Assembly (NCBI GenBank): GCA_937124585.1
Contig: CAKZKT010000056.1
Span: 1 to 56,845, forward strand
Reading direction: 5' to 3'
Source of the DNA: an uncultured Anaerolineae bacterium
GTDB lineage: Bacteria > Chloroflexota > Anaerolineae > CG2-30-64-16
DNA: 56,845 nt
The first letter of the stretch is position 1. Each line of letters opens with the position of its first letter. The position numbers were made by a program, and so were the translations under genes. The notes under the pieces were generated by a model, which was not told the origin of the DNA, did no database searches, and saw only the letters and a program-made list of their open reading frames with translations. Positions 1 to 56,845 of this stretch are shown in pieces.

Positions 1-54
1 GGTTTGTTGATGTATTCCATTATCCACGAAAGGGGCCATGCCCGCTACTTCAGT

Positions 55-159
55 TTAGAAAAGTGCAAAGGTAGTGCGATGAGCAATCATGCGATGACCT
101 CCTGGAAGTAGCCGATTGACACAGAGGGGCTGACACGAGAAGAATGAGTGGATACGCAT
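55..159 (-). CDS. possible 34-residue small protein or leader peptide
   Basis: A short reading frame begins at an ATG at 159 preceded by a near-perfect Shine-Dalgarno AAGGAGG with 8 bases spacing, which is better than most starts in this window. The peptide is short, has two cysteines (SCQPLC at residues 8-13) and no recognisable domain. Reading on toward base 1 there is a second ATG at 39 that stays open to the window edge, so this could be a leader peptide in front of a gene that lies outside. The rest of 160-367 shows no convincing gene. Real translation is uncertain. Confidence 0.3.
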   Translation of the reverse strand: MRIHSFFSCQPLCVNRLLPGGHRMIAHRTTFALF

Positions 160-367
160 AGTGAAAGCCTCCTTGTCCGCCCATGACGAACGATATCTTT
201 GTGTCAAACTGGGCGGGACGAAATTGAGCCTGGCGCTGGCAACAAAAAAGACAGGTCGAACGCCTACTTTACCTACGAAGACTCCAAACCTGCCTCGACG
301 ATTCGCGCATTTTCCCACAATCAGGAGCAAAAACTGTGATCTACGGGCCGGCATATTGACCGACATG

Positions 368-976
368 TCAATCGCCTGATGTCTCGTCCATCGGTCTCAC
401 AGCCCCATGTGCAGGATACACTCGGGTGGCACCATGTGCTCGCAGCAACCGCCAGCTGCCCAGAGCGACGGGATTGTCGAACGCGTAGGTTTCTGGGGGG
501 AGATCGCCGGTGAAAGCTGAGCCATCATCGAGGAGGAGAGAGACGCAATGATCCGAGTGGCCGGGCGTGTGGAAGATCTCGCCAGCAATGCCGATCTGGC
601 TGAGGAACTGTCGGCTCTGCGCACATGGGATGACCAGGTTGCCTTCTGCCGTGATCTCGACATATCGGTCCTGCGGCTTCGTCCATCTCTTCATGATGGG
701 GATGGCATCAACCTGGACATCGAGCACGAGCAGGGGTACGCCTTCCCGCTTGAGCTCCTCGGCCAATCCCGCATGGTCAATGTGATAGTGGGTGGCGAAC
801 GCGCAGCGAATCTCGCAGAGAGGTATGCCCATCTTGCGGAGATTCGCCTTCATGATGCCAAGCGTCCCTGGCCAACCGATGTCTACGAGCAGGCGGGAAG
901 TCCCCGCGCTGACAACCCAGTAGTTGGTCGAGCGGTAACCGACATTGACGATCGTTACAGACGTTGCTTTCGCCAT
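368..976 (-). CDS. MBL-fold metallo-hydrolase
   Basis: A 202-residue metallo-beta-lactamase-fold hydrolase. The first metal-binding motif HYHIDH lies at residues 63-68, the next histidine in HTPGHS at 136-141, the bridging aspartate in TGD near 157-158 and a late PAH histidine at 188-190, so the dinuclear zinc site appears complete. The substrate cannot be read from the sequence; glyoxalase-II-like thioesters, lactones and phosphoesters are all possible. It is the last gene of a minus-strand series after the sugar isomerase (2375-1614) and YhcH-like gene (1529-1083), separated from the latter by about 105 bases. The ribosome-binding site before the ATG at 976 is weak. No signal peptide is visible, so it is probably cytoplasmic. 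Confidence 0.85.
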   Translation of the reverse strand: MAKATSVTIVNVGYRSTNYWVVSAGTSRLLVDIGWPGTLGIMKANLRKMGIPLCEIRCAFATHYHIDHAGLAEELKREGVPLLVLDVQVDAIPIMKRWTKPQDRYVEITAEGNLVIPCAQSRQFLSQIGIAGEIFHTPGHSDHCVSLLLDDGSAFTGDLPPETYAFDNPVALGSWRLLRAHGATRVYPAHGAVRPMDETSGD

Positions 977-1082
977 GGCTCGCGTTGTTTTGGAAGGCTG
1001 CGCGTCGTGCTCGCCGAAGGCCGCCGCCCCCGGCGAGCTGCCGGATGAGACGCCACACGCTGCGCTCGCTGCGCTCGCGGCC

Positions 1083-1529
1083 TTAGACTCGCACTTTCAG
1101 GACGACTTTGTGCAGCTCGCCGTCCGAGATCATCGGCAGGTGGGCATCTTCGGGGAAGAAGATGGCGAACTCACCCGGTCCGACGGCCACCCAGGCGGTC
1201 GGCTGATCGGTGAAGAGCATGACATCTTTTTCGGCGTTGTAGGGCATGGCGATCCCCGCACAGGCAGGGGTCGGCCGCCAGCCCATCGTATCTACGCCGC
1301 CGAGGACGACCTGGATGTCAATGTAATTTTTGTGCGCTTCCAGCTTGCCAGCGTCGGGCTTGCGGCCCCCCTGTCGCTGCACCAGCGCGTAGACCCGGTC
1401 GCCGTCAATCTCATAGCGGCCGACCGGCAGTTCGGCCAGGTCGGGCCGGGCCAGGAAGGCGAACGCCGCGGTGAAGCCGGGATTTAAAATGAGATAGCGT
1501 TGAGCGTTTTGGATAGTGTCGAGGATCAC
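1083..1529 (-). CDS. YhcH/YjgK/YiaL (DUF386) family protein
   Basis: A 148-residue protein of the YhcH/YjgK/YiaL family, cupin-like beta-barrels related to EbgC and TabA that often sit in sugar or sialic-acid catabolic operons and may act as sugar mutarotases or anomerases. Family hallmarks seen are EAHKNYIDIQ near the middle, the metal-site-like segment FPEDAHLP, and the final HKVVLKV. I chose the GTG at 1529 because TAGGAG lies 7 bases upstream and the family normally starts with a short MI-type N-terminus; an upstream ATG at 1562 would add 11 untypical residues. It lies 84 bases after the sugar isomerase gene, which fits co-transcription and a role in sugar use. The exact substrate is unknown. 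Confidence 0.85.
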   Translation of the reverse strand: MILDTIQNAQRYLILNPGFTAAFAFLARPDLAELPVGRYEIDGDRVYALVQRQGGRKPDAGKLEAHKNYIDIQVVLGGVDTMGWRPTPACAGIAMPYNAEKDVMLFTDQPTAWVAVGPGEFAIFFPEDAHLPMISDGELHKVVLKVRV

Positions 1530-1613
1530 GGGACGACTCCTATGGGATGGTGTGGATGGCAAATCGGTAAATCAGCCCTCACTCTGGCCGGTCTCCGACC
1601 GAGCTGATCGCCG

Positions 1614-2375
1614 CTACACATCGCACAGGCGATAGGCGGCGCGGAGAGCTTCCAGGGCATCGCCTTTTGGGATGAATTCCTGGCCGACGAAGCCGGCGTA
1701 GCCGATCTCCTGCAGCGTCCGCATGATGGGAGGATACCACAGTTCCTGCGTGTCGTCCAAGTCGCGGCGGCCGGGGTTGCCCCCGGTGTGGACATGGCCG
1801 ATCCACGGCGCGGCCACCTCGCGGATCGTGCGGATGATGTCCCCCTCCATGATCTGCATGTGGTAGATGTCGTAGAGCAGCTTGACGCGGGGCGAGTTCA
1901 CCAGGTTCATCACCAGCACGCCCCATGCGGTGTGATCGCACTGGTAATCCTGGTGATCTACCTTCGAGTTGAGCAGCTCCAGTGTCAGGGTGACGCCCGC
2001 GGCCTCGGCCAGCGGGGCCAGGCGGCGCAGCCCCTCGGCGGTCGTCAGCGCGCCGGCCTCGTCGCTCAGCCCGCCGCGGTTGCCGGAGAAGACGATGAGG
2101 TTGGGGACACCGTACTTCACCGCCAGCTCCAGCTTGCGTTTGAGCTCCTCCTCGATCTCGGCGTGATGATCGCAGCGGTTCAGACCGCGCTCGATCTTGC
2201 CCGCGCCCTCGCTAACGATCGTCAGGCCGGCACTGCGGGCCGCATCCCATAGCTCGTGCGGCAACAATTCGACGCCCTCGTAGCCGATGGCGCGCGCCGC
2301 GCGGAAGAATGCCGGCGGATCGGTCACCCCCCGGCCAAAACACCACCAGGCAAACGACTGTTTGAATGCACTCAT
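1614..2375 (-). CDS. sugar phosphate isomerase/epimerase, hydroxypyruvate isomerase-like
   Basis: A 253-residue TIM-barrel protein of the AP-endonuclease-2-like sugar isomerase family, closest in pattern to hydroxypyruvate isomerase. The four expected metal ligands can be placed: E133 in TLELLNSK, D169 with H172 in DIYHMQ, H196 in HVHTGGN and E233 in GQEF. The sequence is full length for the family. The ATG at 2375 has an AGAGGG ribosome-binding site. It heads the minus-strand group with the YhcH-like and MBL genes, so a small sugar or sugar-acid catabolic operon is likely. The specific substrate is inference; a ketose epimerase is the main alternative. Confidence 0.85.
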   Translation of the reverse strand: MSAFKQSFAWWCFGRGVTDPPAFFRAARAIGYEGVELLPHELWDAARSAGLTIVSEGAGKIERGLNRCDHHAEIEEELKRKLELAVKYGVPNLIVFSGNRGGLSDEAGALTTAEGLRRLAPLAEAAGVTLTLELLNSKVDHQDYQCDHTAWGVLVMNLVNSPRVKLLYDIYHMQIMEGDIIRTIREVAAPWIGHVHTGGNPGRRDLDDTQELWYPPIMRTLQEIGYAGFVGQEFIPKGDALEALRAAYRLCDV

Positions 2376-2393
2376 CTTTATCCCTCTTTTTTG

Positions 2394-2419
2394 CGTTCCA
2401 CGTTTCCACGTTCCAACGT
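2394..2419. repeat. short direct repeats of GTTCCACGTT type
   Basis: Three tandem near-copies of a ten-base GTTCCACGTT-like unit lie just upstream of the sugar isomerase gene on the minus strand. They could be a regulator site or a remnant of a dispersed repeat. Nothing else in 2376-2467 is recognisable. Confidence 0.35.
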
Positions 2420-2467
2420 TCGGTAGTGGTAAACAAGTAAGGAACGGCTGAAAAATAACTTATCCGA

Positions 2468-2496
2468 TTGCCAGTTCGGCCATCTTCGGGTATGCT
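2468..2496 (+). promoter_or_regulatory. promoter of the transposase remnant
   Basis: TTGCCA at 2468-2473 and TATGCT at 2491-2496 are separated by exactly 17 bases, a good sigma-70-type match, and lie 30 bases before the transposase ATG at 2527. Confidence 0.5.
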
Positions 2497-2526
2497 GGTA
2501 ATCATCCATACCAGGAGGTCACCCAC

Positions 2527-3190
2527 ATGTTGTTGCCCTATACCGAGTCCATCGAACAAGCGATGAAATGCGTTTTCGGACAGTTATCGGAACAAGGGCG
2601 CCGCCTGTATGCGGCGGTGGAAGCCCAGAAACTCCCCCGCGGGGCCAGCACTACATTGCGGAATTGCTGGGTTGCACCGTCAAGACGATTCGCCGGGGGC
2701 TGCATGAGCTCGCTAATCCGGCGACGCTGCCGGCGGCGGGGCGGATTCGGCATCCTGGGGGCGGGCGGAAACGGCTGCTGGACCAGGCGCCCGAATTGGA
2801 TGGGCAGTTCGAACAGGTCCTGCAGGCGCACACCGCCGGCGATCCGATGAAAGGCGCCATCCGCTGGACCAACCTGACGGCCGGCCAGATTGCGGCGCAG
2901 CTGTCCACCGCCCACGGACAACCCGTCGGTGTGCATGGGGTCAAGCAACTGCTCAAGCGCCACAAGTACGTGCGCCGCAAGGCGCGCAAGTGCAAACGCC
3001 TGAGCGACTGCGCCGACCGCGATGCGCAGTTCGAAAACATTCGTAAGCGCAAGGCACAGTATACGGCGTTAGGCTGGCCGATCATCAGTATGGATACCAA
3101 GAAGAAGGAACTGCTGGGTGACTTGTATCGGGACGGCCACCTCTATACCCAAGAGGTGATCGAGGTCTTTGACCACGACTTCCCCCATTC
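2527..3190 (+). pseudogene. ISAzo13-family transposase, frameshifted and 3'-truncated
   Basis: The ATG at 2527 has a perfect AGGAGGT ribosome-binding site. The reading runs for about 38 residues, then must shift at the GGGG run 2641-2644, where one missing G explains the break, into the frame that encodes QHYIAELLGC, KTIRRGLHEL, the PGGGRKRL segment, the GDPMKGAIRWT segment, and DRDAQF. The first catalytic-core strand is present as MDTKKKELLGD near 3090-3120, typical of ISAzo13-type DDE transposases. Homology stops around HDFP at about 3180-3190; the other catalytic acidic residues are missing. The break point touches the truncated phosphodiesterase gene on the other strand. No terminal inverted repeats were found. 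It cannot encode an active transposase as read. Confidence 0.85.
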
Positions 3191-3205
3191 CTTACCATGT
3201 AACCA

Positions 3206-3811
3206 CTACCCGGTGATGTAGGCCCACTGCGGATGCAATGCGTCGGCGCGCGCCGCGTGCGCCGCGGCCACCGGATCGGCCAGGCGACCGACGTAGAGGA
3301 TGCCGGTCAACACCTCCGACGCGAGTGCTTTGGCCTCCCGCACCACCCGATGGTCGAAGCTGATCAGGATGGCCCGCCGTGTCATGTCGTGACAGTACAA
3401 CGCGGCAATGATCTTTTCGGCGATGCCGGGGTAGTAGATCGGCCCGTTCTTAATCTCGATGGCCACCGCCACCCGGTCACGCGCCCACGCCAGCAGTTCG
3501 TCCAGCGTCGGGATGCGCTCGCCGGCAAAGCGTGCGCCGTACCAGCTGCCGGCGTCCAGCTTCTTCAGTTCCGCCAGCGTCATATCTTTGACATAACCGT
3601 GACCGTCGGTCGTGCGCTGCACGGTATGGTCGTGGATCAGCACGAGCTCGCCGTCTTTGCTCAGGTGGACGTCGGTTTCGATGACGTTGACCCCCATTTC
3701 AGCGGCGATGACGAACGAGCTGAGGGTGTTTTCGGGCGCGTGTCCCTTGGCGCCGCGATGGCCCACGCGGAGCAGGAGGGCGCCAGCCGGCCGCAGGAGT
3801 GAGAGGATCAT
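3206..3811 (-). CDS. glycerophosphodiester phosphodiesterase, C-terminally truncated
   Basis: A GDPD-family phosphodiesterase that would cleave glycerophosphodiesters to glycerol-3-phosphate plus an alcohol. Catalytic features are present: HRG at 18-20, PENT at 26-29, the ETD metal ligands at 45-47, HDH at 60-62 and the EIK segment near 119-121. The start at 3811 overlaps the upstream AMMECR1 stop in an ATGA arrangement. Only 201 residues are encoded; the family normally continues for roughly 35-45 more residues ending in a Gly-rich strand and a WTVN-type motif. The frame ends right after HPQWAYITG, exactly where the transposase remnant ends on the other strand, so the tail was probably deleted. 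The fold may be incomplete and activity is doubtful. Confidence 0.85.
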   Translation of the reverse strand: MILSLLRPAGALLLRVGHRGAKGHAPENTLSSFVIAAEMGVNVIETDVHLSKDGELVLIHDHTVQRTTDGHGYVKDMTLAELKKLDAGSWYGARFAGERIPTLDELLAWARDRVAVAIEIKNGPIYYPGIAEKIIAALYCHDMTRRAILISFDHRVVREAKALASEVLTGILYVGRLADPVAAAHAARADALHPQWAYITG

Positions 3812-4332
3812 GTGTATTTCTCGACGCGAAAACGGTAGAGCCTGACTGCCCCGTGCGGGCCGATGCCGGCCTTTTGGCGTGCGATCCTCACCTGGGCCTC
3901 GGCGGTATCTACGCCTTCGATGTCGGGCAGCAGCAGGCCGCGTTGGCCGCCGCGCTGCACGATGACGCCGTATTCTTTGGGGTTCAGCTCTGCCAGCGAG
4001 GAGATCGGCTCGGGCGGGTAGAGCACGCTGACCTCGATCTCCAAGTCGTCCAGCTCGGCCGGGCTGACGGGATAGAAGCGCCAGTCGCGCGTGGCCGACG
4101 AGATCGCGTTGTTGATGACTTCCTGGGCCAGGGTGGGCTCGGTCGGGCCGATGGTGCCGATACAGCCGCGTAGATCGCCCGTGCTGCGGCTGTGCAGCGT
4201 CACGAAGACGCCGGCCGGCGCGCCGGTGATGGGGGCGGGTGCCTCTTCCGGGCTGACCCTGCGGCCGTCGCGCACGTAGGCTTCGATGGCCGCGCGCGCG
4301 AGTTGAACCAACGGATGGTTTTGTTTGCACAT
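3808..4332 (-). CDS. AMMECR1-domain protein (AmmeMemoRadiSam system protein A-like)
   Basis: A 174-residue AMMECR1-domain protein. The diagnostic LRGCIGTIGP motif is present in the first third, followed by the conserved DWRFYPVSP and LDDLEIEVSVL segments. Bacterial members are often encoded with a Memo-like protein and a radical SAM enzyme, but neither lies next to it here; a PflA-like radical SAM gene is about 11 kb away at 14939-15859. I chose the ATG at 4332 because it has better spacing to the GGGGGGAG ribosome-binding site than the ATG two codons upstream. Its last four bases overlap the phosphodiesterase start. Biochemical function of the family is not established. Confidence 0.85.
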   Translation of the reverse strand: MCKQNHPLVQLARAAIEAYVRDGRRVSPEEAPAPITGAPAGVFVTLHSRSTGDLRGCIGTIGPTEPTLAQEVINNAISSATRDWRFYPVSPAELDDLEIEVSVLYPPEPISSLAELNPKEYGVIVQRGGQRGLLLPDIEGVDTAEAQVRIARQKAGIGPHGAVRLYRFRVEKYT

Positions 4333-4352
4333 ACGCATCTCCCCCCCTTTCC

Positions 4353-4964
4353 TCACGGGGTGGCGCAGACGCCGATCAACTCCGGTTCGCCCCACACGGC
4401 CCAGGCGAACGGGTGGCTGCCCAGGGCATCGGTGGCGAAGGTGAGCCGCAGCACATTGCCGGCTTGAAACGGCAGGGAGACCTCGAACGGCTGCCACGTT
4501 GTCGGCCAGGCCGCTCGACTCCAGATCTGCCAGCCGTCCACACGGACGCGGAAGGCCACCAGGTGGTCTTCTGGGGTGCGGGCGCCATCGCGGATGCCGA
4601 TGCTGAAGCGCAGCCGGGCGCCCGGCGCGGCCAGCCCGGCCGGCACCGGCACGTGGAACTCGACGCGTGCCTCGCCGACCACGGGCGGGTGCTGCCACAG
4701 CGCCGGTCGGCGCTCGCCGCCAACGACCGCCTCGGCGATCTTCACTTCCATGCCGGCCGCGTCGCGGCTGGCGCCAACGTCCGCTCCGGCGAAATGTTCC
4801 AACAGGTTATAGCGCCAGATCTGCGCGGCCTGGCCTGGCTGCTCGGCTTCGGCTGCCTGTCGGCCTGCCTGCCAGCGCAGGAAGGCGATGTACTCGCGCA
4901 CGCGGGCCAGATCGGCCGACGACAGCGCGGCCAGTTCGGCCGTGATTGATTCGATTTCTGCCAT
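4353..4964 (-). CDS. protein of unknown function with predicted beta-sandwich C-terminus
   Basis: A 203-residue protein that I do not recognise. The first 45 residues form a predicted amphipathic helix pair (around DLARVREYIAFLRWQ), resembling the short helical leader of some DUF2281-type proteins. The remainder is rich in beta strands with alternating hydrophobic residues (FRVRVDGWQIW, WQPFEVSLPF, LRLTFATDA), like a jelly-roll carbohydrate-binding module. There is no signal peptide. It lies between the NAD(P)-binding gene and AMMECR1 in a tightly packed minus-strand operon. Its start has GAGGAAAG about 8 bases upstream. No function is proposed. Confidence 0.65.
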   Translation of the reverse strand: MAEIESITAELAALSSADLARVREYIAFLRWQAGRQAAEAEQPGQAAQIWRYNLLEHFAGADVGASRDAAGMEVKIAEAVVGGERRPALWQHPPVVGEARVEFHVPVPAGLAAPGARLRFSIGIRDGARTPEDHLVAFRVRVDGWQIWSRAAWPTTWQPFEVSLPFQAGNVLRLTFATDALGSHPFAWAVWGEPELIGVCATP

Positions 4965-5027
4965 GGGAAGTCTTTCCTCGTCGTCACCAGACCCTGCGCG
5001 CCGCCTGGAAAGCCTGCAGGGCCTTCA

Positions 5028-5657
5028 CTAATAGGTCAGCCCGACGGCCTGGCGCACGTACGGGCTGTCGGTCAGGTTCTTCAGAATGAAGTCGGCCACG
5101 TCGGCCCGCGAGATGACCGGTCGGCCGATCTTCTCGGTCGAGTCGCCGGGGATAATGCGATAGCGGCCCGTGCGCGGGCCGTTGGTCAGGCCGCCTGGCC
5201 GCACGATGGTCCAATCTCCCTCGCTCGCCATGATCAGGCTCTCCTGGATTTCTTTCTCCTCGATGGCGGTGCGCAGGAATCCCCTCACGATCACATGGCG
5301 GGCGATCCAGCTCATCTGCCGCAGGCTCTTGCCGACGCCAAAGGAACTGATCCAGATGGAGCGGCGCACATCGCACTGGTGCATGGCGTCCAGGATGTAG
5401 CGCGTGCCCTGGACCAGGTCGAGCAAGCCGGCTCGCCGCGAGCCCAAGGCAGAGAGGACCGCGTCTTTGCCGAAGACGACCGCCAGCACAGCAGCTGCGT
5501 TCAGGATGTTGCCCGGCACCACGGTCAGCTTCGGGTGTTGGATGTTCAGTTTGGCAGGAACGCGCACATAGGCGGTGACGTCATGGCCTTGTTCGAGCGC
5601 CTGGACGACCAGTTGTCGGCCTGTGCCGCCGGTTGCGCCGAAGATAAGTAGTTTCAT
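5028..5657 (-). CDS. NAD(P)-binding protein, NmrA/SDR-a5-like
   Basis: A 209-residue Rossmann-fold protein. The N-terminal dinucleotide-binding motif GATGGTG is at residues 8-14, followed by a basic residue region (YVRVP) that usually selects NADP(H). TIVRPGGLTNGP near residues 155-166 is typical of atypical SDR (SDR_a5/NmrA-like) proteins. There is no clear YxxxK catalytic pair, so it may act as a redox sensor or flavin/biliverdin reductase-like enzyme rather than a classical dehydrogenase. The ATG at 5657 has AGGAAGG at good spacing and an extended -10 promoter lies 49 bases upstream. It is the first gene of the four-gene minus-strand operon ending at 3206. Confidence 0.8.
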   Translation of the reverse strand: MKLLIFGATGGTGRQLVVQALEQGHDVTAYVRVPAKLNIQHPKLTVVPGNILNAAAVLAVVFGKDAVLSALGSRRAGLLDLVQGTRYILDAMHQCDVRRSIWISSFGVGKSLRQMSWIARHVIVRGFLRTAIEEKEIQESLIMASEGDWTIVRPGGLTNGPRTGRYRIIPGDSTEKIGRPVISRADVADFILKNLTDSPYVRQAVGLTY

Positions 5658-5705
5658 TCGGCCTTCCTAGCTCGTGTTGTCGCGCATTCTGCGCGCGGCA
5701 CTCCG

Positions 5706-5714
5706 ATTATATCA
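5706..5714 (-). promoter_or_regulatory. extended -10 promoter of the NAD(P)-binding gene operon
   Basis: On the minus strand TGATATAAT forms an extended -10 (TGn plus TATAAT at 5706-5711) about 49 bases before the ATG at 5657. No good -35 is visible, which is usual for extended -10 promoters. Confidence 0.55.
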
Positions 5715-5833
5715 CACAAGGCCTCAGATCGCCATGCCTTTGCCGCGAGCCTGCAGCGGCCATTTTCATCTGAAGCGTCGGAACGAATCGGTACTCGTTC
5801 ACGTCTACATTTGTGGTGAAACGGATGCAAACC

Positions 5834-5842
5834 TGGTATAAT
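5834..5842 (+). promoter_or_regulatory. extended -10 promoter of the alpha-2-macroglobulin gene
   Basis: TGGTATAAT at 5834-5842 is an extended -10 element 45 bases before the ATG at 5888. A TTGTGG at 5811-5816 could act as a poorly spaced -35. Confidence 0.6.
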
Positions 5843-5887
5843 TCAAGTCCGTGAGTGTCTTGCCGGGGCATCCCAAGGAGGAGAGCC

Positions 5888-8800
5888 ATGTCCTATCGCC
5901 GTGCCTTGCTTCCTATGTTGCTTCTGATCGTGTCCTTCGTCGTTGCATGCGGCGGCAAGCCCACCCCGACGCCGACCCTGACCCCGGAGGTGATTATGGG
6001 CCCATCTGGAACTCCTGCAGCCGCGCGCAGCGACGCGACGAAGCCGACAGGACAGCCAACCGCCACGCCAACCGCCAGCGCGGGCCTGCGGCTGAGCGCG
6101 GGGCAGGAAGAGGTTGCGCGCGTGACGCCGGCGCCCACGGTGCCGGCACAACCTCTTGCCGCGGCCGATATCCTGGCAGTGCTCAACCGTCTTCCGCCGT
6201 TGGAGGCCGCCGAGGGCGATCAGCAGCCGTTCGTGTTGCGGCCCGGCTCGCAGCCGGCTCCCCGGCCCGGCCAGACCATCGAACTGCCATTCCCGCCGCC
6301 GACCGCCGCCGTGCCGCCAGCCGAAAGCGCCGCCGGCCCGCTCGAAGTGCTGCGTTATCAGCCGGAGGGGGATGTCCCGTTGGCACCCTACCTGAGCGTC
6401 ACCTTCAACCAGCCGATGGTGCCGTTGACCGGCCTGGCCGACCTGGCAGCAGGCACCGTGCCGGTCAAGCTGTCGCCGCAGCCGGCCGGCAAATGGCGCT
6501 GGGTGGGCACGAAGACGCTGATGTTCGAGCCGTCCGGCCGTTTCCCCATGGCGACGAAATACACCGTCGAAATCCCGGCCGGCACGAAGTCGGCCACCGG
6601 CGGCACACTGGCCACAGCGGTGACGTGGACCTTCACCACGCCGCCGCTCACGCTGAAATCGTACTATCCCCCCACCGGCGGCCCCATGCGCCGCGATGTG
6701 CTGATGTTCGCCGCATTCGACCAGCGCATTGACCCGGCGGCCGTGCTGAAAACGGTGAAAGTGACTGCCGGCGGCGCGACAATCGCCATCCGGCCGGCGA
6801 CCGCAGCCGAAGTGCAAGCCGACAAGGCCGTGAGCCGGCTGGCAAGCCAGGCCGGCGATGGGCGCTGGCTGGCGTTCCGGTCGGTCGAACTGTTGCCCGG
6901 CGACAGCGCAATTACCGTGACGATTGGACCCGGCACACCCTCCGACGAAGGGCCGCTGACCACGACCGCGGCGCAGAGCTTCACCTTCCGCACCTACGGC
7001 GCATTCCGGGCCCTGGGCGCGCGCTGCGGTTACGATGACCGTTGCCCGCCCTTCACCCCGTGGTGGATCGAATTCAACAACCCGTTGGACGAAGCCGCGT
7101 TTGATCCGGCCTGGGTGAAGATCGAACCGGAGCTGCCCGGTGCCAAAATCTCGGCGCAGGGCAACTTCATCATGATCCAGGGCCGCAGCCAGGGCCGCAC
7201 CACCTACCGCATCCGGGTGAGCGCTGCCCTGCGTGACGTGTTCGATCAGACCTTGGGCAACGACACCGTCTTCACGATCAAGGTCGGATCGGCATATCCC
7301 AACATCTTCGCGCCGGGAGGCACTTTCCTGGTGCTCGATCCCTCGACGAAGAAGCCCGCCTACTCGGTGTATACCATCAACTACGAGCGGCTGAAAGTCA
7401 CCGCCTATCGCGTGACACCGGAACATTGGACGGCCTTCAAGGCTTACCTGAACGACTTCTATCGCAGCGACCGCCGGCCGACGCCGCCCGGCGTGCAGGC
7501 TTTCAGCCGCACGATCGCCATTCAGGCCAAAGAGGACGAGCTGGTCGAGACGGCCGTTGACCTGAGCGATGCGATGTCGGCCGGGCTGGGCCACGTGATC
7601 GTGATCGTCGAGCCGGAGGCCGGTCGCTGGGCGTCGCTGTTGGGTCGGCAGAAACCACCTGTGTTGCAGGCCTGGGTGCAGTCCACGCGCATCGGCCTGG
7701 ACGCGTTCGCGGACGCCGACAGGTTGCTCGTCTGGGCCAGCGCCCTGGCCGACGGTGCGGCGCTGAGCGGGGTCGAGATCAGCCTCTATCCGACGGCCGC
7801 GGCGGCGAAGACGGACGACGCCGGTATGGCCACGCTCAACCTGCCCTACGGCAACCCGGCGACGCTGGTCATCGCGCGGCAGGGCAACGATGTGGCCATC
7901 CTGCCGGAGAATACCTACTTCTGGGGCGAGGGCGGCTGGCTGCGCCATCCCCAGAGCGACACGCTGCGCTGGTACGTCTTCGACGACCGGGGCATGTACC
8001 GACCGGGCGAGGAGGTCCATGTCAAAGGCTGGATCCGTCTGATCACGGCCGGGCCGACCGGCGATGTGCAGCCGCTGGCCGCGCTGGAGAGCCAGGTGGG
8101 CTGGCGCGTGCGCGACAGCCGCGGCAACGAGATCCGCAGCGGCGTGGCCGACGTCAACGCACTGGGCGGCTTCACGATGGCCTTCACCCTGACCGACACG
8201 ATGAACCTGGGGCCTGCCACGCTGGAACTGGACCTGCGGGGCGGCCCGACGGCGAGCGGCGGCTGGTATGCGCATGCCTTTCAGGTGCAGGAGTTCCGTC
8301 GGCCCGAATTCGAGGTGAAGGCGAGCGCCGGCGAGGGTCCGCACTTTGCCGGCGGCCATGCCACGGCATCGGTGGCCGCGACTTATTACGCGGGCGGCGG
8401 CCTGTCCAATGCCGAGGTCACCTGGCGCGTTGGCCAGACGAAGGGCACGTACAGCCCGCCCGGCTGGCCCGACTTCACTTTCGGCATCTGGATGCCGTGG
8501 TGGGAGGGGGGCATCGTGCGCAGCGTCACGGGCCGTGTGATCGGCCCCGAGCCGGTTGGCGCTGCGAGCCAAATGATCGAAACCTTTACCGGCCGCACTG
8601 ACGCGTCGGGCGTACATCTCCTGCGCATTGACTTCCCTGCCGCGCTCGTGCCGCCGCAGCCCATCGTGGTGCGGGCCGAGGCCAGCGTCATGGACGTCAA
8701 TCGCCAGGCGTGGAACGCCTCCACAAGCCTGCTGGTGCATCCGGCCGAGCTGTACGTGGGCATCCGCAGCGAGCGTCTCTTCGTCCAGCGCGATCAGCCG

Positions 8801-11800
8801 CTCAAGATCGAGGCCATCGTCACCGATCTGGACGGCAAACCGATCCCCGGCGTCCAGATCGCCATGCGCGCGGCGCGACTGGACTGGCAATACAAGGCCG
8901 GCCAGTGGCAAGAAGTCGAGACCATCGTCCAGCCGTGCACGGTGACGTCGGCCAGAGAGCCGGTGACGTGCACCTTCGAGACGCCGGAGGGCGGCACATA
9001 TCGCATCGTTGCCACCGTGGCCGACAGCAAAGGCCGGCCCAACCAGAGCCAGTTCGACCGTTGGGTAAGCGGTGGGCAGCGGCCGCCGGCGCGCAACATC
9101 GAACAGGAGGAAGTGACCCTCATCCCCGACAAGAAGGACTACCGGCCCGGCGATACCGCCGAGATCCTGGTGCAGGCGCCCTTCTACCCGGCCGAGGGGC
9201 TGCTGACGCTGCGCCGCTCCGGGCTGGTGACGACCGAACGCTTTGTGATGACCGGGCCGTCGTACACGCTCAGGGTGCCGATCAAAGAGAGCTACATCCC
9301 GAACCTGTGGGTGCAGGTGGATCTGGTGGGTGCAGCCGCCCGTACCGACGACATGGGCCAGCCGAAGCCCGATCTGCCCAAGCGGCCCGCGTTCGCCACC
9401 GGCGATCTGAACCTGACGATTCCGCCGTTGCAGCGGGCGCTCACGGTCGAAGCGATTCCGCGCGACAGCAAGCTGGAACCGGGCGGGACGACGATCATCA
9501 GTGTGACGGTCAAGGATGCCGCGGGCCGGCCCGTTCCGGACGCGGAGCTGGCGGTCGTGGTCGTGGACGAGGCCGTGCTGGCCCTGACGAACTACCAGAT
9601 GGCCGATCCACTGGCGGTGTTCTATGCGCAGCGGGACGAGGGCGTGCGTGACACCTACCTGCGCAGCAGCATCATCCTGGCGAATCCGGACGAGCTGGCG
9701 GCCGAAACCGCGCAGATGGCGCGCGGCCTGGGCGCTGAAGACGGGATGCGCGCGTTTGCTGCGCCCACCGCTGCCCCTGCGCCGATGGCAACCAGGATGG
9801 TGGAGAAAGCCATGGTGGCCGGCGCGGCGGAAGCGCCCATCGCCATGCGCACCGATTTCGACCCGCTGGCGACCTTCGCGCCGGCCGTCCCGACCGATGC
9901 GAACGGCCAGGCCACGGTCGAGGTGAAGCTGCCCGATAACCTGACGCGCTATCGGGTGATGGTGGTGGCGGTGGCGGGCGGCAAGCAGTTCGGCCAGGCC
10001 GAGTCGGCCATCACCGCGCGGCTGCCGCTGATGGTGCGGCCCTCGCCCCCGCGCTTCCTGAACTTCGGCGACCGGTTTGAGCTGGCGATCGTGCTGCAGA
10101 ACCAGACCGACGCCCCCCTGACGAGCGATGTCGTCGTGCGCGGGACGAACGTGACCTTCATCGGCCAGACTGGTGAGGCCTCCGCGTCAGGCAAGCGGGT
10201 GACGATCCCGGCCAATGACCGCGTCGAAGTGCGCTTCCCTGCGGAGACCGTCAGCGCCGGCACGGCTCGCTTCCAGGTCGCTGCGACCGCCAGCCGTTGG
10301 GCCGATGCTTCCAGCTTCCAGCTCACGGTCTACACGCCGGCCACCACCGAGGCGTTCGCAGTCTATGGCGTGGTGGATCAGGGCGCGCTTGCCCAGCCGG
10401 TGATCGCGCCGAGCAACGTCTTCACGCAGTTCGGCGGCCTGGAGATCACCACCTCTTCGACCGCGCTGCAGGCGCTGACCGACGCGTTCCTCTACCTGGT
10501 ATCCTATCCGTTCGAGTGCTCCGAGCAGCTGGCCTCGCGCATCCTGGCAGTGGCCGCGCTGCGCGATGTGCTGACCGCGTTCAAGGCCGCCGGCCTGCCG
10601 CCCGCCGACCAGATCAACGCGGCGGTGGCGCGCGACATCGAGCGGCTGGCCGGGATGCAGAGCCCCGACGGCGGCTTCCCGGTCTGGAAGCGGGGAGATG
10701 ACATCTGGCCCTATCACAGCATCCACGCGGCGCATGCGCTGGCGCGGGCACAGGCGAAGGGCTACAACGTGCCGCCGGAGATGATCCAGCGGTCGCTGAA
10801 CTACCTGAGGACGATCGAGACGCGCTACCCGGCGTGGTACGGCCCGGCAATCCGCCGCACGTTGACCGCGTATGCGCTGAACGTGCGCAAGCAGCTCGGC
10901 GATGCCGATCCCCCCCGCGCCCGGGCCCTGATCCAGGAGGCGGGTGGGCTGGACCAGCTCGGCTTCGAGGCGATCGGCTGGCTCTATCCGGTGCTGAGCG
11001 ATGATAAGAATTCGCAGGCGCAGGTGACGGAGATCCGCCGCTTCCTGAACAATCGCGTGACCGAGACCGCGGGCGCGGCGCACTTCGTCACATCGTACAG
11101 CGATGGCGCCTATCTGCTGCTGCACTCGAACCGTCGCGCCGACGGCATCCTGCTGGAGGCGCTGATCGGCGACCAGCCGCAGAGCGACTTGATCCCCAAA
11201 CTCGTGACCGGGCTGCTGGCGCATCGGAAGGCCGGCCGCTGGGCGAACACGCAGGAGAACGTCTTCATCCTGCTGGCGCTCGACCGCTACTTCAACACCT
11301 ATGAGGCGCAGACGCCGGATTTCGTGGCGCGTATGTGGCTGGGGCCGAACTATGTGGGCGACGCGACCTTCCGCGGCCGCACGACCGATTATCAGCAGGT
11401 GGTCGTGCCGATGGCGTTCGTGGCGCAGCAGGCCGGACCGCAGGACCTGATCCTCTCGAAAGAAGGCGCAGGGCGGCTTTACTATCGCCTCGGTCTGCGC
11501 TACGCGCCGACCGACCTGAATCTGCCGCCCTACGAGGCCGGTTTCACCGTGCAGCGCAGCTACGAGGCGGTGGACGATCCGGCCGATGTGAAGCGGGACG
11601 CGGACGGCACGTGGCACATCAAGGCCGGCGCGCGCGTGCGCGTGCGCCTGACGATGGTCGCGCCGACGCGACGCTATCACGTGGCGCTGGTGGATCCATT
11701 GCCGGCCGGGCTGGAGCCGCTGAACCCGGCGCTGGCCGTCACCGGCAGCATCCCCCAGGATCCGCAGCAACAGACGACGCGCTACTGGTGGTGGATGCGC

Positions 11801-12001
11801 ACCTGGTACGAGCACCAAAACCTGCGCGATGAGCGGGTGGAAGCATTCGCCTCGCTGCTCTGGGAAGGGGTGCACACCTACACCTATGTGGCGCGTGCCA
11901 CGAACTTCGGGACATTCATCGTGCCGCCGGCCAAAGCCGAGGAGATGTACATGCCCGAGACCTTCGGCCGCAGCGGTGTGGATCGGGTGATCGTGGAGTA
12001 G
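5888..12001 (+). CDS. alpha-2-macroglobulin family lipoprotein with thioester domain
   Basis: A 2037-residue bacterial alpha-2-macroglobulin, a protease trap anchored at the cell surface. The ATG at 5888 has AAGGAGG upstream and gives a 20-residue signal peptide with lipobox VVAC, so C21 would be lipidated. A Thr/Pro linker follows. Next come a bacterial Ig-like domain (about 155-270), a series of macroglobulin domains including a YRPGEEVHVKGW segment near residue 700, a low-complexity bait-like region around 1260-1320 (rich in Ala/Met/Pro), the A2M core near 1325-1400, and the thioester domain with intact CSEQ at C1544-Q1547. The gene stands alone: the usual partner pbpC is absent, and a two-component system follows directly. 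Codon use matches its neighbours. The family role as antiprotease defence is known; the target here is inferred. Confidence 0.92.
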   Translation: MSYRRALLPMLLLIVSFVVACGGKPTPTPTLTPEVIMGPSGTPAAARSDATKPTGQPTATPTASAGLRLSAGQEEVARVTPAPTVPAQPLAAADILAVLNRLPPLEAAEGDQQPFVLRPGSQPAPRPGQTIELPFPPPTAAVPPAESAAGPLEVLRYQPEGDVPLAPYLSVTFNQPMVPLTGLADLAAGTVPVKLSPQPAGKWRWVGTKTLMFEPSGRFPMATKYTVEIPAGTKSATGGTLATAVTWTFTTPPLTLKSYYPPTGGPMRRDVLMFAAFDQRIDPAAVLKTVKVTAGGATIAIRPATAAEVQADKAVSRLASQAGDGRWLAFRSVELLPGDSAITVTIGPGTPSDEGPLTTTAAQSFTFRTYGAFRALGARCGYDDRCPPFTPWWIEFNNPLDEAAFDPAWVKIEPELPGAKISAQGNFIMIQGRSQGRTTYRIRVSAALRDVFDQTLGNDTVFTIKVGSAYPNIFAPGGTFLVLDPSTKKPAYSVYTINYERLKVTAYRVTPEHWTAFKAYLNDFYRSDRRPTPPGVQAFSRTIAIQAKEDELVETAVDLSDAMSAGLGHVIVIVEPEAGRWASLLGRQKPPVLQAWVQSTRIGLDAFADADRLLVWASALADGAALSGVEISLYPTAAAAKTDDAGMATLNLPYGNPATLVIARQGNDVAILPENTYFWGEGGWLRHPQSDTLRWYVFDDRGMYRPGEEVHVKGWIRLITAGPTGDVQPLAALESQVGWRVRDSRGNEIRSGVADVNALGGFTMAFTLTDTMNLGPATLELDLRGGPTASGGWYAHAFQVQEFRRPEFEVKASAGEGPHFAGGHATASVAATYYAGGGLSNAEVTWRVGQTKGTYSPPGWPDFTFGIWMPWWEGGIVRSVTGRVIGPEPVGAASQMIETFTGRTDASGVHLLRIDFPAALVPPQPIVVRAEASVMDVNRQAWNASTSLLVHPAELYVGIRSERLFVQRDQPLKIEAIVTDLDGKPIPGVQIAMRAARLDWQYKAGQWQEVETIVQPCTVTSAREPVTCTFETPEGGTYRIVATVADSKGRPNQSQFDRWVSGGQRPPARNIEQEEVTLIPDKKDYRPGDTAEILVQAPFYPAEGLLTLRRSGLVTTERFVMTGPSYTLRVPIKESYIPNLWVQVDLVGAAARTDDMGQPKPDLPKRPAFATGDLNLTIPPLQRALTVEAIPRDSKLEPGGTTIISVTVKDAAGRPVPDAELAVVVVDEAVLALTNYQMADPLAVFYAQRDEGVRDTYLRSSIILANPDELAAETAQMARGLGAEDGMRAFAAPTAAPAPMATRMVEKAMVAGAAEAPIAMRTDFDPLATFAPAVPTDANGQATVEVKLPDNLTRYRVMVVAVAGGKQFGQAESAITARLPLMVRPSPPRFLNFGDRFELAIVLQNQTDAPLTSDVVVRGTNVTFIGQTGEASASGKRVTIPANDRVEVRFPAETVSAGTARFQVAATASRWADASSFQLTVYTPATTEAFAVYGVVDQGALAQPVIAPSNVFTQFGGLEITTSSTALQALTDAFLYLVSYPFECSEQLASRILAVAALRDVLTAFKAAGLPPADQINAAVARDIERLAGMQSPDGGFPVWKRGDDIWPYHSIHAAHALARAQAKGYNVPPEMIQRSLNYLRTIETRYPAWYGPAIRRTLTAYALNVRKQLGDADPPRARALIQEAGGLDQLGFEAIGWLYPVLSDDKNSQAQVTEIRRFLNNRVTETAGAAHFVTSYSDGAYLLLHSNRRADGILLEALIGDQPQSDLIPKLVTGLLAHRKAGRWANTQENVFILLALDRYFNTYEAQTPDFVARMWLGPNYVGDATFRGRTTDYQQVVVPMAFVAQQAGPQDLILSKEGAGRLYYRLGLRYAPTDLNLPPYEAGFTVQRSYEAVDDPADVKRDADGTWHIKAGARVRVRLTMVAPTRRYHVALVDPLPAGLEPLNPALAVTGSIPQDPQQQTTRYWWWMRTWYEHQNLRDERVEAFASLLWEGVHTYTYVARATNFGTFIVPPAKAEEMYMPETFGRSGVDRVIVE

Positions 12002-12010
12002 TGCTAGAAT
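12002..12010 (+). promoter_or_regulatory. extended -10 promoter, possibly giving a leaderless mRNA
   Basis: TGCTAGAAT at 12002-12010 overlaps the stop region of the preceding gene and ends 8 bases before the ATG at 12019. If used, transcription would start at or next to the ATG. No Shine-Dalgarno is visible before this ATG. Confidence 0.45.
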
Positions 12011-12018
12011 ATCCCGCT

Positions 12019-12696
12019 ATGGCCGATACGATTCTGCTCGTGGATGATGAACCAAACCTGCGCGAGACGCTGGCCCTGAACCTGCGCGCCGCTGGCTATC
12101 GGGTGGTGACGGCTGCCAATGGCCTGGCCGCGTTGGATCTGGCGCGCACAGAGCGGCCCGATCTCGTGATCCTCGATCTGATGTTGCCGGAGCTGGATGG
12201 CCTGACCGTGTGTCGGAGCCTGCGCGCGATCTCCGATGTGCCGATCCTCATGCTCACGGCGCGCACCGGCGAGCTGGACAAAATCATCGGCCTGGAGAGC
12301 GGCGCCGATGACTACATGACGAAGCCGTTCAGTCTGGGCGAATTGCAGGCGCGTCTCCGCGCGCTGTTGCGTCGCATCGGCCCGCGGCAGGGCGGCGACG
12401 AGATCGTCTCCGGCGATCTATCGCTCAATCTGGTCAGCCGGCGGGCGTTTTTGAGGGGCCAGGAGCTGACGCTCAGCCCGAAGGAGTTCAACCTCCTGGC
12501 CGAGCTGATGCGCCATCAGGGCGCGGTGTTGTCGAGAGATCTGTTGCTCACGCGCATCTGGGGCTATGATTACTACGGCGATAATCGCACCGTGGACGTG
12601 CATGTGCGCTGGCTGCGGGAGAAGATTGAGGCCGATCCGGCCCATCCGCAGCGGATCGTCACCGTGCGCGGCATCGGCTATCGGTTCGAGGGATAA
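12019..12696 (+). CDS. OmpR/PhoB-family response regulator
   Basis: A 225-residue response regulator. The receiver domain has the acidic pair in LLVDDEPN (D9-D10), the phospho-acceptor D53 in LVILDLMLPELDG, the switch Thr in MLTAR and Lys in MTKPF. The C-terminal winged-helix OmpR domain carries LSPKEFNLLAEL, RTVDVHVRWLREKIE and VRGIGYRFEG. I chose the ATG at 12019; a GTG at 12001 would add residues not seen in the family and overlap the previous gene. The histidine kinase follows 34 bases later, making a standard pair. Signal and targets are unknown; a PhoB-like phosphate role is possible because of the kinase architecture. Confidence 0.93.
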   Translation: MADTILLVDDEPNLRETLALNLRAAGYRVVTAANGLAALDLARTERPDLVILDLMLPELDGLTVCRSLRAISDVPILMLTARTGELDKIIGLESGADDYMTKPFSLGELQARLRALLRRIGPRQGGDEIVSGDLSLNLVSRRAFLRGQELTLSPKEFNLLAELMRHQGAVLSRDLLLTRIWGYDYYGDNRTVDVHVRWLREKIEADPAHPQRIVTVRGIGYRFEG

Positions 12697-12730
12697 CGCC
12701 GGCCGGTGAACGGTCTGGAGCATTTCGTTC

Positions 12731-13900
12731 ATGGATTGGATCGTGGTTGATTCTCTGCTCCTCGTGCTCCTGATTGTCAGCACGGCGGGGCTCTTCTGGC
12801 TGTCACGCCGTGCGGCCGCAGCGCGGCGAGAAGCCACCGCCGCCGTGCTGGCACGCTCCGAGGCCAACGCGGCCCAGGCCGCGGCCGAATCGGAGCAGCT
12901 TCGTCTCGCCAATTACCTGGCCGGCTTGGGCGAGGCGAGCCCGAACGCATTGCTGGTGATAGATGCCGATCATCAGATCGTCTGGGGGAATGCCCTCGCC
13001 TGGGAGATGTTCGGCGCGACCGGGCCGGCGATCGGCCAGTCGTTCATCGGGCTGGTGCGCGATTACGAGCTCAATCAAGCGGTGCTGGATGCGGCCGCCG
13101 GCGGTCGCGCGCTCATGCGCCAGGCCATGGTCAATGGCCGAACGCTGCGCATTCGCGCCGTTCCCGTGGCCGAGACGGGCGACGTGGCTGCGGCGATCGA
13201 GGATGTCACCGAGCTCCAGCGGCTGGGTCGGGCGCGGCGCGATTTCGTGGCCAATCTCTCCCACGAGCTGCGAACGCCGTTGGCCAACATTGACCTGGCC
13301 GCGCAGACGTTACAGGATGGTGGCGCTCGCGAGCCCGCGGTGATGCAGCGCATGCTCGATCAGATCCACACGCAGGTGCGGGCGCTCAGCCAGTTGAGCC
13401 AGGAAATGATGGACCTGGCGCAGATCGAGTCGGGCCAGGCGCTGCTGAAGCTGGTGCCGACGACGCTGGCGCCGTTGGTGCATCAGGTGGTGACCACCAT
13501 GTTGCCTCAGGCGCAGCTGAAGGCGCAACACATCAGCGTGTTGATTCCTCCCGGCCTGCAGGCGCTGGTAGATGAGCAGCAGATTGCCAGGGTGATCGGC
13601 AATTTGCTTCACAACGCCATCAAATTCACGCCCGAAGGCGGCATCATCAGCATCTCGGCCGAGATCGTGGCCGATGACGTCCGTTTCTGCGTGGCCGACA
13701 GCGGGCCGGGCGTGCCAGTCGAGGAGCGCACGCGCATCTTCGAGCGTTTCTACAAACAGGATCGGGCCAGGTCAAAGGGCGGCACGGGGCTCGGCCTGGC
13801 GATTGCGCGCCATATCGTCGAGGGACATGGCGGCCGCATCTGGGTGGAAGGCGAGCCGGGCGAAGGCGCTCGCTTTTATTTCACCGTGCCCATCGGGTAG
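12731..13900 (+). CDS. PhoR-like membrane sensor histidine kinase
   Basis: A 389-residue kinase with a single N-terminal transmembrane helix (about residues 6-25), a short coiled region, a PAS domain (about 65-165), HisKA with the phosphorylated H178 in NLSHELRTPL, and an HATPase domain showing the N box NLLHNAIKFTP, the G1 box DSGPGV, the F box FERFYK and the G2 box GTGLGLAI. One transmembrane helix plus PAS is the layout of PhoR. Its last 25 bases overlap tail-to-tail with the gene on the minus strand at 13876. It should phosphorylate the response regulator encoded just upstream. The stimulus cannot be read. Confidence 0.92.
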   Translation: MDWIVVDSLLLVLLIVSTAGLFWLSRRAAAARREATAAVLARSEANAAQAAAESEQLRLANYLAGLGEASPNALLVIDADHQIVWGNALAWEMFGATGPAIGQSFIGLVRDYELNQAVLDAAAGGRALMRQAMVNGRTLRIRAVPVAETGDVAAAIEDVTELQRLGRARRDFVANLSHELRTPLANIDLAAQTLQDGGAREPAVMQRMLDQIHTQVRALSQLSQEMMDLAQIESGQALLKLVPTTLAPLVHQVVTTMLPQAQLKAQHISVLIPPGLQALVDEQQIARVIGNLLHNAIKFTPEGGIISISAEIVADDVRFCVADSGPGVPVEERTRIFERFYKQDRARSKGGTGLGLAIARHIVEGHGGRIWVEGEPGEGARFYFTVPIG

Positions 13901-14928
13901 CGGATGATGAGCGGCAGCCACCGGCGGCCCTGATCCGGCGTTCTCTGCCAGCGGTAGGCACCGATTCTGCCGAGCAGGTTCGCGGAATGATAGAGGAGCC
14001 AGAAGTCACCCCGTGCATCGAGATACGTCGTCGGCCCCTCGACCCATAGCTCTTGCCGCTGCGGATGCTGGCACACGCGTGCTTCGATTTCGCCGATTTG
14101 GGTGACGGTGCTGCCGAGGAAAGCGCCCGTCCGAGGATCCCAGTCGGCGCGATAGATATCGCCGGTGCGCACAAAGTAGAGCGCTCGCCCATCGCGCGTG
14201 ACATGGGGATCGAGCAAGCCGCATGATCCGCTGCAGGGCCACCCGCATGGCTCTTCTAGGTCTTTTTTGTCGGCCCACTGATTGATCTGCTGCACCATGT
14301 TGCCGGCCGCGGCATCAACGTTCCATGTGTGGTCGCCCGCTTTTCTGGCAACCGAGAACCGGGCGGTGCATACCCCCGGCCCGTTGAAGATCATGGCCGA
14401 TTCATCGGGATACACGTACACGTTGATGACGGTCATCTGATCCACAGATCCCTGGAGCCTGTGCACCGTCACGGATGCGGGCAGGGCGGGTTTGCCCGCG
14501 ACGATGGGAATGCTTGCCTCATAGATGCGGCCGGCGCTTTCTCGTTCGCTGACGAAGAAGATGCGGTCTGAGCCATCTGCCCCCCGGATCACGTTCACGC
14601 CCCGGTCCGATCTGTCGCTGTTGATGGATGACGGCAACCTCTCGGCTGTCTGCGCGACAAATGGCGCGGTATCGCTGTCTCTGGTGATGACGAAGAGGTC
14701 GGTCTGAGCGCCGAACGGCCAGTTGCTGAAATAGAGCCGCAGGCCATCCGGCGAGAACTCCGGCTCCCACAGCCCCAGGCTGTTGACGGGCAGGGTGATG
14801 GTCGCGCAGGTGCAGCCGTTGGCCTGATCTCCGTCCTGTTTGGCCACGCACTGCGGGAAGTCGTCGGAGACAGGCACGACACAAACGAGGAGCACAGCCG
14901 CCCAGCAAACCCGTTTCCACCAGATCAT
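13876..14928 (-). CDS. exported PD40/WD40-like beta-propeller protein
   Basis: A 350-residue protein with an N-terminal hydrophobic signal (residues 4-19) and repeated propeller blades of the TolB/PD40 type, seen as FSPDGLRLYFSN, SDRIFFVSERES, YPDESAMIFNG and TRDGRALYFVRTGD. Several cysteine pairs (CTCAT, CGWPCSGSCG) suggest disulfides or a metal site outside the membrane. No catalytic motif is visible. The start at 14928 has AGGTGAG upstream and lies 10 bases after the radical SAM stop, so both are probably one operon. Function unknown. Confidence 0.75.
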   Translation of the reverse strand: MIWWKRVCWAAVLLVCVVPVSDDFPQCVAKQDGDQANGCTCATITLPVNSLGLWEPEFSPDGLRLYFSNWPFGAQTDLFVITRDSDTAPFVAQTAERLPSSINSDRSDRGVNVIRGADGSDRIFFVSERESAGRIYEASIPIVAGKPALPASVTVHRLQGSVDQMTVINVYVYPDESAMIFNGPGVCTARFSVARKAGDHTWNVDAAAGNMVQQINQWADKKDLEEPCGWPCSGSCGLLDPHVTRDGRALYFVRTGDIYRADWDPRTGAFLGSTVTQIGEIEARVCQHPQRQELWVEGPTTYLDARGDFWLLYHSANLLGRIGAYRWQRTPDQGRRWLPLIIRYPMGTVK

Positions 14929-14938
14929 CGTGGCTCAC

Positions 14939-15859
14939 CTATCGTTCATCCAGCCGATGCAGGCCCGCGTCCAGGGCCGCTTGTACCGCTGCCCGGTATT
15001 CGGCATAGGAGATCGGCCGGTTCAGTTCTGGGTAGCGGCCGGCTCGATAGGCGGGCCGGTATTGCGCCATCACGTTGAGGTAGGTGTGCGGCGAGATCTC
15101 GGTTGCCAGGAAGCGCACGATCGCCTCGGTGCCGGCCAGGCCGCCGGGCAGCACCAGATGGCGCACCAGCAGCCCGCGCACGGCCAGTCCGCGCGCGTCG
15201 AGTTGCAGGTCGCCCACCTGGCGGTGCATTTCCTTGACGGCTGCCCGATTGACGGTCGGGTAGTCCGGTGCCAGCGAGTAGCGCAGGCCGAAGTCGGCGT
15301 CCGCGTATTTCATGTCCGGCATGTAGATGTCTACCACGCCGTCCAGCAGCGCCAGCGTGTCGAGCGCGTCGTAGCCGCCGGTGTTATAAACCAGGGGCAG
15401 CCGTAGCCCGGCCTGGGCCGCGATCAGCAGCGCGGCCAGGATCTGCGGCACGACGTGGGTGGGAGAGACCAGGTTGATGTTGTGGCAGCCCCAGGCCTGG
15501 AGTTGCAGCATGATCGCGGCCAGCTCTTCCGGCTCGACCGCATCTCCGTCGTCGGTCTGGCTGATGTCGTAGTTCTGGCAATACTGGCAGTGCAGGTTGC
15601 AGCGCGTGAAGAAGATCGTGCCCGAGCCGCGCCAGCCCCGCAGCGGATTCTCCTCGCCGTGGTGCGGGCCGAAGCTGCTGACCCGTGCCTGCTCGCCGGT
15701 GTGACAGGAGCCCAGCTCGCCTGCCCGCCGATTGGCCAGGCAGCGCCGGGGGCAGATGTCACACGCGGCCAGCCGGGCGTAGGCAGCTTGGACGCGGCGC
15801 GCCAGTTCTCCGCTGCGCCAGAGCGCGACATAGGAGGGTTCCCGAACGTCATCTGTCAT
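14939..15859 (-). CDS. PflA-like radical SAM protein (COG1313 type)
   Basis: A 306-residue radical SAM protein. The [4Fe-4S]-SAM motif CNLHCQYC lies near residues 91-98. An upstream cysteine set in CDICPRRCLANR, plus GSCHTGE, is the typical second cluster-like region of the COG1313 group of putative pyruvate-formate-lyase-activating-like enzymes. The glycine-rich SAM segment NLVSPTHVVPQIL and YNTGGYD, YMPDMKY are conserved in that group. The ATG at 15859 gives the family N-terminus; a longer upstream reading is low complexity and not supported. An AMMECR1 gene lies about 10.6 kb away and members of the two families are often linked in genomes, so they might work together. Substrate unknown. 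Confidence 0.85.
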   Translation of the reverse strand: MTDDVREPSYVALWRSGELARRVQAAYARLAACDICPRRCLANRRAGELGSCHTGEQARVSSFGPHHGEENPLRGWRGSGTIFFTRCNLHCQYCQNYDISQTDDGDAVEPEELAAIMLQLQAWGCHNINLVSPTHVVPQILAALLIAAQAGLRLPLVYNTGGYDALDTLALLDGVVDIYMPDMKYADADFGLRYSLAPDYPTVNRAAVKEMHRQVGDLQLDARGLAVRGLLVRHLVLPGGLAGTEAIVRFLATEISPHTYLNVMAQYRPAYRAGRYPELNRPISYAEYRAAVQAALDAGLHRLDER

Positions 15860-15934
15860 AGATTTAGCATAGCATGACGGACCTGGCGCGTCAATACCGC
15901 CGCGCGTTTTATGCGCGAGACCGTGATTCTGTAG

Positions 15935-15940
15935 TATACT
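15935..15940 (+). promoter_or_regulatory. possible -10 element
   Basis: TATACT at 15935-15940 stands in a locally AT-rich stretch upstream of the small reading frame at 15977 and the SARP regulator at 16271. No convincing -35 was found. Confidence 0.3.
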
Positions 15941-15976
15941 TTGTAAGCTTCTTTGTTGCCTTGAAGGAAGTGCTTT

Positions 15977-16249
15977 GTGAACGGAATCGTGTTGCGGCGC
16001 CGGGTATGGCTGAGCCCGATGTTTCTCTGCCTCTTCGCGCTGGCGCCTCCTCACCATGGCCGCGGTGCCTCGAGTGTTCGTGATCGCCTCGCTGCCCCCG
16101 CCCTCCCTGGCGCAGCCATGTCGGTCGCGCCCGTGCCGAAGGGCGGCGTTCTGGCAACTTTGACGCCCACGCACGCGCGCCGTCTCCCGCACATCGTTGA
16201 AGGCCGATCGCCCCTGCCGTCTACGCTCGCATTCACTTCTGATGTGTAA
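15977..16249 (+). CDS. possible small membrane or secreted protein
   Basis: A 90-residue frame starting at GTG 15977, with AAGGAAG 6 bases upstream and a possible -10 at 15935. Residues 8-25 are hydrophobic (VWLSPMFLCLFALAP), like a signal or membrane segment; the remainder is Ala/Pro/Arg-rich with no known domain. It ends 21 bases before the SARP regulator. If it is not a gene, 15860-16270 holds only the promoter candidate. Confidence 0.35.
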   Translation: MNGIVLRRRVWLSPMFLCLFALAPPHHGRGASSVRDRLAAPALPGAAMSVAPVPKGGVLATLTPTHARRLPHIVEGRSPLPSTLAFTSDV

Positions 16250-16270
16250 CACCGTGAGAAGGGTACAGGC

Positions 16271-19200
16271 ATGCCCCTCTTACAGTTCTATTTCCTGGGC
16301 CAACTGAAGATGGAAGCGGGTGGGCAGGCGCTGCTGACGCCGCCGACGCTGAAATCGCAATCCTTGCTGGCCTACCTGGTCCTTCATCGCCGGCGCGCGC
16401 AGCCGCGCGATCACCTGGCCGGCCTGTTCTGGGGAGAACGGCCAGAAGAGAAGGCGCGCCAATCCCTCTCCACGGCCCTGTGGCACATCCGTCGCACCCT
16501 CCCCGACGAACCCCTGATCCTCAGCGACGCGCAGATGGTGCAGTTCAACCCGCAGGCGGCCCTGTGGCTGGATGTGGAGGCGTTCGAACAGCTGATCAGG
16601 GCCGAGCCGCGCGAGAGCCAGGAGGGGACCATCGCCCGCCTGCACAAAGCCGTCGAGCTGTATCGCGGCGAACTCCTGGAAGGCTTCTGCGATGACTGGA
16701 TCATCAACGAGCGCTATCGGCTGGAGGCCCTGTTCCTGGAGGCCCTGGCCAGTCTCATGGCTGCCAGCGAAGCGCACGGCGAGCACGAAGCCGCGCTGGC
16801 CGCGGCCCTGCGCCTGCTCCACCACGACCCGTTGCGCGAGGAGGCCTACCGCGGGGCCATGCGTGCTTACGGTCGCCTGGGACAGCGCAACGCGGCGTTG
16901 CAGCAATATCAGCGCTGTCGGGAGATCATCCGCGCGGAGCTGGGCACAGAGCCGATGCCCGAGACCGTCGCGCTGTACCGCGCGCTCCTGGAGGACCGTT
17001 TTCCGGTCGAGCGCGGGGTCGCCGCCGCGCCTGTGCGACCCCCGGCCCCGACGGCCGCGCCGGCCATCCGTTCTCCGCTGGACGCGGCCGGGGCCAGCCC
17101 GCTGGTAGGCCGCGCGCCAGAAATGGAGCACTTGCTCCGTTGCTATCAACGGGCCGAGGCCGGCGAGGGGGCTTTGCTCTTCATCGAGGGCGAGCCCGGC
17201 ATCGGCAAGACCCGCCTGGCCGAGGAGCTGTGCCGCCATGTGAGGGGCCGGGGCGGCTGGGTCGTCAAAGCAAACTGCTATCGGCATGAGCAGGCCCTGC
17301 CCCACGGCCCGTTGGCCGACATCCTGCGCGGGGCCGTGGTCATCGCCGGCGACAGCCTGGGCCAACGCCTCTCCTCCTGGCAGATCACCACCCTGGCCGG
17401 TCTGGCCTCCGAACTGCATGCCCACCTCCCCGCCCGGCGCCAGACCGTTTTGCCCGGCGAGTCGGAGCAGACTCGCCTCTTCGGCGCGCTGACCTTCCTG
17501 CTGCTTGACCTGGCCTGCCAGGTTCCGCTTCTGCTGGTGCTCGAGGACCTGCAATGGGCCCACGAAACCACGCTGGGCTGGCTGCACCATCTGGCCCGCC
17601 ACCTGCCCGGCACCCCCCTCCTGATTCTGGTCACCTATCGGCCCGGCGAGATGGAAACCCCTCACCCGGCGACCAGCCTGATCCAGCAGTTGCTGCAGCA
17701 GGGCCTGGCGAGCAGGTTGCGCCTGACCAGGCTGTCCCTGGAGGATCTGACCGGCTGGATGCGCGGGGCCAGCAGCCCGTTGTTGGCCGCCATCTACCGG
17801 CACACCGAGGGCAATCCCTTCTTCGTCCTGGAGGTTCAACGGGCGTTGCTGGAGGCAGGGAAACTGTGCCTCGACGCGGGCCGCTGGGTGGAAACAACTC
17901 CCGTGACCAGCCTGCCCATCCCCGATTCGGTGCGCCAGGCCATCCAGGATCGCTTGAGCCGGCTTTCCCCGGCGGCAGGCCGCGCGCTGAACGTCGCGGC
18001 GGTCATCGGTCTGTCGTACGACCTGGACATCCTGGAGCGCGCCTGGGGCCAGGGCCAGGAGGTCACGCTGGAAGCGTTGGACGAGCTGCTGCGCCGCCGG
18101 CTGGTGCGCGAGGGCAGCGGCGTGTTCAGCAGCGATTACGAGTTCGACCATCACCTGGTGCGGGATATCGTGTACGAGCGACTGGCGCCCCATCATCGCC
18201 GGCAATGGCACGGCCGCGTGGCCCAGGCGCTGGTCGAGCAGCACGGCCACGAGCCGGCCCGCAGCGCCGAAATCGCCTATCACTACACCCGGGCCGAGGA
18301 TTGGGAGCAAGCCCAGAAGTATCTTTTCCAGGCGGGCGACCAGGCAGGGCGGATGGGGGCCGATCCCGAGGCGCTGGCCTACTATCGCGAGACCCTGGCC
18401 GCCTGCGAACGGGCCTCTGGCGGCCGCTGGGAACCGCTGCAGCGCGCTTCGCTGGAGCGCCGCATGGGCGAATCGTACTTCCGCACCGGGGAGCACGCGC
18501 GGGCGCTGGAACATTTGGAGCGGGCGCTGGCCTTTCTCCATCGCCCTTTGCCGAGGAGTCCTGCGGCGGTGAGCGCGGGGATCGCGGCCGAGCTGGCACA
18601 GCAAGCCGCGCGCATCCTGGTGTCGTCTTTTCTCCGCCGGACCGTCGGCCGGCCAGCTCCCGCCGTGGAAGAAGAGGTGTTGATCTATTCGCTGACCGGC
18701 TGGATCAACGCGCTGTTGTCCAACCACGGGCTGTACCTGCTGGTCTGCCTCCGGGCGCTGAACGTGTCTCAAGCAGCGCACTATGCTGACGGCGAGGCGC
18801 TGGCCGCGGCGGCCATGGGCACAGGCATGGATTTCATCCCCCTCTTCCCTCTGGCAGCCTATTTCCATCGGCGAGCGGCGAGCAGGGTGGGGGAGCTGGA
18901 TCATCCCGGCACGGTGGGGTTCGTCTACCAGGCGCTGGCCTACCACCATCATTTGCTGGGCAACCTGGAAGCGGTGGTGGCGTATGCCCGGCGGTCGGCT
19001 GCCGCCTATCAGGAGGCCGATGACCCCCATCGCTGGGCGCTGGTCACGTTGCTCATCGCCTATGCCCACGCCTATTGCGGGGAGTTCGACCGCGGGCTCG
19101 CCTGCGCGCACGAGCTGGTGAAACTCGGCCAGGAGGTGGGCGACCGCTGGGTCCTCTGCACCGGCGAGGAGATGACCGGCATCCTCTGTCGTCATCAGGG

Positions 19201-19780
19201 CCGGCTGGAAGAGTCGGAGGCCCATCTGCAGCGCGCCGTCGCGCTGGCTGCCGACATCCCGGACTACATGAGCCTGGTCGAGAGCAGCGGTGAACTGGGC
19301 AAGTGCCATCTGCGCCAGGGCCGCTGGCCCCAGGCCGTGGCCGACCTGGAGGCGCAGCAGCAGGTCGCCTGCGCGCACGGCGTGAAAGGCGATTCGCTGG
19401 GCCGCTTCCTCAACGCCCTGGCCGAGGCTTACCTGGCCGCGGCCGAAGGGGACGACCTGGCCGCGCGCGCGGGCTGGTTGCACAAAGCCGGGGCTGCCTG
19501 TCGGGCTGCCCTGCAACACGCCGGCGCCTTTCGCCCCGGCCTCCCGGAGGCGCTGCGCCTGCAAGGAAAGTACGAATGGCTGTGCGGCCATCGCAGCAAA
19601 GCACGGCGCTGGTGGCAACGCAGCCTGGCGCAGGCCGAGGCGATGGGACATCGCCACGACCTGGCGCTGACCTCTCTGGACATGGGGCTGTACCTGGCCG
19701 ACCCCGCCGCGCTTGACCGCGCCCGGGCCCTCCTCGCCGAGATGGGCGCAGCCTGGCATCTCGCCAGGGCCCTCGCCTGA
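16271..19780 (+). CDS. SARP-family regulator with BTAD, AAA ATPase and TPR domains
   Basis: A 1169-residue large SARP/LAL-like transcription regulator. The N-terminal winged-helix DNA-binding domain (about 1-95, with KSQSLLAYLVLHR and ALWHIRRTLPD) is followed by the bacterial transcriptional activation domain BTAD (about 100-250, ending GTEPMPETVALYRALL). The AAA_16 ATPase has Walker A GEPGIGKTR at 307-315 and a Walker-B-like LLLVLEDLQWAHE. The C-terminal half is helical TPR-like repeat. Such proteins bind direct repeats with 11-base spacing next to a -10 box and activate the adjacent operon; exactly such a site lies at 19826-19858, just behind this gene. It is therefore probably the activator of the small protein and metallopeptidase genes that follow. 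The activating signal is unknown. Confidence 0.9.
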   Translation: MPLLQFYFLGQLKMEAGGQALLTPPTLKSQSLLAYLVLHRRRAQPRDHLAGLFWGERPEEKARQSLSTALWHIRRTLPDEPLILSDAQMVQFNPQAALWLDVEAFEQLIRAEPRESQEGTIARLHKAVELYRGELLEGFCDDWIINERYRLEALFLEALASLMAASEAHGEHEAALAAALRLLHHDPLREEAYRGAMRAYGRLGQRNAALQQYQRCREIIRAELGTEPMPETVALYRALLEDRFPVERGVAAAPVRPPAPTAAPAIRSPLDAAGASPLVGRAPEMEHLLRCYQRAEAGEGALLFIEGEPGIGKTRLAEELCRHVRGRGGWVVKANCYRHEQALPHGPLADILRGAVVIAGDSLGQRLSSWQITTLAGLASELHAHLPARRQTVLPGESEQTRLFGALTFLLLDLACQVPLLLVLEDLQWAHETTLGWLHHLARHLPGTPLLILVTYRPGEMETPHPATSLIQQLLQQGLASRLRLTRLSLEDLTGWMRGASSPLLAAIYRHTEGNPFFVLEVQRALLEAGKLCLDAGRWVETTPVTSLPIPDSVRQAIQDRLSRLSPAAGRALNVAAVIGLSYDLDILERAWGQGQEVTLEALDELLRRRLVREGSGVFSSDYEFDHHLVRDIVYERLAPHHRRQWHGRVAQALVEQHGHEPARSAEIAYHYTRAEDWEQAQKYLFQAGDQAGRMGADPEALAYYRETLAACERASGGRWEPLQRASLERRMGESYFRTGEHARALEHLERALAFLHRPLPRSPAAVSAGIAAELAQQAARILVSSFLRRTVGRPAPAVEEEVLIYSLTGWINALLSNHGLYLLVCLRALNVSQAAHYADGEALAAAAMGTGMDFIPLFPLAAYFHRRAASRVGELDHPGTVGFVYQALAYHHHLLGNLEAVVAYARRSAAAYQEADDPHRWALVTLLIAYAHAYCGEFDRGLACAHELVKLGQEVGDRWVLCTGEEMTGILCRHQGRLEESEAHLQRAVALAADIPDYMSLVESSGELGKCHLRQGRWPQAVADLEAQQQVACAHGVKGDSLGRFLNALAEAYLAAAEGDDLAARAGWLHKAGAACRAALQHAGAFRPGLPEALRLQGKYEWLCGHRSKARRWWQRSLAQAEAMGHRHDLALTSLDMGLYLADPAALDRARALLAEMGAAWHLARALA

Positions 19781-19825
19781 GCCGCACAAATCCTCCCTCC
19801 GCCTTCTGACGGCCTCGCGCAGCCG

Positions 19826-19858
19826 TTTGAGACTTTTTTGAGACCTCCGCAGTATGCT
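19826..19858 (+). promoter_or_regulatory. SARP-type operator-promoter
   Basis: TTTGAGAC occurs at 19826-19833 and again at 19837-19844, an 11-base period (one helical turn). The second copy ends 8 bases before TATGCT (19853-19858). Direct repeats at 11-base spacing with the last copy 8 bases upstream of the -10 are the known binding geometry of SARP activators. The encoded SARP lies immediately upstream and the small protein gene starts at 19883. Confidence 0.75.
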
Positions 19859-19882
19859 TTCGGCCAGAGAGGAGCCCTCCCC

Positions 19883-20140
19883 ATGGCCGAGTCACCACAA
19901 CAGATACTCTTCGGCACCTTCGTCCTCCGTTTTTGGCGGGAACAGTCCGCGGTGAGCCCGCGCTGGCGTGGGCGCATCGAGCATGTGCAAACCGGCGAAG
20001 GGACGGCATTTGACGATGTCCGGCAAATGTTCGCCTTCATCGGCCGGTTTGTGCCTGCTCTGGAATCACAGACGGCCGGCAGCGTAGCGGCGGAGGAAAC
20101 GGTGACGGCGCAATCGCAGGCAGGGCCGGCATTGGGGTAG
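19883..20140 (+). CDS. small conserved-looking protein next to SARP regulator
   Basis: An 85-residue protein whose ATG at 19883 has GAGAGGAG 9 bases upstream. The pattern FVLRFWRE, RWRGRIEHVQTGE and FDDVRQMFAFIGRF resembles the 68-residue protein at 28409-28615 (FILRLLVDP, LRGAIQPMPEG, FADEQELLKAL), so both may belong to one small family. There is no signal peptide or membrane helix in the first part. It is the first gene downstream of the SARP operator and precedes the exported metallopeptidase by 31 bases, so it is probably co-transcribed. Function unknown; a regulator or chaperone of the secreted product is a guess. Confidence 0.65.
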   Translation: MAESPQQILFGTFVLRFWREQSAVSPRWRGRIEHVQTGEGTAFDDVRQMFAFIGRFVPALESQTAGSVAAEETVTAQSQAGPALG

Positions 20141-20171
20141 GGGCTGAAAACGTCAACATATGGAGGGAGCC

Positions 20172-23100
20172 ATGAATGTGAAATTTCGGTTTGGGTGGTG
20201 CATCCTGGCCCTCGCATTGCTGCTGGCTGCGACCACAGCAGCGCCTTCATCCCTGGCCACGGCAGATGATCCGGAAAAGACAGAAGCGTCGGCGACCTTC
20301 TACGCCGTGGCCGACGCCACGGTCATAAGCTGGCAGCCGAACAGCAATTTCGGCGGCGAGCGCACGCTGGAGGTGTCGTATTCCAGGGGCGATGTGACAA
20401 CGGAACAGGTCGCCCTGGTGCGCTTCAACCTGTCTGAACTGCCAGCCGACGCGGTCATTGACTCGGCCGTCCTGGAGCTCTTCCTGATCGGCGCGGCCGG
20501 TGACGACCCCAAGTCGCTCGCCGCCTACTTCGTCACCGGCGCGTGGACGGAGGAGGAGGTCACCTGGAACAGTTTCCCGGCCGCCAATTCGACGGGCATC
20601 GTCGCCTCGGTGGACAGCGTGACGGGCCGCTACAAGTCGTGGACGGTGACCGGTTGGGCCAGTTACTGGCATGCCCATCCGCGAGAAAACCGCGGGGTGT
20701 ACATCCGCCGCCTGACCTCGGAGACGAGCTACTTCGAGCGGGTGTTCGAGAGTCGGGAGCACAACGAGCACATGCCGCGGCTGGTGGTGACCTATCACCT
20801 GCCCGCCACGCCGACCCCGACCGCCACCCACACGGCCAGCGCGACCGCTACCGCGTCCCCAACGGCGACGGCCACCCGCACGGCAACGCCCACCGCATCT
20901 CACACACCGACGCGCACGCCCACCGTCACGGCCAGCGCGACCGCTACCGCGTCCCCGACGGGGACGGCCACGCGCACGCCGACAGCGACAGTGACCCCAA
21001 CGCTCACCGACACCGTCGTCAGACCGACGCGCACGCCAACCTTCACACTCACCCACACACCGATAGCCACGACACCGCCGACCTCAACCTTCACTCCTAC
21101 GGCGACACCCGCCGCAACCGTCAGGCCGACGGTCACCCCCACCGCTACTCCCATCCAGATCGGCCGGATCCACTTCGACGAGTTCGCTGATGGTGTCTTC
21201 GTCGAGAACCAGTACTCCAACCTGGGCGTGCATTTCCTCAGCGATTACCTGGCCGGCAAGCCCTACCGCGCCGCGCCCAACATCCATGCCACCAACAAGG
21301 CCCGCACCGCGCCCAATGTGCTGCTCAACGAGTATTCCAACGCCGAGTTCAGCAACAGCGCCAGCGTCCCCCTCGTCTTCTGGTTCGACCAGCCGGTCTC
21401 GGGGGTGGGCATGTGGCTGGGCACCGACGGCGCGGGACGGGTGAGCTGTAACGGCACCTACCAGGCCACGGTGCGCGCCTACGACTGCGTCGGCAACCAG
21501 GTCGCCTCGGCCACCGTCTCCGTCTCTCAGGCCTTTAACACCCCCCTCGAAGTAGACGATGCCCAGGGCCGCATCCAGAGGGTGGTCATTGACTATGGCA
21601 ACACCGCCTGTCCGGAGGCGATAGACGAGCTGGCCTTTGCCCCAAGCGGCGCCACCTGCAGCGACAACACCTCGCCGCAGGTCTCCATCATCTCGCCTGC
21701 CGATGGCGCCATATTGCCCTCCACCTATCAGTTCTTTCAGGGCAAGATCACCGAGCCCGGCATCCTGGCCTGGAGCCGGCTGAACGGGGGCAAGCTGCCG
21801 GTGTACATGAGCAACCCGAACGGCGAGTACACCTTCAACCTGCCGGTCGTCCTGGCCCAGGGCACGAACTCCATGGTGGTCACCGCCGGCAACATCTCTG
21901 GGAAGCAGGGCAAGGCCACCGCTGTCTATCAGGTGGGCACGCCTACCCAGGCGACCCTCACCGACCTGCATATCACCCAGCGCGGGGTGGTGAAGAACGC
22001 CGCCTGCGACATTGACACGCCCTTCGTTGCCGGCAAATCCACCCTGGTGCGCATCGGCCTGGACATCAAGACCCCCGGCGGCATTCCCACTTACGCCTCC
22101 ACGGTTGGAATGAGGATCTATCGCCAGACCGCCGGCGGCGATACCCTGGTGGATACCGTGTGGGGCACCACCTATCCTGACTCCTACAGCGTGTTCGTCT
22201 CCGCCAGTCAAATGAAGGAAATCCACTTCTGGGTGGATGGCTACACGCTCCGGACGCCCGGCAACTATCGCTTCACCTTCCAGCCCTACGTCAGCACCAC
22301 GCCGATCGGTCAACCGTTGCAAAAGTCTTGCGGCGGCAGCTATTACCACGCCTTCACCCAGACCAAACCGTTGCGTGTCCTGCTCGTGCCCGTCGAGCTG
22401 GGGATCAACTCGCCCCTGCTGACGAGCATCAACTATGCCAGCGATGTGTTCGCCCAGCTAGAGGCCCTGGCGCGCACCTTCCCGGTCAGCGACCTCTACG
22501 GCTACCAGCCGGGCCTGTATTACTTCGAGACGAGCCCCTTCAGGATGTGCGACGGCACAGCCACAACCAAGAATCTTAGCCCGAAGGTGTGTCTGGGCAC
22601 CGGCTGGGAGTGGGAGCACATCTACAAAGGCACGGGCACTCTGCTGCGCGCCGACGACGAGACAGTGATTGACAACAGCCAGAGCTTCTGCTACGCCAAC
22701 GACCACAAGGCCGGCGGTCGCATCAAGAGCAACACGACCTTCACCTACAACTTCGACGCCAACCTGGGCATCTTCCGGCCTGGCGCCCATCCCTGCTGGG
22801 AAGGCGAGAAGCACATGACGCCGACGGACGAGGATCACGACGGCGACATTGATAAGCAAGACATGCAAAAATTCATTGGCTCCTTCCGTGATTCGAACGG
22901 CCAGTGGACCACGGACCTGTCCAGGTATGACACCGGCGAGGTGTTCCGCTTCTTCGTTGATACCAACGGCAATCAATGCAACGACACCGATCCAGAGAAG
23001 CATGTGGATCCGCAGGCGCCCATCCGCAAGAAGGCTCATCCTGAGATCCTGTGGGGGCCGCAAAAAGAGGCCCTGAACTCGTTGAACGCGCAAATCCCCG

Positions 23101-24680
23101 GCACCGCCAACGACTACACCAACGCCATCCTGGTCTTTCCGAACAATTTTATCGCCTCCGATTGCAAGTATGGCTGCATTGGCCCCGGGCAGGGTGAGAA
23201 ATGGAAGGACCAGCAACCCGGAAAATTGGTCTGGGCGCGCATCTTGGGCCCGAATTCCACCTTCGCCCACGAGGTGGGGCACAACATCGGCAACCTCACC
23301 GACCGCTATTGGGCCAGCTACGACCCGCAGGCGGATGACATGGTGACCAAGGAGAACGCCACGGCCGTCTACATCGAGCGGCAGAAGATCCCGGCCACTC
23401 AGGTCTTCGCGGTCATGAGTTACGAGGCGCCGGCCAATCGCGTGGTGCATTACCGGCCTGATTATCAGACTTTGTTCGACAAGCTCAAGGTGACGACGGC
23501 CGCCGGGGCCGCAGAAGCCGCCCAGGACGAGCCTCGTTTCGTCGTCAGCGGTCGCATCCTGGCCGACGGCAGCGTCGCCGACCTGGACACCCAACTGACG
23601 ACCGGCCTGGAGGCAACTCTCGCCGACGGCGCCAGCCTGTACAGGCTCGTCTTCGGCAGCGGCGCGGCCGTCCTGTTGGAATATCCTTTCGCCGTCGGGA
23701 TCAACGCTCCGCCGCCTGAGGGGTTCAACGACTGGCCCGAGGCCGAGCAGCCCTTCTCCGTGATCGCCCCCTATCCGAGCGGCGTCGGTTGGGTGGAGCT
23801 GAGGCGTGGGCCCGACCTCCTGGCGCGCTTCGAGCCCTCGGCCCATCCGCCTACCGTGCAGCTCATCGCGCCGAACGGCGGCGAGACCTTCGCCGGCGAC
23901 GCCGTCGTGCAGGTGAGCTGGACCGGCTCCGATCAGGACGGGGATAGCCTGCTCTACTCGGTGTACTATTCGCCGGATGCGGGCGCCACCTGGAACGTGA
24001 TCGCACCCAGTGTCGCGGCTACGAGCCTGGAGTGGCCGCTGGCCAACATGCCGGGCACCACGGCCGGCGGGCTGGTGCGCGTGGTCGCTCGCGACGGCTT
24101 CCATCAGGCCGAGGACGCCAGCGACGCCACGTTCACCGTCGCGAACAAGCCGCCCCTGGTCGCCATCCTGAGCCCGGCGGCGGGACAGGCGGTCTTGCAG
24201 TGTGGTCGCGTCCGTCTGCAAGGCGCTGCCTTCGACCTGGAGGGCCGGTTGGGGCCGCTGACCTGGCGCGTGGACGGTGAGGTGGTCGGCGATCAGATCG
24301 CCGTTGATCTGGCCGGCTTGCCTGCCGGGCCGCACGTCGTGGCATTCCGCGCCGAAGATCAGCAAGGCGCAGCGGCCGAGGCCGAGGCCCTGCTCACCGT
24401 CCTGGCCGACACGGACTGCGACGGGATGAGCGACGATTTCGAGACGCGCTACGGCCTCGACCCGGGCGACATGGCCGACGCCGCCCTGGATCGCGACGGT
24501 GACGGGGTGACCAACGCAGATGAGTACTGGTACGGCATTGACCCGACCAACCCCGATAGCGACGGCGACGGCTACCCGGACGGGGAAGAGGTCGCCCAGG
24601 GCAGCGATCCGGCCGATCCTCGGAGCGTGCCGGTCAGGGCCCGGTGGTCGTTGTACCTGCCGCTGGTGTTGAAGAGGTGA
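20172..24680 (+). CDS. large exported metallopeptidase with DNRLRE, linker and Ca-binding repeats
   Basis: A 1502-residue secreted protein. The ATG at 20172 (GGAGGG upstream) gives a signal peptide of about 30 residues. A DNRLRE/CBM96-like domain follows (about 40-205), then a Thr/Pro-rich linker (about 208-326), a domain beginning [11 protein letters not shown] (about 330-500) also found in the minus-strand protein at 36598-39594, and an Ig-like part. The zincin motif HEVGHNIGN with a following D is at H1033, implying a zinc peptidase. After this come a fibronectin-like YSPDAGATW module, an Asp-rich thrombospondin-3/EF-hand-like calcium region (about 1415-1480) and the terminal tail LYLPLVLKR. 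It is probably induced by the SARP at 16271-19780. Substrate unknown. Confidence 0.82.
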
Positions 24681-24741
24681 TGCGGCAAAGTCGTGTCAGG
24701 CATTCTCTCAGGCGCTTGGCGGGGGGATACACCCTGGATGG

Positions 24742-24772
24742 GGTGATCGCGGTCCGCAAGGCCGCGATTACC
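24742..24772 (+). repeat. GC-rich hairpin downstream of the metallopeptidase gene
   Basis: A stem of about 13 pairs with two G-T pairs closes a CGCAA loop, 60 bases after the stop at 24680. No T-tract follows, so it may be a dispersed hairpin repeat or mRNA 3' stabiliser rather than a classical terminator. 24681-24741 and 24773-24868 show nothing else. Confidence 0.5.
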
Positions 24773-24868
24773 AGGATCTAGCAAGGCCTTCCTGCGAACA
24801 GCCTGGCCGGTTGCCCTCGGTGGCGGGGGCCATCGGCCAGGCGATCGGCGGGCAGGCGCGTCTCGGCT

Positions 24869-25114
24869 TCAGGAAGGCGACTGTGACGGATGGCCGGCCA
24901 GGCCGGGCTGGCTGGCCTCCGTCGCTGCCGGCACTGCCGGCGTCGGCTGTTCCTCCGGCTCCACGGCGATCTGGTCACGGCGGCGTGACTCTTGCACCCT
25001 GGCATCCACGATCTCGCGCACCGCGGTGATCAGCAGCGCGAGCACCGCAACCCCGACCAGAGCCTCCATGAACACGACTTCTGCGACCTTGATGATCAGC
25101 GGCATGTCGTCCAT
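24869..25114 (-). CDS. small single-pass membrane protein
   Basis: An 81-residue protein with one long hydrophobic helix (about residues 5-30, EVVFMEALVGVAVLALLITAV), a charged segment REIVDARVQESRRRDQ, and a Pro/Ala-rich C-terminal tail. The ATG at 25114 has GGAGGGGGG close upstream. A longer start at 25174 is less likely because it would add a repeat-derived N-terminus. It stands alone on the minus strand between the metallopeptidase and the response regulator. Function unknown. Confidence 0.6.
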   Translation of the reverse strand: MDDMPLIIKVAEVVFMEALVGVAVLALLITAVREIVDARVQESRRRDQIAVEPEEQPTPAVPAATEASQPGLAGHPSQSPS

Positions 25115-25140
25115 TGCCCCCCTCCCGGCTCCCTTGTGAC

Positions 25141-25215
25141 CACGTGCCAAGACATCTTGCAGAGTCCCTGGCATCCTCCGACGTGCCGGCCACCTGGGAG
25201 GGTGCCCGGCACGTG
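25141..25215. repeat. palindromic repeat, CACGTGCC family, double copy
   Basis: Two adjacent hairpin-like units (25141-25173 and 25180-25215) share the pattern CACGTGCC...CAGAGT...GGCACGTG. The outermost arms CACGTGCC and GGCACGTG are perfectly complementary. Related copies occur at 31102-31132 and 32332-32375. Confidence 0.65.
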
Positions 25216-25388
25216 AAGGACCACGAAACCGCTCATCGTCCTTCTGCCACTACGATACCACGGCGCTGCGCGGCCGTCATCGGGCAAAACATGCATCTTG
25301 CTGCGAGCAAAAAGGCGTACCTGTTGCGGCAGCCGCCTACGCATTTTTGCGGAAATGCACCACGCGCGTGCTGTTCGTCACAGGTTGC

Positions 25389-25416
25389 TTGCTTTCCGAA
25401 CTCAATGGGGTATAAT
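25389..25416 (+). promoter_or_regulatory. promoter of the LuxR-type response regulator
   Basis: TTGCTT at 25389-25394 and a perfect TATAAT at 25411-25416 are separated by 16 bases. The GTG start is at 25472, giving a leader of about 50 bases. The rest of 25115-25388 holds the palindromic repeat only. Confidence 0.65.
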
Positions 25417-25471
25417 CAACGCGTGCTTCGGCAGAGCGGCGTTTGCGGGCCGAGGAAGCAGGAGGGGAGCC

Positions 25472-26149
25472 GTGAGCAAGATCAGGATCCTGTTGGCCGA
25501 TGACCATGCCGTGGTGCGCCAGGGCACGCGCCAGCTGTTGGAGCGCGAGGCCGATCTGGAGGTCGTCGCCGAGGCAGGCGATGGCATAGAGGCCGTGCAG
25601 CTGGCCCGCGCGCAGGCGCCCGATGTGGTGGTCATGGACATCGCCATGCCGAGGCTCAACGGCATCGAGGCGACGCGGCAGATCAAGGCCATCCACCCCC
25701 GCATCAGCATCCTGGCGCTCAGCGCCTACGACGACGACCAGTACATCTTCGCCCTGCTGGAGGCCGGCGCGGCCGGCTATCTGCTGAAGAACGTGAGCGC
25801 CGATGAGCTGATCAGGGCGATCCGGGCTGTGGCCGCCGGCGAGGCCGTATTGCACCCTGCCATCGCCCGGCGGGTGATCCACCGCTTCGCGCCGTCGCCT
25901 CCGGCACAACCCGCGGCCGACGCGTTGGATCAACTCACCGAGCGAGAGCTCGAGGTGCTGCAGCTGGCAGCGCGCGGCTTGAGGAACCAGGAGATCGCGC
26001 TGGAGCTCTCCCTCAGCGTGCGCACCGTCCAGACGCACCTGAGCAACATCTTCAGCAAGATGCGCGTCGGTTCCCGCACCGAAGCCGTGCTCGAGGCGCT
26101 GCGACGCGGGTGGATCGCTTTGCCGGATACGCTTGCCAGGGGGGACTGA
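25472..26149 (+). CDS. NarL/LuxR-family response regulator
   Basis: A 225-residue response regulator. The receiver has LLADDHAVVRQG, the phosphorylated Asp in VVVMDIAMPRLNG, the Ser/Ala switch LALSAY and Lys in LLKNVS. The C-terminal LuxR helix-turn-helix shows LTERELEVLQLAARGLRNQEIA and SVRTVQTHLSNIFSKM. I chose GTG 25472, with GGAGGGG 4 bases upstream; an ATG-type start at 25298 would add a junk-like N-terminus crossing the promoter. The stop overlaps the ATG of the sensor kinase fragment at 26149 (ATGA-type overlap), showing an original kinase-regulator operon. Because that kinase is truncated, this regulator may now be an orphan. Confidence 0.9.
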   Translation: MSKIRILLADDHAVVRQGTRQLLEREADLEVVAEAGDGIEAVQLARAQAPDVVVMDIAMPRLNGIEATRQIKAIHPRISILALSAYDDDQYIFALLEAGAAGYLLKNVSADELIRAIRAVAAGEAVLHPAIARRVIHRFAPSPPAQPAADALDQLTERELEVLQLAARGLRNQEIALELSLSVRTVQTHLSNIFSKMRVGSRTEAVLEALRRGWIALPDTLARGD

Positions 26150-26727
26150 TGCAGAGATCCCGATCACGACCTCGCGCGGCGCGGCTGCGCGCCTGGGCCG
26201 GCCACGCGCGCCAGGTGCTCGGCACGCGGAGCTTCTGGATCCTGGCGGCCATGTTCGTCGGCCTGGCGCTACTTCACTCTCTGCGGCCGCGCATCGAACT
26301 GACCTCCATCGGCTTCATAGAACGACACACCATGGAGCGCATCGTCTTCCTGCTGCCCATCGCGCTGGCAACCTTCCTCTACGGGCAGACGGGCGGACTG
26401 ATCACTTTGGCGCTGGCCGCCCTGGTCATGCTGCCGCGCGTGGCCTGGCTCTCGCCGTCGCCGTGGGATGCGCTGCTGGAGGTGCTGACCGTCGGCGTGG
26501 TGGGCTATCTCGTGATTTGGATCATCGCCACGCAAGAAAACGAGAAGCGGCTGCGCCAGGACGCAGTCGCGCGGCTGCGCACCATCAACGCCATCAGTGC
26601 CAGCGTGACCGACTCGCTGGACACGACCCAGATCCTCAACAAAGCGCTCGGATGCAAGTGTGAAGTCGCCGGGTTACCATGCGGTGCTCCGTCCCACAGG
26701 GAGGCCTCGCGCGAAACGGGGCTATAG
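26149..26727 (+). pseudogene. sensor histidine kinase, truncated before its catalytic domains
   Basis: The first 130 residues contain several transmembrane helices (SFWILAAMFVGLALL, RIVFLLPIALATFLYG, LITLALAALVMLP, VLTVGVVGYLVIWIIA), then a signalling helix and the first residues of a GAF-like domain (LRTINAISASVTDSLDTTQILNKAL). From about 26650 the frame reads a Cys/Gly/Arg-rich tail of about 25 residues unlike any kinase and stops at 26727. HisKA and HATPase domains are absent, and the DNA that follows belongs to a pseudogene on the other strand. The truncation probably arose by deletion or insertion at about 26650. Confidence 0.75.
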
Positions 26728-26779
26728 CCGATACCACAACCCCAGGCCTGCCCGGCAGGGTTCCTGCGGACGCTGCCCA

Positions 26780-27978
26780 TCACAGGAAGCGCACGGCCGC
26801 GGGGTCAACGCCGGCCGCGGCGCGCAACCGGACGGCCAGCGCGGCCTCGTCACCGCTCTCGGCTGTGGCCGGCCGCTACGGCCGCAGCCAGGCTCTCGCC
26901 ATCGGCTAGCGCGCGATAGAAGCCGGCGGCAAAGGCGATGGCCGCCGCATCGGCCACGGCTGCGGTCATGCCCACCACACAGGCCAAGGCCCCCAGCAGC
27001 GCGTCGGCCAGGGTGTCGGTCCAGCAGGCGTTGAGCACGACGCAGCACACACCCCCGGTGACCCCCATCAGGCCGGCCAGCGCCACCGTGCGACCGCCGC
27101 GGATCGCCCGGTGGCGTCCTCCAGGTAGAGCTGGCCCCCTCTCGCTGCCGTGGCCGGCGCAGTGAACGATGGTTGGCCGGTGGCGCAGCAGCGCGTCCAG
27201 CAGATCCTCGATCCGGACGGCCCATTGTTGGGCCAGGCGGAAGCGGTCGCCGTGGCGCGCCTTCTGGTCCAGGCGCAGCCGCGCGGTGTCCAACGGGTTG
27301 GCGGCCAGGAACAGGAGGCTGACGGCCGCCGCGGGCGCAGATGCGGGGGCCGGGAAGAGGCCGGCTGCTGCGCCGATGATGTCGGTGACCGTGGCGGTGC
27401 CGCCGCTTTCGGCGTGGGCCGAGCTGATGTATTGATCGCCCGCGGCCTGGTAAACGTGGCCGCCCACCCGCAGGCCGCGGTTGTCAAAGACCGGCGCGGC
27501 CGTGAGTTGACGGGCCAGCGCCGCGACCTGAGCGGTGGCCCGACGCAGATGCTCCAGGGCGGCCGCGGGGTCGCCCCAGCCCGCCAGCAGGGCCGCGAAG
27601 CCTTCCAGCCGCGCCATGAGCGCGGCGCTATTACGGGCCAGCCCCTACAAGATCAGGCCGTGGAACGCGCGCCAGGCGGCCTCGTCACGCAGCAGCCGCG
27701 CCTGAAACGCGGATGCGCAGGCCGGCAGCAGCTCGCAGCTCAGGAATGCGACCTGGCGGGAGTCGTGCCCATGGAGCAGGCCGGCCCGCGGTGACGACCT
27801 CAAGTCGCGCCTCGTTGTCCCGGTAGATCAGCTGGTTGCCCGGCCGGCCGCCGGCGTCCTTGTAGGTCAACTCGATGACGGACGTGCCGTACCACTTGAC
27901 GTCAATAACTGTTACCAGACTGTTCGGGAGGATGCCTCTGACCGTGGCGCCACGGGTCAAGTCTTCGAGTCGGGCCAT
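26780..27978 (-). pseudogene. chimeric pseudogene: helicase N-terminus joined to CHAT-domain protein
   Basis: The first 68 residues from the ATG at 27978 (MARLEDLTRGATVRGILP, then VTVIDVKWYG and LIYRDNEARLEVVTAGRP) match the N-terminus of SNF2/DEAD-type helicases. At about 27775 the sequence switches to another protein readable as DSRQVAFLSCELLPA, AFQARLLRDEAAWRAFHG, an in-frame TAG at 27645-27647, then MARLEGFAALLAG, a GGHVYQAAGDQYI tag and a caspase/CHAT-like domain with LLFLAANPLDTARLRLD, IVHCAGHG and VVLNACWTD. Frameshifts occur near CCCCC 27135-27139 (one extra base), near 27090-27100 (one missing) and near 26860, after which DEAALAVRLRAAAGVDPAAVRFL ends at 26780. The His and Cys of the caspase-like dyad survive in pieces, but no intact product is possible as read. 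Confidence 0.75.
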
Positions 27979-28027
27979 ATGCTGTCACCTTACTTCCCTG
28001 ATGATGGTAACGATATCCCCGTCCTGC

Positions 28028-28151
28028 CATGAAAATCAATGCCAGGACATGAAGACGCCGAGGCACCAGGAGAACCATAGGTCTTCGCGTCCTTGCGCCT
28101 TTGTGCCTTGGCGTTTTTACCCGCCGTAACAATGCCCGTGGCATGAAAATC
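28028..28151. repeat. palindromic element flanked by CATGAAAATC direct repeats
   Basis: CATGAAAATC occurs at 28028-28037 and 28142-28151. Between them lies an imperfect inverted repeat, the left arm near 28051-28070 (GACGCCGAGGCACCAGG) pairing with the right arm near 28098-28117. The layout is like a small non-autonomous element with a ten-base target duplication, inserted between a promoter and the helicase-fragment gene. Confidence 0.45.
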
Positions 28152-28157
28152 GCGTCA

Positions 28158-28186
28158 ATTATACCGGGACAACCTTCCCCGCGCAA
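28158..28186 (-). promoter_or_regulatory. promoter of the helicase-fragment pseudogene
   Basis: On the minus strand TTGCGC (28181-28186) and a perfect TATAAT (28158-28163) are 17 bases apart, pointing toward the ATG at 27978. The palindromic element at 28028-28151 lies in the presumed leader. The remaining part of 28187-28408 shows nothing recognisable. Confidence 0.55.
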
Positions 28187-28408
28187 AGTCGCGCAGCATT
28201 CGGCAGTCATCCGGCAGTCCCATGTGCTTGACTTTCTGTAAGAACCGATCTGGAAGGTGCCATCCACGTGTCGGGCATTCCGCAGGCGTCTGCGAAGTCC
28301 CGCGACAGCGATGGCAGGTGGGCACGGCTCATTTTGGTCGGATGATCTGCCGTCAACGATGACGTATCAGGCGCCTGGTATCCTTGCTCATTCGGTCAGG
28401 GAGGCCCC

Positions 28409-28615
28409 ATGCACACCGTCCGTATCTTCATCCTGCGCCTGCTGGTGGACCCATCCGAGCCGGAGGCGCTGCGCGGCGCGATCCAGCCCATGCCGGAGGG
28501 CGCGGCGCAACCGTTCGCCGATGAACAAGAGTTGCTGAAGGCGTTGCATCGGTTGGCCTACCCGGCGGAAACATCTGTCGCAGAGCGGGGAACGGACGAA
28601 ACCCCCGACCGGTGA
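28409..28615 (+). CDS. small protein similar to the 19883 gene product
   Basis: A 68-residue protein. The ATG at 28409 has GGGAGG 5 bases upstream. It contains VRIFILRLLVDPSEPEALRGAI and a FADEQELLKALHRL helix, a pattern shared with the small protein at 19883-20140. No membrane segment or enzyme motif is visible. It stands alone in front of the repeat-propeller gene. Such short proteins may be conserved accessory factors; the function is unknown. Confidence 0.6.
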   Translation: MHTVRIFILRLLVDPSEPEALRGAIQPMPEGAAQPFADEQELLKALHRLAYPAETSVAERGTDETPDR

Positions 28616-28734
28616 GACTTCGGTCCCGGACGTCGGCGAGTTTCGTTTCCGGTGCGCAACGGAACAGACGCCCCGATGCCGGATCGGGTTTCCGGCCGGG
28701 TTTATCCCAAGACCGATTTTGTGCGGAGGCGAAG

Positions 28735-30812
28735 ATGAAGCGCGAGGCTTTGATGCGAACACCGTGGCTCCCTCTCGTTCTGCTGGCGATTTTCGTGACC
28801 GTTATGGGGGTATCTTTTGCTCCGGAGATCGTTTCCGGAGAGCGCACCAGCATGCCCGATCTCTCCAACCGACCGCTGGATAACCTGTGGATCACCAACG
28901 AACGGGTGCTCCATTTGGAGGCGGTTGGCGATCTTCTGTACATCGTGGGGTGGTTTGATCGTGTCGGACCGCACACCGGTCTGGCAGCGCCGTTCAATAC
29001 GAACAATGGTGCCCTTCTGCCCAACTTTCCCCGATTGGACGGCGATTGGAACGCTGATGTCCGGGCGATCGTGCCTGACGGCAGCGGGGGATGGTACATC
29101 GGCGGCGAGTTTCTCACCGTGGACGGGATGCCCCTGCGAAATCTTGCACATATTCATGCCGATTATTCGCTGGACCAAACCTGGAAACCCGATCCCAATG
29201 GCCCGGTCTATGCCCTGCTGGTCAGCGACGGAACCCTGTACGTCGGTGGTGATTTCACCACCATCGGCGAGCAGGAGCGCCAGCGCATCGTTGCGCTGGA
29301 CGTGGACACCGGCGCGCTAACCTCATGGAATCCGGCGGCTGACAGCACGGTGCGTGCCATGGCTGTATCCGGAAACGCGCTGTACGTGGGGGGATATTTT
29401 CAGCAGATCGGCGGAGAGCCCCGCGCCTATGCGGCAGCCCTGGACCGAGCCAACGGGCAGGTATCGGATTGGAACCCGCTCTCCAACGGGCCGGTATTGA
29501 CCATGGTGGTGAGCGGGACGACCGTCTACGCCGGTGGATATTTCAGCCAGATCGGCTGGCGCAGCCGCACCAGTATCGCCGCTCTGGACGCTACCACCGG
29601 TCAGGCGCTCAACTGGAGCGCCGGGTTAAGCGGGTCATATCCGACCGTGTCCGCCCTGACTGTCAGCGGCAACACGGTCTATGTCGGCGGCTACTTTGAG
29701 AGGGTGAATAACAGCCTCTGTGCTCACCTGGTTTTCCTGGATGCCAACACGGGTTCGGTCCGGCGGTGCCCAGGTGTAGACGCGGACGGGGGTGTGTATG
29801 CTCTCGCGCTGAGCGGCGACACGCTCTATGTGGGAGGGAGATTTGCCGGCATTGCCGGCCAGCCGCGAACCCACCTGGCTGCGCTGGATGCCAGCACCGG
29901 CGCGGTCAAAGAATGGAATCCGGCCCCCGACTGCCCGGTCAGAGCCTTAGTCCTCGGCGGGGATACGTTGTACGCCGGGGGATGCTTCCGCAGCAGCGCG
30001 ATGCTGCTTCGTGACGGCCTCGCTGCCATCCATATCCCCGATGGGCGGCCCACCACCTGGACCCCACCGGATATTGGTGGGGGGGAGTGTGCGGTCCTTT
30101 GTCATCAGCGGCACCACCATCTACATCGGCGGAGATTTTAGCAGCGTGGGTGGGCTACCGCGCGATGGCCTGGCTGCCCTGGACCTGACCACCGGTCAGG
30201 TGACCGATTGGAACCCCCTGCCCTACGGCCAGGTCTACGGCACCATCCGGACGATGGCGCGCGCCGGGAACACGCTCTATGTGGGCGGCGACTTGCAGAT
30301 CACCGGGGAGCAGGAGCGGCGCAACCTGGCCGCGGTGGATATCGCGACCGGCACGCTCCTCCCCTGGGCGCCCCGGCCCAGCCTGCCGGTGAATACGATG
30401 GTGGTGAGTGGGGGGAAACTCTATGTCGGCGGCGAGTTCTCCACCATCAACGACGAGTCTCACAAGTGTCTGGCCGCGTTTGACCTGAGCACCGGTCAGT
30501 TGCTCCCCTGGAAGCCCGCCGAGCGAGGCTGCATAGAAGTGAAAGCCCTGACCGTGAGCGGCGATACGCTCTATGCGGGAGGCGACTTTTACATGATGGA
30601 CGGTCAGGAGCGAAACAACCTGGCGGCCATAGACCTGAACACGGACAACGACTCCCTGGAACCCCGATTCTGACGGGATCGTGTGGGCCGTGGAGGTGAG
30701 CGGAAATACCGTCCTGGTAGGAGGTGATTTCCGCAACATCGGTGGACAACCGCGCAACCGGCTGGCCGCCCTGGACGCGACCACGGCCCGGCCCAACGCC
30801 TGGAACCCCTAG
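28735..30812 (+). pseudogene. exported repeat beta-propeller protein with two frameshifts
   Basis: The start at 28735 (GGAG upstream) encodes a signal peptide, then at least ten repeats of about 45-50 residues with the consensus V.G.TLYVGG.F..IGG..R..LAALD..TG....WNP, a delta-60/PQQ-like propeller. Two breaks interrupt it. At the seven-G run 30079-30085 one extra G shifts the frame, after which IGGDFSSVGGLPRDGLAALD continues. At the CCC run 30654-30656 one extra C shifts it again, after which WNPDSDG, VEVSGNTVLVGGDF and LAALDATT run to a TAG at 30810-30812. Apart from these two homopolymer indels the gene looks intact, so sequencing error is as likely as real decay. Probably a cell-surface or secreted protein; ligand unknown. 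Confidence 0.75.
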
Positions 30813-30846
30813 AAACCGGCCCTGTTTGCGCAAAAACAAGGTCCCA

Positions 30847-31062
30847 ATGTCCAAAAGTATCCGGCATCAACTGATCTTGGCGCTGGTGGTGATCCTGCCG
30901 CTGGCGTGCCTGAGCGCGCTGCTGTTGGCATTGGGCGGCACATCCGATGTCGCTGCGGTGTCTCGCATCTACTACGTCAAACGCGACGCCCCCGGCCCCT
31001 CCCACAATGGCTTATCGTGGTCCACAGCTTTTACGGATGTCCAGCAGCGCCTCGACCGCTGA
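30847..31062 (+). pseudogene. N-terminal stub of an exported parallel beta-helix protein
   Basis: A 71-residue frame with a signal peptide (LILALVVILPLACLSALLLALGG) followed by RIYYVKRDAPGPSHNGLSWSTAFTDVQ, the typical beginning of Chloroflexi beta-helix proteins of the choice-of-anchor-Q/Pmp-like type. It stops after DVQQRLDR at 31062, where such proteins normally continue for several hundred residues. A palindromic repeat copy (31102-31132) follows within 40 bases, so the rest was probably lost by an event involving that repeat. No good ribosome-binding site is seen before 30847. Confidence 0.6.
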
Positions 31063-31101
31063 GTCCTGCTAGGCGCGCCAGGACCTTCCAGGGGAGATTC
31101 G

Positions 31102-31132
31102 CAGGCATCTTTCAGAGTGCCCGGCACGTGGA
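31102..31132. repeat. palindromic repeat, CACGTGCC family, partial copy
   Basis: CAGGCATCTTTCAGAGTG followed by CCCGGCACGTGGA matches the right two-thirds of the perfect hairpin at 32332-32375. The left arm is replaced by a diverged sequence. Other DNA in 31063-31195 has no visible feature. Confidence 0.55.
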
Positions 31133-31195
31133 CACGACTTATTTTCATCGCTCCCTATACATAGACCGGCGCACAGACGGCTGATGTGCAGGCTG

Positions 31196-31224
31196 TTGGC
31201 ATAAGCATCACTGTGTGGTAAACT
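31196..31224 (+). promoter_or_regulatory. promoter of the caspase/NACHT-FGE operon
   Basis: TTGGCA at 31196-31201 and TAAACT at 31219-31224 are exactly 17 bases apart, and the -10 is preceded by TGG (extended form). The caspase gene ATG is 50 bases downstream at 31274. Confidence 0.65.
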
Positions 31225-31273
31225 GATCGGTGATCCAGCCCATAAGTCAACCACACACCGAGAGGAGGTTCCG

Positions 31274-32283
31274 ATGGCATTTCAGCAAGGCCACGCGCTG
31301 GTCATCGGCGTGGGGACGCATCGCTACCATCCCGGCCTCGACGTGCCCATCACCGTGGCGGACGCGGGGCGGTAGTGAACGTGCTGCGCGATCCGAACGC
31401 CTGCGGCTATCCTGCGCAGCAGGTGCGCGCCCTGCACCGGGGCGAAGCAACGAAGCCGGGCATCCTGGCCGGCCTCGACGAGCTGGCCGCGCGCGCCGGC
31501 ACGGGGGACACCGTCTTCCTCTTCTTCTGCGGCCACGGCGCACGGGGCACCGACGGGGACTACTACCTGGTGAGCCACGACGTGCGGCTGCAGGGGGATC
31601 GCGTGGCGGCCGGCACGGGGGTGAGCGAGGGGGAGCTGCTGCAAAAGCTGCGCGACATCCAGGCCCGGCGCATGCTGCTGATCTTCAACGCCTGTCACTC
31701 GGGCAATATCTCGCCAACCCTGGAGCCCGGGCGGGAAACGCTGGCCACCGCCAATCCCGACGCAGATACCGCCGCGGCCCTGTTGGGCACAGGCCAGGGC
31801 CGCATCATCATCACCGCCTGCCGCGAGGAGCAGGTCTCCTACATCGGCACGGGGCGGCTGACGATCTTCACCCAGGCGCTGGTGGATGGGCTGCGCGGCA
31901 AGGGGGTGCGCAACAGCAACGGCTTCATCAGCGCCTTCAGCCTCTACGAGCACGTCTACGAGGCGGTGACCGAGGCCGTGCGGGCGCAGATCGGCGCGGT
32001 GCAAGAGCCGGAGCTCACGGTGCTGCGCGGGGTCGGCCCGTTTGCGGTGGCCCTGTACCGCGGGGCCAGCGCCCTGGGCGACTTCCCCGCCGGCGAGCGG
32101 CCTCCTGCAGACATGGCGGTGCGCGAAGTGCCGCGAGAGCGGAGCGCCTGTCGCTTCGAGCAGCGCGTGTACACCGGCGGCGGCGCCTACATCGGCGGCA
32201 ACGTCAATGTCGGCTGCGACTTCATCGGTCGGGATATGATCGTGTACGGCGACGAGGTGCACGGCGACAAGATCGGCGGCTGA
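31274..32283 (+). pseudogene. caspase-like (peptidase C14) protein, one frameshift
   Basis: The ATG at 31274 has AGGAGGTT upstream and encodes QGHALVIGVGTHRYHPGLD, the first strand of bacterial caspase-like (metacaspase) proteins, then hits TAG at 31373-31375. One missing G in the GGGG run 31366-31369 would restore the continuous frame starting VVNVLRDPN. The rest is intact: catalytic His in FFCGHGARG, the SHDVR loop, catalytic Cys in LIFNACHSGN and the C-terminal helices. The final 45 residues form a Gly-rich tag (GGGAYIGGNVNVG, CDFIGRDMIVYGD) matching a tag at the N-terminus of the NACHT protein encoded next. Known relatives are executors of regulated cell death or conflict systems; partnership with the NACHT protein is inferred. 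The single indel may be a base-calling error. Confidence 0.8.
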
Positions 32284-32331
32284 GCCAGGCCCGGCAGGTA
32301 ACCATGCCGCGTGTGCGGCGCAGCGTACGCC

Positions 32332-32375
32332 TCCCCACGTGCCAGGCATCTTCCAGAGTGCCTGGCACGTGGGGA
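32332..32375. repeat. perfect hairpin repeat between the caspase and NACHT-FGE genes
   Basis: Arms of 17 bases (32332-32348 and 32359-32375) are perfectly complementary with a TCTTCCAGAG loop. It is the best-preserved copy of the CACGTGCC-type family and lies in the 125-base gap between two genes probably transcribed together, where it could also attenuate or stabilise mRNA. No T-tract follows it. Confidence 0.8.
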
Positions 32376-32408
32376 CATTCTCAGCGCAGTGAACCAGGAG
32401 GCACCTCC

Positions 32409-35363
32409 ATGGACAACCCGCAACCGTCTCTAGACGAGCTCCGGCGCCAGCTGGCGGCCCTGGAGCGCTCGCTGGCCGACCTGGCCGCGGCCGGGGTGGG
32501 AGAGGCCGCGTTGGCAGCGCTCAAGCAGCAGGCCGCCGAGGTCCGCCAGCGCATCAGCACGGCCGGCGGCGCCTACACTGGCCGCGACGTCTCGGCCGGC
32601 CGCGATTTCGTCGGGCGGGACCAGTTCGTCCAATATGTCTTCAACATCTACCGCGCGCCGGCGGGCAGGGGCAAGCTGAGCGACGCCGACCTGAAGCGCG
32701 TCCTGGGCGAGTATCTGCGCTGGGTGCGGGACGCCTACGATCGCGCCCGGCTCTTCGGCATGGAAAGCGCGCCGACGGTCCGCTCGACCCCCCGGCCCGA
32801 ACTCACCGACATCTTCATCCCGCTGACCTTGCGGCGGTTCAATCCGCCTACTCGCCGCGAGCGCGAGGCGGCGCTGCGCGACAAGAGCGGCCTGGATGCC
32901 TTGCTGGCCTGGCGAGAGTTGAGCCACGCGGAAGGCCGGGCGGGGAAGATCATCCCCCTGGACAAGATGCTGACCCTCTCCGACCGCCTGGCGATCGTCG
33001 GGGGCGCGGGGAGCGGCAAGAGCACGGTGTTGGCCTACCTGGCGGCGACCCTGGCGGCTGCAGCGCAGGTCGACACGCCCCTGCCCTATCGCCTGCCCGG
33101 GTCCGAGATCCCCGTTCCGCTGATCGTCCCGCTGCGCTACTATCGCGACTACCAGGAGATGTGCCGGGCCGCCGGCGGCAGGCTCCTCGACGACCCGTGC
33201 GCCGGGACGCTGGCGGGTTTCATCCCGTGGTATCTGCGCCGGCGCAGCAAGATCCTGGAGGCGTCGGAGGACTTCTTCGACCGGCTGTTGCAGGGCGGCG
33301 GCTGCCTGCTCATGATTGACGGCCTCGATGAAGTGGTGAGCCGCGAGCAGCGTGGCCAGGTGCGCCAGGAAGTCGAAGAACTGGTCACGGACAACTATCC
33401 CGGCAACCGGGTGATCGTGACGGCCCGCGAGGCGGGCTACCGGGAAGAGGCGGTCTTCGGGGAGGACTTCCTGCGGCTCGACGTGCAGGATCTGGACGCC
33501 GCCCAGATCGCCGCGCTGGTGGAGAAATGGTGCCGCCGGCTCTATCCCGAAGACGTGGCCGGCAACCGCGACAAGCTGGTGGACGCCATCGCCCACATCA
33601 ACGAGCTGCGCCGCGAGCGCGCCTTGCCGCCGCTGATCAGCACGCCGCTCATGACGACGATGGTGGTGAGCGTGCAGTGGGGCGAGACCGAGCTGCCGCG
33701 CGAGCGAGCACGGCTCTACGAGGCGTGCGTCAAGGCGATCCTCCAGGCGCAGTACATCCCGGACGACCCCGCGCGCGAGATGCTGGTGAATTGGGGCGGG
33801 CCCTGGGAGGCGCAGCGCGACTGGCTGAGCCTGCTGGCGCTGACGATGCACGAGGCCGGCCGTGGAGGCGCAGCGATCCGCGAGGAGCGCGTGCGGGAGA
33901 TCCTGGCGGAGAGACTGCCGGCCGCCGCGCTGGACGACTTCCTGCGCGCCGTGCGCTACCGGGGCGGCCTGTTCGAAGAACGTGCGGAATTCTTCCAGTT
34001 CATGCACCTGACCTTCCAGGAATTCCTGGCCGGCCGCTTGCTCGCCAAGCAGCGCGAGGCCGGCCGACAGGTCATCGCCCGGCATGTCTCGGAGAGCTGG
34101 TGGCGCGAGGTCATCCTGCTGGTGTACGGCTACCTGCAGATGGATTACCCACCCGCGGCCGCAGAGTTCCTGCACTGGCTCTCGCACCTGGAGGGCGATG
34201 GGAAAGAGCAGCTGGCCGGCGCGGAGCTGGCCGGCGCAGCCGTGTTGGAGCTGGAACGGCCCGACCCAGCCTTGCGCCGGCGCCAGGCCGAACGGCTGGG
34301 GGCGTTGTTGGAAGACCCGCAACTCGTCGCCCCGGCCCAACTGCGCGCTGCGGCCGGCGATACCTTGGGCCGGTTGGGCGACCCGCGCTTCGACGACGGG
34401 CCGCTGTTCCTGCCGTGCCGCTATCGCGACGAGCCGGAGCCGACGCACGGCTTCGTGGAGATCGCGGCGGGGCCGTTCGCCATGGGCAGCCAGAAGGGTG
34501 ACCGAGATGCGTTCGACGACGAACTCGGCAATCCCGCCCGGCTGGAGATCCCGTATCGCTACTGGATCGGCCGCTACCCGGTCACCGTGGCCCAGTTCGC
34601 CGCGTTCTGGGAGGACGGCGGTTACGCCGCGGACGCGCCCTGGTGGACGGAGAGGGGACGGGCCTGGCGCCGCGGCGAGTGGGACAGCCAGGTCGAGGGG
34701 GAATACCTGCGCGATTGGCTGGCGCGGCGGCCGGTGGCGCAGCGCGCAGCGCCCCGGCTCTGGAACGATCAGCGGGCCTATCCGAACCGGCCAGTCGTGA
34801 ACATCTCGTGGTTCGAGGCGGTCGCCTATGCCCGCTGGCTCGATGCCCGGCTGCGGCCCCTGGCAGCCTGGATCCCCCCAGGCTATGCCGTGTGCCTGCC
34901 CACCGAAGCCGAGTGGGAAAAGGCCGCCCGCAGCGGCCTCCCCTCTCCCTGGGAGGGAGAGGGGTCGGGGGTGAGGGTTTCCCCGACGGGCCGGGGCGGG
35001 GGCCGGGTCTACCCGTGGGGCGACGCTCCCTGGGATGAGCAACGCGCCAACATCGATGAGAGCCAGATCGGCCACGAGACGCCGCCGGGCATCTTTCCGG
35101 CCGGCGCCACCCCGACGGGGATTCATGACCTGGCCGGCAACGTCTGGGAGTGGACCTTGAGCCTGTACCGGCCCTATCCCTACCGGGGCGATGACGGCCG
35201 AAACGACCCGGAAGCCGAAGGCCCGCGCGTGGTGCGTGGCGGGTCGTGGTACGACAATCAGAGGCACGCCCGCTGCGCCGTCCGTTACGGGGGCGATCCC
35301 GTCGCCTTCGATGACTACGTCGGTTTTCGGGTGGTGGTGTCCCTATTGGCTTCTGGTTTCTGA
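32409..35363 (+). CDS. NACHT NTPase fused to FGE/C-type-lectin domain; candidate DGR target
   Basis: A 984-residue STAND protein with AGGAGG 7 bases before the ATG. Residues 1-50 form a coiled coil. The Gly-rich tag GGAYTGRDVSAGRDFVGRD lies near 53-71. The NACHT domain has Walker A GGAGSGKST at 198-206 and Walker B LLMIDGLDE at 300-308, followed by helical regions to about 670. Residues about 675-980 form a formylglycine-generating-enzyme-like domain (FVEIAAGPFAMGS, PVVNISWFEAVAYARWL, LPTEAEWEKAA, LAGNVWEWTL, RGGSWYDN, VGFRVV). A palindromic element adds about 21 residues in frame at 34935-34997. The end of this domain is where DGR variable regions sit, and an RT stub follows at 35476. Bacterial NACHT proteins include anti-phage sensors; the FGE part may be a ligand-binding lectin fold. 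Confidence 0.88.
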   Translation: MDNPQPSLDELRRQLAALERSLADLAAAGVGEAALAALKQQAAEVRQRISTAGGAYTGRDVSAGRDFVGRDQFVQYVFNIYRAPAGRGKLSDADLKRVLGEYLRWVRDAYDRARLFGMESAPTVRSTPRPELTDIFIPLTLRRFNPPTRREREAALRDKSGLDALLAWRELSHAEGRAGKIIPLDKMLTLSDRLAIVGGAGSGKSTVLAYLAATLAAAAQVDTPLPYRLPGSEIPVPLIVPLRYYRDYQEMCRAAGGRLLDDPCAGTLAGFIPWYLRRRSKILEASEDFFDRLLQGGGCLLMIDGLDEVVSREQRGQVRQEVEELVTDNYPGNRVIVTAREAGYREEAVFGEDFLRLDVQDLDAAQIAALVEKWCRRLYPEDVAGNRDKLVDAIAHINELRRERALPPLISTPLMTTMVVSVQWGETELPRERARLYEACVKAILQAQYIPDDPAREMLVNWGGPWEAQRDWLSLLALTMHEAGRGGAAIREERVREILAERLPAAALDDFLRAVRYRGGLFEERAEFFQFMHLTFQEFLAGRLLAKQREAGRQVIARHVSESWWREVILLVYGYLQMDYPPAAAEFLHWLSHLEGDGKEQLAGAELAGAAVLELERPDPALRRRQAERLGALLEDPQLVAPAQLRAAAGDTLGRLGDPRFDDGPLFLPCRYRDEPEPTHGFVEIAAGPFAMGSQKGDRDAFDDELGNPARLEIPYRYWIGRYPVTVAQFAAFWEDGGYAADAPWWTERGRAWRRGEWDSQVEGEYLRDWLARRPVAQRAAPRLWNDQRAYPNRPVVNISWFEAVAYARWLDARLRPLAAWIPPGYAVCLPTEAEWEKAARSGLPSPWEGEGSGVRVSPTGRGGGRVYPWGDAPWDEQRANIDESQIGHETPPGIFPAGATPTGIHDLAGNVWEWTLSLYRPYPYRGDDGRNDPEAEGPRVVRGGSWYDNQRHARCAVRYGGDPVAFDDYVGFRVVVSLLASGF
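34940..34964. repeat. palindromic mini-element inside the FGE coding region
   Basis: CCCCTCTCCCT (34940-34950), a GGG loop and AGGGAGAGGGG (34954-34964) form a perfect 11-pair hairpin. It is part of an in-frame insertion read as LPSPWEGEGSGVRVSPT, between the EKAARSG and GRVYPWGD segments that are normally nearly adjacent in FGE domains. Confidence 0.7.
35250..35318 (+). other. candidate DGR variable region (VR)
   Basis: Residues 948-970 of the NACHT-FGE protein, between the invariant RGGSW and VGFRVV segments, correspond to the ligand-binding positions diversified in DGR target proteins with this fold. Many codons here end in C or T with first two bases freely varied (TAC, GAC, AAT, CAC, GTC, TAC, GGC, GAT, GTC, GCC, TTC, GAT, GAC, TAC), which is what adenine mutagenesis of AAC/AAT template codons gives. 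No template repeat is found in this window, and GC-rich codon use also favours C endings, so this is inference. Confidence 0.5.
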
Positions 35364-35413
35364 GGTTCTGGTTTCTGCGTGCTCCTGGATTGCTGAATCC
35401 TGGGGGATGGGGT

Positions 35414-35442
35414 CTGGGGAAGGGGCGTAGCCCCTTCCCCAG
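35414..35442 (+). terminator. strong hairpin downstream of NACHT-FGE
   Basis: A perfect 13-pair stem (35414-35426 with 35430-35442) closes a three-base GTA loop 50 bases after the stop codon. No T-tract follows. DGRs also often have a hairpin or cruciform just downstream of the variable region, so a retrohoming role is an alternative to termination. Confidence 0.5.
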
Positions 35443-35475
35443 GGGGTTAAACGCGTTGCGGGGATTTTGCCCGGC

Positions 35476-35757
35476 ATGAAACGCTACGACCATCTCTACG
35501 CCGAAGTGACCAGCTTCGAGAACCTGTGGCTGGCGGAGAAGAAGGCCGCCAGGGGCAAGCGCGGGCAGGGGGCCGTGGCTGCGTTCGAGTTCAACCTGGA
35601 GGACGAGCTGCTGCGTCTGGCCGATGAGCTCGCCCCTGCGCTCGACGTCAACCGGGCCACGATCAAGCGCGACCTGGCAGCGCTGTGCGCGGCAGGCGAG
35701 GGGGTACTCACGCGGGGGAGTCGGGTGCACAACACGCCAACCCTTCGCGACCGCTAA
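35476..35757 (+). pseudogene. N-terminal stub of a DGR-type reverse transcriptase
   Basis: The first 52 residues (MKRYDHLYAEVTSFENLWLA, then KKAARGKRGQGAVAAFEFNLEDELLRLADEL) match the N-terminus of retron/DGR-type reverse transcriptases, which begin MKR-x-x-x-L, have a FENL-x-x-A motif, and an x-F-x-x-N-L-E-x-E-L-L-x-L helix. The catalytic palm motifs are absent: after residue 52 the frame switches to LDVNRATIKRDLAAL, a helix-turn-helix-like end unrelated to RTs, and stops at 35757. The stub lies 112 bases downstream of the NACHT-FGE gene, on the same strand, which is the normal gene order of a DGR cassette. Deletion joined it to the end of another gene. It cannot be active. Confidence 0.65.
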
Positions 35758-35772
35758 AGGCTGACTTACAGC

Positions 35773-36018
35773 CTAGTCAGCGTAGAAGTAAGGTCGAAGG
35801 TCTTCTTCAGCGATATACTGGCTTGCCTGCCGGAAAATGGCTCGCAGGGTGCCGGTATCGAGTTCTTTGTGGTTTGGAACTGTCAAAGTCTGCTTCTGTC
35901 CGTAGAGGCCCAACCGTCGCAGCTTTACGTGGCTGCCACTCTGAGCGTGAACGACAAAACCAAAGCTCTCCAGAATGCGAATGACCTCAGGGCCGGAAAG
36001 ATGGCGCAGCCTAGGCAT
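35773..36018 (-). CDS. hicA: HicA-family mRNA interferase toxin
   Basis: An 81-residue HicA toxin, a dsRBD-fold ribonuclease that cleaves mRNA. It shows LSGPEVIRILESFGF, the catalytic His30 in GSHVKLRR, and TVPNHKELDTGTLRAIFRQA, the conserved C-terminal segment. The gene overlaps the end of hicB by 8 bases, so antitoxin and toxin are translationally coupled, with the antitoxin first. The length is normal to slightly long for the family. The pair lies right behind the DGR-RT stub, at the edge of the accessory island. Confidence 0.9.
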   Translation of the reverse strand: MPRLRHLSGPEVIRILESFGFVVHAQSGSHVKLRRLGLYGQKQTLTVPNHKELDTGTLRAIFRQASQYIAEEDLRPYFYAD

Positions 36019-36244
36019 GAACCGGCTCCATCTCCATCGTAATCACCACAGGCGGATCAGGTACCAGCCCCAGTTCTGCCAGATCCTCGCCGTCCAAATG
36101 AAGTTGAATCGCTTCTCGAAGATTCCGCACTGTTTCGTCCAATGTCTCGCCCTGGGTCACTAAGGCCAGGTTGAGACACTCGGCCACATATCCCCGCTCA
36201 TCTCCCGGATAGATCACGGCTTGAATCGTATACCGTCGTGCCAT
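36011..36244 (-). CDS. hicB: HicB-family antitoxin
   Basis: A 77-residue HicB antitoxin of the short type, with a partial RNase-H-like fold (YTIQAVIYPGDERGYVAECLNL) followed by the helix LDETVRNLREAIQLHLD. There is no obvious C-terminal DNA-binding domain, so DNA binding may come from the complex or a partner. The ATG at 36244 has GGGGAGG at good spacing; the longer frame up to 36424 has no ribosome-binding site and would run through the promoter. It sits in an operon with hicA and is probably autoregulated via the inverted repeat at 36264-36284. Confidence 0.88.
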   Translation of the reverse strand: MARRYTIQAVIYPGDERGYVAECLNLALVTQGETLDETVRNLREAIQLHLDGEDLAELGLVPDPPVVITMEMEPVHA

Positions 36245-36263
36245 TGTTGCCTCCCCATCGGAG

Positions 36264-36292
36264 AACTGATCCGATACATCAGTTTCATTATA
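36264..36292 (-). promoter_or_regulatory. hicBA promoter and operator
   Basis: On the minus strand a perfect TATAAT (36287-36292) is followed by an inverted repeat AACTGAT (36264-36270) and ATCAGTT (36278-36284) with a 7-base spacer, between the -10 and the hicB start at 36244. The position is right for autorepression. The -35 is weak. The DNA from 36293 to 36597 holds nothing else I recognise. Confidence 0.6.
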
Positions 36293-36597
36293 CCATACCA
36301 CTTTTCGTTTCAGGAACAGGCATCGGTCAGCGTCGCGCGTAGATGAGCCCAAGGTTTCCCACTGTGTCAATGATGTCTGAAGCGGCGCTCCTGCTAGTGG
36401 AGCGTTCGGCTTGACCAGGGCCATGCCAGCCCGCTTGAGCGGGCGCCGCTTGGGTAGGGCGGTCTCACTGTGGGGGCGGCACCAGGTCGAGTGTGCAGTT
36501 CAGTTCATAAAGGGAGCGTTGTCCGCGCAGCTCGACCTCCCCCAGACGACGGCTGTCCAGGTGGCAGCCGTCGTCTGTACGCCGGGTTCGGGGTGAC

Positions 36598-39594
36598 CTA
36601 ACGCAGGATCAACGGCAGGAAGACCGTCGAGGGGTTGGGCTCCGTCAGGTCGCTGCGCACCGTGATCGTCACCGATGCGGTCGCCACGCCGCCCTGGCCA
36701 TCATCGGCGCGCACGGTGATGACGTGCGTCCCTGCGCGCAGGGTCGAGACCGTCAGCTGCGCACCGCTGCCCAAGGCGCCGTCCAGGCTGGAGCGCCACT
36801 GCACCCGGTCGCCGTCCATGTTGCCGCTGTCCACGTCGTACGCGTTCGCTTCCAGGTTCAGGGACTGCTCGACGAAGATGGTCGTGCCGTTGGCCGGCTG
36901 CACGATGGCCACCGTGGGCACGCGGTTCGGGATGGTAAACGTCGCGTCCGACTCGTCGTAAGCGGAGTGGATGCCGTCGCTGGCCCACACGCGGACGCGA
37001 CCCTGGCCCCCGGCCACGAAGTTGGCCGCGTCCAGCGTCGCGCTGTTCCCGGTCAGGTTCTGCGCCACCATCTCCCACGTCGCCCCGTTGTCCGGGCTGT
37101 ACTGCACGTTGAAGGTCAGTGGGTCGCCATCGGGGTCGCTGGCTGTCCAGGCGACGACGATCTGGTCGCCGCTGAGCACCTCGCCGCCGTTGGGCGATAC
37201 CACGGTCACCTGCGGCGGGTTGGCGCCCGCGTTGACGCTGGTCAGGATGCCGCCTGCGGGGCCCAGGATTTCCACGCGGGTGGTGCCGGCCACGTAGGGC
37301 ACCAGCTCGTTGATCGCCAGCAGCTCCACGTGGCGCTCCTGGTCGGGCGCCGGGCCGCCGTCTTGCGTCTTTGGCGTGAACGGGTAGCGGGCCAGGACTG
37401 TGCCGCCGGCGTCCCGCAGCACGATGGCGTAGTCCCCCGGTTCGCGCGGGGCCACGTCGCCGGCATTGGGCACTACGAACAGCGGCGCCAACGTAACCTC
37501 GTTCGTTGCCGGGTCAATCGTCCCCACCACCAGCAGCCGGTCGGTCTGATCCACGCTCTGCAGGTTGGCCGCGGCGAGCACCGGGCCGCTCTGGAAGGCG
37601 CTCATCAATGCCTCATAGGTGAAATCGCCCAGCCACTGGTTGTCGCAATAGGTCATCAGGTCGCCCGAGGTCGGCCCGTAGATGGCCCAGGTGCTGATGT
37701 CGAAGCCGTAGATGGCGTTGTCGCCCGTCAGCGAGGGGCTGATGCGGCCGTTGGGGTACGGGTAAGCCGGGCCGCCCACGGCGCCGCAGAAGTTGGCGTG
37801 GCCGCGGCCGTAGGCATGCGCCAGCTCGTGGCCGCCGTACCAGTCGCCGTAGGAGCCGTCAAAGTCCCAGCCCCAGTTGCTGGTGCCGGTGGGGCCCGAG
37901 GCCACCATGCCGGGCACCGGCGCGCAGCCCCGCATGAAGCCGCCTGCGTCGGTGACCATGCCGTAGTAACGGGCGCCTATCGGCGGGATGCCCAGGTTGA
38001 AGACGAGGTCCCAGACCTTTTTGCCCCACAGGAAGCTGTTAACGTCGCCGCAACTGGGGTTGGTCAGCTCGTTATCTGCGTTTCTGGATGCACTTCCCCA
38101 GTCATGCGTGCGCGTCCAGGTCTGCAAGGTGCGCAGCGGGAAGGCCCGGCGCAGCCAGTCGTACATCTGGTTGACATGCGATGCGGCGGTGTTGTAAGTC
38201 GTGCCCGATATCCGGTAGCTGATGCGGTAGGTCACCAGGTTCACCGTGGGCACGGCTTCGAAGGAGACGGTCGTCGCGATGTCGTTGTCGCTGTAGGTGA
38301 TCTCGACCGGGTTGCGGCTGCGCCAGTCGGTCACCGGGTTCAGGTAGGCGGTGATGGTGACGGTCCCCTCGCGATAGCCCGAGGGCAGCTCGAACAGGAA
38401 GGCGTGGTTGAGCGTGCCGCGATCGGGCGACGGCCGCACGGTGATGAAGCCGTTGATGGGGTTCAGCCAGATCGTGTTGCTGCCCCGCTGCGCGCGCAGC
38501 CGGGCAAAGGTGGTCTGGTTCCCTCCCCCTGCCGAGCGCACGTGGAACCGCACGAAGGTGCGCTTGTCCCGCACCAGCCGCACGCTGTTGTTCAGGTCCT
38601 GCGTGCCCTGGGTCACCTCGATCTTCTGGGCGACGAGGTTGATCGCCGGGGTGGGGGTGCGGGTGGGGGTGCGGGTGGGGGTGCGCGTCGGGGTACGCGT
38701 CGGCGTCCGCGTCGGGGTGATGGTCGGCGTGCGCGTCGGCGTCCGGGTCGGGGTGATGGTCGGCGTGCGGGTGGCAGTAGGCGTCGCCGTCCGGGTCGGC
38801 GTGACCGTTGGAGTGCGCGTTGGGGGCCGGGTGGCGGTCGCCGTCGCCGTCGCCGTCTGGGTCGGTGTAACCGTTGCCGTGCGCGTCGGCGGCCGGGTAG
38901 CGGTCGCCGTCGGCGTCGCCGTCTGGGTCGGGGTGACCGTTGCCGTGCGCGTCGGCGTCGCCGTCGCCGGAGGCGGCTGATACGGCGCGAAGACCAGGTC
39001 GTCAATGGACTCGGACAGCAGGGTCTTGCCGTAGTCCAGGGTCACCGAGACGATGCGGCCGTCGGGGTCGTGGAAGCCGATGAATGCAGTGTGCGGCTCG
39101 GGCACCGGGCTGACGAACGCCCGACAGATGATGTTGCCTTGTGCGTCGTAACCGAGCAGCGTCCCCTCCAGCTGTTCGGTTTCGCCGTTGCCGATCCACA
39201 TGCCCACGTGGGTTTTGGGCTCGTCGAAGGCGATGTGCATGGGCACGCCCTCGCTGGTGGCCGGGAACACGGCGTCGTTGCTGGCGACATTCGGTTTCGA
39301 GCGCGCCTCCTCCGGCTCGTTGCCGTAGATGATGGCGCGGGTGGTACGGCCGTCCTCGAAGCGGACGCCGTGGCTGAGGAGGTAGCTGTCGCCGATGATG
39401 GCCGCGTTGAGCAGGTCGTCGAAGTCGATCAACCCCGGCGAGGGGATTTTGTCGGGGCTCTCAATGGCCACGCACTGTTCCTGGGCGGCCAGTGCTGCGG
39501 CGGTGGGTCGGGCGGCCAGGGTACTGCCGAGCAGGAGCAGAGCTGAGACAAGGATGAGCGCACCAAATGCGTTCAGGGGACGCAAACGGGCCAC
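36598..39594 (-). CDS. large exported metzincin-like metallopeptidase with Thr/Pro linker
   Basis: A 998-residue secreted protein. I chose GTG 39594, with AGGAGG 6 bases upstream, giving a clear signal peptide (ALILVSALLLLGSTLAA). Then come a domain beginning IDFDDLLNAAIIGDSYLLSHG (about 45-205) shared with the protein at 20172-24680, a Pro-Thr-Arg-Thr repeat linker (about 211-316), the peptidase region with HELAHAYGRGH at H589-H599 (a complete HExxHxxGxxH metzincin zinc site) and a fibronectin-like YSPDNGATWE module with a SPNGGE start. The protein ends STVFLPLILR. Its shared domains with 20172-24680 show the two are paralogs of different age. It has its own strong promoter. Target unknown. 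Confidence 0.82.
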   Translation of the reverse strand: MARLRPLNAFGALILVSALLLLGSTLAARPTAAALAAQEQCVAIESPDKIPSPGLIDFDDLLNAAIIGDSYLLSHGVRFEDGRTTRAIIYGNEPEEARSKPNVASNDAVFPATSEGVPMHIAFDEPKTHVGMWIGNGETEQLEGTLLGYDAQGNIICRAFVSPVPEPHTAFIGFHDPDGRIVSVTLDYGKTLLSESIDDLVFAPYQPPPATATPTRTATVTPTQTATPTATATRPPTRTATVTPTQTATATATATRPPTRTPTVTPTRTATPTATRTPTITPTRTPTRTPTITPTRTPTRTPTRTPTRTPTRTPTPAINLVAQKIEVTQGTQDLNNSVRLVRDKRTFVRFHVRSAGGGNQTTFARLRAQRGSNTIWLNPINGFITVRPSPDRGTLNHAFLFELPSGYREGTVTITAYLNPVTDWRSRNPVEITYSDNDIATTVSFEAVPTVNLVTYRISYRISGTTYNTAASHVNQMYDWLRRAFPLRTLQTWTRTHDWGSASRNADNELTNPSCGDVNSFLWGKKVWDLVFNLGIPPIGARYYGMVTDAGGFMRGCAPVPGMVASGPTGTSNWGWDFDGSYGDWYGGHELAHAYGRGHANFCGAVGGPAYPYPNGRISPSLTGDNAIYGFDISTWAIYGPTSGDLMTYCDNQWLGDFTYEALMSAFQSGPVLAAANLQSVDQTDRLLVVGTIDPATNEVTLAPLFVVPNAGDVAPREPGDYAIVLRDAGGTVLARYPFTPKTQDGGPAPDQERHVELLAINELVPYVAGTTRVEILGPAGGILTSVNAGANPPQVTVVSPNGGEVLSGDQIVVAWTASDPDGDPLTFNVQYSPDNGATWEMVAQNLTGNSATLDAANFVAGGQGRVRVWASDGIHSAYDESDATFTIPNRVPTVAIVQPANGTTIFVEQSLNLEANAYDVDSGNMDGDRVQWRSSLDGALGSGAQLTVSTLRAGTHVITVRADDGQGGVATASVTITVRSDLTEPNPSTVFLPLILR

Positions 39595-39672
39595 GGTAAT
39601 CCTCCTGCGCAAAATAGTCGAGATCATCGCACAACGAGCAGGGGCCGGCAGGCTCGTCGCAAATCGAGACTT

Positions 39673-39702
39673 AGTATAATGCAGATGATATACAATTGTC
39701 AA
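39673..39702 (-). promoter_or_regulatory. strong promoter of the metzincin-like gene
   Basis: On the minus strand the consensus TTGACA (39697-39702) and TATACT (39673-39678) are 18 bases apart, about 80 bases before the GTG at 39594. It is the best -35 in the window. Confidence 0.7.
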
Positions 39703-39830
39703 TTTAAGCGATCGCATGTTCATTTCAAGGGGTGGGTGGTCACGCTGTTGGTTGAGCCGGCCGGGGAGGTGTCCGATGTCCCCAAGCGGTCACGCTGACC
39801 CGAAGTGCCCGCGCGCATTCTTGTGATCTG

Positions 39831-39839
39831 TGGTATAAT
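39831..39839 (+). promoter_or_regulatory. extended -10 promoter of the SH3-like lipoprotein
   Basis: TGGTATAAT at 39831-39839 is an extended -10 about 66 bases before the ATG at 39905. Nothing else is seen between 39703 and 39830. Confidence 0.55.
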
Positions 39840-39904
39840 GTCCTCGTCAGGTTGCGCCGGGCAATCTTCATTGTGTTTTCTCCCCTCAGCCCCAGGAGGT
39901 GCCG

Positions 39905-40198
39905 ATGTTCTCTCAGCATTGCGCACGTGATCGCAGCCGGTGGTTTTGGGCATGGCCGGCCTGCTTGCTCGGCATCCTGCTGTTGACCGGCTGCCAGGCC
40001 TGGGGTGCCACCCATGAAGTCATCGTCGAAACGCCGTTCTACCTGGACGGTCCGCAGCAGGCCCGGTCGGCCGACGGCACGCTGGCAGCCGGCACACGGG
40101 TGACCCTGGTGCGGGAGGCCGGCAGCTATGCCGGGGTGACGCTGCCCGACGGCCGGCGGGCCTACGTGGCCGCCGACAGCCTCAGGCCGTTGCGGTAA
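39905..40198 (+). CDS. small lipoprotein with SH3b-like domain
   Basis: A 97-residue lipoprotein. AGGAGG lies 5 bases before ATG 39905. The signal peptide ends in lipobox LLTGC, with C30 as lipid attachment site. The mature part VIVETPFYLDGPQQARSADGTLAAGTRVTLVREAGSYAGVTLPDGRRAYVAADSLRPL follows the SH3b pattern (two strands, G-x-x-V, then Y-A-x-V), similar to cell-wall-binding domains; this segment spans residues 40-97. It is followed by an unrelated exported double-module protein 106 bases later. A role at the cell envelope is likely, but the ligand is unknown. Confidence 0.75.
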   Translation: MFSQHCARDRSRWFWAWPACLLGILLLTGCQAWGATHEVIVETPFYLDGPQQARSADGTLAAGTRVTLVREAGSYAGVTLPDGRRAYVAADSLRPLR

Positions 40199-40304
40199 CA
40201 CGAGACCCCGACCGGTTCGCGCCGGCTGCGGTGTGCCCCACCCCGCACGAGGGGACCAGCGGTCGTTGTCACATAAAGCATCACCATGCATAGAAAGGGG
40301 CAAG

Positions 40305-42920
40305 ATGTCCGACCGGAGAGTTTCGTTGCAGGGGCGGGCCATGACCGCGCTGTTGGCGATCGTGCTGCTGTGTCTGGCTGTCGGCCGGACGCTTGCCATG
40401 ACCTTGCCTGGCAGTTTCTTCAGAACGCGCCAGAACGCCACCGCTCCCCAGGCCGACGACCCGTCGCCGCCGGCCAGCCCGGTGCGGCTGATCTTCATCC
40501 ATCACTCCACCGGCGGCAACTGGCTGGCCGACCCCAACACGGATCAGCCCTATGGCGGCCTGGGCCGGGCGCTGATGGAGGCCAACTACTGCGTCAGCGC
40601 CATCAACTACGGCTGGGGGCCGGACGGGATCGGCGACCGCACCGACATCCCCCACTGGCCCGAGTGGTTCACCGGGCCGTACAGCGCGACCATCCTGGCC
40701 GCGCTGTACGGTGAAGGCGGCCAGAACATCGGCGAGTTCGGCGCCTGGCCGCGGCTGGCGACCGCACCGGCCGGCGAGAACCGGATCGTCATGTTCAAGT
40801 CGTGCTTCCCCAACTCCGACCTGTACGGCAACCCGGACGACCCGCCGCTGCCGGCGCCCAACGACGAGTACACGGTGGCCAACGCCAAGGCGGTCTACAA
40901 CCGGATCCTGGCCTACTTTGCCACCCGGCAGGATAAGCTGTTCATCGTCATCACTGCGCCGCCGTTGATGCAGGCCGAGACCGCGCCGGCGCGCGGCGCC
41001 AACGCCCGCGCGTTCAACAACTGGCTGGTCAACGACTGGCTGGCCGGCTATCCCCATCGCAACGTGGCGGTCTTCGACTACTACAACGTGCTCACCTCCA
41101 ACGGCAGCCCCGGCCGCGTGGACGACCCGGCCACGACCGACGAGCCGAACGACGGGGGCTGGGCCGACGGCAACCATCATCGCTGGCAGGCGGGCGCGCT
41201 CCAGCACATGCAGACGGTGAACAATAACTACTCGGCCTACCCCAGCGGCGACAGCCACCCCACGACCGCCGGGCACCAGAAGGCTACCATGGAATTCGTC
41301 CCCTGGCTCAACGTCATCTACAACCGCTGGCGGGCGAGCGGGGGCACGCCGATGCCCACAGCCACACGCACCGCTACCTTGACGCCGACGCGCACTGCGA
41401 CCGGTTCCGGGAGGCTGACCGCAACCCACACCGCGACCGCAACCTCCACCCAACCGGCCGATCGGTTCATCTGCCTGCCCCTGATCCTGAAGAGCTGGGC
41501 GCCCTCATCTCCGACACCCACTTCGACCCTCACACGGTCTCCTGCACCGACGCCGACTGCGACCGCCACCTCGACGCCGACGGCAACCCCGACGCCCACG
41601 ACGCCGGCCTCCGGCGGCCTCATCCGGCCGGCCGACCTGGTCTACGTGGGCGCATTTCGCCTGCCCGGCGGCGACACCCCGCCCCAGACCTTCGCCTACG
41701 GCGGCAACGCCATGACCTTCAACCCCGACGGCGATCCCGCAAACACCGACCCCTATGGCGGCTCGTTGTTCGTCATGGGGCACGATCGCCTGCCCTACGG
41801 CGAGCTGCCCGACGGCAACCAGGTCGCCGAGATCAGCATCCCCGTGCCCGCCGCGGCCGCCAGTCCGGACGACCTCCCGCAGGCAGCCTTCCTCCAGGGC
41901 TTCCGCAACGTCGCGGCCGGCGACTTCACCCGGCTCGAGGAGATCCCGAAGGTGGGGATGCAGTACCTCAACTACCCGGACACCGGCCCCAAGATCCACC
42001 TGGCCTGGGGCCAGCACCTCCAGCCGCCGGACGAGCCTTCGCACGCCTGGTTCAACGCCACGCTGGCGACGCCGAACCTGCGGGGCGTCTGGTTTGTGGG
42101 CGACTACGATCTGTACAGCACCACCGGCTACCTGTTCGACATCCCGGCGGCCTGGGCCGACGCACACGTGCAGGGCCGGCTCCTGGCCACGGGCCGCTTC
42201 CGGGACGGCGGGCAAGGCGGCATGGGCCCGGTGCTGATCGCCTATCGCCCTTGGCTGGCGGGCGGCGCTGCGCCTCCCTCGGGCACGCGCCTGGCCGCGA
42301 CTGCCCTGCTGCTGTACGAGAACGCCTACAACATCTCCGACTTCGTGCGCTGCCTGAACGGCTACCAGCACGCTGACGAATGGGAGGGCGCCGCGTGGAT
42401 GACAACGCCCTCGGGCAAGCACGCGGTCGTCTTCGTCGGCACCAAGGGCACCGGCGCCAAGCACTGGTACGGCTACATCAACCCGCGCGGCCCGGCGTAC
42501 CCGTGCGTGGACGCGCAGGTGACCGACTTCGACACCTGCCGGATGGCCGACGGCGCCTCCTGCCCGCGGGAGGACTATGCCGGCTGCTGCGACGAGGCGC
42601 AGGGGACGTGTGTGACCTATCGGGGCTGGTGGAGCGCGCGTTTCGACGCGCAGATCCTCTTCTACGACCCGGCCGACCTGGTCCGGGTGGCCGCGGGTGC
42701 CATGGAACCCTGGCAGCCGCAGCCCTACGCAACGCTGGACATAGACGAACGCCTGTACCTGGCCCCGCCCGAGTGGGATCGGGTGGCGGTAGGCTGGGGC
42801 GTGCAGCGCCGCTATCGCATCGGCGATGCGGCCTACGACCATCAGAGAGCGTTGCTCTACGTGCTGGAACTGCTCGCCGACGGCGCCAGGCCGGTGGTGC
42901 ACGTCTGGCGCGTGCAGTGA
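40305..42920 (+). CDS. exported two-module protein: SGNH-like hydrolase plus propeller-like domain
   Basis: An 871-residue secreted protein; ATG 40305 with AAAGGGG upstream. After a signal peptide (residues 12-32) comes an SGNH/GDSL-like region with the nucleophile-like S68 in IHHSTGGNW and the Asp-His pair D316/H318 in GDSHPTTAGH. A Thr/Pro linker ends in FICLPLILK (L391-K396), which is a terminal tail in other exported proteins of this window, and then a second Thr/Pro linker leads to another domain (about 445-871) starting LIRPADLVYVGAFRLPGG, with cysteine-rich ED..GCCDEAQGTC. This suggests two formerly separate exported proteins fused end to end. Both reactions are inferred; the second part has no recognised catalytic site. 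Confidence 0.72.
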   Translation: MSDRRVSLQGRAMTALLAIVLLCLAVGRTLAMTLPGSFFRTRQNATAPQADDPSPPASPVRLIFIHHSTGGNWLADPNTDQPYGGLGRALMEANYCVSAINYGWGPDGIGDRTDIPHWPEWFTGPYSATILAALYGEGGQNIGEFGAWPRLATAPAGENRIVMFKSCFPNSDLYGNPDDPPLPAPNDEYTVANAKAVYNRILAYFATRQDKLFIVITAPPLMQAETAPARGANARAFNNWLVNDWLAGYPHRNVAVFDYYNVLTSNGSPGRVDDPATTDEPNDGGWADGNHHRWQAGALQHMQTVNNNYSAYPSGDSHPTTAGHQKATMEFVPWLNVIYNRWRASGGTPMPTATRTATLTPTRTATGSGRLTATHTATATSTQPADRFICLPLILKSWAPSSPTPTSTLTRSPAPTPTATATSTPTATPTPTTPASGGLIRPADLVYVGAFRLPGGDTPPQTFAYGGNAMTFNPDGDPANTDPYGGSLFVMGHDRLPYGELPDGNQVAEISIPVPAAAASPDDLPQAAFLQGFRNVAAGDFTRLEEIPKVGMQYLNYPDTGPKIHLAWGQHLQPPDEPSHAWFNATLATPNLRGVWFVGDYDLYSTTGYLFDIPAAWADAHVQGRLLATGRFRDGGQGGMGPVLIAYRPWLAGGAAPPSGTRLAATALLLYENAYNISDFVRCLNGYQHADEWEGAAWMTTPSGKHAVVFVGTKGTGAKHWYGYINPRGPAYPCVDAQVTDFDTCRMADGASCPREDYAGCCDEAQGTCVTYRGWWSARFDAQILFYDPADLVRVAAGAMEPWQPQPYATLDIDERLYLAPPEWDRVAVGWGVQRRYRIGDAAYDHQRALLYVLELLADGARPVVHVWRVQ

Positions 42921-43067
42921 GGGCACACGAGAAACAGAGGGATATAGAGGACTCAAGACGATCGAACTATGTGGGGCTGCGCCACGTGTATGACCATCGT
43001 CATTGCCCTGGCGCAGAGCGCCGATTAAAGTAAGGTCAATCATCAGTGCATCTGCGCCGGTCTGCGG

Positions 43068-43096
43068 AAAATAAAAGACCCCACGCGCGTGGAGTC
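43068..43096 (-). terminator. rho-independent terminator of the tRNA gene
   Basis: On the minus strand, 8 bases after the tRNA, a 9-pair GC-rich stem with one G-T pair (43077-43085 with 43088-43096) is followed by TTTTATTTT (43068-43076). Confidence 0.85.
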
Positions 43097-43104
43097 TGAT
43101 TAGG

Positions 43105-43190
43105 CGGAGAGGGTGGGATTCGAACCCACGATCCCTTGCGGGATACGCGTTTTCGAGACGCGCGCACTAGGCCAACTATGCGACCTCTCC
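43105..43190 (-). tRNA. trnS: tRNA-Ser (anticodon CGA)
   Basis: An 86-base serine tRNA. The acceptor arms GGAGAGG (5', ending at 43190) and CCTCTCC (3', 43106-43112) pair perfectly, with G as discriminator at 43105. The anticodon loop CTCGAAA at 43151-43157 gives anticodon CGA (43153-43155), reading UCG. A long variable arm (ATCCC...GGGAT) is typical of serine tRNAs, and the T arm GTGGG-TTCGAAT-CCCAC is perfect. The 3' CCA is not encoded. A promoter is directly upstream and a terminator directly downstream. Confidence 0.97.
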
Positions 43191-43202
43191 TCGGCGCCGA
43201 TC

Positions 43203-43232
43203 ATTATAGCATATAGCTCAGCGAGCAAGCAA
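43203..43232 (-). promoter_or_regulatory. promoter of tRNA-Ser
   Basis: On the minus strand TTGCTT (43227-43232) and TATAAT (43203-43208) are 18 bases apart, and TGC before the -10 makes it an extended type. It ends 12 bases before the mature tRNA 5' end. Confidence 0.7.
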
Positions 43233-43246
43233 AAAAGTGGTAGGCG

Positions 43247-44791
43247 ATGAAAGATAAACTTGAGGAATTGCGGCAGATGCGCGCCCGGGCCAAGCTCGGC
43301 GGCGGCGAACGGCGGATCGCCGAGCAGCACGCCAAAGGCAAGCTGACCGCGCGCGAACGCATTGACCTGCTGCTGGATCAGGGCACGTTCCAGGAACTCG
43401 GCCGCCTGGCGACGCACAACATCAGCGATTTCGACATGGCCGATAAGAAGTATCCCGGCGACGGGGTGGTCACCGGTTTCGGCAAGATTGATGGCCGACG
43501 CGTTGCCGTCTACGCCCAGGATTTCACCGTGCTGGGCGGCTCTTTCTCCGAAGTGCAATCGCATAAAGTCTGCAAGATCATGGAGCTGGCCCAGGAGAGC
43601 GGCATTCCGGTGATCGGTCTGCTCGATTCCGGCGGCGCGCGCATTCAGGAGGGGGTGCGTTCGCTGGCCGCCTACGGCGAGCTTTTCGTCCGCAACGTCA
43701 TGGCATCGGGCGTGATCCCCCAAATCTCCGTGCAGATGGGGCCGTGCGCTGGCGGCGCCGTGTACTCGCCGGCCCTCACCGATTTCATCATCATGGTGCG
43801 CAAGACCAGCTTCATGTTCATCACCGGCCCCGACGTCATCAAGGCGGTGACCGGGGAGGAGGTGGATTTCGAGACCCTGGGCGGTGCCACCGCGCACAAC
43901 ACGCTCAGCGGCGTGGCGCATTTTGCCGTCGACGACGAAATGGCGGCCTTTCGCCTGGTTCACGAGATCCTATCGTATTTGCCGCAGAACAACAGCGAGG
44001 ACCCGCCGCGTGTCCCGCCCTACGATGACCCCGCGCGCCGCGATGAGCTCCTTGACCGCCTCATCCCCGAAGACAGCAGTGAGCCGTACGACATGCGCCA
44101 GGTCATCAGCAGTGTGTTCGACCGCGGCAGTTTTCTCGAGGTGCACGCCCACTATGCCAGGAATGCACTAGTTGGCCTGGCGCGGCTGGATGGCTATCCG
44201 GTCGGCGTGGTCGCCAACCAGCCGATGTACCTGGCCGGCGTGCTCGACATTGACTCCAGCGACAAGATCGCCCGCTTTGTGCGCTTCTGCGATGCTTTCA
44301 ACCTGCCCATCATCACCTTCGTAGACTGCCCCGGCTATCTGCCTGGCGTCTCGCAGGAGCACGGCGGCGTCATCCGGCACGGTGCCAAGATCATCTACGC
44401 CTATTGCGAGGCGACCGTGCCGAAGATCAGCGTCGTCGTGCGCAAGGCGATGGGCGGTGCCTACATCGCCATGAGCAGCAAGCAGATGCGCACCGACCTG
44501 GCTTATGCCTGGCCCACGGCCGAGATCGCCGTCATGGGGCCAGAGGGCGCGATTAATATCCTCTACCGGGAGGAGCTGCGCCGCGCGGCCGATCCAGCCG
44601 CGCTGCGCAAGAAGTTGCTGCAGGAATATGTGGACAAATTCCACAATCCCTACGCGGCCGCGGACATGGGCCAGATAGACGAAGTCATCGAGCCAAGCTA
44701 CACCCGCCTGCGGCTGGTCATGGCGCTGGAGATCCTGCGCTCGAAGGTGGCCAGCAACCCGGCGAAGAAGCACGGGCTGATGCCGGTGTGA
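43247..44791 (+). CDS. mmdA: carboxyltransferase subunit of methylmalonyl-CoA decarboxylase (propionyl-CoA carboxylase beta-like)
   Basis: A 514-residue acyl-CoA carboxyltransferase. It has the crotonase-like double core: N-terminal part with IGLLDSGGARIQEGV and VQMGPCAGGAVYSPA (oxyanion hole Gly-Gly), and C-terminal part with FVDCPGYLPG, KAMGGAYIAMSSK, and AWPTAEIAVMGPEGA. Together with the OadG-like, biotin carrier and beta subunit genes downstream it would transfer the carboxyl group from (S)-methylmalonyl-CoA to biotin, starting Na+-coupled decarboxylation. No biotin carboxylase gene is present, which favours decarboxylase over carboxylase. The first ATG at 43247 has only a weak ribosome-binding site (TAGGCG). 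It is a full-length member of its family. Confidence 0.88.
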   Translation: MKDKLEELRQMRARAKLGGGERRIAEQHAKGKLTARERIDLLLDQGTFQELGRLATHNISDFDMADKKYPGDGVVTGFGKIDGRRVAVYAQDFTVLGGSFSEVQSHKVCKIMELAQESGIPVIGLLDSGGARIQEGVRSLAAYGELFVRNVMASGVIPQISVQMGPCAGGAVYSPALTDFIIMVRKTSFMFITGPDVIKAVTGEEVDFETLGGATAHNTLSGVAHFAVDDEMAAFRLVHEILSYLPQNNSEDPPRVPPYDDPARRDELLDRLIPEDSSEPYDMRQVISSVFDRGSFLEVHAHYARNALVGLARLDGYPVGVVANQPMYLAGVLDIDSSDKIARFVRFCDAFNLPIITFVDCPGYLPGVSQEHGGVIRHGAKIIYAYCEATVPKISVVVRKAMGGAYIAMSSKQMRTDLAYAWPTAEIAVMGPEGAINILYREELRRAADPAALRKKLLQEYVDKFHNPYAAADMGQIDEVIEPSYTRLRLVMALEILRSKVASNPAKKHGLMPV

Positions 44792-44858
44792 GGGTGACAA
44801 GGCAATGGGGTGAGGGGGTGATCCGTCACCCCCCGATCGTGTCAGGAGCGAGGTAATC

Positions 44859-45254
44859 GTGAACCCAGGTGTAACTGAGCTGCTTGGCCAGGGTTTGGCG
44901 ATGATGGTTGTGGGGATGAGCCTGGTGTTCGGCGCGCTGGCACTCCTGTGGGTGGTGATCGCGTTGCTGGGCCGGTTTGGCGGCGCGCCGGTGTCGGATG
45001 CCGGCAAAGAGGTGTCCGTCACCGTGGTCGCCCTGCCGCCGACCGCAGCAGAGGCCGAGCGCGCCGCGTTGACGGCCGAACGTGCCCGCGTGGCGGCCAT
45101 CGTGGCGGCCGCGCTGATGGCGAATGCTGTCCCATTGCACCTGGAGCCGCCTCCTGGCCCCACCTTCGAGCATGGTCGTTCGGCATCTGCCTGGGTGACC
45201 ACCAATCGCGCCCGTGCCATGCGGCCGTGGCAACCGCCGCGCGCGGCCGCGTAG
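44859..45254 (+). CDS. mmdD: OadG-like small membrane subunit of the decarboxylase
   Basis: A 131-residue protein starting at GTG 44859 (CGAGGT upstream). One hydrophobic helix (LLGQGLAMMVVGMSLVFGALALLWVVIALLGR, residues 8-39) is followed by a cytosolic part and a C-terminal segment NRARAMRPWQPPRA resembling the Pro-rich tail of OadG/MmdD subunits, which assemble the complex and help hold the biotin carrier. Position between the carboxyltransferase and the biotin carrier gene is standard for Na+-pumping decarboxylases. Sequence outside the helix is variable in this family. Confidence 0.8.
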   Translation: MNPGVTELLGQGLAMMVVGMSLVFGALALLWVVIALLGRFGGAPVSDAGKEVSVTVVALPPTAAEAERAALTAERARVAAIVAAALMANAVPLHLEPPPGPTFEHGRSASAWVTTNRARAMRPWQPPRAAA

Positions 45255-45316
45255 GAGGGCGATCACGGCGCCCCACAGAGGGATCGCCGGCCGAAATCAT
45301 TCGGAAAGGAAGTGCT

Positions 45317-45775
45317 GTGCCCACTTTTGATGTGACAATTCAGGGCAAGACCTATCACGTCGAAATCCCCGATCCCGGCGCATCGCCGCTGCAAGTCATC
45401 GTGGATGGCGAGCCTTTTGTCGTCGGGATCGTCGGGACGGAGAGCGGGCTGCGACCACCGGCTGTGCCTGTCGCGCCCCAGCCTGCGCCGCAGCCGACGG
45501 TGTTGCCGGCCATGCCGCGCGTGGCTGTGACCCGCCCGGTTGTGCCGGCCGGCGCGAAGGGCGACGGCGAGATCCGGGCACCGATGCCCGGCACCATCCT
45601 TTCGGTGGATGTCCAAATCGGCCAGGCCGTCGAGGCGGGCCAGGTGGTCTGCATCCTGGAGGCCATGAAGATGAAGAATCCCATTCGCGCGACCCATGCC
45701 GGCGTGGTGGCCGACATCGCGGTGCAGCCCGGCCAGGCGGTCGCCTACGGCGCGTTGCTGGTGCGCCTGGAGTAG
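45317..45775 (+). CDS. mmdC: biotin carboxyl carrier subunit
   Basis: A 152-residue biotin carrier. GTG 45317 has AAAGGA upstream. After an N-terminal strand region (FDVTIQGKTYHVEI) and a Pro/Ala/Val-rich flexible linker (about 45-80), a biotinyl domain carries MPGTILSV and EAMKM with the biotinylated K118. The linker lets the domain swing between the carboxyltransferase and the membrane beta subunit. It is 10 bases before the beta subunit start, so translation is coupled. Confidence 0.93.
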   Translation: MPTFDVTIQGKTYHVEIPDPGASPLQVIVDGEPFVVGIVGTESGLRPPAVPVAPQPAPQPTVLPAMPRVAVTRPVVPAGAKGDGEIRAPMPGTILSVDVQIGQAVEAGQVVCILEAMKMKNPIRATHAGVVADIAVQPGQAVAYGALLVRLE

Positions 45776-45784
45776 AGGCAAGCC

Positions 45785-46921
45785 ATGCTCATCGGCCTGG
45801 AGATGTTGACTGCCATGAGCTGGGCGAACGCGGTGATGCTGGCGGTCGGCGGCCTGCTCATCTATCTCGCCATCGTCAAAGAATATGAGCCGGTGCTGCT
45901 GATCCCCATCGGCGTCGGCGCGATCCTGGCCAATATTCCGGGCGCCGGCATGGGGCTCGACTTGCGCGCGATCACCACTGGCCAGCACGTCGAGGCGGTG
46001 TTATTGCCGCTCTATCGGGCCGGCATCGAGACCGAGCTCTTTCCGCTGCTGCTCTTCATCGGCATCGGCGCGCTCACCGACTTCGGCCCGCTGCTGTCGA
46101 ACCCGCGCATGGTGTTGGTGGGCGCGGCCGGTCAGTTCGGCATTTTCCTCGTGCTGCTGCTGGCCCTGGCAACCGGCCGCTTCACGTTGAACGAGGCGGC
46201 CTCCATCGGCATCATCGGTGCTATTGACGGCCCCACCAGCATCTTCGTCGCTTCTCAGCTGGCGCCCCATCTGCTGGCGCCCATCGCCGTGGCCGCCTAC
46301 ACCTACATGAGCCTGGTGCCGATCATCCAGCCGCCGATCATGCGCCTGCTGACCACCCGTCGCGAACGCGGCGTTCGCATGCCCTACACCGCGCGCGTCG
46401 TCAGTCGCCGCGAGCGCATCCTCTTCCCGATCATCGTCACGCTGCTGACCGGCCTGATCGCCCCCCAGGCCAGCCCCCTGATCGGCTTCCTGATGTTCGG
46501 CAATCTGCTGCGCGAGTCAGGCGTGGTGGATCGGCTGGCGAGGGCGGCCGGCTCCGAGCTGGCCAACATCACCACCATTTTCCTGGGCATCACCATTGGC
46601 GCCACGATGGTCGGCGAGTCGTTTGCCAATGCCCAGACCCTGATCATCCTGATCCTGGGCATTTTGGCCTTTGCAGTGGACACCGCGGCCGGCGTGCTGT
46701 TCGGCAAGCTCTTGTACCTGCTGACGCGAGGCAAATTCAACCCGCTCATCGGCGCTGCCGGCATCAGCGCGTTCCCAATGGCCGCGCGCGTCGTCAACAA
46801 GATCGGCCTGGAGGAGGATTTCGACAATTTCCTCCTGATGCACGCCATGGGCGCCAACGCGGCCGGTCAGGTGGCCTCGGTCGTGGCCGGCGGCATCGTC
46901 CTGGCGCTGATGATGCGATGA
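45785..46921 (+). CDS. mmdB: Na+-translocating decarboxylase beta subunit
   Basis: A 378-residue integral membrane protein of the OadB/GcdB/MmdB family with about nine to eleven transmembrane segments. Conserved stretches include the IGIGALTDFGPLLSNP segment, SIGIIGAIDGPTSIF with the conserved Asp, and GNLLRESGVVDRLARAAGSELANI, followed by FLGITIGATM. It would decarboxylate carboxybiotin and move about two Na+ ions out of the cell per cycle. Start ATG at 45785 lies 10 bases after the biotin carrier stop. The four-gene set is complete for a minimal Na+ pump. Confidence 0.93.
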   Translation: MLIGLEMLTAMSWANAVMLAVGGLLIYLAIVKEYEPVLLIPIGVGAILANIPGAGMGLDLRAITTGQHVEAVLLPLYRAGIETELFPLLLFIGIGALTDFGPLLSNPRMVLVGAAGQFGIFLVLLLALATGRFTLNEAASIGIIGAIDGPTSIFVASQLAPHLLAPIAVAAYTYMSLVPIIQPPIMRLLTTRRERGVRMPYTARVVSRRERILFPIIVTLLTGLIAPQASPLIGFLMFGNLLRESGVVDRLARAAGSELANITTIFLGITIGATMVGESFANAQTLIILILGILAFAVDTAAGVLFGKLLYLLTRGKFNPLIGAAGISAFPMAARVVNKIGLEEDFDNFLLMHAMGANAAGQVASVVAGGIVLALMMR

Positions 46922-46975
46922 AACGTTGAGCTTCAAATGTGATTTGCGCGTTTGGGGGCTTGCCCATTTCCTGCC

Positions 46976-48550
46976 ATGTCCATTCACACTCATCTCAAAC
47001 CTTCGGCTTACCATGACTCCGTCACCTTGATGCTGGTGGCGAAGGCGTTGCTGGAGCTGCCCGGCGTTGAGGATGCCGCGGTCGTGATGGGCACTCCGGC
47101 CAATCGAGAGATCCTCGCCGCGGCCGGCCTGTTGACCGATGGCGCAGCCGCTGCCCGGCCCGACGATCTGGTCATCGTCGTGCGCGCGACCGACGGGGCT
47201 GCCGGGCAGGCCGCGCTGGCCCAGGCGGATGCCCTGCTGGCTGCGCGCGCCGTGCCTGTCGCGGCCGCAGTGCAACGCCCCAAGTCGCTCGCTGCGGCCA
47301 TTGCCGCCATGCCTGACGCCAACCTGGTCGTGATCTCGGTGGCAGGACGTTATGCGGCGCAGGAGGCGCGTACGGCGCTGGAACGGGGGCTGCACGTGCT
47401 CCTCTTCTCCGATAATGTGCCGCTCGCGGAAGAGATCGAGTTGAAGCAGCTGGCCGTCGCGCGCGGCCTGTTGTGCATGGGGCCGGATGCGGGCACGGCG
47501 ATCATCAATGGCGTGGCGCTGGGATTTGCCAATGCCGTGCCGCGCGGCCGTGTCGGGCTGGTCAGCGCGTCGGGGACGGGCCTGCAGGGGGTGACATGCG
47601 GGCTGGCGCGACGCGGGGTCGGCGTGTCGCAGGCGATCGGCGTCGGCGGCCGCGATCTGAGCGAGGCGGTCGGCGGGCCGATGATGCTGGCCGGACTGCG
47701 GGCGCTCCAGGAGGACCCGGAGACCGACGTGATCGTGCTGATCTCCAAGCCGCCGGCTCCGACGGTCGCGGCGCGAGTGCTGGCACAGGTCAAAGTATCG
47801 GCCAAGCCGACCGTCGTCTGTTTCCTCGGCGCCGATCCGCTGCCGATCGAAGCGGCGTGTGGATTTCATGTCACCGACCTGACCCAGGCGGCGGTCGCCG
47901 CGGCTGCGCTGGCGCGCGGCGAGAAGCCGGAGGACGCGCTGGCCCGGCTCGAGCAGGAGAGCCGGGCGCTCATTCCTCTGGCCGCGGCCGAGCAGAAGAA
48001 GCTTCAGCCGGGCCAGCGCGCGCTGCGCGGCCTGTTCGCGGGCGGCACTTTTTGCTATGAGGCCCAGCTCATCCTGAAGAACCTGCCGGAGCCGGTCTAC
48101 AGCAACGCGGCGCTGGACAAATCGCGCGCGTTGGGTCGGGGAGAGACGGATGCCATCCGCCCCTATCATATCTGCCTGGACCTCGGCGCGGATGAATTCA
48201 CCCAGGGCCGGTTGCACCCGATGATTGATCCGACGCTGCGCAATCGCCAGATCATACAGGCGGCGCGCGATCCGGCCACGGCGGTCATTTTGTTGGACAT
48301 CGTCCTCGGCTACGGCGCGCACCCCGATCCGGCCGCCGCGGCCGCCGAGGCGATCCATGAGGCGCAGCGCGTTGCCGCTGCCGCGGGCCGCCACATCACC
48401 TTCATCGCTTCTGTGTGCGGCACCGAGGCCGATCCGCAGTCGCTCAGCCGGCAGGCAGCCACGCTGCGCGAGGCCGGCGCGCTCGTCCTGCCCGACAACG
48501 CGGCGGCCGCGCGGCTGGCCGGGCTGATCACGCAGGCATTGCATGAGTGA
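46976..48550 (+). CDS. fdrA: FdrA-family acyl-CoA synthetase-like protein
   Basis: A 524-residue FdrA-like protein with succinyl-CoA-synthetase-like domains. It shows YHDSVTLMLVAKAL and LLELPGVEDAAVVMGT, typical of FdrA N-termini, followed by SASGTGLQGVTCGLARRGVGVSQAIGVGGRDLSEAVGG, the active loop region, and DLGADEFTQGRLHPMIDP near the end. In E. coli FdrA (AllF) with the DUF1116 protein (AllG) and AllH forms oxamate carbamoyltransferase in allantoin breakdown. I chose ATG 46976 because family N-termini begin with a short M-x-x-x-H sequence; no strong ribosome-binding site is present. The DUF1116 gene follows 9 bases later. Substrate may differ from E. coli. Confidence 0.85.
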   Translation: MSIHTHLKPSAYHDSVTLMLVAKALLELPGVEDAAVVMGTPANREILAAAGLLTDGAAAARPDDLVIVVRATDGAAGQAALAQADALLAARAVPVAAAVQRPKSLAAAIAAMPDANLVVISVAGRYAAQEARTALERGLHVLLFSDNVPLAEEIELKQLAVARGLLCMGPDAGTAIINGVALGFANAVPRGRVGLVSASGTGLQGVTCGLARRGVGVSQAIGVGGRDLSEAVGGPMMLAGLRALQEDPETDVIVLISKPPAPTVAARVLAQVKVSAKPTVVCFLGADPLPIEAACGFHVTDLTQAAVAAAALARGEKPEDALARLEQESRALIPLAAAEQKKLQPGQRALRGLFAGGTFCYEAQLILKNLPEPVYSNAALDKSRALGRGETDAIRPYHICLDLGADEFTQGRLHPMIDPTLRNRQIIQAARDPATAVILLDIVLGYGAHPDPAAAAAEAIHEAQRVAAAAGRHITFIASVCGTEADPQSLSRQAATLREAGALVLPDNAAAARLAGLITQALHE

Positions 48551-48559
48551 GGAATCGGG

Positions 48560-49957
48560 ATGGACCTTTTCCGTCAACCGCTCAAGCCGATCAATCTGGG
48601 CCTGGAGAGCTTTCGGGAGAGCATCGCGGCGCAGGGCGTGGAGGTCGTTGCCGTAGACTGGCGGCCGCCGCTGGAGGGCTACGTCGAGCTGACACATACC
48701 CGCGCCGGCGTGGACATAGACGCGGCCAACGCGGAGGCGGTGCGGCGCATCTGCGCGGGCCAGCCGCTGCTCGTGGACATGGGGATCGCGCGCGAGGTGA
48801 TCCCAGGCTTTGCGCCTGCCGGCAAGGCCCGGATGTTGATCACCCACAGCGGCCCGCCGATCACCTGGGAGCGCATGTGCGGGCCGACGCGCGGCGCGAT
48901 CATCGGCGCGCTGATCTATGAGGGGCTGGCTGAGACGCCCGAAGCGGCGGCGGCGCTGGCCGCGTCGGGCGAGATCGAGTTCGCGCCGTGTCACCACTAC
49001 AACGCGGTCGGGCCGATGGCCGGCATCATCAGCCCCTCGATGCCCGTCTTCATCGTGCGCAATGAGACCACGGGGCATCAGGCCTATGCCACACAGAACG
49101 AGGGATTGGGCAGGGTGCTGCGCTACGGCGCCTACGGTCCAGAGGTGATCCGCCGTTTAAAGTGGATGGAAACGGTCCTTTATCCCAGCCTGAAGGCCGC
49201 GCTGGCGGTCAGCGGGCCGATTGATCTGCGCAGCATGATCGCGCAGGCGTTGCACATGGGCGATGAGTGCCATAACCGCAACAAGGCCGGCACGTCGCTT
49301 TTTATCCGGGCCATTGCGCCCGCGCTGGCGGAGGCCGTGCGCGACCCGACTGTCGTCGCGGCTGTGCTGCGCTTTCTGGACAGCAACGATCACTTCTTTT
49401 TGAATCTCTCGATGCCGGCGATGAAGGCGATGCTGCTGCCGGCCGAAAACATCCCCGGCTGCACGATCGTCACGACGATGGCGCGCAACGGCACGGATTG
49501 GGGCATCCGCGTCAGCGCGACCGGCGATCGTTGGTTCACCGCGCCCGCGCCGATGGTACAGGGTCTGTGGCTGCCGGGCTACACCGCTGCGGATGCCAAT
49601 CCCGACATCGGCGACAGCGCGATCACTGAGACGGGCGGGATCGGCGGCTTTGCGCTGGCCGCCGCGCCGGCCATCGTGAAGTTTGTCGGCGGCACGCCAG
49701 CCGATGCGCTCAACGCCACACTGGAGATGTACGAGATCACCGCGGGTGAGCACACGGCGTTCACCATTCCCGGCCTGAACTTCCGGGGCACGCCGGTGGG
49801 GGTGGACGTGCGCAAAGTGATGCGCACCGGCATCACGCCACGGCTGAACACCGGCATCGCGCATCGCGAGCCGGGGGTCGGCATGGTGGGCGCGGGGCTG
49901 GTGCAGGCGCCGCAGGGGTGTTTCGCGGCTGCGTTCGCCGCGTTGCGCAGTCTGTAG
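48560..49957 (+). CDS. DUF1116 family protein (AllG-like)
   Basis: A 465-residue protein of the DUF1116 (YlbE/YahG) family. It begins MDLFRQPLKPINLGLESFRE, the usual family start, then KARMLITHSGPPITWERMCGPTRGAIIGA and HHYNAVGPMAGIISPSMPVFIV, and ends RLNTGIAHREPGVGMVGAG. The gene is full length and lies 9 bases after fdrA, so the two act together. In E. coli the partner set also has AllH (DUF2877); that gene is not adjacent here, so either another subunit does its job or this is a different carbamoyl/acyl transfer complex. Exact reaction is inferred. Confidence 0.85.
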   Translation: MDLFRQPLKPINLGLESFRESIAAQGVEVVAVDWRPPLEGYVELTHTRAGVDIDAANAEAVRRICAGQPLLVDMGIAREVIPGFAPAGKARMLITHSGPPITWERMCGPTRGAIIGALIYEGLAETPEAAAALAASGEIEFAPCHHYNAVGPMAGIISPSMPVFIVRNETTGHQAYATQNEGLGRVLRYGAYGPEVIRRLKWMETVLYPSLKAALAVSGPIDLRSMIAQALHMGDECHNRNKAGTSLFIRAIAPALAEAVRDPTVVAAVLRFLDSNDHFFLNLSMPAMKAMLLPAENIPGCTIVTTMARNGTDWGIRVSATGDRWFTAPAPMVQGLWLPGYTAADANPDIGDSAITETGGIGGFALAAAPAIVKFVGGTPADALNATLEMYEITAGEHTAFTIPGLNFRGTPVGVDVRKVMRTGITPRLNTGIAHREPGVGMVGAGLVQAPQGCFAAAFAALRSL

Positions 49958-50004
49958 GAAGCCAGAATATGCCCAAGTTACGTCGGTCTTTTCTATGTGT
50001 CCCC

Positions 50005-50331
50005 TCAGTATTTGTAATCATCCCGCGCCGGGCTGAAGAACTCGATCACCAGCGCCGGCGTCTCGCCCATCACGACGCTGTGCGTCACGCCGCTGGGGAT
50101 CACCCACACATCGCCCGGCTGCACCTGGCGCGTTTCATCGGCGATGGTGAAGGTGCACGTCCCTTCGAGTGCCATGCCGATCTGCTCGTAGGGATGGCTG
50201 TGCGGCGGGATCACGGCATGGGGCGCCAGGTCAACCAGCGCCATGAGCATTTTTTCGCCCCAAAAGGTGCGAGCCATTACGCCCGGCAGCAGTTGTTTGG
50301 TCGGTCGGGTGGTTGCGTCGTGAAAGTACAT
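50005..50331 (-). CDS. cupin-domain protein
   Basis: A 108-residue single-domain cupin. Cupin motif 1 is seen as PPHSHPYEQIGMALEG (metal-binding HxH plus E), and motif 2 as GDVWVIPSGVTHSV (final His). Such small cupins bind a metal and a small ligand, acting as sugar isomerases, dioxygenases or sensors. The ATG at 50331 has AGGAG 8 bases upstream. It is encoded 48 bases after the ribonuclease stop in the same direction and faces the fdrA/DUF1116 operon tail-to-tail. Substrate unknown. Confidence 0.85.
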   Translation of the reverse strand: MYFHDATTRPTKQLLPGVMARTFWGEKMLMALVDLAPHAVIPPHSHPYEQIGMALEGTCTFTIADETRQVQPGDVWVIPSGVTHSVVMGETPALVIEFFSPARDDYKY

Positions 50332-50379
50332 GGGGAAGCTCCTGAGCGTTGATTCGGCAAACGTTTGATGCCAGACGCG

Positions 50380-52245
50380 TCATGCGATGACCCTGAATCG
50401 CACATCCAGGCGCGGCAGATCCACATGCGTGGCCTTCAGGCGCAGCACGCTGTCGAGCGGCAGGCCGTCGGGGACGGGCAGGTGCGGTTCCAGGCCCAGC
50501 TCCGGGATCAGGACGACGCTGTTGCGGTCGCGGCGCTCGACGAGCACGCCGTCGCCCTGCCACGGCGCATGTTGCAGCAGGTAGACCAGCGTCCAATGCT
50601 GGTTCGACAGGTGTTCGGCCTGGCGCAGACTGCCGATGACCGCCTCGGTGGCGCCGACCCGCTCCAGGATCTCCTCGGCGGTCAGCAGGCGGCCGCCAGA
50701 CAGGTGGGCGCGCAGCTGTTGATGTGCGACCAGGTCCAGGTAGCGGCGCATCGGGCTGGTGGCCTGGGTGTAAGCTGAGAGGCCGAGCCCGCTGTGGGGT
50801 GCCGGCGTCGCGCGATACTGGCTGCGCTTCATCGTTTTGCGCAATGCGAACATCTCTGCCAGGCTGTGGCTCTCTGATCCCTGCCTTCTGGCTCCTGCTT
50901 CTTGCTCGTCCGGCGGTTCCTGGGTGGAGAACGGCAGCGGGAGGCCGCGTTCAATGGCGAAGCGGGCGACTGCCTCGCCGGTCAGGATCATGGCGTTTTC
51001 TACGATGACGCGAGCGGCCAGCTGCGGAATCGGTTTCAAGCACACCTGGCCGTCTCTGACCGTGACATCTACCTCGGGCAATTTGATCTCTACTGCGCCG
51101 GCCCGATTCCGCCTGTCGCGATAGGCCAGCGCCAGCGCGTAGAGCGAGGCAAACGGCTCCTCGGTCAGGCGCGCGGTTGCCTCTTCGTAGGTGAGGCGCG
51201 TGACGCGCACCCAGCTCGGCACGATTTCGATATCGGCGATGTGGCCATCGGGCTCCAGGTCGAGGCCGAAGGAGAGGGCTGGCGAGACCGTTTGGAGGCC
51301 CAGGCCCAGCCGCGGGGTGGCGGCCGGCGGCAACATGTGTACCGTGCCTTCGGGCAGGTAGAGGCTGGCTCCGCGGCCACGCGCTTCCAGGTCGAGCGGG
51401 CTGTCGGGCGTGATCAGCGCGGCCGGGTCGGCGACATGCACCCACAACCGGCGGTCCTCCAGGCTGAGCGCGTCGTCGGGCGTCTCGGTGGCGGCATCGT
51501 CTATGGCGAACGCCGGCAGGATGGTCAGGTCGCGGCGCGGCTCGTCGGGCAGGTCAGGAACGGGCAGGTCGGGCTGGGCCGTGCTGACCCCCAGTCGGGC
51601 GGGATAGGGGTTCACTGCCGGCGTCCAGTGGCCGAGTTCGAGCAGCAGCGCGTGGGCGGTTTCCGGAGTTTCCTCGCGGTCGAGCTCGCGCAGGACGCGC
51701 GAGCGGCTCGTGCGTCCCAGCGCCAGGGCCTCTACGTCGCGCAGGAAGCGGCCATCTTCGGCGCCAGGCGCATTTTGGTCCGGCTGGCCGCGCACGCGTG
51801 CCAGAAATGCGACCCAGGCCTGTTTTTCAGCGGCTTCCGCGGCGCGGGCCGCGCGTGTCCGGGCTACTTCTTCGGCAGTGCAGGCGATGACGGCTTCCGG
51901 CGTGCCACGGAAATAAAGGCCCTCGACGATCAGTTGCCATGTGGCCCAAGCCGTGGCCGGCGTGTACGCGCCGAAGGTCAGTTCGGCCAGCTCCGGCAGG
52001 GTGGTCGTGCTGCCCGCCAGCATTTCCCAGGCGGTTTCGACTTCGCCCTGCTGGGGCCGCAACGCCTCGGCCAGCGAGGCAAGCGGGCCAGGGTGGAGGA
52101 GGGTCACGTCTTTAGGGCGTACCTTCTGCGTCTCGCCGCCTTCGATTTCGATGTCGAGCTTTTCTCCCAGCCGCGCCACGCGTGCCGGACGCAGCTTGTA
52201 GAGCACCAGGCTTCCCTCGCGCAGTTTTGTGTGGGAATCGGTCAC
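50380..52245 (-). CDS. RNB-domain exoribonuclease (RNase II/R family, VacB-like)
   Basis: A 621-residue RNase II-family protein that would degrade RNA 3' to 5'. The RNB domain has the catalytic acidic set in FAIDDAATETPDDALSL (near residues 235-251), HVADPAALI, and the YTQATSPMRRYLDL motif near residue 525. The N-terminal part (LVLYKLRPARVARLGEKLDIEIEGGETQKV) is an SH3-like or cold-shock-like RNA-binding region. I chose GTG 52245 because AGGAG lies 6 bases upstream; the ATG at 52251 touches that AGGAG. Promoter: extended -10 at 52283-52291. It is shorter than RNase R and lacks an obvious basic tail. Confidence 0.87.
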   Translation of the reverse strand: MTDSHTKLREGSLVLYKLRPARVARLGEKLDIEIEGGETQKVRPKDVTLLHPGPLASLAEALRPQQGEVETAWEMLAGSTTTLPELAELTFGAYTPATAWATWQLIVEGLYFRGTPEAVIACTAEEVARTRAARAAEAAEKQAWVAFLARVRGQPDQNAPGAEDGRFLRDVEALALGRTSRSRVLRELDREETPETAHALLLELGHWTPAVNPYPARLGVSTAQPDLPVPDLPDEPRRDLTILPAFAIDDAATETPDDALSLEDRRLWVHVADPAALITPDSPLDLEARGRGASLYLPEGTVHMLPPAATPRLGLGLQTVSPALSFGLDLEPDGHIADIEIVPSWVRVTRLTYEEATARLTEEPFASLYALALAYRDRRNRAGAVEIKLPEVDVTVRDGQVCLKPIPQLAARVIVENAMILTGEAVARFAIERGLPLPFSTQEPPDEQEAGARRQGSESHSLAEMFALRKTMKRSQYRATPAPHSGLGLSAYTQATSPMRRYLDLVAHQQLRAHLSGGRLLTAEEILERVGATEAVIGSLRQAEHLSNQHWTLVYLLQHAPWQGDGVLVERRDRNSVVLIPELGLEPHLPVPDGLPLDSVLRLKATHVDLPRLDVRFRVIA

Positions 52246-52282
52246 TGCCATCTCCTGAACCGGGCTGATTGCGACAGGCTCC

Positions 52283-52291
52283 ATTGTAACA
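52283..52291 (-). promoter_or_regulatory. extended -10 promoter of the ribonuclease gene
   Basis: On the minus strand TGTTACAAT (TGn plus TACAAT at 52283-52288) lies 38 bases before the GTG at 52245. Confidence 0.5.
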
Positions 52292-52320
52292 CAACCTGGC
52301 CGATTGGAGGGTGTGCGGGT

Positions 52321-52350
52321 TTGGGCAAGCACATCAAATTGCGGTACAAT
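52321..52350 (+). promoter_or_regulatory. promoter giving a probably leaderless mRNA
   Basis: TTGGGC (52321-52326) and TACAAT (52345-52350) are 18 bases apart; the -10 ends 6 bases before the ATG at 52357, so transcription would begin at the start codon. No Shine-Dalgarno is present before the ATG. Confidence 0.55.
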
Positions 52351-52356
52351 TTTGGC

Positions 52357-53493
52357 ATGAATCGCCGCGAACGCCTCATGAGAACTCTGGCCGGTCAGCC
52401 GGTTGATCGGCCGCCGGTTTCATTTTACGAGATCAATGGCCTCGACGAGCGGGCCGACGACGGCGATCCGTTCAATATTTATGCGCATCCTTCCTGGATG
52501 CCGTTGATCGAGCTGGCGCGCGAGAAGAGCGACCGGATTGTGATGCGTTCTGTGCCGATGCACGCTGCGTCTCCCGATCCCCTGGCCGCACTGACGACGA
52601 TCGAGACATGGCTCGAGGAGGGCGCGCGTTATACGCGGCGCACGATTCGCGCCGGTCGTCGCGTGTTTACCTCGGTAGACCGACGCGACCCCGATGTCAA
52701 CACCGTCTGGCGCGTCGAGCACTTCCTGAAAGGCCCAGATGACCTGCGGGCCTGGCTTGAGCTGCCCGCACCGGTGTGCGATGGCCGGCCGGAGACGTCC
52801 GGCGTGTTGTCGGCCGAGGAGGCGCTGGGCGACAGCGGCATCGTGATGATTGATACGCCCGATCCGCTTTGTCTGGCGGCCGATCTCTTCTCGATGGCTG
52901 ACTACACTGTCGTGGCAACGACTGAACCGGCGCTTTTTCATCGTTTGTTGGAGCGTTTTGCGGCTGTGTTGTGGCCGAAGACCGAGGCGGTGGCCGCAGC
53001 GCTGCCCGGCCGGTTATGGCGCATCTATGGGCCGGAATATGCGGCTGTGCCCTATCTTCATCCCCGATTTTTTCGCGAGTACGTCGTGCGCTACGATACG
53101 CCAATCGTGCGCGCCATCCAGCGCACGGGCGGCTATGCGCGGCTGCATAGCCACGGCCGGCTGAAGGCCGTTCTCGACGACATTGCGGCGACCGGTTGCG
53201 ATGGTTTGGATCCCATCGAGCCGCCGCCGCAGGGCGATGTCGAGCTGCGCGAGGTGTGCGAGAAATACGGCGCGCAGATGGTGCTGTTCGGCAATCTGGA
53301 GGCCAGCGACATCGAGAACCTGCCCACGTCGGAATTCGAGCTGAAGGTCCGGCGGGCGCTCGCCGAGGGCACGGCCGGTCGCGGCCGCGGTTTCGTGCTG
53401 ATGCCGTCTTCCTGCCCGTATGGCCGGGTCCTCTCGCGGTTGGCGCTGGCGAACTATCGGAGGATGGTGGAGATCGTGGAGGAAGGCGTATGA
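52357..53493 (+). CDS. uroporphyrinogen decarboxylase family protein (MtaA/CmuA-like), first copy
   Basis: A 378-residue member of the uroporphyrinogen-decarboxylase superfamily. It starts MNRRERLMRTLAGQPVDRPP, the family N-terminus, and has the barrel segments YARLHSHGRLKAVLDDIAATG and DGLDPIEPPPQGDVELREV, with H and E/D residues that in MtaA-type proteins bind zinc and activate a thiol methyl acceptor. The usual corrinoid protein is not nearby, so a methyltransferase role is only inferred. The stop overlaps the start of the second copy (ATGA). The likely promoter produces a leaderless message. Confidence 0.82.
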   Translation: MNRRERLMRTLAGQPVDRPPVSFYEINGLDERADDGDPFNIYAHPSWMPLIELAREKSDRIVMRSVPMHAASPDPLAALTTIETWLEEGARYTRRTIRAGRRVFTSVDRRDPDVNTVWRVEHFLKGPDDLRAWLELPAPVCDGRPETSGVLSAEEALGDSGIVMIDTPDPLCLAADLFSMADYTVVATTEPALFHRLLERFAAVLWPKTEAVAAALPGRLWRIYGPEYAAVPYLHPRFFREYVVRYDTPIVRAIQRTGGYARLHSHGRLKAVLDDIAATGCDGLDPIEPPPQGDVELREVCEKYGAQMVLFGNLEASDIENLPTSEFELKVRRALAEGTAGRGRGFVLMPSSCPYGRVLSRLALANYRRMVEIVEEGV

Positions 53494-54584
53494 GCGACCC
53501 GTCTGGTTCTCTGGCCTGGAAGCCCGATTGGCCGGCAGCGCGCGAGCAGTGGCGGCGTTTTTGGCGCCGCGAGGGGATGGCCATTGCTCTGCATCCGGTG
53601 CGGCAGAAGCCCATTGAGCCGTTGACGCCGCCGGCCGCGCCGCTCAGCCTGGAACAGCGCTGGCTTGATCCGGATTATCGCGCCGCGCGCACGGAATATG
53701 AGATGGCAACGCACGCGTTCCTGGCCGAGGGAATGCCGATCTTCGACACGAACATCGGGCCCGGCAGCCTGGGCCTGATCCTCGGCGCGCAGGGCGTGCT
53801 CGACGAAACCACGGTGTGGTACAATCCTTGCATCCGTGATCCCGATCGCTATGGGCCGATCCGCTGCGAGCCGGAGGGCAATGTCTGGCTGGCGCGCCAT
53901 ATGACGCTCATCGAGACGGGCCTGCGCCGCGCCCACGGCCGTTATCTGGTCGGCATCCCTGATCTGATCGAGGGACTGGATACTCTGGCTGCGCTGCGCG
54001 GGGATATGCAGCTCCTCTATGATTTGAAGGAGCGGCCCGGCTGGGTGAAAGAACGGCTTGCCGAGATCAATGCGGCGTATTTTCAGGTGTTCGATCTGAT
54101 GTACGAACGCGTGCGCGACAGCGAGGGCGGCAACGTTTTCGTGGCGTTTCGCATCTGGGGGCCTGGCAAGACGGCCAAGCTGCAATGCGATTTCTCGACC
54201 AATATCTCGCCCAAGATGTTTCGGGAGTTCGTTTCGCCCTATCTGGCCGAGCAGTGCGCGTGGCTCGATTGTTCGCTCTATCATCTGGACGGCACGACCG
54301 CGCTGCAGCATCTGGAACCGCTCCTGGAGATCGAGGCGCTCGATGCGATCGAGTGGACGCCGCAGGCCGGCCGGCCGGGCGGTGGTTCGCCGGAATGGTA
54401 TGCGTTGTATCGGCGTATCCGACAGGCCGGCAAGGGAGTGCAGGCGGTTGGTGTGGCGCTCCATGAGGTGATTCCCCTGCTCGATGCGGTGGGGCCGGCA
54501 GGGATGTGCATTCTGGTTGGCGGCGATGCGTATGACGAGGCCGCCGCCGAGCAGTTGCTCAAAGCATTGGAGTCGTATCGCTAG
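53490..54584 (+). CDS. uroporphyrinogen decarboxylase family protein, second copy
   Basis: A 364-residue, diverged paralog of the protein upstream. It starts at ATG 53490 (GGAGGAAGG upstream). A Trp/Arg-rich N-terminus (WPAAREQWRRFWRREG) is followed by barrel segments with FDTNIGPGSLGLILGA, FRIWGPGKTAKLQCDFSTNISPKMFREF, and CSLYHLDGTTALQHLEPLLE containing YHLDG, where the family carries active-site residues. Co-translation with the first copy suggests a heteromeric enzyme or paired steps in methyl transfer. No cobalamin-binding protein gene is nearby. Substrate unknown. Confidence 0.78.
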   Translation: MSDPSGSLAWKPDWPAAREQWRRFWRREGMAIALHPVRQKPIEPLTPPAAPLSLEQRWLDPDYRAARTEYEMATHAFLAEGMPIFDTNIGPGSLGLILGAQGVLDETTVWYNPCIRDPDRYGPIRCEPEGNVWLARHMTLIETGLRRAHGRYLVGIPDLIEGLDTLAALRGDMQLLYDLKERPGWVKERLAEINAAYFQVFDLMYERVRDSEGGNVFVAFRIWGPGKTAKLQCDFSTNISPKMFREFVSPYLAEQCAWLDCSLYHLDGTTALQHLEPLLEIEALDAIEWTPQAGRPGGGSPEWYALYRRIRQAGKGVQAVGVALHEVIPLLDAVGPAGMCILVGGDAYDEAAAEQLLKALESYR

Positions 54585-55136
54585 ATGGAAGATATCATCG
54601 CGCGCAATTTGTCGGTGCGTATGTTCCGGCCGACGCTGGAAGGGCTGCCCGTTTATCCGCTGCCGACCGGTTTCGCGCTGCGGACGTATCGGCCCGATGA
54701 TGAGGCGGCCTGGGTGGCGATCCACCTGGAGGCTGATCGCTGGAATCGGGTCACGCTGGAGACTTTTCGGAAAGAATTCGGCACGGATCAGGTGTTGCTG
54801 ATGGCCCGGCAGTTCTATCTATGCGATGCGGCCGGCCAGGTGATTGGCACAGCTACGGGCTGGTACGATGAGGATTACTGCGGCGCGGTCTGGGGACGCA
54901 TCCATTGGGTGGCGCTTCTGCCTGCTTATCACGGCCGCGGGCTGGCCAAGCCGCTGCTGGCCGCGGCGTGTTGGCGCATGAAGGAGCTGGGCCATGATAA
55001 GGCCTATCTGGTAACCTCGACGGCGCGCATTCCGGCGTTGAACCTGTATCGCCGTTTTGGCTTTGAGCCGGAGATCCGGTCGGCGGAGGACGAGCAGATT
55101 TGGGCTGCGGTATGGCCCTATTTGAAACAGCTCTAG
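54585..55136 (+). CDS. GNAT-family N-acetyltransferase
   Basis: A 183-residue acetyltransferase. The acetyl-CoA binding motif A is clear in VALLPAYHGRGLAKPLLAAAC (Q/R-x-x-G-x-G/A variant HGRGLAKPL), followed by AYLVTSTARIPALNLYRRFGFEPE, motif B. The N-terminus (ALRTYRPDDEAAWVAIH) gives strands for substrate binding. The ATG immediately follows the stop of the upstream gene, so it is translationally coupled to the two uroporphyrinogen-decarboxylase-like genes. Substrate unknown. Confidence 0.88.
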   Translation: MEDIIARNLSVRMFRPTLEGLPVYPLPTGFALRTYRPDDEAAWVAIHLEADRWNRVTLETFRKEFGTDQVLLMARQFYLCDAAGQVIGTATGWYDEDYCGAVWGRIHWVALLPAYHGRGLAKPLLAAACWRMKELGHDKAYLVTSTARIPALNLYRRFGFEPEIRSAEDEQIWAAVWPYLKQL

Positions 55137-55202
55137 CTTTTTTACCTGTGTCTATCTTGAATGCCGCCGCGGCGTATTTTTCTTCTCGAACAGGAGGCGA
55201 AC

Positions 55203-56204
55203 ATGTCTGTCATCATCAAGCGGACGCTGATCGTTTCGATCGTGGGGTTGGCTATCGTTCTGGGGTTGGGCGGATGTGTGCCTTTGCCGGCGCGGCCGAC
55301 ACCTGAACCGACTGCAACGATGCTGGCACCGACTCCGCCGCCGACTCCGACGCCGCCTCCTCCAACGGCTATGCCTGGGCTCACGCCGGAGCAGCTCATG
55401 AACGGCATCTATCTGTCCGAGTTCGTGCCGGGAGGTAAAGTGACTCTGGCCGACGGCAAGTTCGAGGTCGCGACGGGGTCGGCCGCCACGGAGAAGGTCA
55501 CGGCCGTCCTGCTGGAGCCGATTGCGTCGGGTGATCTGGATGGCGACGGCATGGCTGATGCTGCGGTGATCTTGTCTGTGAACACCGGCGGGACCGGCGC
55601 GTTCCGCGAGCTCCATGTGATGCTGAACCAGGATGGTCAGCCGGTGCATGCTGCGGCGATCCCGTTGGGCGACCGCGTGCAGATCAAGGTGTTGGCCATT
55701 CAGCACGGTGCGATCATCGTGGACATGTTGACGCACGGTCCCAAGGATGCATTGTGCTGTCCGACCATGGCGGTGGTGCAAATCTATAAGTTGGAGGGGA
55801 AGGGTCTGGCTTTGCTCTCTTTGGTGCAAAAGCCGACGATCCGCGTGGTGGCGACCGCGCCGATCTCGCCTACGCTCACGTTTATCCCGCCTGAGATTGT
55901 TTTTGTTTCTCCGCGCGAGGGCGAGACGATCATCAGCGGTGCTGTGGTGAGCGGAACGATTTCGATTACGCCGGCCAGCCAGACGGTCAGTTATCAGGTG
56001 GTGGCCGGCACTGCCGGCCAGGTGATCGGTACCGGCACGTTGCCGGTGCAGGGCGAGGTGGGGCGTCCCGGGACGTTCATGGGCGCGATTCAGTTCATGT
56101 TCGGTCAGGAACAGGTTGGCCGATTGGAGGTGGCGGCGCTCGATGTGGTGACCGGGAAAGCGTTGGCGCAGGCTGTGGTGAACGTACGTTTGGCGGGAAA
56201 GTAG
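55203..56204 (+). CDS. lipoprotein with Thr/Pro linker and Gmad2 domain
   Basis: A 333-residue lipoprotein. AGGAGG lies 5 bases upstream of ATG 55203. The signal peptide ends in LGLGGC, with C25 as lipidated residue. A Pro/Thr-rich linker follows (about 30-58). A middle domain with SGDLDGDGMADAAVILSVNTGG (calcium-loop-like) is followed by a C-terminal Gmad2 Ig-like domain (about 237-330, beginning IVFVSPREGETIISGAVVSG), known from Gram-positive spore-germination and surface proteins. A role in envelope or extracellular binding is likely, but unproven. Confidence 0.8.
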   Translation: MSVIIKRTLIVSIVGLAIVLGLGGCVPLPARPTPEPTATMLAPTPPPTPTPPPPTAMPGLTPEQLMNGIYLSEFVPGGKVTLADGKFEVATGSAATEKVTAVLLEPIASGDLDGDGMADAAVILSVNTGGTGAFRELHVMLNQDGQPVHAAAIPLGDRVQIKVLAIQHGAIIVDMLTHGPKDALCCPTMAVVQIYKLEGKGLALLSLVQKPTIRVVATAPISPTLTFIPPEIVFVSPREGETIISGAVVSGTISITPASQTVSYQVVAGTAGQVIGTGTLPVQGEVGRPGTFMGAIQFMFGQEQVGRLEVAALDVVTGKALAQAVVNVRLAGK

Positions 56205-56214
56205 TGTTGTGGGT

Positions 56215-56327
56215 GGGGGCACGACACGGAGGGGGCACGGAGGCCACGGAGGGGGCACGACACGGAGGGCACGGAGGCCACGGAGGGGGCACGACACGGA
56301 GGGGGCCACGGAGGCTACGGAGGGGGC
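56215..56327. repeat. GC-rich minisatellite of ACGGAGG type
   Basis: Imperfect tandem units built from CACGACACGGAGGGGG and CACGGAGGCCACGGAGG cover about 110 bases downstream of the Gmad2 gene. All frames read Gly/Arg/His-rich low complexity. Nothing else is visible between 56205 and 56374. Confidence 0.7.
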
Positions 56328-56374
56328 TCGCCGGAGGGGTGATTCCTCTGTGGTTGTCCTGGCGTGATATCCCC

Positions 56375-56683
56375 TCACCCCAACAGCCCGGCCATGGCTT
56401 GCCACAGGCGTTCGTTGGTGGCTTCGAGGAGCCGGCTGTCGGTGCTCTGCTGTGGGCCGGGGCTGCGCGTGAACGGCGCGTCCACGCGCAGCGTCAGCCG
56501 GCCGGACAGGTATAGTCGATCCATCTGCCAGCGCGGCTGCAGGTCGTAGCCGTCGCCAGAGATCACCGGCACGAGCGGCGCCAGCGGATGTTGCAGCCGG
56601 CCATCCCAGGTCAGCTCGCCCTCTGCCGTCGGGGCAATGGCGCCACCAGCCTGGAGGACGCGATGGGCCCGCAGCAGCTCACC
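56375..56683 (-). pseudogene. 5'-truncated gene fragment of unknown function
   Basis: A minus-strand frame open from 56683 encodes about 102 residues, ending at 56375. It reads ELLRAHRVLQAGGAIAPTAE, then LTWDGRLQHPLAPLVPVISG, then DGYDLQPRWQMDRLYLSGRL, ending ERLWQAMAGLLG. The alternating hydrophobic strands look like real coding sequence. An in-frame TGA at 56684-56686 precedes it without any start codon, so the 5' part appears replaced by the DNA to the right. Family not recognised. Confidence 0.4.
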
Positions 56684-56743
56684 TCATCTGAGGCCGTGAT
56701 TCAATGATTGTTCAAGCCCTGACAAGCTGGTTCAGTACCCGAC

Positions 56744-56845
56744 ATGGGCGGTCTCGAGAGCAGGGAGGTGCGATTTGCCAAGTTGGCCGATTTGAGGCAT
56801 CGTTGGGTCTATCCTGCCTTGGAGGTTCCCGACGATGCCTGCTCA
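56744..56845 (+). CDS. possible start of a gene running off the window
   Basis: An ATG at 56744 opens a 34-residue partial frame (MGGLESREVRFAKLADLRHR, then WVYPALEVPDDACS) to the window edge. It has no ribosome-binding site. It adjoins the break of the truncated gene on the other strand, so a mobile element gene is possible. Very uncertain. Confidence 0.25.
   Translation, partial: MGGLESREVRFAKLADLRHRWVYPALEVPDDACS

Follow-up and report, generated by a model that had tools for sequence, protein, structure and literature searches.

A NACHT-FGE gene of an uncultured Anaerolineae bacterium is very probably what is left of a dead diversity-generating retroelement (DGR): a former target whose reverse transcriptase (RT), Avd, and template repeat (TR) were removed by rearrangement. 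The stretch of DNA analyzed (the window; 56,845 nt) makes up the entire contig C56 in a 4.83–million base pair genome, a 99.8% complete draft of 164 contigs that is not closed and was assembled without long reads. A first-pass annotation had read the locus as an NLR-like sensor diversified by a DGR, and this reading is supported by the identity of an RT stub, the mutation pattern of a variable repeat (VR), and a hairpin. The type itself is already known, and the locus is a well-supported example of a degenerate NACHT-lectin DGR; the part that could be new is a phased array of short motifs located between the VR and the hairpin.

The sensor gene (positions 32409 to 35363, forward strand) encodes a 984-residue protein with an N-terminal NACHT nucleoside triphosphatase (PF05729, E = 2.9e-10), including the Walker motifs GGAGSGKST and LLMIDGLDE, and a C-terminal FGE domain of the C-type-lectin fold (FGE-sulfatase, PF03781, E = 5.6e-46), whose matches among solved structures include the Treponema variable protein 2y3c. 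Its nearest named relatives come from Chloroflexota metagenome-assembled genomes, one of them labeled Anaerolinea sp., and homologs with DGRs in cis occur in the same class. An in-frame insertion of ~20 residues (SPWEGEGSGVRV...) at 34935 to 34995 in the FGE domain is missing in the ortholog from genome G005 and resembles a small dispersed repeat.

On its upstream side, the sensor gene is adjoined by a caspase-like gene (Peptidase C14; 31274 to 32283, forward strand; PF00656 on 31375 to 32280, E = 1.2e-13) that occupies two reading frames. The frame is broken in a run of G residues at ~31366 to 31376, which may reflect decay or a sequencing error, and since the gene is frameshifted, the sensor as assembled has no intact effector next to it. 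The His (CGHG) and Cys (ACHSG) motifs are both retained in the downstream frame. A 24-residue stretch is common to the caspase C terminus (32180 to 32275) and the NACHT N terminus (32556 to 32640), with 14 of 24 residues identical; it reads as a GGAYxGxxVxxGxDFxGRD-like motif, and the G005 pair has its own version. Receptors and effectors whose signaling runs through a common motif share stretches of this kind, and we propose that the two proteins work as an NLR-like pair. The likely mechanism would be that the FGE domain senses a ligand, NACHT oligomerizes, and the caspase is activated; a phage component has been proposed as the ligand of NACHT-lectin DGR targets (PMC10907252), and the sensor may accordingly respond to invaders. 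On the opposite strand, past the RT stub, lie a HicA toxin gene with a clear Pfam match and an open reading frame (ORF) whose similarity to HicB is weak.

The VR occupies positions 35229 to 35342 of the forward strand; its true edges are perhaps 35223 and 35346. Compared with the TRs of two genomes of the same family, G007 and G004, it differs at 16 of 26 and 17 of 27 adenines, respectively, but only at 12 of 88 and 10 of 87 non-adenine bases (P = 3.5e-6 and P = 3.3e-7), i.e., substitutions in the VR are directed to template adenines. The first-pass annotation had noted that codons between the invariant RGGSW (residues 943 to 947) and VGFRVV (from residue 971) are rich in C/T endings. This holds for 20 of the 23 codons at residues 948 to 970 compared to 53% in the remainder of the FGE domain, as expected if AAY template codons had been rewritten at positions 1 and 2.

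Comparison with the closest ortholog pointed the same way, the same annotation having counted homologs without excess variation in this segment against its reading. The NACHT-FGE ortholog of G005 is 69% identical over 853 residues, carries two in-frame stop codons, and has a caspase-like neighbor; no RT was found in the stretch retrieved around the gene. Within the VR, 17 of 26 TR-adenine sites differ between the two genes versus 6 of 88 other sites (P = 2.4e-9), while the flanking DNA differs at 13 of 60 and 27 of 120 sites upstream and 12 of 46 sites downstream (~22%). The excess variation is thus confined to template-adenine sites. Adenine bias alone reached P ~ 1e-4 in a few ordinary FGE genes used as controls, because template adenines fall at naturally variable codons. 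The control genes, however, differ from the G007 and G004 TRs at 27 to 52 of 87 to 88 non-adenine sites, and the discriminating signal is therefore the low non-adenine divergence of the VR rather than the adenine bias alone. Non-adenine sites that are kept better than the flanks, together with saturated adenine sites, make up the two-sided signature that repeated copying from a template would be expected to leave in a sequence.

A perfect 13-pair hairpin had been noted at 35414 to 35442 (forward strand), and folding as single-stranded DNA bore it out (−20.8 kcal/mol, z = −4.6, matched by no shuffled sequence). This GC-rich structure has a 13–base pair (bp) stem and a 3-nt loop, lies ~70 bp 3′ of the VR, and is of the DGR target-site stem-loop type. 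In intact cassettes, a GC-rich hairpin likewise follows ~70 nt past the VR, with stems of 9 to 16 bp in most cases, and the G007 VRs have the stem core and loop of the window at an almost identical position. Such hairpins are absent after ordinary FGE genes and from TRs, though some TRs have unrelated hairpins close by. The possibility that the structure is an intrinsic transcription terminator was rejected, as no run of T residues follows the stem.

Downstream of the hairpin, on the same strand, lie the N-terminal 52 codons of a DGR-type RT (35476 to 35631). Residues 2 to 52 of this stub (51 aligned) are 57% identical to the N terminus of the complete DGR RT on another contig of the same genome, C131, and the stub is 69% identical to the RT of G007. 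The earlier description of a 52-residue RT stub was correct as to its identity, but the ORF is 93 codons long, and residues ~50 to 93 are not derived from an RT. When the 93-residue product was used as a query, it matched RT N termini across the class; the matched proteins are DGR RTs with the IGNLTSQ and YVDD motifs, whose genes adjoin that of an Avd above the NCBIfam equivalog cutoff. Only residues 1 to 52 of a DGR RT remain at the locus. The dN and dS values for the stub versus the G007 RT (0.23 and 0.92, respectively; NG86) still show constraint carried over from a functional past.

From ~residue 50 onward, the ORF matches the C-terminal winged helix-turn-helix (wHTH) of BTAD-AAA-TPR-wHTH regulators of ~1300 residues. 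This in-frame fusion of ~40 codons (35623 to 35757, forward strand) corresponds to the last ~35 to 45 residues of BTAD/STAND/TPR proteins of 1276 to 1438 residues, and the junction is located within 35623 to 35640. At this point an RT homolog reads CAGGATGAGCTGG and a regulator reads GTGGACGACCTGG, which makes a join at short microhomology plausible. The BTAD gene at 16271 to 19780 of the window was considered as the source of the fused segment and rejected: It is a separate 1169-residue gene that is homologous over its N-terminal half only. Since the genome is a draft, the junction at ~35630 could in principle be an assembly chimera, the cassette being intact in the cell. We consider this very improbable, because the reading frame continues across the junction, none of the other contigs has a free end carrying RT, Avd, or TR, and similar stubs recur in other genomes.

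No cognate TR or RT is left in the 99.8% complete draft. A cognate TR was sought with a relaxed pattern, a template-like peptide, and the TR DNA of a relative; apart from the VR itself and the repeats on C131, these searches returned an ordinary FGE gene on contig C1 (peptide search) and short chance matches (DNA search). A template repeat with adenine-specific mismatches, which the first-pass annotation had looked to the genome to supply, is thus missing from the draft, but the TRs of G007 and G004 match the VR with just such mismatches. The sole DGR RT of the genome and its sole true Avd are both on C131, and none is present at the window locus. An Avd-like match on C78 was rejected as being below the cutoff, of a four-helix-bundle type, and located near a radical-SAM-like ORF without an RT. 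An RT on C122 (locus L001) was likewise rejected as a DGR RT; it adjoins an ORF that reads as cas1-like in sequence and is probably CRISPR-associated.

The C131 locus (L052) is a complete second DGR: Beside a zinc-ribbon FGE target, it has an RT bearing the IGNLTSQ and YVDD motifs, a TR, and an Avd scoring above the NCBIfam equivalog cutoff. Its cis VR differs from its own TR at 16 of 30 adenines and 5 of 84 non-adenine bases. The annotation had called for a search for an intact DGR RT that could act in trans, and the RT of C131 is intact. The C131 TR, however, is mismatched to the window VR at 26 of 84 non-adenine sites, some of them in the 3′ end on which homing depends. Ongoing diversification of the window VR in trans by C131 is thus strongly disfavored, to the point of being extremely improbable, and the VR is probably no longer being diversified at all. 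A cognate cassette may sit in an assembly gap of the 164-contig draft.

Relatives show what such a locus looks like when complete. G007 and G004 contain full cassettes with a STAND-FGE target, a hairpin, an RT, an Avd, and a TR in the order VR-RT-Avd-TR; the RTs are full-length and carry IGNLTSQ and YVDD, and the VRs differ from their own TRs at 6 to 18 adenines and 0 to 2 other bases. The hairpin and array of the window are positioned as in these intact cassettes. In 298 related genomes, at least 17 STAND-FGE genes are followed on their own strand by an RT that begins no more than 250 nt downstream. In at least 10 other genomes (G014, G056, G078, G123, G134, G149, G182, G246, G253, and G269, three of them among the 17; loci L120, L121, L123, L127 to L131, L136, and L137), a STAND/FGE target is followed by an N-terminal RT stub that is homologous to RTs no further than residue ~53. 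Break points in other genomes cluster close to the RT start, with a few longer truncations. No further RT lies adjacent to the stub within the stretches retrieved from the ten genomes, and several of these genomes also hold intact DGR-type RTs.

Either loss in place or the copying of a target module could produce such recurrent stubs. According to the second scenario, the NACHT-FGE gene, VR, array, hairpin, and first ~50 RT codons were copied together from a donor cassette, having once been diversified in trans by a DGR that is now lost or missing. A cassette may then never have been complete here, and a module copied with the RT start alone would look identical. The recurrence of such stubs, some in genomes with intact RTs, is consistent with dispersal; so are second targets in G007 and G004, which have a hairpin and an array but no RT, and the remote DGR targets described earlier (PMC10907252, PMC7517822). 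The genome of the window, however, contains neither a donor cassette nor a second copy, and the 69% identical G005 ortholog, with its caspase-like neighbor, has a different downstream break, which fits separate local losses. We regard dispersal as rather unlikely and infer that the cassette was lost in place.

If the cassette was indeed lost in place, the caspase and NACHT-FGE proteins would have formed an NLR-like effector/sensor pair in which mutagenic retrohoming rewrote the end of the FGE domain. In this process, an error-prone RT acting with Avd would have copied an adenine-rich TR, and the cDNA would have replaced the VR, directed to its site by the 3′ end of the VR and the hairpin and perhaps also by the phased array. 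Subsequently, a rearrangement would have fused the RT gene at codon ~52 with the 3′ end of a gene for a BTAD-type regulator and eliminated the rest of the RT, Avd, and TR. Since the sensor ORF stayed open, its binding face would now be fixed at the last variant written, and the sensor looks frozen.

Degenerate DGR loci with NACHT/STAND and C-type-lectin targets have been described in multicellular bacteria, in particular Thiohalocapsa PB-PSB1 (Dore et al., PNAS 2024, PMC10907252), and filamentous Chloroflexi are listed among carriers of related DGRs (PMC10907252). As in Thiohalocapsa, the window has a STAND/NLR-like target whose C-terminal lectin domain is hypervariable, and key DGR parts are missing or broken. 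The RT of the window, however, has not been replaced by MITE arrays or transposons but is cut to an N-terminal stub fused in frame to the wHTH of an unrelated regulator, and there is no trans TR in the genome. In cyanobacteria, remnant TR-VR homology without an RT (all3226) and dispersed variable proteins are known, and it has been suggested that the diversifier was lost (PMC7517822). The window likewise contains a lectin-fold target bereft of its diversifier but belongs to another phylum, retains an RT stub, and combines NACHT with a caspase partner. Adenine-directed VR variation and a GC-rich hairpin 3′ of the VR are shared with the DGR of Bordetella phage BPP-1; phage hairpins have 7- to 10-bp stems and 4-nt loops and lie 4 to 34 bp from the VR (PMC3240598), in contrast to the 13-bp stem, 3-nt loop, and ~70-bp distance seen here, where a phased array separates the two. 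The locus is a clean natural example of an immune-type receptor that was hypermutable and has lost its mutator, and it allows a site-by-site comparison of a frozen variant, diversified relatives, and a decaying ortholog. Should the recurrence of RT stubs be confirmed, ending diversification, or copying targets away, would be a common fate of such receptors in this Chloroflexota class.

The array (35351 to 35402, forward strand) consists of seven NCTG motifs with spacings of 7, 8, 7, 10, 8, and 7 nt. All 17 VRs checked (loci L019 to L091) are followed by four to eight NCTG motifs before the hairpin, spaced mostly by 7 to 8 nt. The mean number of motifs was 6.4 after VRs compared to ~1.5 in shuffled sequences, 1.25 after TRs (n = 8), and 1.1 after ordinary FGE genes (n = 8), the array z-scores being inflated by partial relatedness of the VRs by descent. 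Self-identity peaked at lags of 7, 8, and 15 nt after VRs, with no such maxima after TRs. The same lags were found for 11 cyanobacterial and Chlorobi VRs, with a CCCTTT-like core (the array loci include L152 to L159). Of the NCTG arrays detected across 343 kb, most lay immediately 3′ of a VR and in its orientation. Scanning 12 genomes for TCTG triplets also turned up perfect 7-nt tandem repeats (TCTGCAA) elsewhere in some of them, and array matches thus need VR context; in the genome of the window, the two DGR targets account for two of the ~6 distinct sites.

Searches of the searchable DGR literature for repeats downstream of the VR and for TTCTG returned no description of such an array. It is conceivable, and we suggest it tentatively, that the array is a cis element of DGR target sites that is new to the literature and required for mutagenic retrohoming, in which the spacing (7, 8, and 15 nt) is kept but the core is not (NTCTG in Chloroflexota, CCCTTT-like in cyanobacteria and Chlorobi), and which marks live and dead targets without reference to an RT or a TR. 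The array offers a testable handle on target finding by DGR cDNA. A second NCTG array (CTCTGATCCCTGCCTTCTGGCTCCTG) is present at position 50873 of the window, with no VR or strong hairpin close by.
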